The position numbers were made by a program, and so were the translations under genes. A DNA stretch of 38,889 nt, from IMG/VR virus record IMGVR_UViG_3300032245_000500, positions 1 to 38,889 of that record; one strand, given 5' to 3'. Of the stretch, positions 1-38,889 are shown piece after piece; the first letter of the stretch is position 1; each line of letters starts with the position of its first letter. The notes beneath the pieces were generated by a model that saw only the letters and a program-made list of their open reading frames with translations, was not told where the DNA came from and ran no database searches. The stretch comes from a virus.

Positions 1-123
1 ACTTTTTGGCAGTCATCTCGCAACTGAACAAGGTCCATCTTTGTAAGATGGATAGGAGTGCAGTCATCTACTGCACCAGCGTTGCTAATAATCCAGCCAT
101 GAATAGCGTTAGCCTTACGCCAG
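1..123. repeat. Terminal direct repeat, left copy
   Basis: Bases 1-123 are identical to 38767-38889. An exact repeat at both ends of a contig is what a circular or circularly permuted genome gives after k-mer assembly, so the unique length is 38,766 bp. A true short terminal repeat cannot be excluded, but the repeat lies inside a coding gene with no promoter-like or cos-like feature, which favours an assembly overlap. Confidence 0.95.
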
Positions 124-173
124 TACGCTACTTCATGCGTTTGCTTTTCATATAGATACATGTCTAGTCCCAT
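1..173 (-). CDS. Small conserved phage protein, N-terminal part (cut by contig end)
   Basis: An ATG at 173-171 follows a good ribosome site (AAGGAG, shared with the stop region of the upstream gene at 176). The product begins MGLDMYLYEKQ and continues through HEVAYWRKANAIHGWII, a beginning I recognise from many small uncharacterised phage proteins. The gene runs off base 1 and continues at 38766 down to 38583 on the circle, giving 118 residues in total (357 bases, in frame). The function is unknown. The protein is acidic and rich in Trp/Tyr, with no membrane segment. Reading it as partial is an artefact of where the circle was opened. Confidence 0.85.
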   Translation of the reverse strand, partial: MGLDMYLYEKQTHEVAYWRKANAIHGWIISNAGAVDDCTPIHLTKMDLVQLRDDCQK

Positions 174-175
174 GA

Positions 176-355
176 TTACTCCTTTACTAGTACTCTCTCA
201 TCAGACATAACTCTACCTCTGCGTGTTTTAATGCCACGATTAGTTAGATATGCGTCATACAATTCCTTGTATTCTTCATAGTATTTGTTAGCAAGAAATG
301 ATTGTGCATAACTTGCAGCCTTAGCACGTATCTTCATAACCTCATCATTAGTCAC
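176..355 (-). CDS. Small helical hypothetical protein
   Basis: The frame stays open upstream to an ATG at 472, but that extension lies antiparallel-free inside the preceding gene and is rich in odd Leu/Lys/Gln sequence. The best start is GTG at 355-353 with AGG eight bases ahead, overlapping the stop of the upstream gene by 8 bases, the same arrangement seen at 583-590. An ATG at 370 is the alternative. The 59-residue product (VTNDEVMKIRAKAAS...) looks like two amphipathic helices with Tyr/Glu-rich centre and a basic segment KTRRGR near the C-terminus. No family is recognised. Confidence 0.65.
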   Translation of the reverse strand: MTNDEVMKIRAKAASYAQSFLANKYYEEYKELYDAYLTNRGIKTRRGRVMSDERVLVKE

Positions 356-590
356 GTTCAATACCTGCATCTTCTGGGTCGCCTGGTGTTGGCACACTCG
401 TGCCTGGTACTTCTTCAATGGTGACTTGCTTAGATGATTTAACAATCTCAGCAAAGTCATCACCATACTCATCAGCCAAGCGCTTAAGTGCGGCTAGTTC
501 TACACTTTCATTATCACTTTCTTCGTCCATTATAACTGTAGTTACCAGTACAAAATGGTTGTGCATAAACAGTACGTCATAGTTAGTCAT
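348..590 (-). CDS. Small acidic hypothetical protein
   Basis: I chose ATG at 590-588 because GGAGAGG lies six bases upstream. The frame is open to 605 but that start has no ribosome site. The start overlaps the stop of the DUF4192 gene by 8 bases (ATGACTAA), implying coupled translation. The 80-residue product starts MTNYDVLFMHNHFVLV, has a Glu/Asp/Ser-rich middle and a Pro/Gly/Asp-rich tail (PTPGDPEDAG). The N-terminal beta-like stretch plus acidic helix recalls small DNA-mimic or adaptor proteins, but nothing specific supports a function. Confidence 0.7.
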   Translation of the reverse strand: MTNYDVLFMHNHFVLVTTVIMDEESDNESVELAALKRLADEYGDDFAEIVKSSKQVTIEEVPGTSVPTPGDPEDAGIERD

Positions 591-1086
591 TGGTTTCCTC
601 TCCAAAGATACCCGCTACTACCTTAGGGTGTAGTTCTGCACGCATTGCTGCGAATGATGCTGGCTCCCAACCTGACTTGAACACACGGTTCAAGAGGATT
701 GCTAGCGAGTAGTTATGTTGTGCATTACTTAGGGTAAGGAATGCATCTGTTGTGTTACCTACTTCGTAGTATAACCCTGCAAGTATAGATGCTGGCGCAT
801 TGATATACTCTGTATCTGTTGGTGCATGTTCAATTAAGTTTGCAAGCGCAGGTATAAGTGTATCTGCCTTGTCCTTATTCATCAAGCCTAGTGCGTAGTC
901 ACGTACCTGTATATCTGTTAGATAGTACAGCACATTGACCACAACTTCGGCGTCTTGTTCTGTGCTTGATGAAGCAAAGTATTGTTCAACTAGGCGTGCG
1001 CCTACACGTTGGACAGACTGTTCTTTATTGTCTACTAGCGTACCTAGTTCTACTAGGTGGTCATTGATGGTCATTGTTAGTGTCAT
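583..1086 (-). CDS. DUF4192-family protein
   Basis: The ATG at 1086 follows AAGGAGAG. The 167 residues match the C-terminal half of DUF4192 proteins, a family common in actinobacteria and their phages: a segment APASILAGLYYEVGNTTDAF at about residues 97-116, followed by SNAQHNYSLAILLNRVFKSG and W-E-P. That pattern (small-residue helix, G-N-T/A, A...L, Y-S-L-A-x-L-L, G-x-x-P) is helical and repeat-like, resembling a TPR-type scaffold. Biochemical role is unknown in the family. The gene sits in the leftward early operon between a small membrane protein and small acidic genes. It is a helpful marker for an actinobacterial host. Confidence 0.75.
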   Translation of the reverse strand: MTLTMTINDHLVELGTLVDNKEQSVQRVGARLVEQYFASSSTEQDAEVVVNVLYYLTDIQVRDYALGLMNKDKADTLIPALANLIEHAPTDTEYINAPASILAGLYYEVGNTTDAFLTLSNAQHNYSLAILLNRVFKSGWEPASFAAMRAELHPKVVAGIFGEETND

Positions 1087-1097
1087 TTGTTCTCTCC

Positions 1098-1277
1098 TTA
1101 GAATGGACGTGGACTGTGGTAGTTACGGCATTGTTCTACTTGTCGCTTGTTCTGCGCTCGTAGATTCCTGTTTTGTCTGAGCAGGTCACGGTTAGCACGT
1201 GCTGTTATTAGTATCAGTGTGATTGATGTTGTTAGTGCAATCATAATTGCACCTATATCTAGTACTGAGAAATACAT
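1098..1277 (-). CDS. Small single-pass membrane protein
   Basis: This 59-residue gene starts at ATG 1277-1275 behind AAGGAGAG and stops at 1100-1098. Its stop overlaps the ribosome site of the next gene. The N-terminus (about residues 2-27) is a hydrophobic helix containing IGAIMIALTTSITLILITA. The remainder is basic and polar, rich in Arg/Asn/Gln (RANRDLLRQNRNLRAQNKRQ). An N-out, cytoplasmic-basic-tail topology is expected. The function is unknown. Small early membrane proteins of this form often act against the host envelope or in superinfection exclusion, but that is speculation. A competing open frame at 1192-1392 spans the terminator and is rejected. Confidence 0.7.
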   Translation of the reverse strand: MYFSVLDIGAIMIALTTSITLILITARANRDLLRQNRNLRAQNKRQVEQCRNYHSPRPF

Positions 1278-1352
1278 TGTCTCTCCTTGCTATGTAGGTT
1301 GATAGTTGATGACTTGTCCGTTGCCCCTGATTACCCCTGGTCCCCGAACAAT

Positions 1353-1402
1353 AAAAAAAGCAGGAAGATGAGTGACTACGTGAGCCACCCACCTTCCTGC
1401 TT
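1353..1402 (-). terminator. Rho-independent terminator after the SSB-like gene
   Basis: On the minus strand, ten bases AAGCAGGAAG pair perfectly with CTTCCTGCTT. Inside that stem, GTGGGTG pairs with CACTCAT, and the 3' arm runs into seven T's then ATTG. It lies immediately 3' of the SSB-like gene, so it should end or attenuate the first two genes of the leftward unit before the small membrane protein gene. On the plus strand no U-tract follows, so it is one-directional. Confidence 0.85.
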
Positions 1403-1408
1403 GAACGG

Positions 1409-1759
1409 TTAGTTTACGCTTACCTCAAAGACTTCCAACTGCAACTGTGGTGCTCGGCGTGCTGCCTCTGCCACGTCTGGTCGGCGGTCAAAGCGTGTGA
1501 TAAGACGACCCTTAAGCGTCACTGTCTGGGTCTCTTCGTTACCTGCACGCATCTTATCAATCTCAAGTAGGTCACCAACTGTAGAGTCATCTAACGCTAC
1601 GATATTGATACCTGTTACGTACACCGCACGGTCTGCTGTACCATCTGGCAAGCGTGAGTATGTGCGCTGATTAAGCCAACCAGTTACGAGTGTTCCCTTT
1701 GAACCTGTGAACTGACGGACGTTCTTGATTGTACCTGTGATAGTTACTTCGTTTTGCAT
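1409..1759 (-). CDS. ssb: Probable single-stranded DNA-binding protein (OB-fold)
   Basis: A 116-residue protein with the size and strand pattern of a minimal phage SSB: EVTITGTIKNVRQF (first strand), KGTLVTGWLNQR, RAVYVTGINIVALDD, then GDLLEIDKMR and QTVTLKGRLITRFDR, ending LQLEVFEVSVN. Alternating beta strands with G-x-I/L-x-x-x-R and a final V-x-G-R-L are typical of OB-fold SSBs. The acidic C-terminal tail of cellular SSB (DDDIPF-like) is absent, as in many phage versions. It is placed in the early leftward unit with primase, helicase and nucleases. It starts at ATG 1759 after AAGGAG and is followed by a strong terminator. Assignment is by strand pattern and context, so moderate. Confidence 0.5.
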   Translation of the reverse strand: MQNEVTITGTIKNVRQFTGSKGTLVTGWLNQRTYSRLPDGTADRAVYVTGINIVALDDSTVGDLLEIDKMRAGNEETQTVTLKGRLITRFDRRPDVAEAARRAPQLQLEVFEVSVN

Positions 1760-1798
1760 TTGTTGTTTCTCCTTGTTTCGTAGTGTGTATTAGGTGGA

Positions 1799-1830
1799 AG
1801 GTAGCCCTGCCGTAGGCAACAGGGCTACCT
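1799..1830 (-). other. Strong intercistronic hairpin
   Basis: Bases 1799-1809 pair perfectly with 1820-1830 (11 bp, AGGTAGCCCTG / CAGGGCTACCT) around a 10-base loop. No U-tract follows on either strand, so it is more likely an mRNA processing or stabilising element, or a leaky attenuator, between the Cys-rich gene and the SSB-like gene. A second small inverted repeat (AACGTTC / GAACGTT, 1833-1839 and 1845-1851) sits beside it across the upstream stop codon. Confidence 0.6.
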
Positions 1831-1839
1831 GTAACGTTC

Positions 1840-2241
1840 TTATCGAACGTTATGTTCTAGTACTGAGTCACAGCACTGGCACTGATTGAACTGCTTGGGT
1901 GTTGCAAGGTGGCATGTTTGGCATATCACCTCACGTTGTGACTGTGTGTAGTCGTCCAGCGACCAGATGTTGTCAAGTTCGCCACCGTCCTGAAGCATGA
2001 CGATTGGCAACTTGTACTCCCCTTCACGGTCAGTCCAGTCATGTCCGCTGGGTTGTGATTCCACAAGCCACTGGGACTTGTACATAAGGTTACCTTCGGA
2101 CGCCGCTTCATACACGGAGTCAGTGAGGCGTGCGTCTGCTAGGTCAACGCAGTCAACGCACAGTTGCTCCTGTGCGATACACTCAGGACAGACGTTGCTG
2201 ATGGTGAGTGAGTCTTCCTGTGTGTAGGTTACTTCGTTCAT
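1840..2241 (-). CDS. Cys-rich (zinc-ribbon-like) first gene of the leftward operon
   Basis: This 133-residue acidic protein has three Cys pairs: CPECIAQEQLCVDC near residues 18-31, CQTC near 107-110 and CQCCDS near 121-125, suggesting one or two zinc-binding ribbons around a Trp/Asp/Glu-rich middle (WSLDDYTQSQ). It starts at ATG 2241 behind TAAGGAGAG. It is the promoter-proximal leftward gene next to the gene-free region, so it should be among the first proteins made. No named family is recognised. A regulatory or host-targeting role is possible but unproven. Confidence 0.7.
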   Translation of the reverse strand: MNEVTYTQEDSLTISNVCPECIAQEQLCVDCVDLADARLTDSVYEAASEGNLMYKSQWLVESQPSGHDWTDREGEYKLPIVMLQDGGELDNIWSLDDYTQSQREVICQTCHLATPKQFNQCQCCDSVLEHNVR

Positions 2242-2678
2242 TTGTTACTCTCCTTAGTTTTATACTTCCACCGACAATCTATCGGTTCGCCAATTGGATA
2301 CGCCATGAATGTCATCAGACAGGGCGTGCTTTCAAGCCCTGTCTGCGGGGCGTGGCTGGACCGCGAGCCTGCGAGCGGGCGCACGCTGGCGGGCGCTCCA
2401 GACACGGCGTTGCGGGGATTCCGCAACGAGCAATCGTGTAGCGCATATGAGGCGACACCTTCTGCTGAATAGGCAGAAGGTTTGAGCCGAATGCGGAACG
2501 ATTTGACACATGGCGTACCATGCAGGCGACTGATAGATTAAAACATAAACGCATCTGGTTGGCAGATGCCGAGCGTGGCTTTGACACGCTGCATCACAGC
2601 CAGCATGCGTGACTCACTGACAAGGCAGTTAGTCTTTGTCTTTCCCATGCGATATGGGATAGGCAAAGTGATAGAACG

Positions 2679-2865
2679 GCAGACGCTTTGCTCCTTGCTT
2701 GCAAGGACAGCAAAGACCTGCTTGGTGATGAGTGAGGCTTCCTTCCGCAATCAAGCGGACCGAGGAACTGCTTACGAACAAGGAGGGACCTGCTTAGCGT
2801 AGCGGGCAGACGCCCGACATTGTGAGGTGCAGACGCCGAGGCTGAACAGAACTGCTTGCAGACGC
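2679..2865 (+). repeat. Four-times repeated CTGCTT / GCAGACGC module inside the RNA
   Basis: GCAGACGC occurs exactly at 2679-2686, 2806-2813, 2829-2836 and 2858-2865, with a variant (GCAGACTACGCC) at 2989-3000. GA(C/A)CTGCTT occurs at 2715-2723, 2765-2773, 2787-2795 and 2849-2857. CTGC and GCAG are complementary, so the pairs can form short helices, as in CTGCTTGCAG at 2852-2861. The alternation suggests a reiterated structural motif within the RNA rather than random recurrence. Confidence 0.6.
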
Positions 2866-3024
2866 TGTTCATAGGAAGCCGAATGAAGAACCCGTTCGGC
2901 ATCAGTTTAAAACAGATTTAAAACAGACAGCACCACCGTCAGTACAAATCTGTTTAGGGGGCGACAGCCCGACAGACAGTATCTCTAGGCAGACTACGCC
3001 TAGTAGTGACAGTCTGTTCAGAGT

Positions 3025-3056
3025 AAAACATGTAGGGGCTTGACCCCTACTGTTTT
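3025..3056 (+). terminator. Terminator-like hairpin at the 3' end of the structured RNA
   Basis: GTAGGGG (3032-3038) pairs with CCCCTAC (3044-3050) around CTTGA. The stem is extended by AAAACA (3025-3030) pairing with TGTTTT (3051-3056), with a single bulged T at 3031. The 3' arm therefore ends in a U-run on the + strand, and because the 5' arm is A-rich it could also act on the minus strand. It lies about 260 bases upstream of the terminase gene with no coding sequence between. It would end the RNA or attenuate read-through into the late operon. Confidence 0.7.
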
Positions 3057-3057
3057 A

Positions 3058-3316
3058 ATCTGTTCGCCTATCTATGTAGGTAACTCTGACTATAAATATT
3101 TCTGTATATAGTGACCCCAGTATAGTACCTGAACAGGACTTTTATAAATATTTCTGTCTAAATAGTTCGTTTTGGTAGTTTGAACGGATTAAGTATATAT
3201 GTACAGTAGATTATATTCGGAAGTCTTTTTAGAGCCTTCCTCATACTGTGACATACTGTTGTACAGATATACTTCTATACGGCGGGCTAAGTCTGCCTAC
3301 AGCAAGGGGACTACGA
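3058..3316 (+). promoter_or_regulatory. A/T-rich leader and promoter region of the rightward operon
   Basis: This gene-free, A/T-rich stretch contains two copies of TATAAATATTTCTGT at 3091-3105 and 3143-3157, starting 52 bases apart. A fair promoter match is TTTGGT (3171-3176) and TATATA (3194-3199) with a 17-base spacer. CATACTG is repeated at 3242-3248 and 3252-3258, and TGTACAG occurs twice near 3200 and 3260. The promoter call is weak on sequence alone, since phage or sigma-factor-specific promoters may differ. The region could also carry the packaging start, because it adjoins the terminase gene. Confidence 0.4.
3091..3157. repeat. Direct repeat pair TATAAATATTTCTGT
   Basis: The 15-base sequence occurs exactly at 3091-3105 and 3143-3157. 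Their starts are 52 bases apart, close to five helical turns, so both would face the same side of the DNA. Position upstream of the terminase operon fits operator, promoter -10 or packaging-site roles. Confidence 0.6.
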
Positions 3317-5206
3317 ATGTCAGGGTTTAAATCAGGCGGGGAGCACCACCTAGCAAAGGGTGTGGCGCAAGCCAAAGAGCAAGTTCTTGAAAAGGTAAGG
3401 GTGGGCGTCTCCCCTCAGGCGGCTATGATTGCCATAGGCAGAAAGCCAGATACTATCCGTCAGTGGATGGTCAGAGACCCATTATTTGCGGCGGCGCTGG
3501 AAGAGGCTAAGGAAGAAGGAAACAAACAATCCTTTGATGCCCTCGGTGTCCAAAAGGAGTCTATTCCCTTTGCGGAGTTCTCCAAGATGTTTTTTGACCA
3601 GACGGTCTTCCCCCATCATCAGAACTGGATTGACCTTCTGGAGGGGCGCGAACCATCATGGCAACACCAAAATATTATATATGAGCCAGGGGAGTCTAAC
3701 CGACTACTTATCAACGTGCCCCCTGAGCACGCTAAGTCCACCGTTGTTACGGTGAACTATCCGACTTACCGCATTGCCCTCAATCCCAACATCCGCATCA
3801 TTGTGGTATCAAAGACGATTACAAAGGCACGTGAGTTCGTATACGCTATCAAGCAACGATTGTCCCATCCACGCTGGCTCAAACTACAGACCGCTTATGG
3901 TCCTGAGGGCGGTTGGAAACAGGACGCAGATACTTGGCGTACCGATACCGTCTATCTTGGGGGTGATGCGCGTAACTCATCTGAAAAAGACCCAACCATT
4001 CAAGCACTAGGTATGGGTGGTCAGATTTACGGCGCTCGCGCAGACTTGATTATTTTGGACGACTGTATAACTACAGCCAATGCTCATGAGTGGGACAAGC
4101 AATTGGACTGGCTACAGAAAGAAGTTATTACCCGTCTGGGTAAAAATGGTAAATTGCTAGTGGTGGGGACCCGAATTGCAGCCAATGACCTTTATAAAGA
4201 ACTACGTAATCCAAAGCACTGGTCTGGTGGCAAAACTCCGTTTACTTATATGGGGATGCCTGCTGTACTGGAGTATAACGAAGACCCCGACAAATGGGTC
4301 ACGCTTTGGAAAGAGTCGGATGTCCCGTGGGATGGGGATGATGACACTCCTCAGGAGAACGGCTTCTACCCCAAGTGGGACGGCAAAGCGCTCAACAAGC
4401 GAAGAAGTGAAGTCACACCATCCACATGGGCATTGGTCTACCAACAAGAAGACATCATGGAAGACTCAATATTCCCGCCAGTTCTCGTGCAAGGAGCGAC
4501 CAATGGGATGCGCAAGCGAGGACCGCTAAAGGCTGGTGCTGCTGGACATCCACCTCAAGTTGAGGGCTACACCATTATTGGTTTTGACCCTGCTATGGCT
4601 GGTAACTCTGCATTCGTAGTAACTAACTACAACAGAGCAGATGGCAAGATTTACGTGTTGGACTGTATCAATATGGAAGACCCAACACCTCAGAAGATTA
4701 GAGCATGCATTGAAGAGTTGGTTCAAAAGTACAAGCCGCAAGAGTTCCGTGTGGAAATCAATGCGCACCAGAAAGCATATGCACTTGATGACGAACTACG
4801 AAACTGGCTCGCTCAATACGGTGTACGCCTTGATGCTCACTTTACAGGAAAAAACAAATGGGACACATCTTTCGGTGTTGCCTCCATGTCAAACCTCATT
4901 GGTACAGAGCGCGATGGCAAACATCAGCGCAATAACATCATTGAACTACCCTCATCAGAAGGTAGCGAAGGACTAAAGGCTTTAACTCAACAGTTGCTTA
5001 CTTGGAAACCAGAGACTAGAGGCAAGACGGATACCGTCATGGCTTTATGGTTTGCGGTAATTAGAGCAAGAGAGTTAATGCAGCAAGCAAGTAAGACGTC
5101 TCAGTACCTTAACAACCGTTGGGCTACAAGACAGCAAATGAATAACCGCTTTGCGGTTAACTTAGATGATGCCTTTGCAGACCAATGGCAAGAACAATAC
5201 GGATAG
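3317..5206 (+). CDS. terL: Terminase large subunit with N-terminal helix-turn-helix
   Basis: This is the packaging motor ATPase and nuclease. The frame is open from 3248, but ATG 3317 has AAGGGGA in position and removes an unlikely Cys-rich leader, giving 629 residues. Residues about 25-67 form a small-terminase-like helix-turn-helix (VSPQAAMIAIGRKPDTIRQW). The ATPase has a deviant Walker A, VPPEHAKST (134-142), and Walker B LIILDD (244-249). The RNase H-like nuclease shows GFDPAMAG (Asp 424), RVEINAH (Glu 480) and KTDTVMA (Asp 572). No separate small terminase gene was found upstream, so the N-terminal domain may supply DNA recognition. It is the first gene of the rightward unit, with the portal following ten bases later. 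Confidence 0.93.
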   Translation: MSGFKSGGEHHLAKGVAQAKEQVLEKVRVGVSPQAAMIAIGRKPDTIRQWMVRDPLFAAALEEAKEEGNKQSFDALGVQKESIPFAEFSKMFFDQTVFPHHQNWIDLLEGREPSWQHQNIIYEPGESNRLLINVPPEHAKSTVVTVNYPTYRIALNPNIRIIVVSKTITKAREFVYAIKQRLSHPRWLKLQTAYGPEGGWKQDADTWRTDTVYLGGDARNSSEKDPTIQALGMGGQIYGARADLIILDDCITTANAHEWDKQLDWLQKEVITRLGKNGKLLVVGTRIAANDLYKELRNPKHWSGGKTPFTYMGMPAVLEYNEDPDKWVTLWKESDVPWDGDDDTPQENGFYPKWDGKALNKRRSEVTPSTWALVYQQEDIMEDSIFPPVLVQGATNGMRKRGPLKAGAAGHPPQVEGYTIIGFDPAMAGNSAFVVTNYNRADGKIYVLDCINMEDPTPQKIRACIEELVQKYKPQEFRVEINAHQKAYALDDELRNWLAQYGVRLDAHFTGKNKWDTSFGVASMSNLIGTERDGKHQRNNIIELPSSEGSEGLKALTQQLLTWKPETRGKTDTVMALWFAVIRARELMQQASKTSQYLNNRWATRQQMNNRFAVNLDDAFADQWQEQYG

Positions 5207-5215
5207 GATTACTAG

Positions 5216-6985
5216 ATGCTAAGCATTGACCAGATTGGTGCGCGTGTTTCAACGCTACGCTATCGCGCCAACGGGCGTGACCAGCGCAACGGTGACGTGC
5301 AGATGGTACGTCAGGGTAAAATCTCACAGGTTTACCCTAACTTCTTTCCAGATGGTATTGACCAGAACGTAGTAGCAAACTTTATTGACATTGTTGCACG
5401 TGACTTGTCTGAAGTTATTGCACCGCTTCCAGCGGTTAACTGCTCTGCTGCTAATCAAACTAATGACCGTGCTCGTAACTTTGCTGATAAGCGCACACGC
5501 ATTGCATCAAATTACTTTGAGCACTCAGATTTACAAGTACAAATGTACAACGGCGCTGACATGTACATTACTTATGGTTTCCTCCCATTCATTATTGAAT
5601 TGGATGAAGAAGCGCAAATGCCACGTATCCGACTAGAAAACCCAGTAGGTGCTTACCCAGAGTTTGACCGCTACGGACGTTGCGTTGCTTTTGCAAAACG
5701 ATACTCAATGACACTAGGTGAACTAGTGGCTATGTTCCCAGAACATGAGTATGAACTTCTAGGCAAGTTGGGTTGGAAGCAAGACCTCAATGGCATGGTA
5801 GAGATGATTCGCTACTATGACAAAGACCAGTCAGTGCTATACCTCCCATCCCGCAATAACATGCTTCTATCTCAAGCGGTAAACCCACTTGGCATTATGA
5901 ATGTTATTATCGCAAAGCGACCATCTGTAGATGGTGAATTGCGTGGACAGTTTGATGACGTACTTGGTATTCAGTTGCTTCGCAACCGATTTGCATTACT
6001 TGCAATGGAAGCAGCAGAGAAGTCAGTACAAGCACCAATTGTGTTGCCACAAGATGTGCAGGAACTTCAACTTGGTGGAGATGCGGTTATCCGTACTAAC
6101 AATCCAGCAGGTGTACGCCGAGTTGAACTTACACTACCGCAAGGTGCATTTACCGAGCAGAACATTCTTAATGAAGAACTACGCGTTGGCGCTCGTTATC
6201 CAGAGTCTCGTACTGGTAACGTCAATGCAAGCATTGTTACTGGACAGGGTGTACAAGCACTACTCGGAGCATTTGATACGCAGGTTAAATCAGCGCAGGC
6301 TATCTTGGCTGCTGCTCTTCGTGATGTAATCACGCTTTGCTTCAAAACAGATGAAGCACTCTTTAATGTTGAAAAAACAATTCGTGGTGTAGATGCAGGC
6401 TCACCGTATGTTCTTACATACTTGCCAAGCAAAGACATCAAGAAAGACTATTCCGCAGACGTACGTTACGGAATGCTTGCTGGTCTTAACCCAGCACAAG
6501 GATTAATTTTTATGCTTCAGGCTTTAGGTGGCGGTCTTATCTCTAAAGATATGGCTATGCGTGAACTTCCATTTGGAGTTAACGTAACACTAGAGCAAGA
6601 AAAAATTGAAATTGAAAAAATGCGAGAGGCACTTGTTGGCTCACTCCAGCAGATGACACAAGCAATTCCACAAATGGCTATGCAAGGACAAGACCCATCT
6701 AACCTAGTGCGTCAGATTGCAGATGTAATCAAAGCACGTAAGAAGGGTGTATCAATTGAAGAGGCTATTGAGGAAGTGTTTGAACCCGAGAATCCTCCTG
6801 CTGGTGCTGAAGAGTCAGTTGAGCAACCTGTCCCCTCTGCTCCTGGTGAACCACCAGTAGGAGGCACACAAGGTGGAGGACAATTACCACCAGCAAAACC
6901 AGAACTACAAACTCTACTTAGCACTATGACAGGCAGCGGTGCTGCTCGCTCTAGTGCGCAGATTAGTAACAAGCGTCCAAGATAA
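5216..6985 (+). CDS. Portal protein
   Basis: A 589-residue protein directly after the terminase, in the position and size range of phage portals. It forms the dodecameric DNA gate of the capsid. The N-terminal half carries alternating helices and a beta wing (YGFLPFIIELDEEAQMPRI near 125-143). The centre has a long helix region, RNRFALLAMEAAEKSVQAP, and RVGARYPESRTGNVNAS near 320-336, as in clip/stem regions. The C-terminus after about residue 520 is Pro/Gly/Glu-rich and probably disordered. The start has AGGA seven bases upstream. The call rests on order, length and overall pattern rather than a diagnostic motif. Confidence 0.75.
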   Translation: MLSIDQIGARVSTLRYRANGRDQRNGDVQMVRQGKISQVYPNFFPDGIDQNVVANFIDIVARDLSEVIAPLPAVNCSAANQTNDRARNFADKRTRIASNYFEHSDLQVQMYNGADMYITYGFLPFIIELDEEAQMPRIRLENPVGAYPEFDRYGRCVAFAKRYSMTLGELVAMFPEHEYELLGKLGWKQDLNGMVEMIRYYDKDQSVLYLPSRNNMLLSQAVNPLGIMNVIIAKRPSVDGELRGQFDDVLGIQLLRNRFALLAMEAAEKSVQAPIVLPQDVQELQLGGDAVIRTNNPAGVRRVELTLPQGAFTEQNILNEELRVGARYPESRTGNVNASIVTGQGVQALLGAFDTQVKSAQAILAAALRDVITLCFKTDEALFNVEKTIRGVDAGSPYVLTYLPSKDIKKDYSADVRYGMLAGLNPAQGLIFMLQALGGGLISKDMAMRELPFGVNVTLEQEKIEIEKMREALVGSLQQMTQAIPQMAMQGQDPSNLVRQIADVIKARKKGVSIEEAIEEVFEPENPPAGAEESVEQPVPSAPGEPPVGGTQGGGQLPPAKPELQTLLSTMTGSGAARSSAQISNKRPR

Positions 6986-6995
6986 GGAGTAAACA

Positions 6996-7235
6996 ATGGC
7001 AGCCCCTAAGAAGAAGCCAGTTACTCGCAGACGCAAAACCGAAGAAAGAGAATATACAAAACTAGATGAACATTCAATCTGGTTAAATGAATATTACAAA
7101 TCATTACGCCGTTCTGGTTTTACTAGAGATGATGCGCTTTGGTTAATTGCAACACCTGAATCATATCCAGAATGGATTCAGCAACCTACGCTAGATGATA
7201 TTAGAAGACACATTGATGAGGAGGACGAAGACTAA
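6996..7235 (+). CDS. Small charged virion-operon protein
   Basis: A 79-residue protein with a basic N-terminus (PKKKPVTRRRKTEER), a helical Trp/Tyr-rich centre (SIWLNEYYKSLRRSGFTRDDALWLI) and an acidic C-terminus (RHIDEEDED). It starts at ATG 6996 after AAGGAG, and its stop overlaps the next start (TAATG). The segregated charge suggests a small adaptor or head-completion helper that binds nucleic acid or the portal, but this is inference and no family was recognised. Confidence 0.75.
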   Translation: MAAPKKKPVTRRRKTEEREYTKLDEHSIWLNEYYKSLRRSGFTRDDALWLIATPESYPEWIQQPTLDDIRRHIDEEDED

Positions 7236-7645
7236 TGGCTAACGGACACGGCGGTTATCGTCAACCTTCAGACCCAGCACCTGTATCAGGACCAGGTGCG
7301 CTTTCACAGCGCACAGATGGTGGTGCAATTGATGGTATGCAGCAACCAATGCAACAGTACACAGGTTTTGAGTACGGTGAAAACAAAGCATTAAACGACC
7401 AGCAGGCTGGTGCACCAATGGCAGGAATGCCAGATGCATTTGATGTTGTTCCTTTAGATGCTCCTACAATGTTTCCAGAAGAACCAATCTCTGCTGGTGC
7501 AGATTATGGTGCTGGACCAGGATTAGATTTATCGGGCATCCGTGGTATTCAACCACCAGACCCTGCATCTGTTATTTATAACATGATGAAGAATGACCCA
7601 TCAGGTCAATTAGAGGCTATCTACAATAGAATTAACTTGGCGTAA
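7235..7645 (+). CDS. Gly/Pro/Ala-rich low-complexity virion-operon protein
   Basis: A 136-residue protein starting MANGHGGYRQPSDPAP and rich in Gly, Pro, Ala, Gln and Met, with a short helical C-terminus (PASVIYNMMKNDPSGQLEAI). It overlaps both neighbours by TAATG. It is mostly disordered by composition. Its place between portal and the giant virion protein suggests a linker or chaperone-like role in loading ejection proteins. The function is unknown. Confidence 0.7.
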   Translation: MANGHGGYRQPSDPAPVSGPGALSQRTDGGAIDGMQQPMQQYTGFEYGENKALNDQQAGAPMAGMPDAFDVVPLDAPTMFPEEPISAGADYGAGPGLDLSGIRGIQPPDPASVIYNMMKNDPSGQLEAIYNRINLA

Positions 7646-10600
7646 TGTCTTTAGTAAATCCTAATCAGCCTATTCCATATCCTGTAAATAACGTTCTTGC
7701 TACAGCAAATCCAACGCTGTATGCGGCGTCCCTTGCTGGACAGCCAACACAAGAAGAACGTGCTATTCAGGAGAACATTCAGCGTCTTCTAAATAAAGAC
7801 CGTGAACTTACACGTATTACTGATGCTGGTAAAGCATGGCAGGCATACAACAAACTAGACCCACAAATTAAACAGGGTCTTATGTTTATTAATGAAGGTG
7901 CTGCGTACCAAAAAGCGCCACCAAGTATTCTTGGTCAAATTGGTAAGGCTGCTCTTGAAACAGTAACTGAACCATTTCGTAAAGTATTTCAAGTTGCTGA
8001 TTTTTATTATAAAGGTATTAACCTTCCGTATAAAATTGCATCTAATGTACTAGATGACTCTAAGCCTACATCTGGTGACTTTAAGAATCTGCTTGCAAGA
8101 AAAACTTGGACAGATGCTTGGGATGGTCACAATCAGTGGGATACTAAAATGCTTAACCAACTTGAAAGCAAGTATGGTAAAGCACAAAGTTATCTTATCC
8201 GTGGAATTATTGATGGCAAAAAGCCAGGAGATATTCTTCGTGAGTATGGTCAACTAGATAACCAAATGATTTCTGCTGTGCGCAGCATGTCTGAAAACGG
8301 CACAGAGTGGAAGACCGCATTTGCTGAGCATAAGGCTGGTCAGGTTAACCCAGGTAACGACTTTACAAACTGGATGAACCGTGAACATCCACCATCAGAA
8401 GGTAGCCTATGGGCACTTATACCTACAACGCTTAGTGCGTTGACTGGTGTTACTAGCACTGATTCATACCGTGCATTTCAAAAATCTAAGGAAATTGATA
8501 AGTGGGTTATTGCTAACCCTAATCCATTTGCTAAGGGCAAAAATAATTTTGTTTCTCCTTCAGGCACAATTAACTTTGCGTACCAAATTGTTGTTGACCC
8601 ATTAACTTGGCTTACTGGTGGTAGCAGCAAGGCTGTGCTTAAGTCAGAAAAACTTGCAGAGACATTTGTTAATGCTGGCAAGAATAACAATGTTACTCGC
8701 GTGGTAGATTTATTTGCAGACCCACAAGTAGCAGCGCTACATGATGGGCTAGCCAAAGAAGTTGTTGCGCTACGTACAGCGCGTGAGGCAGGTAATGATG
8801 CTGAAGCGGGTCTTGTTCGTATGCGTATTGCTCGTGATTATCCTAAGTATGATGACGAAGGCATTTTAAATCTTTTACAAAAAACTAAAGTACTTGATGA
8901 CGAAGAAAAATTAGTTCCAATTACTGACCTGCCTACAATGATTAAGTTCTTTGAGCAGGGCGAACATATGAACTATATTATTTCTGGTCGCGTAGAAGGC
9001 TCACGTTACTACACAGAAAACCATGTAGCAATTGAACGTTCTACACGCAAGATTACTACTGGTATTAAAGAAGCATTTGACCAAGTACTTAACGGCGTTG
9101 ACCGCCGTGTTGCTGCTGGCAAAGAACCTATTCCAGAAGAAGTGCTAGAAAGTGCTAAAGCATTTGATAACTACTTTGCTAACCGTCCTGAGTTTAAACT
9201 TGTAGACCCTAAGCAAGACCAGGTAGTACAGGCTCTTACCGTTAGCGGTAATAGACTACAGCGTACATATAACGCTGCAATGTCTAAGCATCCGTCAAAT
9301 GTAATGCTATACACAGAAGATGGCATGGTAGTTAAATCTGCTGGAGCATTCCGTGACTTTGCACGTGTAATTGTTGGCGACAAGTTTAGAGCAAACATGC
9401 TTACTGAACGCTACCTACGTGTATCACCAGAAGAGCGCATTAATATGCTGTTCTCTATGTTTAAACTTTATACAGATAAGTTAGGTTTAGCCTCAACTGT
9501 TAAGGGATTAGACGTACAGCGTGCATGGCTAGAGTCAATCTTTGCACCAATTAAAGGTATGGGACCAATCTCAGACATTAAGATGCCAGAGCATCTACTT
9601 GTTGAGGGAATGATTGACCTACCTACTGGTCCAAGCCAGATTTTGCACACCACTGAAGGTGTGTCTATGCCTAACTTTAATGAAATTTCAGAGTGGGTAC
9701 ACACCAACGTAACACTTAACAGTGGTTTCCGCCGCCATTTTGGTATTAGCGGTCTTACCAACGAAGGTTGGTCTAAGGCTCTTATGGGTGGATGGACTAA
9801 GTTAACTCTGTTTCCTAAGTTGGGTCTTAAGTCTGCTGTTGATGAAGGCACAATTGGCGCAATGGTTCAAGAACCGCGTGCAATTCTTGCATTTTTTACA
9901 GGTAAAGGTAGTGCAATTGCTAATACAGTTGCTGCTTATCGTGGTAGTACAGAAACTTATGGTCTTGTAAAAAGCAAATTGCTTTCTGCTGCTGGTAAAA
10001 ACCCAGCAGAGTATGTATCTCCTGCTACACGCCGTGCTATGCAGCAACCAGTAATGGTTGATGCTAGTTACACATTGCCTAATGGCAAGGTTATTAATCG
10101 TCAAGAACTAGTTTCTGCTGATGAGTACTTTGGTGGTACATACGAAGAGCGTTTAGCCAACATGGTTATTGCAAAGTATGCTGGCAAGTTGTCTGAACAA
10201 GAACAACGCTGGCTAGCAACCCACCTTATGAACAATTCACATGCTGTTGAAGGTATGGTGCAGTCACAAGTAGCACGTTCATTTGGTAATACTATGGTTG
10301 ACGGCACAGTACAGGCTGAAATGTACGGCAAATCACCACTTACAGAGGCTGTTGAAGAGTGGGGTCGTAAGGACATGGGCGAGTTCCTTACAGATGAAAA
10401 GATGATGCTTACAATATCAGAGCGTACTGCTGTTCACTATGATGCTTTTTATCGTTACTTTGGTAAGAATACATTTAAAACACCATACGGTGCTGTAATT
10501 GACTTTGGCTCTTTGTTTGTTAAGCACAACGGTCTTGAAACCGCTGCTGATGGTGCTGCTTATGCAGATGAAGTTATGGAACTTATTGGATGGACTAAAA

Positions 10601-13134
10601 AGTCTGACGATTCATGGGCTGTACTAGATAAGAAATTTAATCCTGGTACACCATATGAAAAGGTTATTAAGAAGGAACAACTTCTTACATCTATCAAGCG
10701 ATTTAATGGACGTTTTGGTCAGACATTTGGATTGCGTGCAGCAGGTAAGTCTGCTTCACAGATTACAGATGCAATTGTACGTAAAAGCATGGGTGAATTG
10801 TACGTGGTATTCCACGGTGCACCTGATGCATTTAACCGTCCACTATTAGATGCAGTTCGTGGCAGACTAGAAGAGGCTGCTACAAAGATTAAGAAGCGTG
10901 GCGACTTTAAAAAGTCAGATGAGTACCTACGCCAGTATGCAGGTAAAGAATTACCTAAGAGTGAAGCAACAGAAAAGGCTCGCCGTGCTTATGAAGCACG
11001 CATGAAGTCTCCTTCATATCACATTAGTCAAATGAATTATTCAGATTTTGAAGTACTAGTTAAAGACTACCCAATTCAGGGTATGTTAAAGACTCAGTAC
11101 GATTTCCCTGGACTTATTGATAGCGCTGAAAGCGCATTCAAGAAGTTTGGTGAGATTCCGTGGAAGATGATGGATAAGCAACTTACTGACCTTTACCGTG
11201 CAGATGCATTTGGTATTAAAGTTATGCAGCAGCGTAGCAAAATGCAGGCTGATGAAATGCAAATGGTAAGAGACCTTATTAAAAACGGTGTAGATGAGGA
11301 TGCTGCTAAATTGCAGGCTGACTTATTCTTTGATAGCCGTGCTACACATAACGCTGCCGATGAACTAATGAAGTATGCTGATAACCCAGATGTACGCTCA
11401 CAAATGGCGTGGAATCTACGTGGTGTTGGACGCTTCTACCGTGCATCTGAGGATTATATCCGCCGTTATACACGTTATCTTATTGCACATCCTGACAAAG
11501 TTATCTATCGTACAGGTCATTTGAGCCAAGCAACATCAGGTTCTGGTGTGGTTTATACAGATGATAAAAGTAATCAGTATGTAATGATTCCTAATGATGG
11601 CATCATCTGGGGCATGGTTGCCCCTGCATTAACTGCATTAACTGACCCTGTAAAGGCAGCAGTTAATCTAGCGCAGGGTAACTGGGACTTCTTTAAGCAG
11701 CCACAGTGGAATCAATACAGCGCAAAACTATCTTTGCTTAACCCATCATACAATGATGCAGCGGGTGTTCCATCACTTACTGGTCCAACTATTGCTATTC
11801 CTGCGCTTGTAGCGCAGTCATTGCTTAATCTAGTAGGACGTGAATTAAACAGTGAAGGCATCTTAAAGATTGCCGATAACATTGACAATGTTGTTCTTGG
11901 TCCAGGTTCTGATAATACTAACTGGGTACGTGCAACAGTTCCAGTAATGCTCAATAACATATGGAGTCAATTTGACCCAGAGCATAAGACTTCTATTCAG
12001 GCTACAACACTTATGCAAGCAGCCGCTAACATAGAGGCTTCTGGTACTACAAAAATGAAGCCAGAAGACTGGACAAATGCTGAAAAAGTACAGCAATACT
12101 ATGACCGTTTAAGTATTGCAACACATAATCTTATCTCAGTTAAAATTGGTTTTAATACTATTGTGCCTACAACCCTTAGTACTAATGACCCAGATTTTCC
12201 AAATGAACTACGCAAAGTAGGCATTCTTAGTTTCCGTCAAGAGTTTAGCGATATACTTCGCGCTGTTCTTGATGTTAACTCTAAGTATGGCTACTACATG
12301 GATGACCCTATTGGTACAGCGGTATCAATGTTTACAGCGTCTAATCCAGATAAGTTGATTTACACTGTAGGTGCAAACAATAAGGCTGCTAAAGCAGCCA
12401 TTTCATACACCAAAGAAACTAAGTTATGGACTATGAAGAACACGGAATTACTCCGTGATTATTCAGATGTTGCTTGGGTGTTTGCTCCTAACATTGGTAA
12501 GTACGACCCATCTGTGGTTAAGTATCTTGAAGCAGCGGATGTAATCCCTGGCAAGACTAACCCATTCAATGATAATGCTGGTGTACTAAAGCGTTATCTT
12601 CTTGATGTAGCAACAGTACGTGCACGTAATGATTTCTATAACGTAGACCGTCAGGTTCAGGCATTATTCAATGACCCTAATAACCCAGACCGCAATTATG
12701 CAACATACCGTTCAGAAATCCTACGTCAAGCACGTGACATTAAGTTTGCTATGAAGCAGGCTAACCCAGCGTTAGCACTTCAATTGGGTACTAATCCAGT
12801 TATTCCACGTCAAGAGTTAATCACTCGCTTTAATCATCTAGACCAGATGGTTAATAATCCTAAGTACTTTGATAAGTTACCTAAGGGTCAGCGTTTGCAG
12901 ATGGCTCAAATGACAGCACTAGCAAACCGTATGTTAATGGTATTAGAAGATACAAACATACGTTCACAATTTAACGGCGAAGAAACCGTCAACAAGGTAC
13001 GTGATGAAGGTCTTGCATATCTCAAGAACTTTGCAGCGGGCAATGCTCCGCTAACAGAAGCATACCAAAGCATTATCAAACCACTTATTGATGATGTATA
13101 TACAACTCCAACTGTAGCAATGAGTAAGGGATAA
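7645..13134 (+). CDS. Giant (1,829-residue) virion protein, probable internal/ejection protein
   Basis: At 5.5 kb this is one-seventh of the genome. The product is largely helical, without signal peptide and without the simple heptad repeat of a tape-measure protein. Landmarks include GKAALETVTEPFRKVFQVAD near 115-134, a run of moderately hydrophobic helices in the middle (KLTLFPKLGLKSAVDEGTIG, and VAPALTALTDPVKAAVNLAQ near 1,320) and a helical C-terminus. No catalytic motif was recognised. Position after the portal and before two other large virion proteins matches the ejection-protein cluster of short-tailed phages, which carries proteins injected with the DNA. A membrane-crossing conduit is a reasonable inference. 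Translation is coupled to the previous gene (TAATG). Confidence 0.7.
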   Translation: MSLVNPNQPIPYPVNNVLATANPTLYAASLAGQPTQEERAIQENIQRLLNKDRELTRITDAGKAWQAYNKLDPQIKQGLMFINEGAAYQKAPPSILGQIGKAALETVTEPFRKVFQVADFYYKGINLPYKIASNVLDDSKPTSGDFKNLLARKTWTDAWDGHNQWDTKMLNQLESKYGKAQSYLIRGIIDGKKPGDILREYGQLDNQMISAVRSMSENGTEWKTAFAEHKAGQVNPGNDFTNWMNREHPPSEGSLWALIPTTLSALTGVTSTDSYRAFQKSKEIDKWVIANPNPFAKGKNNFVSPSGTINFAYQIVVDPLTWLTGGSSKAVLKSEKLAETFVNAGKNNNVTRVVDLFADPQVAALHDGLAKEVVALRTAREAGNDAEAGLVRMRIARDYPKYDDEGILNLLQKTKVLDDEEKLVPITDLPTMIKFFEQGEHMNYIISGRVEGSRYYTENHVAIERSTRKITTGIKEAFDQVLNGVDRRVAAGKEPIPEEVLESAKAFDNYFANRPEFKLVDPKQDQVVQALTVSGNRLQRTYNAAMSKHPSNVMLYTEDGMVVKSAGAFRDFARVIVGDKFRANMLTERYLRVSPEERINMLFSMFKLYTDKLGLASTVKGLDVQRAWLESIFAPIKGMGPISDIKMPEHLLVEGMIDLPTGPSQILHTTEGVSMPNFNEISEWVHTNVTLNSGFRRHFGISGLTNEGWSKALMGGWTKLTLFPKLGLKSAVDEGTIGAMVQEPRAILAFFTGKGSAIANTVAAYRGSTETYGLVKSKLLSAAGKNPAEYVSPATRRAMQQPVMVDASYTLPNGKVINRQELVSADEYFGGTYEERLANMVIAKYAGKLSEQEQRWLATHLMNNSHAVEGMVQSQVARSFGNTMVDGTVQAEMYGKSPLTEAVEEWGRKDMGEFLTDEKMMLTISERTAVHYDAFYRYFGKNTFKTPYGAVIDFGSLFVKHNGLETAADGAAYADEVMELIGWTKKSDDSWAVLDKKFNPGTPYEKVIKKEQLLTSIKRFNGRFGQTFGLRAAGKSASQITDAIVRKSMGELYVVFHGAPDAFNRPLLDAVRGRLEEAATKIKKRGDFKKSDEYLRQYAGKELPKSEATEKARRAYEARMKSPSYHISQMNYSDFEVLVKDYPIQGMLKTQYDFPGLIDSAESAFKKFGEIPWKMMDKQLTDLYRADAFGIKVMQQRSKMQADEMQMVRDLIKNGVDEDAAKLQADLFFDSRATHNAADELMKYADNPDVRSQMAWNLRGVGRFYRASEDYIRRYTRYLIAHPDKVIYRTGHLSQATSGSGVVYTDDKSNQYVMIPNDGIIWGMVAPALTALTDPVKAAVNLAQGNWDFFKQPQWNQYSAKLSLLNPSYNDAAGVPSLTGPTIAIPALVAQSLLNLVGRELNSEGILKIADNIDNVVLGPGSDNTNWVRATVPVMLNNIWSQFDPEHKTSIQATTLMQAAANIEASGTTKMKPEDWTNAEKVQQYYDRLSIATHNLISVKIGFNTIVPTTLSTNDPDFPNELRKVGILSFRQEFSDILRAVLDVNSKYGYYMDDPIGTAVSMFTASNPDKLIYTVGANNKAAKAAISYTKETKLWTMKNTELLRDYSDVAWVFAPNIGKYDPSVVKYLEAADVIPGKTNPFNDNAGVLKRYLLDVATVRARNDFYNVDRQVQALFNDPNNPDRNYATYRSEILRQARDIKFAMKQANPALALQLGTNPVIPRQELITRFNHLDQMVNNPKYFDKLPKGQRLQMAQMTALANRMLMVLEDTNIRSQFNGEETVNKVRDEGLAYLKNFAAGNAPLTEAYQSIIKPLIDDVYTTPTVAMSKG

Positions 13135-13136
13135 AG

Positions 13137-14684
13137 ATGGCAAGCCCAAAACCAACGGCAACACCAGCCGCTTCATCATCATACGGTCCAGCCGTTGCAG
13201 GAAACAACGCTATTAAGCCTACTCCTAAGCCTACTCCAACTAAGAGTACTACGCCTAAGCCTAAACCTACTAACACCAATACACCTACACCGCAACCATC
13301 TGCACCAGGAACAGGTAATACTGAACCTATTAAGCCACTGCCTAAGGGTGTTCAGACTTCTTATGAAGCCTTTACAGATGGTTCTATTGTTCTTAATAGT
13401 GCTGGTAGTGCAGGTGCTGTAGCAACAGAACCATATGTATCTGCTCGTCCTACATCTACTAACACACAGCCAAAGGCTGTTGTTGTATTGCCACAGTTCA
13501 ATGCAGGTGGAGACCAGACTGGTTTTACTCTTACAGATATTGATGCACAAGTTGACAAGATTCTTGCTCAGATTCCACGTGCAAATATTGAATACTTTAA
13601 GACTCAGTTAAAGTCTTACTACCAGAATCAAACTGCATTTAAGACTTCTATTGCTGCTGGACCTATGACCGATAAAGACTTAGGTTTCCAAATGGCTATC
13701 AAGAAGGCTTTGATGGCTATATCTGTAGACAACTATAACACTGGTAAGCAAATTGCTGAAGGCAATAAGCAAGCCAAGATGTATGACTTTAACTCATTTG
13801 TACAAACACGTATGCCTGTGCCCACACCTACAAGTGAAAGCGCACGCACCAGTGGTCTTACTGTTAAAGAAGATGCATATGCTGAGTTTGACCGTACCGT
13901 TAAGCAGTACGTTGGAGACCCTGCACTTGTTGATAAGGTTAAAGAACTACGTGAAGAATACTGGCAGCGTTTACACAAGGCTGAATTAGCACGTCAAAGT
14001 ACAGGCACTAGCACAACTGACATTTTTGGAAACCGTACTAGCACAACAACTGCATACACACAGATGTCCGAACAAGACCGTCTTGATATGCGTCTTGGTC
14101 TTGTAGTTAATGGTGCTGTAGTAACAGACCCTAAGACAAAGCAAAAAGTTGTTATTAGTACTGGAATTACACAGACCCCATCAGAAGAACTAGAAGAAGC
14201 AGGCGCACTTATTGGTGCATCATATAGCAAACTGCGTGCAGTTGCTGCTGATTACGGTATTGAATTAACACATACCGATTTGCTTAATCGTTCTCGTAAT
14301 GCTGTAAAACCTGGCAGTGTAACTACAGGTATTAGTCCTGATGCTATGGCAACTGGATTAGAGCAAGAGGCTAATAGCATTAAGCAGGCAGCCAAGATTA
14401 AGTTTAAAACTCTTGCGCCATACATTGACCAGGGCTTAAAGGTTACAGATATTGCATCTAACTTCCAACGTTTAAAAGAAAACGAATATGGTTTAGTTGC
14501 TAATAGCGTTAATGTGTATGACAATGATGTACAGAATGCAATTAGCGGAGACAAGATTTACTCTAACAATGACTTTATTCTTGGTGTCCGTTCTAAACCA
14601 GAATGGCGCAAGACACCAAAGGCTAATGAAATGGCAGCATCTTTTATTAATACTCTACTCAAGACATGGGGCAAGGTAGGATAA
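13137..14684 (+). CDS. Virion protein with Pro/Thr/Lys-rich N-terminal linker
   Basis: A 515-residue protein. Residues about 3-65 are Pro/Thr/Lys/Ser-rich (TPKPTPTKSTTPKPKPTNTN), an extended linker. The remainder is helical, with TLTDIDAQVDKILAQIPRAN near 131-150 and ELREEYWQRLHKAEL near 268-282. It lies between the giant virion protein and the LysM protein, with two bases after the first stop and TAATG overlap with the next gene. It probably belongs to the same ejected or internal complex. No enzymatic motif was found. Confidence 0.7.
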   Translation: MASPKPTATPAASSSYGPAVAGNNAIKPTPKPTPTKSTTPKPKPTNTNTPTPQPSAPGTGNTEPIKPLPKGVQTSYEAFTDGSIVLNSAGSAGAVATEPYVSARPTSTNTQPKAVVVLPQFNAGGDQTGFTLTDIDAQVDKILAQIPRANIEYFKTQLKSYYQNQTAFKTSIAAGPMTDKDLGFQMAIKKALMAISVDNYNTGKQIAEGNKQAKMYDFNSFVQTRMPVPTPTSESARTSGLTVKEDAYAEFDRTVKQYVGDPALVDKVKELREEYWQRLHKAELARQSTGTSTTDIFGNRTSTTTAYTQMSEQDRLDMRLGLVVNGAVVTDPKTKQKVVISTGITQTPSEELEEAGALIGASYSKLRAVAADYGIELTHTDLLNRSRNAVKPGSVTTGISPDAMATGLEQEANSIKQAAKIKFKTLAPYIDQGLKVTDIASNFQRLKENEYGLVANSVNVYDNDVQNAISGDKIYSNNDFILGVRSKPEWRKTPKANEMAASFINTLLKTWGKVG

Positions 14685-16162
14685 TGGCAGCACCTAAAGT
14701 TACCGTTGCTAAGGGCGATACCCTTAGTGCAATTGCAAAAGCCAACAATACAACCGTTGCTAAGATTGCTGCTGCTAACCCACAAATTACTAATGTAAAC
14801 CAAATTAGTGTTGGTCAAAAAATTACTATACCTGTTGCTACACCAGCAAAGGCTGCTACACCAGTACAAACAACCACGCCAAACTTTGGTGCTACTACAT
14901 TTAATACAGACCCAGCAGTACTTGCTTTGCAGCGATTAACCTCTGGGCAAACATTAACGCCAGAAGACCGCACTATACTTGGCATGAGTAATCCAACTCC
15001 AACACCAACTCCCACACCTACACCTACACCTACAGGCAAAAAAGAAGTTAGTCGTAAAACTAATGCTGATGGTACTATTACTATTCTATATGATGATGGT
15101 TCAACTGAAACTGTAGGAACACCTAATAATAATTCTGGTGGTAAAACCGTAGTAGGTACATATGAAGACCCTACAACTGGTGACATATATCAAGTTTGGT
15201 CGGATGGTACAAGAACTCTTTTATCTAAAGGTACAAAAGAAGCAGACGCTGCTGCTGCTGCCGCCAAAGCAAAGTATGATGCTGAACAAGCAGCCCTTGC
15301 AAAACAGGCAGCAGACCAAGCAGAAAAACGTGATGCGTTTGCATTGGTGCAAGACACTATGCGTTCATATGGTTTTACAGATGCTGAGTTATCAGAACTA
15401 TCTGGATATATTGAAAAGTCAATCATTGACCCGAACGTAGGACCTAACGCAGCCATACTTGGCATGCGTAATCTTGGTGTATATAAGCAACGCTTTGCTG
15501 GCAATGAAGCCCGTGTTAAAGCGGGACTTAATGCGCTATCAGAAGGTGAATACCTTCAGCAAGAAAAAGATTATGGGCAGTACTTTAAAGAGTATGGTGT
15601 CCAGAACCTTGCTACACGTGAACAAATGGCAACACTTATCGGCAATGACGTCTCAGCGCTTGAGGCTAAGAACCGTATTGGTCTTGCCGTTGACCGTGTG
15701 AAAAATGCTGACCCTACAATTATGAAAGAGTTGAAGACATATTACCCAACTCTTAATGATACAGACTTGGTTTCATATTTCCTTAATCCAGTTCAGGCTT
15801 TGCCTGAATTAAAGCGCAAGGTAACAGCATCTGAGATTGGTGCTGCTGCAATTGGACAAGGCTTTACAGACACAAGCGCAGCGCTTGGTCTTGCTGACTA
15901 TGGCGTTGACCGTGCTGCTGCACTAGCAGGATACGCAGATATTAAAAGCGTATTACCTACATCTGAAAAACTTAGCGACATCTATGGCGAAGCAGGTATT
16001 GACTATACCCAAGCAACTGGTGAGGCTGAGTTCTTAAAACAAAATCAAGAAGCAGCAGAAAAACGTAAGCGCTTAAAGTCTATGGAACGAGCAAGTTTTA
16101 TGGGCAGTACAGGCATGACCGAAAATGCAGGTCTTGCACAATCTACACAAGGTAGATTCTAA
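14684..16162 (+). CDS. LysM-domain virion protein
   Basis: I chose the ATG overlapping the previous stop (TAATG, 14684), giving 492 residues. An upstream ATG at 14666 lies inside the previous gene. Residues about 4-50 form a LysM peptidoglycan-binding domain (VAKGDTLSAIAKANNTTVAK, then NPQITNVNQISVGQKITIP). A Thr/Pro dipeptide linker (14998-15032) and a short beta segment (GTITILYDDGSTETVG) follow, then an Ala-rich coiled helix (15249-15330) and a long helical C-terminus. A virion LysM protein would anchor the tail tip or ejected complex in the cell wall. No lytic domain is visible, so binding rather than cleavage is the likely job. Confidence 0.8.
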   Translation: MAAPKVTVAKGDTLSAIAKANNTTVAKIAAANPQITNVNQISVGQKITIPVATPAKAATPVQTTTPNFGATTFNTDPAVLALQRLTSGQTLTPEDRTILGMSNPTPTPTPTPTPTPTGKKEVSRKTNADGTITILYDDGSTETVGTPNNNSGGKTVVGTYEDPTTGDIYQVWSDGTRTLLSKGTKEADAAAAAAKAKYDAEQAALAKQAADQAEKRDAFALVQDTMRSYGFTDAELSELSGYIEKSIIDPNVGPNAAILGMRNLGVYKQRFAGNEARVKAGLNALSEGEYLQQEKDYGQYFKEYGVQNLATREQMATLIGNDVSALEAKNRIGLAVDRVKNADPTIMKELKTYYPTLNDTDLVSYFLNPVQALPELKRKVTASEIGAAAIGQGFTDTSAALGLADYGVDRAAALAGYADIKSVLPTSEKLSDIYGEAGIDYTQATGEAEFLKQNQEAAEKRKRLKSMERASFMGSTGMTENAGLAQSTQGRF

Positions 16163-16323
16163 CTAACATCCCGAACGGACCAACCAGCCCCGTACGGCGT
16201 AACAGACTGGGAGTAGAAGCCAACACAGTTTCCCCGAACTATGTTGTGGTCTGCGATTCAACTAATGAAGAATGGGAGAACGGTTGCTATGACCAACCAA
16301 TACTGGGACGAAGAAGAAGATGA
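16156..16323 (+). other. Open frame without a standard start in the gap before the scaffold gene
   Basis: The 126-base gap between the LysM gene and the scaffold gene is spanned by one open frame, from after a TAG at 16153 to TGA at 16321-16323. It reads like protein (NIPNGPTSPVRRNRLGVEAN, then SPNYVVVCDSTNEEWENG), whereas the scaffold frame upstream of 16289 does not. There is no ATG or well-placed GTG/TTG. It may be a remnant, use a rare start, or be chance. Confidence 0.25.
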
Positions 16324-16768
16324 AATGGATACAACTCCACTGAACGATACTGACGCAATGAAACAATTGCGTAAGGCAAAGCGTGCAGATGAGAAGCGTA
16401 TTAAAGAACTCACAGAAAAACTTGAAGCCTTTGATAAGGCTCAGCGTGAGACTGTCATCAAGAAAGTCCTAGAAGATAAAGGCGTAAGTCCAAAGGCTGC
16501 ACGCTTGATTGTCCGTGAACTAGATGGCGATATTACAGAAGACGCAGTTTCTAACTGGGTTGACGATAACGCAGAAGTGTTTGGACTACAAGTGCGTCAG
16601 CAACAGACGCCTGAACAAACAATTGACCGTGCGGCACTACGCCAGCAGGACATTGTTACTCAGCAGGCGTTTACGCCTGACCGCTCAGATGATGCATTGC
16701 TTCGTCTTAACAACGCTCAAAGCGCTGATGAGATTATTGCAATGATTCAATCGGGCGAATTTCAGTAA
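16289..16768 (+). CDS. Probable capsid scaffolding protein
   Basis: The frame opens at 16241, but ATG 16289 (MTNQYWDEEEDEMDTT) gives a typical acidic start and is preceded by GGGAG, ten bases away. Product 159 residues: acidic N-terminus, a charged coiled coil (KQLRKAKRADEKRIKELTEK, about 26-45), a helical middle with RLIVRELDGDITEDAVSNW, then a Gln-rich tail ending IMIAMIQSGEFQ-like. Size, charge and coiled coil, plus placement 40 bases before the capsid gene, match scaffolding proteins that guide procapsid assembly and are then lost. No protease gene is nearby, so release rather than cleavage is likely. Confidence 0.7.
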   Translation: MTNQYWDEEEDEMDTTPLNDTDAMKQLRKAKRADEKRIKELTEKLEAFDKAQRETVIKKVLEDKGVSPKAARLIVRELDGDITEDAVSNWVDDNAEVFGLQVRQQQTPEQTIDRAALRQQDIVTQQAFTPDRSDDALLRLNNAQSADEIIAMIQSGEFQ

Positions 16769-16808
16769 AACTCAACCGAACTAATACCCTCAGAAGGAGG
16801 TGCAATAA

Positions 16809-18020
16809 ATGGCTAATGCATATGTATCTACCGCTTCCAACTCGCTTGGAGGTACAGTAGGCGCAGCAGGTCTCGTCCAGAAGGCTTATGACCGTCTGAT
16901 TGAGTTCGCACTCCGTGCGCAACCACTCATCCGCTCAGTAGCAGATAAGACTCCAGCCCGTCAAAGCATCCCTGGTTCATCAGTTGTCTTGCAGCGTTAC
17001 GTTGACTTGACACAGAACACTGCTTCACTTACAGAAACAGTTGACCCAGATGCTGTAGCAATGGCTACACCAACATACACCACAATCACTCTAGTTGAAC
17101 GTGGTAACGCAGTACTCGTAACACGTGCGTTGGAACTCTTCTCTCTTGCAGATGTAGACCCAGCAATCGCTAACATCATTGCGTTCAACATGGCAGACTC
17201 ACTTGACACAGTAGCGCAGAATGTTCTCGCTGACCGTGCATCAGGTTCTATCATTAACGGAACAGCAAACACAGGAACAACAAACGTTCTTTATGCTGGT
17301 TCAGCAACAACTTCAGGTTCACTTACTTCATCAGATGTATTCACATCTGCTCTTGCACGTAAGGTAACTGCTAAGTTGCGTTCAAACAAGGCTATCCCAC
17401 GCAAGGGTTCACTCTACTGGGCTGGTATCCACCCAGAAGTTGCTCTTGACCTACGTGCGGAAACAGGCGTTGGTTCATGGCGTCAGCCACATGAGTATCA
17501 GTCAAATGATGCTATCTGGGCAGGCGAACTAGGAACATACGAAGGTGCATTCTACGTAGAGTCACCACGTCTATTCGCTGACAAGACAGGTGCAGACCGC
17601 ACAACATCAGGTACAACTGCTTCTTCTGCTTCTGCATCAGCAGCAACTGTAATCTCATTTGCATCTACATCAGGTCTAAATGTTGGTGACAAGGTATCTG
17701 GTACAGGTATTGCAACAGGCGCAAAGGTTGCCGCTATTGATGGAACATCAGTAACAGTAACAATTGCTAACTCAGGAGCAGTTACATCAGGTGCTGCTAT
17801 CACAATCACCCCAGTAACAAAGGTGTTCAACACCTACTTTGCTGGACAGCAAGCACTTGCTGAAGCGGTTGCTGAAGAGCCACATGTTGTTATCGGACCA
17901 GTCGTTGACAAGTTGATGCGTCACCGTCCACTCGGATGGTACGGCGTCCTCGGTCAGGCTATCTACCGTCAGGAAGCACTCTACCGCGTAGAGACTTCTT
18001 CATCAATTGACTTCGTTTAA
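16809..18020 (+). CDS. Major capsid protein (HK97 fold)
   Basis: A 403-residue protein behind a near-perfect ribosome site (AGAAGGAGGTG, six bases from ATG), the strongest in the window, as expected for the most abundant protein. Pattern of the N4-gp56-like HK97-fold capsid group: LIEFALRAQPLIRSVADKTP (30-49), a loop with SVVLQRYVDLTQN (58-70), AVLVTRALELFS (101-112), the spine helix IANIIAFNMADSLDTVAQNV (120-139), then YWAGIHPEVALDLRAETG (203-220), and the C-terminal P-domain strands around LGWYGVLGQAIYRQEALYRVE. Residues about 267-336 are an inserted Ser/Thr/Gly-rich beta domain (GLNVGDKVSGTGIATGAKV), probably displayed on the capsid surface. Confidence 0.88.
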   Translation: MANAYVSTASNSLGGTVGAAGLVQKAYDRLIEFALRAQPLIRSVADKTPARQSIPGSSVVLQRYVDLTQNTASLTETVDPDAVAMATPTYTTITLVERGNAVLVTRALELFSLADVDPAIANIIAFNMADSLDTVAQNVLADRASGSIINGTANTGTTNVLYAGSATTSGSLTSSDVFTSALARKVTAKLRSNKAIPRKGSLYWAGIHPEVALDLRAETGVGSWRQPHEYQSNDAIWAGELGTYEGAFYVESPRLFADKTGADRTTSGTTASSASASAATVISFASTSGLNVGDKVSGTGIATGAKVAAIDGTSVTVTIANSGAVTSGAAITITPVTKVFNTYFAGQQALAEAVAEEPHVVIGPVVDKLMRHRPLGWYGVLGQAIYRQEALYRVETSSSIDFV

Positions 18021-18026
18021 TTGACG

Positions 18027-18058
18027 GATAGGCAGGGGCAGCAATGTCCCTGCTTATC
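18027..18058 (+). other. Hairpin after the capsid gene
   Basis: Bases 18027-18037 pair with 18048-18058 (11 positions including one G-U) around a ten-base loop, seven bases after the capsid stop. There is no U-tract. A stable 3' hairpin behind a very highly expressed capsid gene probably protects the capsid message or lowers read-through into the following small genes. Confidence 0.55.
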
Positions 18059-18081
18059 AGTAAGTTAATCATAGGAGAATA

Positions 18082-18342
18082 ATGACTACTTATATCTTAA
18101 CCCCTCCAACGGAGGAGTACGGTCCAGCAGGCGGTGGACGTTTGTTCATTCGCTATCGCTTGACACGCGGTAAGAGTCTACAACGTATTAACGGCGTATG
18201 GTCTGAAACAACTTTCCCCACAGAAGATGTAATTGCAGCAGCCGACATATTTTATGTAGGTGGACACGAATATGTGATACCTGAATATCAGGCTCAGGAA
18301 CTAATTGCTCAGGGATACGGAGCATACGTAAGGGAAGAGTAA
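18082..18342 (+). CDS. Small hypothetical protein after the capsid
   Basis: An 86-residue protein with mixed beta character (GGRLFIRYRLTRGKSLQRIN; FYVGGHEYVIPEYQAQELI). It starts at ATG 18082 after TAGGAG and overlaps the next gene by one base (TAATG). It has Gly and Tyr-rich turns and no Cys or membrane segment. Located directly behind the capsid gene, it could be a head-completion or capsid-decoration protein. No family is assigned. Confidence 0.75.
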   Translation: MTTYILTPPTEEYGPAGGGRLFIRYRLTRGKSLQRINGVWSETTFPTEDVIAAADIFYVGGHEYVIPEYQAQELIAQGYGAYVREE

Positions 18343-18821
18343 TGGATAAGTGTATTGAAGAGGGACATGCTGGCAAAGTAGTTAAAGATGGCTACAAACT
18401 AGTAAACGGTGATATGCATTTTACTGTTGAACTTTGGGGTTGCACACGTTGTGATGCAACATCAGAAACAACATGGGCAGATGCTGGTATATATAAAACT
18501 AAACAGATTGACCACAGTGATTGCGACAACAATCCTTGTTTTGGTTGCAAGGCTAAAGGTTTACAACTAGCAACAGGTGATGCATCTGGTCACATTATTG
18601 AGGCTGGTATAACCCAAAAGAAGTGGGACAAAGAACTAGATTTCTACAGAGATGCACGTTCTCAAGGTATTCAACCAGAGAGTACAAACCGCAAAGTTGT
18701 AGAAAAAGCAATAGAGGCATCAGAGGTTTTAAACAAACCTTACAATGGTGAAACTATGATAAAGGCTAAGGATGTCAATAAGGACACCGTAGCAGTAATG
18801 AAAGAGATAGGACAAATCTAA
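18342..18821 (+). CDS. Cys-rich zinc-binding hypothetical protein
   Basis: A 159-residue protein with likely zinc ligands CTRC (about residues 34-37) and CDNNPCFGCK (about 61-70). The second half is helical and Lys/Glu-rich (KKWDKELDFYRDARSQGIQP). The C-terminal phrase with KAKDVNKDTVAVMKEIGQI is probably a short helix. It shares TAATG junctions with both neighbours. I recall similar proteins beside capsid genes in actinophages, but the function there is also unknown. A structural metal-stabilised head accessory protein is plausible. Confidence 0.7.
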   Translation: MDKCIEEGHAGKVVKDGYKLVNGDMHFTVELWGCTRCDATSETTWADAGIYKTKQIDHSDCDNNPCFGCKAKGLQLATGDASGHIIEAGITQKKWDKELDFYRDARSQGIQPESTNRKVVEKAIEASEVLNKPYNGETMIKAKDVNKDTVAVMKEIGQI

Positions 18822-19027
18822 TGGCAGCAATGAAGAAGGCAAAGCCAATGTCTATGAAAGCAGACATGAAGCAAGATGCAAAGATGATGAAGGGCATGAA
18901 GCCAACGCAGAAGTCCGCCTTCAAGAAGGCTGACAAGAAGATGGATGCTAAGAAGCCAGCGGCTAAAGCAGACATGCGTATGGACATGGCTCTTCGTAAG
19001 CGCATCATGGGCAAGAAGGGTAAGTAA
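18821..19027 (+). CDS. Tiny Met/Lys-rich basic protein
   Basis: A 68-residue product made largely of Lys, Met, Ala and Asp: 13 Met and about 20 Lys (MKKAKPMSMKADMKQDAKMM to RKRIMGKKGK). No Cys, Trp or Tyr. The composition is that of a nucleic-acid-condensing or histone-like peptide. It lies in a run of very small genes between capsid and head-tail adaptor and is coupled to the previous gene by TAATG. It may be packaged with DNA, but no family supports this. Confidence 0.65.
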   Translation: MAAMKKAKPMSMKADMKQDAKMMKGMKPTQKSAFKKADKKMDAKKPAAKADMRMDMALRKRIMGKKGK

Positions 19028-19029
19028 TT

Positions 19030-19218
19030 ATGTGCACAGCATGTGGATGCGCAGACCGCGCAGTAACTATTGACGCACCAGTGCGTACAAACACCAAGCA
19101 TGTTAATCCACCATCATACGTTGGGTCATCAATGGTTGGTGGACAAGAACTACACAACTCAGATGCAAGCGTAATCAATGGCTGGAATGTTCCAGCACCA
19201 TACGGAAAAGGAAACTAA
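19030..19218 (+). CDS. Tiny protein with N-terminal CxxCxC motif
   Basis: A 62-residue product beginning MCTACGCADRAVTI. The three Cys at positions 2, 5 and 7 could bind a metal or be oxidised. The rest is polar and Gly/Pro/Asn-rich (NPPSYVGSSMVGGQELHNSD), ending in a flexible basic tail. It starts three bases after the previous stop and has no membrane segment. Unrecognised family; its place among virion genes suggests a minor structural protein. Confidence 0.6.
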   Translation: MCTACGCADRAVTIDAPVRTNTKHVNPPSYVGSSMVGGQELHNSDASVINGWNVPAPYGKGN

Positions 19219-19220
19219 AC

Positions 19221-19454
19221 ATGGCTAACGAATATATGAACTCAAACGTATTTGGTGCTGGACTACAAATTCCAGTAAAGATGCGTAAGGCAGCAACAGA
19301 CAAGTCTTCAGTCAACAAGGATTTTGGTGGCGGAGTAGGACCAGGACAAGCACCTATGTCAGCACCACGCTCAGGAGCAGGAACCGCTAGCGGTCCAGCA
19401 ACTGTAGTACAGGGTGTTTACACACAACCTACAGTAGGTGGCGGTAAGTTCTAA
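19221..19454 (+). CDS. Tiny Gly/Ala/Pro-rich protein
   Basis: A 77-residue product: MANEYMNSNVFGAGLQIPV, a short Lys-rich part (KMRKAATDKSSVNKDF), then a Gly/Pro/Ser/Ala-rich disordered half ending PTVGGGKF. Coupled to the next gene by TAATG. The phrase R-K-A-A-T/D-D-x-S-x-x-N-K resembles the beginning of the next gene (MRRAADDRSNMNK), suggesting the two are diverged relatives or contact the same partner. The function is unknown. Confidence 0.6.
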   Translation: MANEYMNSNVFGAGLQIPVKMRKAATDKSSVNKDFGGGVGPGQAPMSAPRSGAGTASGPATVVQGVYTQPTVGGGKF

Positions 19455-19726
19455 TGGCGGGCATGCGCCGAGCGGCAGATGACCGTTCAAACATGAACAA
19501 GATTTACCGACCTATTGCTGGCTATGTTGGCAACGTTGTTAAAGAAGTTGGCGAATTTGGCAGTGCTTATAAGAAAGCATTTAATGCATCAGCAGATGTA
19601 CGTCCAGGTGCTAACGCACGTGCACGTGCTGCTAACAAAAATCAAAACGCACAGATGGGTCAGGCACTAGGAGCAATTCTTCAAGGTCGCCGTTATGACA
19701 AATCTGGTAAGCAGATTAAAAAGTAA
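19454..19726 (+). CDS. Small basic hypothetical protein
   Basis: A 90-residue, basic, mostly helical product: MAGMRRAADDRSNMNKIYRP, VVKEVGEFGSAYKKAF, a central Arg/Ala/Asn-rich part (RPGANARARAANKNQN) and QALGAILQGRRYDKSGKQIKK. TAATG overlaps occur at both ends. High positive charge and small size fit the group of basic micro-proteins here. There is no recognised domain. Confidence 0.6.
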   Translation: MAGMRRAADDRSNMNKIYRPIAGYVGNVVKEVGEFGSAYKKAFNASADVRPGANARARAANKNQNAQMGQALGAILQGRRYDKSGKQIKK

Positions 19727-19887
19727 TGGCTAAAGGTATGGGCTTTAAAGCCGCGCAAAAATCTATTGCTAAGAAACAGGGCATTCCTATGAAGAATGCA
19801 GGGGCAATCTTAGCAGCAGGCGCACGCAAAGCATCACCAGAAGCAAAAAAGAAAAACCCAAATCTTAAAAAGGTTAAAGGAAAATAA
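19726..19887 (+). CDS. Tiny Lys/Ala-rich basic protein
   Basis: A short gene (53 residues) coupled to the previous stop by TAATG and ending exactly where the DUF6321-like gene begins. The product MAKGMGFKAAQKSIAKKQG, then AGAILAAGARKASPEAKKKN and NPNLKKVKGK, has about 15 Lys and no acidic stretch. A single Ala-rich helix flanked by Lys clusters is reminiscent of histone H1 tails. It is likely to bind DNA or RNA, by composition only. Confidence 0.6.
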   Translation: MAKGMGFKAAQKSIAKKQGIPMKNAGAILAAGARKASPEAKKKNPNLKKVKGK

Positions 19888-20145
19888 ATGACAGACCCTA
19901 GACTAAAGCGAGCAGGAGTGTCAGGCTTTAATAAGCCTAAGCGCACACCAAGCCATCCAAAGAAAAGCCACGTAGTTGTTGCTAAAGAAGGTAGCAAGGT
20001 CAAAACTATTCGCTTTGGTCAACAGGGAGTCACTGGTGATAGACAACCAACAGCACGTCAGGCTTCTTTTAAAGCCCGTCATGCTAAAAACATTGCAAAA
20101 GGCAAGATGAGTGCTGCTTATTGGGCAGACAAGGTGAAATGGTAA
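19888..20145 (+). CDS. DUF6321-like small basic protein
   Basis: An 85-residue protein. I recognise the conserved phrases of a small phage family also found in marine T4-like phages: GVSGFNKPKRTPSHPKKSHV (about 10-29), VAKEGSKVKTIRFGQQGV and the signature SFKARHAKNIAKGKMSAAYW (about 61-80). The role in that family is not known. The conserved C-terminus, with Arg/His/Lys and aromatic residues, looks like a nucleic-acid-binding surface. It is preceded directly by the previous gene's stop and shares TAATG with the next. Confidence 0.7.
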   Translation: MTDPRLKRAGVSGFNKPKRTPSHPKKSHVVVAKEGSKVKTIRFGQQGVTGDRQPTARQASFKARHAKNIAKGKMSAAYWADKVKW

Positions 20146-20303
20146 TGGCTAAAAAAGTCTGGGAAACACCCAATCCTAAAAAGAAATCAACACCACTATC
20201 ACCTGCTGCTAAAGCGTCAGCAAAGGCTGCTGCTAAAAAGGCTGGCAGAAAATATCCTAATCTTGTAGACAATATGAGAGCCGCACAAAAGAAAGGCAAG
20301 TAA
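20145..20303 (+). CDS. Tiny Lys/Ala-rich protein with YPNLVDNM motif
   Basis: The frame is open from 20121, but the ATG at 20145 overlaps the previous stop (TAATG) and starts the typical MAKKVWETPNPKKKS sequence. The 52-residue product has an Ala/Lys helix (SPAAKASAKAAAKKAG) followed by RKYPNLVDNMRAAQKKGK. Proteins with the same Lys/Ala helix and Y-P-N-L-V-D-N-M ending occur in other aquatic phages, as far as I recall, without known function. A DNA-binding or scaffold-like helper role is possible. Confidence 0.6.
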   Translation: MAKKVWETPNPKKKSTPLSPAAKASAKAAAKKAGRKYPNLVDNMRAAQKKGK

Positions 20304-20638
20304 TGACTACATACGGTACTGCTACGTACAACGGAACTTCATACACCCTTTATGGGTTTCCAGGTTCAACACTACGTGACGAACTAAACCGACTAGCCAA
20401 TGGTGGCGAGTATCCAGTACGTACTGAGTACCTAGATGAGACAGGCGCTGCAAACATTTGGTGTGGTACTGAGCCAGGTTTAGGCATGACCGCTGCTCTT
20501 AATTTTAAAGCAAGCGCAAGTCGTGCGCCCAAAGACTACAAAGCGAATAACGCAGTTGCTAACGAATTGGCTGGAATGAATGTTCCTACTAACCAGTATG
20601 TAGAAATCGTTACCGCATTAAGGACTATTGCTTCCTAA
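20303..20638 (+). CDS. Small virion-operon protein of unknown function
   Basis: A 111-residue, neutral protein (MTTYGTATYNGTSYTLYGFP, then LRDELNRLANGGEYPVRTEY) with beta-rich N-terminus and two C-terminal helices (NNAVANELAGMNVPTNQYVE). TAATG overlaps occur at both ends. Located between the basic micro-genes and the adaptor candidate, it could be a head-tail joining or tail-completion protein. No motif decides this. Confidence 0.7.
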   Translation: MTTYGTATYNGTSYTLYGFPGSTLRDELNRLANGGEYPVRTEYLDETGAANIWCGTEPGLGMTAALNFKASASRAPKDYKANNAVANELAGMNVPTNQYVEIVTALRTIAS

Positions 20639-21534
20639 TGGCTACTACATTAACTAATCTTATTGATGACGTACAGTTAGACCTTGCAGGTTTTACGTAT
20701 CGTCAAGACCGTGCTACATATCTTACTACCGCTGTAACTAGCGGAGACTTAACCATTAAAGTTGCATCTACTGACAACATTGGTAAAGGTATTATTGAAA
20801 TTGATGACGAGATGATGTGGGTAGATTCATATGACCGTCAATCAAATACAGTAAGCATTGCTCCTTATGGTCGTGGCTACAATGGCACAACTGCTGCTGC
20901 GCATGATGTAAACTCTAAAATTACAATTGCTCCTACATATCCACGTCAGGCTGTTAAGCGTGCGCTTAATGACACAATTAACTCTGTATACCCAAAGGTA
21001 TATGCTGTAGGTTCTACGCCCGTTTCTTTCTTGGCTAGCCGCACAACTTATCCAGTGCCAGCAGAAGCCATTCAGATTCTTTCAATGGCATGGCAATCAG
21101 TTGGACCAACAAAAGAATGGTTACCAATTCGCCAGTGGCGTTGGGACCCTATTGCATATGCGCCTGCTTTCCCAACAGGAAAAACTGTATCTATTTATGA
21201 CAATGTTCTTCCTGGACGTACTATTAATATTATTTACTCGCATTTACCAGTACAATTAACAAATGGGTCAGATGACTTTGAAACAGTATCTGGCTTGCCT
21301 ACTAGTATGAGAGACGTACTTATTTACGGCGCTGCTTGGCGACTTGCTTCTTATTTTGACCCAGCACGTAACTCTATTACTTCACCACAATCAGATGAAA
21401 TTGACAGTAAGCGTCCGTATGGAACAGGTGCAAACGTAACTCGTCAATTGCAAACACTTTACTTACAGCGCCTTGAAGAAGAATCGCTTAAGCAAAAACT
21501 TCAATACCCAACCCGCGTCCACTACGGTAGATAG
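20638..21534 (+). CDS. Probable head-tail adaptor / tail tube A-like protein
   Basis: A 298-residue protein. It starts with a helix (LTNLIDDVQLDLAGFTYRQD) as adaptors do. Residues about 28-100 form an inserted beta module (GDLTIKVASTDNIGKGIIEI; DDEMMWVDSYD; RGYNGTTAAAHD) that resembles the N-terminus of the following fibre. The rest contains VKRALNDTINSVYPKVYAVG and SMRDVLIYGAAWRLASYFDP, helices of the kind that ring the portal, and a C-terminal helix LYLQRLEEESLKQKL. Length and place before the fibre and nozzle genes agree with a gatekeeper ring in short-tailed phages. The call is moderate. Confidence 0.55.
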   Translation: MATTLTNLIDDVQLDLAGFTYRQDRATYLTTAVTSGDLTIKVASTDNIGKGIIEIDDEMMWVDSYDRQSNTVSIAPYGRGYNGTTAAAHDVNSKITIAPTYPRQAVKRALNDTINSVYPKVYAVGSTPVSFLASRTTYPVPAEAIQILSMAWQSVGPTKEWLPIRQWRWDPIAYAPAFPTGKTVSIYDNVLPGRTINIIYSHLPVQLTNGSDDFETVSGLPTSMRDVLIYGAAWRLASYFDPARNSITSPQSDEIDSKRPYGTGANVTRQLQTLYLQRLEEESLKQKLQYPTRVHYGR

Positions 21535-21542
21535 GCAAACAC

Positions 21543-24296
21543 ATGACAGTTCGTAAATATACATCTCGTTCTCAGCAGACAACATTAACATCTGCTGTTA
21601 CCTCTGGCGGTACATCAATAACAGTAGCGTCTGCAACTACGTTGCTTGCTACTGTAGGTTCAGGTGAGTTTATTAATGGTGCTACATTTACAGTAGTTAT
21701 TGACCCAGATACAGCGCTTGAAGAAATTGTAGATATTACGGCTGCATCTAGTAATACATTTACCATTACTCGTAGCGTTGATGCTATTGGTACAGCACAA
21801 GACCACTCTGCGGGTGCGGTAGTGCGACATATGATTATTGGTCGCGACCTTCGTGAACCTAATACTCATATTGAAGCATCATCATCTGTACACGGATTGA
21901 CTTCTACTAGTGGTGTAGTTGTTGGTACTGCTGCTACTCAAACGCTTACTAATAAAACATTAACTACGCCTATAGTCGCTGGAGCGACTCTATCTGGTAC
22001 TATTACTTCTACTGCTACTATTTCTGGTGGCACCCTGACAGGTGCAATTGTAACTGGATTAACCAGTTCAGGGCTTGCCGACACGCAGGCTACTCCTAAA
22101 AATTATGTAGATGCCATTCTTGTGCTACAGACTGCTAGCCAAACAGCGGCAGCAACAAGTGCAGCAAGCGCAGCAACCTCTGCTTCTAGCGCTGCTGCAT
22201 CTGCTACAGCAGCAACAACCTCTGCTACATCTGCTGCTACGTCAGCAACTTCAGCAGCAGCCTCTGCTACAACCGCTGCTAATTCTGTGGCTGCTATTCA
22301 AACTTCAGCCACTAGTGCTGCAACAAGCGCTTCTTCGGCTGCTACTTCTGCTTCTTCTGCGGCTACCTCCGCTTCTTCTGCCGCAACTAGCCGAACAAGC
22401 AGTTTTACAAGCCAAACCGCTGCTGCCACTTCTGCCTCCTCTGCTGCCACATCTGCATCCTCAGCAGCAACATCTGCTACAAGTGCCGCTACAAGCGCTA
22501 CAGCAGCCGCTACAAGCGCTACTAGCGCTGCTGCTAGTGCAACTACAGCAGCCAACTCTGTAGCCGCTATTCAAACCTCAGCAACTTCTGCTGCAAATTC
22601 AGCGTCAGCCGCAGCCACGTCTGCCGCTTCTGCCGCTACATCTGCTTCGTCAGCAGCCGCATCTACAAGTGCTGCTGCAACTAGCGCAGCAAGTGCTGCA
22701 ACTAGTGCTACTTCAGCAGCGGCTTCGGCTAGCGCAGCCAGCACTTCGGCTACAAGTGCAGCCGTGTCTGCCAGTGCAGCATCAACTTCTGCTACATCCG
22801 CAGCAGCGTCTCAAAGTGCTGCTTCTACATCTGCCTCTTCTGCTGCTACTTCAGCAACATCTTCTGCTAACTCAGCAACAACCGCAACAACACAAGCAGC
22901 AGCAGCGTCAACTTCTGCAACTTCTGCTTCTGTTTCTGCTACTGCTGCTGCTACATCTGCGTCATCAGCAGCGACAAGCGCCGCATCTGCAGCAGCATCT
23001 GCTACCGCAGCGGCAGGTTATGTAGTACCAAGCCAGACTGGCAATGCTGGAAAAGTCCTTGGAACCAATGGCACTGCTGCTAGTTGGACTGCTGGAAGTT
23101 ATTCAGTTTATCAAGGATTCGTCAACATTGGCTCTACTTCAACAGCAAGTGTTGCAATACCAGCAGGTGATTATTTGTATGAAACACCAGCAGCAATTCC
23201 CACTTCCTTTACTCTGAATAGTCAGACAAAAAGCGATTCATGGGGAAAGATAACTGTCTCGGCATCATCTACTACTATCGGCATCGTATCTGCTGGAGGA
23301 TACATCAATCCAGAGTCCCCATTTCCATATCGATTTTCTCAAGTGGCGTATAATGGTACGAAATATTTGGCATTGGTGGACTCGTCGGGATATGTTTATG
23401 AATCTTCAGACTTAACGACTTGGTCGTATATAACAAATCCAGGAAATTGGTACAATACCGCTTCACTCGCTTATGGCAATGGTATTTTTTGTGGAATCTG
23501 GGGCGGTAGCAATGGTGTGAAGTATTCTACTGACCAAGGTTCATCATGGACAACGGTCTATGGAGATATAGGCGGCAGCATGGCTAATTCAATTTCTCCA
23601 GGAAGACGAAGAATGATTTTTGATGGAACTAACTTTGTAATTTTAAGTGTTGAAAATGGAAAATTATTCTGGAGTTCTGATTGTATTTCTTGGAGTTCAA
23701 CTTCATCTGCAATTGTTAATGGATATGATACCAAGAGTGGTATAAGTTATGCAAACGGAAAGTATTTTGTCTGGGATGGCGACAACGGACGGATGAAATC
23801 AGGTACAAGCAAAACTAATATTGGTGCTACCGCACCAGTATATGTCAACAATACTCCTGCTACTGGGACTTATTCTTCACCAGTATATTATTCTAATTCA
23901 CTTTACTGGTATGCAGGAATGAGTAACAACAATTCAAATTGTTATATTTATTCATCTCCAGATGGTATAACTTGGACAACTCTTACAGTAAAAACATTTG
24001 CTGACGGTTATGCTGCATATTATCCACCAATATTTGTTGTTGACGGCAATTCAATGATTTTACAATCAGGCTCAGCATCAGAAGATGGAACGATGTATGT
24101 TTCTACAAACGCTGGTTCGACTTGGAGCGTTAATCCAGATGTAACTTCTTACGGACTTTACTGGATGGAAAAGGTAAATACTACTTGGGTTGGTCAGGTT
24201 GGCGGGAATTACTATCCTGCTATCCTCTCATCATCACTTGCTCCAGTAGGTAAAGCAACTTATGTAAAACTTACTCCAACAAGCACAGCCTCATAA
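21543..24296 (+). CDS. Tail fibre with Ala/Ser/Thr repeat shaft and propeller-like tip
   Basis: A 917-residue fibre. Residues about 10-100 are a beta module for attachment (TLTSAVTSGGTSITVASATT; the end of the module reads DHSAGAVVRHM). A transition with LTNKTLTTPIV follows. Residues about 197-492 (22133-23020) are an almost pure Ala/Ser/Thr shaft of (A/S/T)-x-x repeats, as in other phage side fibres, containing two copies of ANSVAAIQTSATSAA at about 22288 and 22556. Then comes the conserved hinge phrase GKVLGTNGTAASWT (about 501-514). The C-terminus repeats Tyr/Trp blades (YNGTKYLALVD; YESSDLTTWSYI; YSTDQGSSWTTV; YSSPDGITWTTL), reminiscent of sialidase-type beta-propellers. This part should bind the host surface. 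Confidence 0.85.
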   Translation: MTVRKYTSRSQQTTLTSAVTSGGTSITVASATTLLATVGSGEFINGATFTVVIDPDTALEEIVDITAASSNTFTITRSVDAIGTAQDHSAGAVVRHMIIGRDLREPNTHIEASSSVHGLTSTSGVVVGTAATQTLTNKTLTTPIVAGATLSGTITSTATISGGTLTGAIVTGLTSSGLADTQATPKNYVDAILVLQTASQTAAATSAASAATSASSAAASATAATTSATSAATSATSAAASATTAANSVAAIQTSATSAATSASSAATSASSAATSASSAATSRTSSFTSQTAAATSASSAATSASSAATSATSAATSATAAATSATSAAASATTAANSVAAIQTSATSAANSASAAATSAASAATSASSAAASTSAAATSAASAATSATSAAASASAASTSATSAAVSASAASTSATSAAASQSAASTSASSAATSATSSANSATTATTQAAAASTSATSASVSATAAATSASSAATSAASAAASATAAAGYVVPSQTGNAGKVLGTNGTAASWTAGSYSVYQGFVNIGSTSTASVAIPAGDYLYETPAAIPTSFTLNSQTKSDSWGKITVSASSTTIGIVSAGGYINPESPFPYRFSQVAYNGTKYLALVDSSGYVYESSDLTTWSYITNPGNWYNTASLAYGNGIFCGIWGGSNGVKYSTDQGSSWTTVYGDIGGSMANSISPGRRRMIFDGTNFVILSVENGKLFWSSDCISWSSTSSAIVNGYDTKSGISYANGKYFVWDGDNGRMKSGTSKTNIGATAPVYVNNTPATGTYSSPVYYSNSLYWYAGMSNNNSNCYIYSSPDGITWTTLTVKTFADGYAAYYPPIFVVDGNSMILQSGSASEDGTMYVSTNAGSTWSVNPDVTSYGLYWMEKVNTTWVGQVGGNYYPAILSSSLAPVGKATYVKLTPTSTAS

Positions 24297-24338
24297 AAAT
24301 AATGAATATTATTTTTTACAATAAATCAAGGAGATATA

Positions 24339-24587
24339 ATGAAATACACAATTGATGAAGCATTTGTTATCCGAGTATTTAGTAAAGGCAAAGATGTGCC
24401 ATTTCTAATTCAGCCAATTTATCCAAATGGTGACAAGTTTGAAAACTATCAAGATGCATCTGCATGGGCTAAGTTATATATTGCATCGTTTAGAGAGGGT
24501 GAGCCTTATGCACCAGATGGTAAAGGCTTAAAAGGAAGAGCAAAACCAATCCTTGAGGAAATTGGCACAGTAACAACGCCTGCCTAA
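24339..24587 (+). CDS. Small protein downstream of the fibre (possible fibre chaperone)
   Basis: An 82-residue protein behind AAGGAGATAT. Sequence landmarks: MKYTIDEAFVIRVFSKGKDV, then FLIQPIYPNGDKFENYQDAS, AWAKLYIASFREGEPYAPDG, ending KGRAKPILEEIG. A one-domain alpha/beta protein with Trp-Ala helix is common for tail-fibre assembly proteins, and the location right after the fibre gene supports this. There is no diagnostic motif. The 42 bases before it are very A/T-rich (short AATAAT/ATTATT inverted repeat), possibly a weak terminator. Confidence 0.6.
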   Translation: MKYTIDEAFVIRVFSKGKDVPFLIQPIYPNGDKFENYQDASAWAKLYIASFREGEPYAPDGKGLKGRAKPILEEIGTVTTPA

Positions 24588-24637
24588 GCACCAATAAAAG
24601 TACCCCTGAGCATGGGTTTAAACTGCTCATTAAAATT

Positions 24638-24727
24638 ATGTGTAAACAATGTGAAGATTGCAGCAAAGAGCATCAATATGATGCACTTGCAGGTGTAGAT
24701 TTTATAGAATCAAACGAGTTTATTTAA
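24638..24727 (+). CDS. Micro-protein with CxxCxxC motif
   Basis: A 29-residue open frame MCKQCEDCSKEHQYDALAGV...FI filling the gap between two genes. Its stop sits in the ribosome site of the following GTG start. It has no strong ribosome site of its own. A 6-bp inverted repeat, TGAGCA (24607-24612) with TGCTCA (24624-24629), lies just ahead. Cys at positions 2, 5 and 8 could bind zinc. The tight packing and protein-like composition favour a real gene, but its shortness keeps this uncertain. Confidence 0.4.
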   Translation: MCKQCEDCSKEHQYDALAGVDFIESNEFI

Positions 24728-24736
24728 GGAGATACG

Positions 24737-26974
24737 GTGTCAGGTAGAGACATAACCGAAGGTCGAAGTACCAGAGCAATTGCCGTTGACTTGGGTATTG
24801 GCACAACAAATACTTGGCAAAATACTGGTGATTCATACGATTGCGCTATTGCTGGTGTTCCTTTTCTTACTGCAATATCTGATGAACGCCCTTATCAAAG
24901 AGCAACATCACCGTTTCGTAAGCAACAGTTTGATTCACAGCGAGACCCTGGAGAGCAATCGCTCTCTACGTGGTGGTTACGCAGTCAATCTTCTTTCCAT
25001 GCTGGAGAGGGGATTTTGTTTTATGACCCACTTGCTAACCCATACTCAACAACAATTGCATCTAATTCATATCGCATTAAAAGTTCATATGGTGTAGATA
25101 TTTGGACACAAGGACAAGTAACGCTGTTACATGATGTTACACAGGGACATGTTACTACTCATCAAATTAATACTAATGGTCGTGTAGGTCAGCACTTGCG
25201 CTCTATTGTATACAACGGCACTAATGGTGTATTGCTACATGATGGCTATGACATTGACCGTATTAGTGTAAGCGGTACAGTAGAACATTGGGTAGACAGT
25301 GCTGCTGGACAAGATAAAGTTTATTCACTTTGTGATGATGGCAAATTTGCATACTGGATTACAAATGATTCTAGTACCAATAAGTTAGAAATTAACAAAA
25401 AATTACTTAGTGCTTCTAGCGCTGCTACGTCTACCGTTGTGGCTACATCTGTTACTACTGTTACTAACGCAGTAATTGATTATGTTAAACAACGTCTTGT
25501 GTTTGCTTATAATAATAAAATTTATGAAATGCCTACTAGTGCAAATAATTTTAATGATAGCACACTTGTATACACACATCCATCTACTAGTTTTGTATTT
25601 AGCAGCATTACAGAATCAGGTACTGCAATTTACATTGCAGGATATGAAGGTATTAAATCTTCTATCTTTAAGTTTAATTTAGATACAGCCACTGGCTCTA
25701 TGCCTATCCTTACATCTGCTATCACAGCAGCCGAAATGCCTGTTGGTGAAGTTATCAATAAGATATACGAATATCTTGGTTACATGATGATTGGCACTAA
25801 TAAAGGTATACGTGTGGCTAAGATTCAATCAGATGGCTCATTAACTTATGGTCCACTTATTGTGGAACTAGAGCATGGTTGCTATGACTTTGCAGCACGT
25901 GACCGTTTTGTATGGTGCGCATCTGGTGTCAGCACTATTGAACCTGGTCTTATCCGCATTGACCTTAGCAATGAAATTGAACCTTTGCGTTTTGCTTATT
26001 CAAATGATTTATTTTTTGATACCGCTAAACATAATATTACAACAGCAGTAGCCTTTTTTGGCGAAACTACACAACTTGCATTTTGCACAGCAGCAGAAGT
26101 TGTTGGTGGAACTGTAGTTAATAAAGCGTTAAGTGGTGGTGTTGTTACACTCACAACTGCAACTGCTCATGAATTAATTCCTGGCGATATTGTATGGGTT
26201 GAAGGTGTTGATGCTGCTATTAATACTGGCTCACCTTATACGGGTAATACTATTGTTACCATACCTAGTTCTACATCTTTTACATTTACATCTGCATCTA
26301 CTGCAACTGTTACATCTCAGGCTGTTACTTCTTCTACTGCGCTTGTTAAGCGCGTAGGCAATATGTACGGTGAAGATGCTACTCGTATGCGCTCAGATGG
26401 TTACGTAGAAACTGGTCTTATTAGATACAATACTTTAGAACCTAAGAACTTTAAACGTGTTGTAGGTCAAGGTTTGTTTACATATGGTTCTATGTCTATT
26501 CAAACTGTAGATATAACTGGAAATATTTATGACAGCGTATCTTATGATGCTGCTATTGGTAATCCAGAAGTTGTTATTACGCAGCCAGTAGGAGCGCAAG
26601 ACGCTATAGGATTGCGATTTAGATTGTACAGAGATGCGACTGATAACACTAAGTCGCCTACATTTAAAGGTTATCAACTCAAAGCGGTACCTGCTACGCC
26701 ACGTACTCGCATCATTAGCATTCCATTGATGAACTACGATACCGAAACGGATAAGTATAACTCTACATTGGGATATGAAGGACGTGCAATTGAACGTTTA
26801 GGAGCATTAGAAAATGCTGAATCAAACGGAGATGTTGTTACGTTTCAAGACTTCCGCACTGGTGAAATCCAACAGTGCCTCATTGAAGAGGTTAAGTTTG
26901 TAGACACCACACCACCAGATAAAAGATTTACTGGTTATGGTGGCATTATTAATCTCACTATTAGAACGGTATAA
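24737..26974 (+). CDS. Probable tail nozzle / tubular protein B-like virion protein
   Basis: A 745-residue protein initiated at GTG 24737 with AAGGAG in place. It is almost entirely beta, with recurring blade-like phrases (NGTNGVLLHDGYDIDRISVS; KVYSLCDDGKFAYWITND; KIYEYLGYMMIGTNKGIRV; DRFVWCASGVSTIEPGLIRI) as in the propeller domain of T7-type nozzle proteins, and it is close to them in length. Residues about 458-537 are an inserted beta module (GGVVTLTTATAHELIPGDIV, ending SSTSFTFTSAS), a type also seen in other phage tail proteins. The C-terminus has jelly-roll-like strands (DAIGLRFRLYRDATDN). Encoded after the fibre and before the lysis genes. Homology is inferred from pattern and order. 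Confidence 0.55.
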   Translation: MSGRDITEGRSTRAIAVDLGIGTTNTWQNTGDSYDCAIAGVPFLTAISDERPYQRATSPFRKQQFDSQRDPGEQSLSTWWLRSQSSFHAGEGILFYDPLANPYSTTIASNSYRIKSSYGVDIWTQGQVTLLHDVTQGHVTTHQINTNGRVGQHLRSIVYNGTNGVLLHDGYDIDRISVSGTVEHWVDSAAGQDKVYSLCDDGKFAYWITNDSSTNKLEINKKLLSASSAATSTVVATSVTTVTNAVIDYVKQRLVFAYNNKIYEMPTSANNFNDSTLVYTHPSTSFVFSSITESGTAIYIAGYEGIKSSIFKFNLDTATGSMPILTSAITAAEMPVGEVINKIYEYLGYMMIGTNKGIRVAKIQSDGSLTYGPLIVELEHGCYDFAARDRFVWCASGVSTIEPGLIRIDLSNEIEPLRFAYSNDLFFDTAKHNITTAVAFFGETTQLAFCTAAEVVGGTVVNKALSGGVVTLTTATAHELIPGDIVWVEGVDAAINTGSPYTGNTIVTIPSSTSFTFTSASTATVTSQAVTSSTALVKRVGNMYGEDATRMRSDGYVETGLIRYNTLEPKNFKRVVGQGLFTYGSMSIQTVDITGNIYDSVSYDAAIGNPEVVITQPVGAQDAIGLRFRLYRDATDNTKSPTFKGYQLKAVPATPRTRIISIPLMNYDTETDKYNSTLGYEGRAIERLGALENAESNGDVVTFQDFRTGEIQQCLIEEVKFVDTTPPDKRFTGYGGIINLTIRTV

Positions 26975-26981
26975 CGCGCAA

Positions 26982-27206
26982 ATGTCACTTGACTTAAACA
27001 ATGTATCTATGTTGGCGACTGCTATTAGTGGTTATTTATTTGTAATCATTACAGCAGGTGCTTGGTTTCGTTGGTGGTTTAAACACCACATTAAAGAAAC
27101 TTTAGCAGAACTTCGCCCTAATCATGGCAGCAGTGTAAAAGACCAAGTGACTAGATTAGAACAACGTGTTGACGACATATACAAAATTTTATGTGAGCGC
27201 AACTAA
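26982..27206 (+). CDS. Small membrane protein with coiled coil (possible lysis accessory)
   Basis: The frame is open from 26937 inside the previous gene; ATG 26982 gives 74 residues. Residues about 9-28 are one membrane helix (TAISGYLFVIITAGAWFRWW), followed by a basic patch and an amphipathic coiled coil (VKDQVTRLEQRVDDIYKIL). The N-terminus-out arrangement and position just before endolysin and holin suggest a holin-like, antiholin or envelope-linked protein. It overlaps the next small gene by one base (TAATG). The ribosome site is poor, suggesting coupling or low expression. Confidence 0.65.
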   Translation: MSLDLNNVSMLATAISGYLFVIITAGAWFRWWFKHHIKETLAELRPNHGSSVKDQVTRLEQRVDDIYKILCERN

Positions 27207-27298
27207 TGGGATTTATATTACCTGAACCAGACTGGGGTAACCCGTTTCCAAACGTAGACCCAGATGAATGGATTGATGATGACGAATACGAAGATTGA
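27206..27298 (+). CDS. Acidic micro-protein before the endolysin
   Basis: A 30-residue frame MGFILPEPDWGNPFPNVDPD...YED linked to the previous stop by TAATG and overlapping the endolysin start region. It is strongly acidic (ten Asp/Glu) with Trp and Pro. Overlap and coupling favour translation. A role is unknown. It may only serve to carry ribosomes to the endolysin start, which lacks a good site of its own. Confidence 0.45.
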   Translation: MGFILPEPDWGNPFPNVDPDEWIDDDEYED

Positions 27299-27752
27299 GA
27301 AGTCAAGCAATGGCTGGGTAGCAAGCAAAGACGCAGCAACCATTAACATTAAACAATTTTTAGTAGCAGGTACAGATATAAAATTACGCTGTGCCGCTGA
27401 ATGCGGCGCACTGTTGGCAGCATTTGCAGCAGAATTTCATAAGACAGTTGAACCTATTGATAAAGGAACGCTTGATGATTGGGGTTACGCATACCGTCCA
27501 GTACGAGGCGAAACCACAGGATTATCTAATCACGCATCAGGTACAGCCATAGATATAAATGCTAGCAAGCATCCGCTTGGTAAGGCACATACCTTTACTG
27601 GACCACAAGAAGTAATACTTCAAGCACTAGTAAAAAAGTACGGTTTGCGTTGGGGTGGTAATTACAAAACTCGCAAAGATGACATGCATTTTGAGGTTAT
27701 TGAAACACCAGCGCAAGTAAAACTACGAATGAATAAGTTAGGACTTAAATGA
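27264..27752 (+). CDS. Endolysin, M15-type peptidase (VanY-like)
   Basis: A 162-residue peptidoglycan peptidase of the M15 (D-Ala-D-Ala carboxypeptidase / L-Ala-D-Glu endopeptidase) family. The zinc motif SNHASGTAIDIN (residues 88-99) supplies His 90 and Asp 97. The second site MHFEV (141-145) supplies His 142, with RWGGNYKTRKDD just ahead, as usual for the family. It has no signal peptide, so it needs the downstream holin to reach the wall. There is no separate wall-binding domain. Start choice is uncertain: ATG 27264, 27276 or 27279, all with weak ribosome sites inside the preceding micro-gene. The stop overlaps the holin start (ATGA). Confidence 0.88.
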   Translation: MNGLMMTNTKIEKSSNGWVASKDAATINIKQFLVAGTDIKLRCAAECGALLAAFAAEFHKTVEPIDKGTLDDWGYAYRPVRGETTGLSNHASGTAIDINASKHPLGKAHTFTGPQEVILQALVKKYGLRWGGNYKTRKDDMHFEVIETPAQVKLRMNKLGLK

Positions 27753-27991
27753 GAATCTCACCAAAGGTATACACAGTTCTCGGTACATATGCACGTGCAT
27801 TTATCGCAGCAATGTGTGCCTCATATATGATGGGTAATACCAGCGTTAAGGCTTTGTTTGCGGCAGGTGTGTCTGCTGTGCTGCCAGTTGTTTTACGTTG
27901 GGCTAACCCTGGAGACCAATTCCCAGCCCCTCAGCCGTCAATTAAGAAGGCTGCTTCAGTGGTAGAGGGCATTACAGACCCCCTTCCATAA
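27749..27991 (+). CDS. Holin
   Basis: An 80-residue membrane protein directly after the endolysin, coupled by ATGA. Two hydrophobic helices (about residues 9-27, VLGTYARAFIAAMCASYMM, and 33-50, VKALFAAGVSAVLPVVLRW) are joined by a short Gly/Asn/Thr turn and followed by a polar, Pro-rich and basic C-terminus (PAPQPSIKKAASVVEG). This is the usual form of small phage holins, which open the cell membrane at the end of infection. It is the last rightward gene, followed by the bidirectional terminator. Confidence 0.8.
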   Translation: MRISPKVYTVLGTYARAFIAAMCASYMMGNTSVKALFAAGVSAVLPVVLRWANPGDQFPAPQPSIKKAASVVEGITDPLP

Positions 27992-28013
27992 GCCTTTTAA
28001 GGCTGTTTTAAGA

Positions 28014-28066
28014 CACAAAAGCCCCCGCTCAGGTACTTTAACCTACCTGGCGGGGGTCTTTTTTGT
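28014..28066. terminator. Strong bidirectional terminator between the converging operons
   Basis: CCCCCGC (28022-28028) pairs with GCGGGGG (28049-28055), and CAGGTA with TACCTG inside the same stem. The + strand continues TCTTTTTTGTTT, and the minus strand continues after the stem as TTTTGTGTC. It therefore stops both the rightward late unit (last gene ends 27991) and the leftward unit (last gene ends 28071). A smaller AGCC/GGCT palindrome followed by TTTT lies at 27991-28010. Confidence 0.93.
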
Positions 28067-28070
28067 TTGT

Positions 28071-28259
28071 CTAAGCCTTTGCTTTAGTCTTCTTAGCCTT
28101 TACCTTAGGCTCATCAAACTCATACTCTTCTAGTTCTGTTAGCAAGTTACGGTAACGGCGTGCGTTAAGCCATGATACTAGCAGTGCACTGCCTGTACTA
28201 ATAACATCTCTTGCTGTAAGAGCAATAAATACTCCTGCTGCTAATTGTAATACGCTCAT
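28071..28259 (-). CDS. Small membrane protein, last leftward gene
   Basis: A 62-residue protein coupled to the WhiB gene by an ATGA overlap. Residues about 4-28 are hydrophobic (QLAAGVFIALTARDVISTGS, then ALLVSWL) and could be one membrane helix. The rest is charged, with an acidic segment (ELEEYEFDE) and a Lys/Ala tail (KVKAKKTKAKA). The basic tail would face the cytoplasm. The function is unknown. Ends against the shared terminator. Confidence 0.65.
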   Translation of the reverse strand: MSVLQLAAGVFIALTARDVISTGSALLVSWLNARRYRNLLTELEEYEFDEPKVKAKKTKAKA

Positions 28260-28522
28260 TCGTTGTACCTTTCAACTATAACTGGTATTGGAATTATATT
28301 AAGTTGTTTGCGCAATTTCTTGCGCTTTGCTTCTGATGTTCCACCCCACCAACCTATCACTGCATGGTTTAATGCGTAATCTAAACACTCTGATTTAACT
28401 AAACAAGCCTCACATGTACGCTTAAGAAAGTTTTCTTCTTGAAACGTACTGCTTCCTTCTTCTGTAAAAAACATATTAACATCTATACCTATACAGTTTG
28501 CTTGGTCAGTGAAGTTGTACAT
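28256..28522 (-). CDS. whiB: WhiB-family iron-sulfur transcription regulator
   Basis: An 88-residue WhiB-like protein. Four Cys ligands for a [4Fe-4S] cluster: Cys 10, Cys 37, Cys 40 and Cys 46 (ANCIGIDVNMFF; TCEACLVKSECLDYAL). The family turn GWWGGTSEAKRKKLRK (57-72) follows, with its basic DNA-contacting segment. WhiB proteins bind the host primary sigma factor region 4 and are restricted to actinobacteria and their phages, so this gene supports the host assignment. It is coupled by TAATG to the zinc-ribbon gene upstream and by ATGA downstream. It probably retunes host transcription together with the phage sigma-like factor (30283-30948). Confidence 0.9.
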   Translation of the reverse strand: MYNFTDQANCIGIDVNMFFTEEGSSTFQEENFLKRTCEACLVKSECLDYALNHAVIGWWGGTSEAKRKKLRKQLNIIPIPVIVERYNE

Positions 28523-28683
28523 TATCCTCCTGTTGAATAAAACCCTGAGACGTTAAACTTAACCGCCACCGTTGACCATACACGGGTCATTGTTCCATTG
28601 CAAGTGGTGCACATTGGTGGTATGTTTTCAGTTGTTTCTATAATCTCAGTACATGTTTCACATTTAAAATCGTATCTAGGCAT
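28522..28683 (-). CDS. FmdB-type zinc-ribbon protein
   Basis: I chose the start at ATG 28683 (MPRYDFKCETC), since the family begins M-P-x-Y-x-F/Y-x-C-x-x-C; the frame is open to 28707 but inside the methyltransferase gene. The 53-residue protein has Cys 8, 11, 25 and 28 in a FmdB-like ribbon. Members are putative regulatory proteins common in actinobacteria. It overlaps the upstream methyltransferase by 8 bases and the downstream whiB by TAATG. The C-terminus (VAVKFNVSGFYSTGG) also follows the family, which often ends in G-F-Y-x-T. Confidence 0.8.
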   Translation of the reverse strand: MPRYDFKCETCTEIIETTENIPPMCTTCNGTMTRVWSTVAVKFNVSGFYSTGG

Positions 28684-29251
28684 TCTTTCTAATCCAAACT
28701 TGAGCACCCTTATGCATCAGGTGATACTGTCCATTGAACTCATCTAAGAACCTGTCTATTCCTGGACGAGGTGCAAGGGTCTGGTCTGGCAGACCATCCC
28801 CCCACGTGTAGTCGTCAAAGGCTAGTATGCCGTTAGGTTTAAGGTCACGCCAACCATTGACTCCATCTTTGTATGCTGCTGCTGCTGTATGGTCAGCATC
28901 AACATATACAAAGTCATACCACCCATTTGAGTGGTCAGCAAAGTATTCATCGCTTGTCATTTTGTGCTTAAAAGCAGTGCTGTACACTGATAATTTAGCA
29001 TCATAAACTGACTCAACATCAGAAAAATTTATCTGATGATGAGCACCTTCATCACTGCCAGCCCACGTGTCTACATCCGTAAGCATGCAACCTCTGCCAG
29101 TAAGTATGTTGTCAAGCAACCACTTGCTTGCATCTCCAGTAAACGCTCCGACTTGCAAGAAGTGCAAGTTTTCCTGTCCCTTAAAGTGTTCTAGGTATTG
29201 TTCAAAGTTATCCTTTGCTATGCCTTGAAACCAATTAGGATATTCTGTCAT
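28676..29251 (-). CDS. Class I SAM-dependent methyltransferase (Methyltransf_24-like)
   Basis: A 191-residue protein. Motif I is LQVGAFTGDASKWLLDN (32-48), where the usual G-x-G is relaxed to VGAFTGD. An acidic residue for the SAM ribose lies at LTDVDTW (57-63). Motif DFVYVDADH (113-121) and LKPNGILAFDDYTW (137-150) are typical of the Methyltransf_24 group, small-molecule or sugar methylases. It lacks a target-recognition domain of DNA methylases. Two genes away is a glycosyltransferase, so a sugar or glycan substrate is possible. Overlaps with both neighbours indicate one operon. Confidence 0.8.
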   Translation of the reverse strand: MTEYPNWFQGIAKDNFEQYLEHFKGQENLHFLQVGAFTGDASKWLLDNILTGRGCMLTDVDTWAGSDEGAHHQINFSDVESVYDAKLSVYSTAFKHKMTSDEYFADHSNGWYDFVYVDADHTAAAAYKDGVNGWRDLKPNGILAFDDYTWGDGLPDQTLAPRPGIDRFLDEFNGQYHLMHKGAQVWIRKNA

Positions 29252-29448
29252 ACTCTGTGCCTATCCTGACATGTGTGACCATAATGTTTATCACAATCAC
29301 AAAAATCGTACGTTGAGGTTATTGGACTTTCTTCATCAACCATATCTAATTCTTTATAGATAGCGTCAATGTGTCTGCCCTGGTCTTCAAGCATTGTGGC
29401 TAGTAACTGAATCATTTGTCCCAGTTCTTTTAACCTTGTTTCAATCAC
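29248..29448 (-). CDS. Small helical protein with Cys/His tail
   Basis: Initiated at GTG 29448, overlapping the upstream stop by 8 bases. The 66-residue product has an amphipathic helix (ETRLKELGQMIQLLATMLED, then HIDAIYKELDMVDEE) and a C-terminal Cys/His cluster (FCDCDKHYGHTCQDRH) that could bind a metal ion. No family was recognised. It sits between a zinc ribbon and the methyltransferase, whose start it overlaps by 4 bases. Confidence 0.6.
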   Translation of the reverse strand: MIETRLKELGQMIQLLATMLEDQGRHIDAIYKELDMVDEESPITSTYDFCDCDKHYGHTCQDRHRV

Positions 29449-29623
29449 AGTCCATCCAATCTATGGGTGTAGGTGCGGTTGTAATTGTTCCGCAATCTTT
29501 ACATTTTTGAGCAAGGTCATACCAACCTACTTCTCTTGTCTCTTGGTCCCATTGCACGGTAATCTCAAACATAAGACAACCACAGATACAAGCAAAGGTT
29601 GGCTCACCTCTAAGGTCGTTCAT
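29441..29623 (-). CDS. Small zinc-ribbon-like protein
   Basis: A 60-residue product with two Cys pairs, CICGC near 12-16 and CKDC near 41-44 (FACICGCLMFEITVQW; AQKCKDCGTITTAPT). The spacing and beta character fit a rubredoxin-like zinc ribbon. It overlaps the glycosyltransferase stop by 14 bases and the next gene by 8. The role is unknown, but it belongs to a cluster of small metal-binding proteins here. Confidence 0.65.
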   Translation of the reverse strand: MNDLRGEPTFACICGCLMFEITVQWDQETREVGWYDLAQKCKDCGTITTAPTPIDWMDCD

Positions 29624-30350
29624 TCTTTTCCCAGAAGAACTTGTAATACTCTACATCAAGCGAGAAGCGCTTCATGTGTTGAACAGTTGCTCCTGTATGA
29701 GAATAAAGTGGGACTTCTGCTTTGTGCATAAGTCGGAAGAAGTTAATGTCTTCTGATACGAATTGTTCTCCGACTCCTGTTTCATTAAAGAATGGGATAG
29801 AGCCATGTACGTCTCGCATCTTTGTGACTGCGTTGCGGTGCATAAGGACAAATCCAAATCCTGCTGAACCAACCTTGAGGACAACGTCTTTTGGTAGTGG
29901 ATGGACGTATGAGATTTGATAGTCATTGCCTTCAACCCAGTTAAAAATAGCAGGATATGGCGCCATCATTGCGCGTTCATTTTCCTTAGAAATAAAATAA
30001 GTACCAGTTACTACTGGTCTTTCGGTAGCATGAGCAACAGACCACACTTTATGTAGTGCTTCATTGGTAAGAACAATGTCGCTATCTACCCATAAAATCC
30101 AGTCAAACTCTGTTTGGTCATACCAAAACTCCAGCGCATTCTGGCGCTGTCGTCCTATCTGGTTGCCTTGTACACGCATGGCTGATGCAATAGGTAGACC
30201 AGATGAGATAACGCTATAAACAACACCTTCAGTAAACTTACCGTCAGTTAATCCATTATCACACCAGCATATAATTATCTGTTCATTCGGCGCTTTGGAT
30301 TGAGGCTGCACTTGTTTCATTGTTTTCTTCTTGTTTGTTGTCTTCGTCAT
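29610..30350 (-). CDS. Glycosyltransferase, GT-A fold
   Basis: A 246-residue protein with a GT-A (GT2-like) pattern: IIICWCDNGLTDGKF near 25-39, an Arg/Asn-rich donor-site segment (GRQRQNALEFWYDQ), and the metal-binding DxD in WILWVDSDIVLTNEAL (84-99; Asp 89 and 91). A later GSAGFGFVLMHRNAV and VSEDINFFRLMHKAEV resemble the acceptor and catalytic E-D segment. ATG 30350 has GGAG eight bases upstream and overlaps the sigma-like gene by 68 bases; ATG 30320 is an alternative. No membrane segment, so it acts in the cytoplasm, on DNA bases, proteins or a precursor. The acceptor is unknown. Confidence 0.8.
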   Translation of the reverse strand: MTKTTNKKKTMKQVQPQSKAPNEQIIICWCDNGLTDGKFTEGVVYSVISSGLPIASAMRVQGNQIGRQRQNALEFWYDQTEFDWILWVDSDIVLTNEALHKVWSVAHATERPVVTGTYFISKENERAMMAPYPAIFNWVEGNDYQISYVHPLPKDVVLKVGSAGFGFVLMHRNAVTKMRDVHGSIPFFNETGVGEQFVSEDINFFRLMHKAEVPLYSHTGATVQHMKRFSLDVEYYKFFWEKNERP

Positions 30351-30948
30351 TGTATGGTCTCCAACCGCCTAAATGTTTGATAAGTGAATTAAGGGCACGT
30401 TGTACTTTCATACGTGCACCATCTGGTGTGCTATCCATCTCTTTAGCCAGTGTTGCCCAGTCAGGTTGTTCCATACTAAAGCGTAAGCGTAAGATGTTTT
30501 GTTTTGCTTCTGATAATTTATAGTATGCTGCTGCAATATCTGAGCGCAGTACTAACCAATTCATACCATCACTTACTTCGCTACTCTTTACAGAGTTACC
30601 TAAGTCTTTAATTTTTGATGGCATTTCATATGATTCGGCAATGATTGTAGGAAGAAAAGCCTCTACTACCGACACGTCATAGTAATACAATTCAGACATA
30701 TCGTAACCAACTTTCTTGGCTTTCTCTCGTTCGCAGAACTTAAGGGCTGCATTACGCAGAGACTTTGCTATTAACTTGTCCCTGTCTTTTTGTTCTAATG
30801 CTGACCATTCTTTGTACTTACGCGGATGCCCTACGAACCACACCCACAACTCTTGCCCTATATCATCACGCTCCACCATTGTGTAGCGTCTTGCATATTC
30901 TGCGGCAAGCGTCTGCACTAATTCGTTGTACTCGTCAATGTAATTCAT
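30283..30948 (-). CDS. Sigma-factor-like transcription protein
   Basis: A 221-residue protein. The N-terminal half has region-2-like features (MVERDDIGQELWVWFVGHP about 24-42; then KSLRNAALKFCEREKAKK 62-79). The C-terminal half, about 140-190, is a sigma region 4-like helix-turn-helix (YYKLSEAKQNILRLRFSMEQ; then DWATLAKEMDSTPDGARMKV). The layout is that of small alternative sigma factors. The last 25 residues are an acidic, Gln/Asn/Ser-rich tail. Such a protein could direct RNA polymerase to late phage promoters. Overlaps the glycosyltransferase gene and abuts the metallophosphoesterase gene (TAATG). Confidence 0.65.
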   Translation of the reverse strand: MNYIDEYNELVQTLAAEYARRYTMVERDDIGQELWVWFVGHPRKYKEWSALEQKDRDKLIAKSLRNAALKFCEREKAKKVGYDMSELYYYDVSVVEAFLPTIIAESYEMPSKIKDLGNSVKSSEVSDGMNWLVLRSDIAAAYYKLSEAKQNILRLRFSMEQPDWATLAKEMDSTPDGARMKVQRALNSLIKHLGGWRPYNDEDNKQEENNETSAASIQSAE

Positions 30949-31685
30949 TATGGAATGATTACCTCATTGTTGACAATGGGTACAGCAAACGGCGTAACCT
31001 TACGGTTATGCTCTACTAAAATACCAATGCCATGCTGCCAGTTGGCACTACCTGATGTAAGGTAACTAGCCTGCTTGACGTCCATCATATGCCCAACTTC
31101 TAATCCATACAAAGTATTGGTCTTACCGTAGAAGCCAGTAGTTTCATGTTGCAAACCAATACGGTGCGTGTGTCCACACACTACGGATTTGCCCAAGCGT
31201 TTTGCTAAGTTCAATGCGGTAGCACCTGGCGCACGGTTAAGTGCACCTTCATCTCCGTGTGCCATTACCCAACCAGGAAGTAACTCATGCATCTTGTGCA
31301 AGTAATTAATCTTTAACTTGCTATAGCCTAGTAGTTCTTCAATCTCTAAAGACTTGAGTGACATAAATGCAGGTGCATACTTGCGCATGTATGTATCAAT
31401 GCGGTCAGTATGATTACTGCGTTGAATGTAAAATGGCTTGTTACCTAGAGCCTTACGGTAACGAGCCATGATGTCGTGCGTTAAATCAATACTATCTTGT
31501 AGGGTGTCGGCGTATTCACCTGCCATACCTTTGTTCCAACGTGATGGTTCTGGTGCATCTAGTTCATCGCCAACACACCAGAGTTCATCTGGTTTATAGT
31601 CTTGGATAAAATCTAGTGTGGCGTCTACAATCTTATCCGCTTGATACGGTATCTGTAAATCGCTTAATACGACTACTCGTTTCAC
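30948..31685 (-). CDS. Calcineurin-like metallophosphoesterase
   Basis: A 245-residue two-metal phosphoesterase started at GTG 31685 (GGAGA six bases upstream). Motifs in order: SDLQIPY (Asp 9, with Gln in place of the usual His), CVGDELDAPE (Asp 40), QRSNHTDRID (Asn 91-His 92), MAHGDEG (His 143) and CGHTHRIG (His 172, His 174). It could be a nuclease of the SbcD/Mre11 type or a nucleotide phosphatase, but the capping domain of SbcD is missing. It lies between the Nmad1 gene and the sigma-like gene in the early operon. Confidence 0.82.
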   Translation of the reverse strand: MKRVVVLSDLQIPYQADKIVDATLDFIQDYKPDELWCVGDELDAPEPSRWNKGMAGEYADTLQDSIDLTHDIMARYRKALGNKPFYIQRSNHTDRIDTYMRKYAPAFMSLKSLEIEELLGYSKLKINYLHKMHELLPGWVMAHGDEGALNRAPGATALNLAKRLGKSVVCGHTHRIGLQHETTGFYGKTNTLYGLEVGHMMDVKQASYLTSGSANWQHGIGILVEHNRKVTPFAVPIVNNEVIIP

Positions 31686-31687
31686 AT

Positions 31688-31981
31688 CTATTCTCCATTG
31701 CTAGGGATTCCCTCCCACTGTCCACGCTGGACAAGCAATCCAATTATGGCATAGTTTGCAAGGTCAAGTAACGTATCTTCAATTGATTCGTAGTTCGGCG
31801 TGTCGCCAGTATCTACTAGGTTATTGAGGCGAGCAAGTTTGTCGTACATGCGTACACGTAGTCCGTTCATTGGACCACCAGGTGCACCTGAGATATTCAT
31901 TGGTCCATAGTCAGCATGCTTTCTAAGCATGATGTCTTCTAGTTGTGCCATGATTAATTGAAGGTCACTTACCCTTTTCAT
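31688..31981 (-). CDS. Nmad1 / DUF1599-like protein
   Basis: A 97-residue protein. The phrases KHADYGPMNISG (21-32), LRVRMYDKLARLNNLV (41-56), YESIEDTLLDLANYAIIGLL (64-83) match DUF1599, named nucleotide modification associated domain 1 because it lies near DNA-base modification genes. The family resembles all-alpha NTP pyrophosphohydrolases in its E-S-x-x-D-T-L-x-D-x-A-N-Y core. It may remove or sense a nucleotide. The gene overlaps the upstream gene by 17 bases. A glycosyltransferase three genes downstream makes a base-modification role worth testing. Confidence 0.7.
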   Translation of the reverse strand: MKRVSDLQLIMAQLEDIMLRKHADYGPMNISGAPGGPMNGLRVRMYDKLARLNNLVDTGDTPNYESIEDTLLDLANYAIIGLLVQRGQWEGIPSNGE

Positions 31982-32279
31982 TTAGTATCTCCTGTAGGTC
32001 TTTGTCAAAGGACTGCATTGATTCACGTACTGCAAACTCTTCCCACACTTCATCTGCTTTGCCCATGCTAGATGCTACAAAGATAGCCGCTAACATAACC
32101 AAACATTCTTTTGCTTCTTGTGGGTCTTTATCTATGGTGCTATATATATCTTCAAGCGCACCTACAATGTTAAGTAATTTCTTGTCCGATACTGGTATGC
32201 CTATGCTGTACTCACTTGTTTTGGCATAGTCCCAGAACTTATCGTCAAGGGGAAACGCATTCTCTGATTCGTTCGTCAA
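31965..32279 (-). CDS. Helical hypothetical protein
   Basis: The frame is open from GTG 32288, but TTG 32279 has GGGGAG eight bases upstream and is preferred, giving 104 residues. The sequence FWDYAKTSEYSIGIPVSDKK, then IVGALEDIYSTIDKDPQEAK and CLVMLAAIFVASSMGKADEV, is helical and acidic, without membrane helix or Cys cluster. The run of helices recalls small NTPase-like or partner proteins, and the next gene (Nmad1) overlaps its end. No family is assigned. It overlaps the TOPRIM gene end by 35 bases. Confidence 0.55.
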   Translation of the reverse strand: MTNESENAFPLDDKFWDYAKTSEYSIGIPVSDKKLLNIVGALEDIYSTIDKDPQEAKECLVMLAAIFVASSMGKADEVWEEFAVRESMQSFDKDLQEILNEKGK

Positions 32280-32886
32280 GCCATTCACTCCCCATCTTTA
32301 TCATCATACTGTTTACATCTTCACCGTCTGGCATAGAGATAATGTTTACATTACCTAGTTCTCTACTAATCTTCTTACCAAACTCAAGACCCGCTGGGTC
32401 TCCGTCAGCAAGAACTATTACAACGTCAAAGTCATCTAGTATCTTAGCGTAATGTGGCTTCCAGTTGTTAGCACCTGGAATACCTATGGTTGGGTGCATA
32501 GTTTTAACCGACATCATAATGCAATCAAACTCACCTTCGGTTACGCAGATATATTTATCTGCTACGAAGCAAGCCTGTGTGTTAAACATGGTGGTTTTAG
32601 CACCAACTAATCCCATGTACTTAGGGTCTTCACCATTCATAGCACGGAATCTAATATCAACTACACCTGATGGTGTAATGTATGGGATAGCAAGGCGTCC
32701 TTTGTACGCCTCATGCCCTGGAAGTGGGTCTTCTACCACTCCCAAGTGAAATGTGTTTGCCTCTTCTACCGAGAGTTGACGGCTTGATAGATACTCTTTT
32801 GCTAGTTCTATCTTGCTTGCGTATCTCTGTGTTGCTTGTAGTAAGAACTGACGCTGCGAAGTTGACAGCCTCACGGAAATCACCAC
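32245..32886 (-). CDS. dnaG: DNA primase, TOPRIM catalytic part (second frame)
   Basis: A 213-residue frame (from GTG 32886) carrying the catalytic half of a DnaG-type primase. Landmarks: SKIELAKEYLSSRQLSVEEA (24-43) and FHLGVV (RNA-polymerase-like basic domain), GRLAIPYITPSGVVDIRFRA (63-82), then the TOPRIM motifs VTEGEFDCIMM (115-125) and VLADGDPAGLEFG (158-170). The zinc-binding part lies in another frame (32711-33088), overlapping by 176 bases; together they form one primase. The second frame is +1 relative to the first. Independent starts (GTG with GAAGG upstream) or ribosomal frameshifting are both possible. Confidence 0.85.
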   Translation of the reverse strand: MVISVRLSTSQRQFLLQATQRYASKIELAKEYLSSRQLSVEEANTFHLGVVEDPLPGHEAYKGRLAIPYITPSGVVDIRFRAMNGEDPKYMGLVGAKTTMFNTQACFVADKYICVTEGEFDCIMMSVKTMHPTIGIPGANNWKPHYAKILDDFDVVIVLADGDPAGLEFGKKISRELGNVNIISMPDGEDVNSMMIKMGSEWLDERIRECVSP

Positions 32887-33088
32887 CTTCTTTGTACATT
32901 ATGAGGGAATATACGTCACCCTTAACGCCACATCCGTGGCATATAAATGCATTCTTATCATAGTTAACTGCTGCTGATGCATGACTGTCATGATGAAACG
33001 GACACTTCATCTTACGCCAGCCACTACCTACTGCTGGTGTATCTGCACCTATGTAGTGGAGATACTCCTCAATGCTTGGCTTCTCCAA
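32711..33088 (-). CDS. dnaG: DNA primase, zinc-binding part (first frame)
   Basis: A 125-residue frame begun at TTG 33088 behind AAGGAGAG. It holds the CHC2 zinc domain of DnaG: CPFHHDSHASAAVN (Cys 29, His 32) and FICHGCGVKGDVYSLIMY (Cys 50, Cys 53), then the helix GGDFREAVNFA (68-78). This domain reads the template and helps priming. After about residue 80 the sequence becomes Arg/Lys/Ser-rich and unlike primases (RKQDRTSKRVSIKPS), while the overlapping frame turns primase-like. Either the tail is genuine in a two-subunit enzyme, or translation shifts frame within the overlap. Confidence 0.85.
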   Translation of the reverse strand: MEKPSIEEYLHYIGADTPAVGSGWRKMKCPFHHDSHASAAVNYDKNAFICHGCGVKGDVYSLIMYKEGGDFREAVNFAASVLTTSNTEIRKQDRTSKRVSIKPSTLGRRGKHISLGSGRRPTSRA

Positions 33089-33416
33089 GTGCTCTCCTTA
33101 GTAAGTCTACCCATACATGACCAGGCATGGTGCAGTACCAATCGCCAGGACTTCCCCTACCCTTGCGTTTGTGCCACACCACACCTGTCCATGCTTTATC
33201 GTTAGCCATCTCGGTTAACAATTCTTCTGTCCACCCTGCCAAGTCCATCTTGGCATGGTTTTTTATTTCAATTGTAACTCCAGGTATACCTGATACGTCA
33301 CCTTTGTCTAGCGTAGCACCAGCCAATCGCCTGTCAACATAAGGAAACCATTGCTTAAGGTACTTAACTACATCTCGCTCTGCTCCTGAGCCTTTGGCTT
33401 TGGCTGCGCTACTCAA
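33069..33416 (-). CDS. Holliday-junction-resolvase-like PD-(D/E)XK nuclease
   Basis: A 115-residue nuclease begun at TTG 33416, overlapping the helicase stop (TTGA) with GGAG eight bases upstream. Motifs: KGSGAERDVVKYLKQWFP (8-25, Glu 13), the core DKGDVSGIPGVTIEIKNH (37-54; Asp 40, Glu 50, Lys 52) and VVWHKRKGRGSPGDWY (79-94). This is the pattern of small phage resolvases of the Hjc / PD-(D/E)XK type, which cut branched DNA before packaging. It overlaps the primase start by 20 bases, keeping replication and processing genes in one unit. Confidence 0.8.
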   Translation of the reverse strand: MSSAAKAKGSGAERDVVKYLKQWFPYVDRRLAGATLDKGDVSGIPGVTIEIKNHAKMDLAGWTEELLTEMANDKAWTGVVWHKRKGRGSPGDWYCTMPGHVWVDLLRRALGEAKH

Positions 33417-34228
33417 ACTGGCATCTCCATCTGTGTGCTATCTCTGATTACATCTTCAAGATGCATCTTGGCTGGGTCAAATGACAACGTAAGATACGTT
33501 GCACCTGTTGGGTCAGCCTTACCATAACGGTTTTTAACTGGGGCTACACACAAGTATGAGTCTAGTCCATGTATCATCTGACCTACTGTTAACACCATTG
33601 CTGGAATCTGTGCAACCTTACCCTGTAATGCTGAACGTGGTTGGCAAGGATAACCTTGCGCTCCTTCTTGGGTATGGTGCAAGACTAATACTGCTGCGTT
33701 GGTATCACGTGCTAGATATTTTAACTCTTTCATAACTGCACGCATACCAGCAAACTCCTCATGTCCATCAATGGCTATGTCCATAAGGTTATCTACAACT
33801 ATAAGTGTAGGGCTTCTGCCCCACATAGTTTCAAACGCAGATACTTCTTCGTCTAAATCTTTTAGTGTAGGGCTAGGTTCAAACGACCAGTACATGCCAG
33901 AGAACTCACGCAAGTATTGCTCTGCTGTATCTGGCTTTGTCTTAATCATGTACTCAGCATCTTGCTGAGTTATCTTGGCTTTCATAGCAAGCAAACGCAT
34001 TGCCATTGTATGTGCATTGGTATCGGCAGAGAAATATAGTGTTGGTTGTTTAAGTCTTGCTGCGATATGCAATGCAATAGATGACTTACCTGCGCCTGGA
34101 GTACCTGCTATGACGGTGACTTCTGCTCTACGCAGAATGATTCCTTCACGTTGGAAAGCCTGAAAAGGTGGGGGTAATGGTTCTCCCCCCACCTCTGGCT
34201 TACCGATACTTCGGCGAAGTGTTTTCAT
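33413..34228 (-). CDS. DnaB-like replicative helicase (RecA-fold ATPase)
   Basis: A 271-residue ATPase without the N-terminal domain of full DnaB. Walker A AGTPGAGKSS (41-50), Walker B TLIVVDNLMD (141-150), the sensor-like VLVLHHTQEG (180-189) and SALQGKVAQIPAMVL near 198-212, as in DnaB/RadA-like helicases. Adjacent primase, resolvase and exonuclease genes support a replication role. The start ATG follows the previous stop directly (TAAATG). A RadA/RecA-like recombination ATPase is the alternative. Confidence 0.8.
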   Translation of the reverse strand: MKTLRRSIGKPEVGGEPLPPPFQAFQREGIILRRAEVTVIAGTPGAGKSSIALHIAARLKQPTLYFSADTNAHTMAMRLLAMKAKITQQDAEYMIKTKPDTAEQYLREFSGMYWSFEPSPTLKDLDEEVSAFETMWGRSPTLIVVDNLMDIAIDGHEEFAGMRAVMKELKYLARDTNAAVLVLHHTQEGAQGYPCQPRSALQGKVAQIPAMVLTVGQMIHGLDSYLCVAPVKNRYGKADPTGATYLTLSFDPAKMHLEDVIRDSTQMEMPV

Positions 34229-34699
34229 TTATGCCTTTGTTTGGTCGGCTACGAATGTAGCAAACTCTGGTGTGTTTGCCTTGACATATACAGTTGTGCA
34301 TTTGGTTGGGTCGCCTTGCTTTGCTGGGCAGAAGTGTCCCTTATATGGACCAAACTTACCTGTTAGTCCGTGGATACGTGTCATTGTACCGTGTGGGCAC
34401 TGACGTGCACCTGCACCTGGTGATACAAATGCTGGCGGTCCTGCTTGTACTGGTGTCTCTGCAATTACAGTTGCACCTAATTGTGTAGCAAGCATACCTA
34501 CTACTGGATTAGGTGGCACTGCTGCATTGACTGCTACTGCACCACGTACTGCTGTTTCTAGTTCTGTAGTTGCAGATGCAAGTGATGCAAGTGTTAGCGC
34601 AACAGTCTGGTCTAGTTCTTCTGCGGTTGACGCACGAACTGTGATTAGTGAACCTGCTGGTGATTTAACTGTGATACTGATTGGTGCTTCGGTGTGCAT
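34229..34699 (-). CDS. Protein with C-terminal zinc-binding motif (possible ssDNA-binding partner)
   Basis: A 156-residue protein. The N-terminal 45 residues form a beta-helix segment (APISITVKSPAGSLITVRAS), the middle is Ala/Val/Pro-rich linker, and the C-terminus has probable zinc ligands Cys 101 and His 103 (RQCPHGTMTR), Cys 124 (GHFCPAK) and Cys 134 (PTKCTTVYV). I recall similar C-x-H-G...GPYKGHFC endings in other actinophage replication clusters. Between the helicase and Cas4-like genes, it could be a DNA-binding accessory factor. It starts at ATG 34699 with AAGGAG. Confidence 0.65.
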   Translation of the reverse strand: MHTEAPISITVKSPAGSLITVRASTAEELDQTVALTLASLASATTELETAVRGAVAVNAAVPPNPVVGMLATQLGATVIAETPVQAGPPAFVSPGAGARQCPHGTMTRIHGLTGKFGPYKGHFCPAKQGDPTKCTTVYVKANTPEFATFVADQTKA

Positions 34700-34814
34700 G
34701 TTTCTCCTTGATAGTGGTGATTACCCCGCATGAGCGGCATACATATTCTGTATCTGCTTCTGCGTACTGATAGAGTATAACATCTGTGCTCATGCAACTA
34801 GTGCATAGTCTCAA
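34665..34814 (-). CDS. Small zinc ribbon protein, TTG start
   Basis: The frame opens at 34889 but that lies far inside the exonuclease gene. A TTG at 34814 overlaps the exonuclease stop (TTGA), the same arrangement as the resolvase gene. The 49-residue product LRLCTSCMSTDVILYQ...YVCRSCGVITTIKEK has two CxxC pairs, 17 residues apart, a compact zinc ribbon, then a polar His/Arg tail. It overlaps the next gene start by 35 bases. The start is uncertain (ATG 34793 would lose the first CxxC). Confidence 0.55.
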   Translation of the reverse strand: MRLCTSCMSTDVILYQYAEADTEYVCRSCGVITTIKEKHAHRSTNQYHS

Positions 34815-35581
34815 GTAAGTTTCTCTACCAATTTCTTTTTGGTATCTCTGAAGGCACGTACCTTCATTGCTAGTTGGATACCTTTCCATCCTTCTTTGAG
34901 GTCAACAAAGTGCAGTTCACATTTACCACTGCCTGCTGGCAAGTGGACAATGATTCCTTTTTCTTTATTAACATCTCCCCAAGACGAACGGGTTGCCGTA
35001 GCGGGGTCATACGGCAAGCCGTTTGCATACACCGCTAACTGCATAGCAATTTTATTTGGGTAGGAAATACTACCAGTCTTTAGGTCAGAGATAAACAACT
35101 CGCCTTTGTATCTAACAATTCGGTCAGGTGTACCTGCAATTTTAAACTTATCCAGTACACAGAACTGCTCAATGAATACGTTCTCAAAGTCTTTAGTTGC
35201 TGCATCATATGCTTGAATGTCAGCGACATAATCCTCAGGGATTACACCTAAGTCCATGCCTCTGTCATGCTTCTCTGTTAATGTGTGGATGGCTGTGCCA
35301 ATAGTTGCTTGCTTGGTTGCACCTGCTGCTTCCATTGCATCTTCAACTAACTTGTCCATCTCTAGTTTGTTATCACGCATAGCACTGGCTGCTAGTAATA
35401 GGTCAGGGCGCAGTGTTAAACCTGCTGCTGCCATGCGTAACTTCCATGCTACTAGTGCAGTGCCATCATCTAATGAACCTGCAACTGTAGTAGTACGTGT
35501 ATATGGTACTGGCTTGCCACCTTTGGGTGGCACTACCATTGGTCTGCCGTACCTATCTCTAGGTACTTCTACTTCTGACAT
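34811..35581 (-). CDS. Cas4/RecB-like PD-(D/E)XK exonuclease
   Basis: A 256-residue nuclease behind AAAGGAGAAGT. Motifs: TIGTAIHTLTEKHD (93-106, His 99), the core AGTPDRIVRYKGELFISDLK (149-168; Asp 153, Asp 166, Lys 168) and KIAMQLAVYANGLP (177-190, Gln 181). This is the RecB/Cas4-type arrangement found in many actinophage replication modules, where the enzyme trims DNA ends. The four-Cys iron-sulfur cluster of true Cas4 is absent. It probably acts with the helicase and SSB in recombination-dependent replication. Confidence 0.82.
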   Translation of the reverse strand: MSEVEVPRDRYGRPMVVPPKGGKPVPYTRTTTVAGSLDDGTALVAWKLRMAAAGLTLRPDLLLAASAMRDNKLEMDKLVEDAMEAAGATKQATIGTAIHTLTEKHDRGMDLGVIPEDYVADIQAYDAATKDFENVFIEQFCVLDKFKIAGTPDRIVRYKGELFISDLKTGSISYPNKIAMQLAVYANGLPYDPATATRSSWGDVNKEKGIIVHLPAGSGKCELHFVDLKEGWKGIQLAMKVRAFRDTKKKLVEKLT

Positions 35582-35599
35582 ACTTCTCCTTTGATTAAG

Positions 35600-35685
35600 A
35601 ACCAGTGAGGGTAGGACAAGGAGAGAGCCAAAACCTACCGCTCACTGGTTGTCCCCATCATAACATAGGTGACGGCTATGTTGTG
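35600..35685 (-). promoter_or_regulatory. Two long hairpins between the winged-helix and exonuclease genes
   Basis: Bases 35600-35615 pair with 35634-35650 (16 bp, one bulged base at 35640), and 35659-35668 with 35676-35685 (10 bp, one G-U), the second covering the winged-helix stop codon. The minus-strand run after the large hairpin is TTAATC rather than a U-tract, so it is not a clean terminator. A processing site or control point of the exonuclease-helicase module is likely. Confidence 0.55.
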
Positions 35686-36050
35686 ACGTCATGCCCACAG
35701 TTGGGGCAAAGTTTTTGTTTCTTTTTGTATGGCTCTACTTTAACTTCATCTTTAAAGTTTTGATGCACATATACTTTACATCTATTACGTGTTGTATATG
35801 TACGTACTATAGCACCAGACATATGCAGTACTGATAGCACGCCACTTGCTGTGCCGTGATGCCAACCTGTTTCTGTGGCTAACTCTTTCCAAGTTAGCCC
35901 TAGTTTACCCATATGTTTTAATAGGTGTAACGCTTTTTGCTGGTTGTTTAATTCCCGACCAGAGTGAATATTATCTAGCGCTCTCTGCTGAGATGTATCC
36001 GTACCTGACCAGCCAGCAGTACCGTTGTATGGTACGTAGGCTGAGGACAT
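35676..36050 (-). CDS. Winged-helix DNA-binding protein
   Basis: A 124-residue protein. Residues about 37-90 form a winged helix (QQKALHLLKHMGKLGLTWKE, ELATETGWHHGTASGVLSVL, HMSGAIVRTYTTRNRCKVYV), with the recognition helix around WHHGTASGVL. A Lys-rich linker (YKKKQKL) leads to CPNCGHD, half of a zinc ribbon. Such proteins are typical phage regulators. Next to hairpins upstream of the exonuclease gene, it could control the replication module. It starts with a TAATG overlap. Confidence 0.7.
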   Translation of the reverse strand: MSSAYVPYNGTAGWSGTDTSQQRALDNIHSGRELNNQQKALHLLKHMGKLGLTWKELATETGWHHGTASGVLSVLHMSGAIVRTYTTRNRCKVYVHQNFKDEVKVEPYKKKQKLCPNCGHDVTT

Positions 36051-36469
36051 TAGTTGTCCTCTTCTACATCATGTACTTCAATCTGGTCTACATCCATGTC
36101 GGCTGACCAGTTAGAGATTTCAGTATTCTCTGTAATAATATCTTCAATCTCATCTTCATCTTCTACTTCAATACTAAATGTTCCTGTGATTGTAAAGGTT
36201 CCATTGTACTTGGTAGTAAGTTTGTTACTTCCGATACGTTCGAGTAAGTCATTGACGTCACCCTTGTTACAGACTGTCTCACCATCTGACCATTCACCTT
36301 CACTGAAGAAGTCACGTACTGCATTACGTATGTCACGGATTTCTTTGCGCTGTTGGTCGTTGACTTGTTGGATTGCATCTACTTCCTGCGCTCTCTTTTT
36401 GAAATGGACAACTTCAGTTTCGGTATAGTTTATAGTACCATCTTCTGTTGTGATTTGGATTGTGTTCAT
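36050..36469 (-). CDS. Acidic hypothetical protein
   Basis: The frame is open from 36601, but ATG 36469 has GAGAGGG seven bases upstream and begins MNTIQITTEDGTINYTETEV, giving 139 residues. It has a central charged coiled helix (FKKRAQEVDAIQQVNDQQRK), then a beta part (YNGTFTITGTFSIEVEDEDE) and a very acidic C-terminus (IEVHDVEEDN). Strong negative charge is compatible with DNA mimicry, but no family was recognised. The 131 bases upstream hold no gene; only short inverted repeats were seen there. Confidence 0.65.
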   Translation of the reverse strand: MNTIQITTEDGTINYTETEVVHFKKRAQEVDAIQQVNDQQRKEIRDIRNAVRDFFSEGEWSDGETVCNKGDVNDLLERIGSNKLTTKYNGTFTITGTFSIEVEDEDEIEDIITENTEISNWSADMDVDQIEVHDVEEDN

Positions 36470-36600
36470 GTTTCCCTCTCGTTGTTTGTTTGTGCTCCGT
36501 GTTCGCCACTGGCGGAGTAACCCAGTGAAAGAGTGGGTGTTATGGACCCCTGCGATATGACATAAACTACCTGCATCTCGGTTACCCTTACGCTGGTTCA

Positions 36601-37632
36601 CTATGCCAAAATTAAATCAAGCGCTTTATCTTTGATGCGGTCATTGCGTCCGCTGATGGTGGCGATTGCACGTCGGTCAGCGCCACCAGAAGCATAATGG
36701 TCTGCATGTTCTACGACTGCTTGCCATACACCAAAGGCTGTACCTCTAATGTTTTCTTGTGTAGGTGACTGGCTGTAGATATTCCATGCAGAGTCACGAC
36801 CATTGAGTGCAATGGTACGTTGACGGCGCTGCCCCTGTGATAGTAGATGCTCAGGTGCATCTTCTACTTCTGATGGCAAAGCCCATACACGCTTGAAGAT
36901 GTTGCGTACTTGACGCTCATCTACCTTGCGCTGTAGTAATGTGCCAGCAATTGTTTCATATTGCTGGATGGAATCATAAGTTAACTGCGTGATGTTGCGG
37001 ATGTCATTGACCGACAACTCAGAGTTAGTAGTGTGCTTCATAACATAGGTGTAATCATTCTTATGCTTACCCTTGATGATGCGATTAATTTGATTCATGC
37101 AGAATAAGCGCTCAATAATTGGGCGAATACGTACTGCACATGAACCATCATGTGATGACTGCACCAATAAGAATGCAGCGTGTGGGTCATTGGCTACCTG
37201 TACACCGACAGGTAATTCCATAACCATCCAGATGTTAGCACCATTGTTGTACTCACCTGCTGCTGTATAGCGTGCATCACCTGAGTCAACCAGTGTATCT
37301 AGTGCAGAGAATACTTCCATGTTCTGCACAATCTTGTACTTGTCACCGACTACACCGATAACTTCATTGGTGTTGTCTTTGCCAAGTTTAAGTACAGCCT
37401 GTCGTTTAGGTACAGGATAGTGGTCGGTCACTGTCTCATAATCATTGACCTTATTGGAAACAATTGCTTCCATATCTGCAAGCATTACATTCCAGTCAAG
37501 ACCAGCCTGTCGTGCTGCTTCTGATGCAGACCCTGCGTTAACCGCAGTGCCTGCCTTAACCCAAGACTGCTTGTTCAGTTCTTTGAGTCGCTTATCATTA
37601 TATGCTTCGCTAACTTGTAGCATCTGTCTCAT
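36601..37632 (-). CDS. DUF932 family protein
   Basis: A 343-residue protein of the phage/plasmid-like DUF932 group. Recognisable parts: SWVKAGTAVNAGSASEAARQ and AGLDWNVMLADM, then YPVPKRQAVLKLGKDNTNEV with IGVVGDKYKIVQNMEVFSAL (the usual G-x-V-x-x-x-Y-x-x-x-Q-N), WMVMELPVGVQV, the S-H-D-G-S motif and a helical C-terminus with RGTAFGVWQAVVEHADHY. The role is unknown; the family is widespread in phages and plasmids. The first ATG (37632) is three bases after AAGG; ATG 37623 has better spacing. Confidence 0.82.
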   Translation of the reverse strand: MRQMLQVSEAYNDKRLKELNKQSWVKAGTAVNAGSASEAARQAGLDWNVMLADMEAIVSNKVNDYETVTDHYPVPKRQAVLKLGKDNTNEVIGVVGDKYKIVQNMEVFSALDTLVDSGDARYTAAGEYNNGANIWMVMELPVGVQVANDPHAAFLLVQSSHDGSCAVRIRPIIERLFCMNQINRIIKGKHKNDYTYVMKHTTNSELSVNDIRNITQLTYDSIQQYETIAGTLLQRKVDERQVRNIFKRVWALPSEVEDAPEHLLSQGQRRQRTIALNGRDSAWNIYSQSPTQENIRGTAFGVWQAVVEHADHYASGGADRRAIATISGRNDRIKDKALDLILA

Positions 37633-37768
37633 CCTTTTCTACGAACATCCAACGCTTGAACTTCAAGCCTGGATATAATTGACATGCATCTTGTAGCAAC
37701 CAGATAGCAGTATCATCATCACTTGCTTCTACTTGTATGTCGCAAGTAATTTTATAATATGTTTTCAT
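37610..37768 (-). CDS. Small hypothetical protein
   Basis: ATG 37768 overlaps the upstream stop (TAATG), giving 52 residues; the frame is open to 37801 inside the transglycosylase-like gene. The product MKTYYKITCDIQVEASDDDT continues with AIWLLQDACQLYPGLKFKRW and ends in an acidic tail. A beta-alpha-beta pattern of about 50 residues is probable. The function is unknown. It overlaps the DUF932 start by 23 bases. Confidence 0.65.
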   Translation of the reverse strand: MKTYYKITCDIQVEASDDDTAIWLLQDACQLYPGLKFKRWMFVEKDETDATS

Positions 37769-38205
37769 TAATACCATCCGTGCTTTCTCCAATGTGCCCA
37801 TGCAATTGATGGCAGGTCATATCGGTGAACGATATACTCCAGCCCCTTCGCAACTTGCAGGGGGGCTGGGGTCTCAGGGTTAGTGTTTAATACTTGTGCT
37901 ACACCATACGCACTAGAGGTAGGGTTGTCTGCTTGGTGGTCCCATGCAGATTCTTTAGACCACAACTTGTTAAGTGCATACCACTCGTTGCGTCCCCACT
38001 TAGGATAAGTTTCTTTCATGTACGCTTTGGCGTATGCTTTAAGAGTAAACTTATTCCACACATGTATTAACTTAACTTCTTTTTTTGGTTCTAATGGTGG
38101 CTGATTGCTTAACGCATGTGCCTTAATAGGTATACCAATTAAAGAAGCAAATGAAAGCATAATGCTAGTGCTTATAGATATGTAACGTGCTAGTTGCTGT
38201 CGCAT
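37768..38205 (-). CDS. Exported lytic-transglycosylase-like protein
   Basis: A 145-residue protein with an N-terminal export signal (basic RQQLARY, hydrophobic ISISTSIMLSFASLIGIPI, then AHA, predicted cut after residue 31). The mature part carries an SLT-like core: WYALNKLWSKESAWDHQADN (75-94) with the probable catalytic Glu 85, then SAYGVAQVLN (98-107) as in Q-G-L/V-x-Q motifs, and a short end with WAHWRKHGWY. It would cut or bind peptidoglycan outside the membrane. It is made from the early leftward unit, far from the holin-endolysin pair. It starts with AAGGA six bases upstream. Confidence 0.72.
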   Translation of the reverse strand: MRQQLARYISISTSIMLSFASLIGIPIKAHALSNQPPLEPKKEVKLIHVWNKFTLKAYAKAYMKETYPKWGRNEWYALNKLWSKESAWDHQADNPTSSAYGVAQVLNTNPETPAPLQVAKGLEYIVHRYDLPSIAWAHWRKHGWY

Positions 38206-38214
38206 ACTTGTTCC

Positions 38215-38346
38215 TTACTCTTCGTCTCCATACATACGGTCAGGTTCTCCACTGTCACATTCACATGAGTGTATAAAATTACCACACACATCACACTCAT
38301 CCTTCAATGCGTAATCGTCACCGTCTAGCCATTGTGGTTCGCTCAT
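38215..38346 (-). CDS. Micro-protein with Cys cluster
   Basis: A 43-residue gene, coupled to its upstream neighbour by ATGA. The product MSEPQWLDGDDYALKDECDV continues with CGNFIHSCECDSGEPDR; Cys pairs CDVC and CEC could bind zinc. It is strongly acidic. No other frame in this 130-base gap is plausible. The function is unknown. Confidence 0.6.
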   Translation of the reverse strand: MSEPQWLDGDDYALKDECDVCGNFIHSCECDSGEPDRMYGDEE

Positions 38347-38546
38347 TTTGTATGCCACTCTCCAAGTTCAGGAAGATAAACGTTTTCTTCTATCTCCCAG
38401 TTAGCCTCATCCCAACGAACAACAGTATCCATTACTTTTGCAATCTCATCTATAAACTTTTGCATAATGGCTTCGGCTTGTTTTCCACTCTTAGCCATTA
38501 TTTCTACGATAGATATACTTAGGTCGGCTGAGTAATACTTATCCAT
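38343..38546 (-). CDS. Small helical hypothetical protein
   Basis: A 67-residue protein at ATG 38546 after GGAGG. The sequence MDKYYSADLSISIVEIMAKS, QAEAIMQKFIDEIAKVMDTV, RWDEANWEIEENVYLPELGE suggests a helix pair and a beta tail, acidic overall. It ends in an ATGA overlap with the Cys micro-gene. The family is unknown. Confidence 0.7.
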   Translation of the reverse strand: MDKYYSADLSISIVEIMAKSGKQAEAIMQKFIDEIAKVMDTVVRWDEANWEIEENVYLPELGEWHTK

Positions 38547-38582
38547 TTTTTTCCTCCGTATTGCATATGTTATTATATATGA

Positions 38583-38889
38583 TTACCAACTTGCTACGTA
38601 CTCGAACATTGCGTCATCAACGCTTTGTTCTAGTGCTGTGTCTAGTTTCTCAATAGTATCTTTAATGTCTTGCCAGTACCAGTCATCTATTTCTGTACTA
38701 CCGAAAAAGAATCCTAATGTTGGTGGCAGTAGTTCCATTGCTGTTTCTACTGTGCCTTCATCTAATACTTTTTGGCAGTCATCTCGCAACTGAACAAGGT
38801 CCATCTTTGTAAGATGGATAGGAGTGCAGTCATCTACTGCACCAGCGTTGCTAATAATCCAGCCATGAATAGCGTTAGCCTTACGCCAG
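38583..38889 (-). CDS. Small conserved phage protein, C-terminal part (cut by contig end)
   Basis: This is the remainder of the gene that starts at 173. On the circle it is one 118-residue protein; the end copy reads from within residue 17 to the stop at 38585-38583. The internal ATG at 38804 would only give 73 residues and is not the start. Residues 46-118 contain MDLVQLRDDCQKVLDEGTVE, TLGFFFGSTEIDDWYWQDIK and LDTALEQSVDDAMFEYVASW. The Phe/Trp-rich centre and acidic helices suggest a compact soluble protein. No function is known. Confidence 0.85.
   Translation of the reverse strand, partial: WRKANAIHGWIISNAGAVDDCTPIHLTKMDLVQLRDDCQKVLDEGTVETAMELLPPTLGFFFGSTEIDDWYWQDIKDTIEKLDTALEQSVDDAMFEYVASW
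38767..38889. repeat. Terminal direct repeat, right copy
   Basis: Identical to 1-123 (see the left copy). Both copies lie within the same coding gene, so joining them restores one uninterrupted frame, which supports circular closure. Confidence 0.95.

Follow-up and report, generated by a model that had tools for sequence, protein, structure and literature searches.

A conserved mosaic of structured modules upstream of terL in a probable Nanopelagicales phage as a candidate family of large non-coding RNA

On the best reading of the data, this would be a new family of phage-borne non-coding RNA, large in size and modular in build, like GOLLD and ROOL in kind and unrelated to them in sequence. 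The gap between the leftward genes and terL would encode a structured non-coding RNA of ~0.8 kb, transcribed rightward and assembled from interchangeable folded units, namely a 5' domain that is closed, hairpins and an optional multibranch cassette, with its 3' end at or near the hairpin at 3019-3062. Like GOLLD and ROOL, it would most likely be produced during infection as a stable RNA that acts in trans; a protein, or further copies of the same RNA, would dock at its repeated internal loops and conserved hairpin loops. The element has conserved base pairing, a modular make-up, a fixed position and no Rfam match; transcription, its strand, the exact ends, the trans-acting role and the docking are inferences. 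The proposal as a whole, that is a structured + strand RNA of ~0.8 kb with exchangeable domains that acts in trans, stands in our judgement at slightly better than an even chance.

The window (the whole stretch of 38,889 nt that was analysed) begins and ends with the same 123 bases (1-123 and 38767-38889). Identical ends of this kind are the usual sign of a closed circular assembly, and the phage genome is therefore very probably complete, ~38.77 kb in size (about 38,766 bp) and opened at an arbitrary place. The rightward block starts with terL (the ORF opens at 3248 and the likely ATG is at 3317), followed by the portal gene and, further on, capsid genes. The leftward genes start at 2241, and the one that borders the gap had no family match in our searches. 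The gap itself, 2242-3316, makes up 2.8% of the genome. By TerL and capsid the closest cultured phages are two 'Ca. Planktophila' phages (OX376640 and OX376641, ~63% identity), which are cultured phages of Nanopelagicales (PMC10202952), so the host is probably a Nanopelagicales actinobacterium. Streptomyces Beephvirinae phages are the next closest cultured relatives by the same two proteins. No DNA-level match was found in cultured phages, and no relatives of TerL were found in bacterial or archaeal genomes. The features discussed below are given in Table 1.

Table 1. Features in and around the gap between the leftward genes and terL (coordinates of the window)
Feature	Coordinates	Strand	Evidence
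Leftward gene, function not assigned, bordering the gap on the far side from terL	1840..2241	-	Kept beside the gap in relatives
5' domain P, closed by long-range helices 2276-2291/2525-2539 and 2295-2314/2504-2520	2276..2539	+	Compensatory changes, five relatives
Long branched hairpin, helices 2549-2561/2597-2610 and 2565-2577/2585-2595, loop GGCTTTGA	2549..2610	+	Three doubly changed pairs
Short hairpin GACTCACTG...CAGTTAGTC at the P/M border	2611..2634	+	95% of cells paired, no double change
Module indel stretch	2638..2905	+	Present in the window, L005, L006, L007, L009, L030 and L089; cleanly absent in L082, L002, L003 and L008
Cassette M, multibranch, closed by GAACGG/CCGTTC	2674..2897	+	Covariance model R1: ten loci, 228-279 bits
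Terminator-like hairpin GTAGGGG-CTTGA-CCCCTAC with flanking AAAACA/TGTTTT, candidate 3' end	3019..3062	+	-22.2 kcal/mol, z -6.1
D between the hairpin and terL: motifs TATCTCT..TAAATATTTCTGTATATAGT, CTGAACAGGACTTTTATA and TTTGAACGGATTA, hairpin GGAAG..CTTCC	3063..3316	+	Alignment
terL (large terminase), anchors the element	3317..5206	+	PHROG 38, E 1.3e-72

A first-pass annotation of this DNA had described 2262-3057 as gene-free and richer in G+C than its surroundings, and both points hold. Only short overlapping ORFs (at most 102 aa) are present. A protein-coding explanation was rejected because indels between close relatives break the frame: cassette M and its flanks measure 249, 248, 290 or 288 nt in relatives, and since these length differences are not multiples of three no frame is conserved among them. 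The G+C content is about 0.55 (0.52-0.56), against 0.35-0.50 over most of the contig, with the exception of one coding stretch near 22.5 kb that is also at 0.56. A/T skew becomes positive where the region begins, as in the rightward genes. The MFE of 2262-3057 is -357.9 kcal/mol on the + strand (z -10.7) and -337.9 kcal/mol on the - strand (z -7.8). This 796-nt segment lies 87.8 kcal/mol below its shuffles, whereas 22 other segments of 796 nt from the contig lie only 1-48 kcal/mol below theirs. In a scan with 120-nt segments the strongest + strand signals fall inside 2262-3057 and end at ~3060, which shows that the borders had been drawn accurately. The perfect stems reported earlier are present (CAGACAGGGC/GCCCTGTCTG, ACCTTCTGC/GCAGAAGGT and AAACAGATTT/AAATCTGTTT), as is the long helix AATCTATCGGT/ACTGATAGATT with its invariant G-U pair.

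Relatives were collected as 80 IMG/VR loci via TerL, with a few more via DNA motifs; almost all of these homologues are metagenome contigs, some of them incomplete. There is a gap of 0.7-2.4 kb at the same place wherever both neighbours are present, the longest gaps containing possible ORFs. Alignment of the gaps shows pairs that covary in P and, more weakly, in M. The module map is a mosaic in which P, M and D occur in differing combinations. P is common in full only to the window and L082 and is found in part in L002, L003 and L008; M is present in the window and in L005, L006, L007, L009, L030, L089, L101, L102 and L103. In L082 the flanks of the missing indel stretch are 94-95% identical to the window. 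The D module (about 2906-3316), which begins with a covarying hairpin, was found by nhmmer in 78 of the 83 gap sequences and is kept across the TerL family. Two other 5' classes (L007/L009/L030/L102 and L005/L057/L016/L034/L101) are also structured, and both share with P only short pieces such as the GGCTTTGA and GAATA hairpins. A further class (L013/L018) has a folding energy beyond its shuffles, and its double changes, counted on two sequences only, are not above column shuffles. In several relatives, and in the cultured phage E7, D is retained but no strong structure was seen upstream of it; the stretch tested was only 195 nt in E7 and included possible coding sequence in some of the others. 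A search with a degenerate TTTGAAC motif gave 0 matches in the window, owing to one fixed letter.

The P module of the map spans 2276-2634, and the domain closed by its helices is 264 nt long. The hairpins inside P are variable (among them 2432-2437/2498-2503 and 2458-2466/2472-2480) and the inner stems are rewritten with matching changes (TACGCC/GGCGTA, AAACC/GGTTT and TAGCC/GGGCTA). In an alignment of five sequences with 103 pairs, 94.5% of cells pair. Double changes are seen at 15 of these pairs against a shuffle mean of 8.9, a count as high being reached by one of 500 shuffles; for doubly changed cells and for the covariation score none of the 500 was as high, and pairings shifted by 1-3 columns yield only 1-3 double changes. 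Six of the nine pairs of the hairpin at 2458-2480 are doubly changed while its GAATA loop is invariant, and a GAATA loop on a rewritten stem would fit the GNRNA pentaloop pattern of phage boxB hairpins. The GGCTTTGA hairpin reappears with other stem letters in a different 5' class. RNAalifold fits contained 16 double changes in the P class (column-shuffle mean 6.0, maximum 8), 17 in class 2 (mean 7.8, maximum 12) and 37 in class 3 (mean 18.7, maximum 27). Because few sequences were aligned and each structure was fitted to its own alignment, these counts serve as support rather than as formal significance. Taken together, these comparisons leave us in little doubt that the fold in this region has been conserved by evolution.

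The multibranch fold of cassette M is common to nine copies and closes over 224 nt. Its closing helix is changed on both sides in relatives, to GAACAG/CTGTTC and GGACAG/CTGTCC. The internal loop A(A/C)-CUGC / GCAG-ACG is present in four copies (GCAGACG at 2679, 2806, 2829 and 2858), and a fifth is found in L009, L089 and L101 within an extra unit of ~40 nt. Covariation in M is limited because the copies are highly alike: four pairs are doubly changed, a count as high being reached by 29 of 500 shuffles, and none of the 500 was as high for doubly changed cells. The covariance model of M gave strong matches only at the ten known loci among 67 sources.

The terminator-like hairpin with which the region had been said to end is present at 3032-3050 with a modest T-rich tail, but it looks terminator-like on both strands. 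Its stem is rewritten in relatives (GTAGGGG/CCCCTAC, GTCTGGG/CCCAGAC and CTAGGGG/CCCCTAG). It is missing in 8 of the 24 relatives inspected, which keep the TTGACCC letters. The stretch from 3063 to 3316 probably lies outside the folded RNA and carries signals for transcription, packaging or both. D may hold promoter, terminator and packaging signals, the last because the same junction in the Streptomyces phage Immanuel3 contains terminal repeats (see below). By eye only, ~70 residues at the N-terminus of TerL (window 3317-3520) resemble a helix-turn-helix (AAMIAIGRKPDTIRQW), and the proteins searched included none recognised as a separate small terminase, which suggests that TerL itself may read the D region. 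Just before terL, a possible pseudoknot or two alternative stems (AACGG-ATTAACC-t-CCGTT-...-GGTTAAT) replace the GGAAG..CTTCC hairpin in the distant relatives L036, L041 and L055. In L003, and in this relative alone, a tRNA-Arg gene (anticodon ACG, 4923-4995) lies in an insert between D and terL.

The first-pass annotation had proposed a large structured non-coding RNA and had taken a U-G pair as fixing its strand. A conserved, large, structured non-coding element is well supported by compensatory changes in relatives at the same place; a transcribed + strand RNA is likely, on indirect support and with a DNA role as a rival, and the argument from the U-G pair does not stand by itself, since the exceptions seen in relatives lean only slightly to one side. 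In structural RNAs, G-U exceptions usually far outnumber A-C ones. Here the neutral counts of G-U to A-C are 110:111 with the poorly alignable D included, 26:20 when limited to pairs on which both strands agree and 29:17 inside the agreed helices, which amounts to a mild + preference at most. A strand call from G-U counts in single-strand RNAalifold fits was dropped because fits to the - strand yield equal numbers. In every module tested the unpaired positions are purine-rich on the + strand, and the + strand folds better than the - strand in most members; both signs favour a rightward RNA. Part of each may be no more than the base composition normal for a strand transcribed rightward, which, if it is the cause, would itself imply transcription. 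Compensatory pairing alone cannot separate an RNA from a DNA role. No conserved promoter was recognised at the 5' end of the element, the only match being a weak one on the - strand (3148-3119). From the sequence evidence we consider it likely that the element is transcribed as + strand RNA.

The element resembles several known systems. GOLLD is phage-borne and ~0.8 kb long, with a conserved 3' and a less conserved 5' region, aquatic sources and sometimes a tRNA nearby (PMC12286853). The element shares all of these features, the conserved 3' and variable 5' regions being seen in the module map and in the conservation of D, if it is indeed an RNA. It differs from GOLLD in position, being found upstream of terL instead of in a tRNA island. 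GOLLD is also characterised by expression that increases as the host lyses and by assembly into a homo-oligomeric cage. ROOL is a large ornate phage RNA with many helices (PMC12286853), which the element would also be; however, ROOL is more uniform, whereas whole domains are swapped here. The first-pass annotation had considered membership of GOLLD and had named ROOL for comparison, but cmscan of 2200-3260 gave no Rfam match even at E<=10 with lax filters, either to RF02032 (GOLLD) or to ROOL. With Rfam 15 there were 0 matches at the gathering score in the whole window and ten relatives. Membership of either family was therefore rejected, as far as those models can tell. The packaging RNA (pRNA) of phi29 is a phage RNA of the packaging machinery, ~120-174 nt long and phi29-specific. 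The link to packaging is by function in pRNA and by gene position only here, and the element differs from pRNA in length and in having no Rfam match. No description of such an RNA in actinophages was found in the open-licence literature.

Immanuel3 (Beephvirinae; MG518520.1 / NC_048686.1; L105, L106) has the same junction between leftward genes and terL, which is likewise large and non-coding. It has 274-bp direct terminal repeats (1-274 identical to 45821-46094), set in a stretch of >2 kb without annotation that separates the leftward genes from the terminase. In contrast with the element, folding there is only modestly beyond shuffles (z -1.5 to -3.9), and the D and M motifs were not found at the equivalent place. 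The M model also matched 132 nt on the - strand of Immanuel3, but weakly (E 0.0024), and this match was taken as chance.

The main rival to an RNA is a genome-end region that works as DNA, its palindromes and motifs serving packaging (as a terminal repeat or a pac site read by the terminase) or replication as DNA inverted repeats. The terminal repeats in the same junction of Immanuel3 point this way, as do the almost strand-neutral pairing exceptions and the position of D, the best conserved part, next to terL; for the window, a closed assembly, genome ends in this junction would be by analogy with the Immanuel3 repeats. However, close relatives lack P and M or have other sequence in their place, and E7 has no strong structure there, so P and M cannot be an essential packaging signal, and the loops are purine-biased on one strand. 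A DNA role is thus plausible for D and less so for P and M, which are optional, and as an account of the region we think it rather unlikely. A cis-acting leader of the rightward late operon, in which the fold of the transcript would control read-through or translation from terL onward, would suit the position directly upstream of terL, the hairpin at 3019-3062 and the conserved short hairpin right before terL. Against this, 800 nt of replaceable domains far exceeds known leaders, and the letters and number of the domains vary freely while terL stays, which makes it less likely still.

A reading on the opposite strand, either as a leader for the leftward genes or as some other - strand RNA, would be in line with - strand folding that is also beyond chance (z -7.8) and with the weak promoter-like match at 3148-3119. 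We regard it as improbable, because + strand folding is better in most members, unpaired bases are purine-rich on + and A/T skew is positive from the start of the region, as in rightward genes. A divergent member of GOLLD or ROOL would share the size, the aquatic phage source and the conserved 3' and variable 5' parts, and the tRNA-Arg beside the element in L003 would fit. It is contradicted, at the sensitivity of the Rfam models, by the lack of a match, which holds for the window at gathering, for 2200-3260 also at E<=10 with lax filters, and for ten relatives at gathering; it is very improbable. The trans-acting RNA is favoured by loops that stay (GAATA and GGCTTTGA) while stems are rewritten, and by the internal loop that each copy of M carries four or five times. 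That modules are optional and swapped is also easier to reconcile with an RNA acting in trans than with a DNA site that is essential. Counting against this RNA are the near-even G-U and A-C exceptions, the 3' hairpin missing in a third of the relatives inspected and the coincidence of its place with the genome ends in the Streptomyces relatives.

Large ornate RNAs known so far are few, and what they do has yet to be established. The element is found in relatives of cultured phages of Nanopelagicales (acI), which are among the most abundant freshwater bacteria, and natural close relatives with and without whole modules are a ready-made deletion series. It would make testable any tie of large phage RNAs to genome ends and packaging. 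More tentatively, and as less likely than not, it may represent a new class of large phage RNA, in which whole folded modules would be swapped and multiplied at a fixed place by the genome end and which would assemble or recruit partners via the repeated internal loop, possibly tied to DNA packaging or host interaction in abundant freshwater actinophages.

Finally, the gap upstream of terL in L083 shows very strong structure whichever strand is folded (z -18 and -15) and contains perfect long hairpins such as AAAAACCCTCTCC-TTTC-GGAGAGGGTTTTT.
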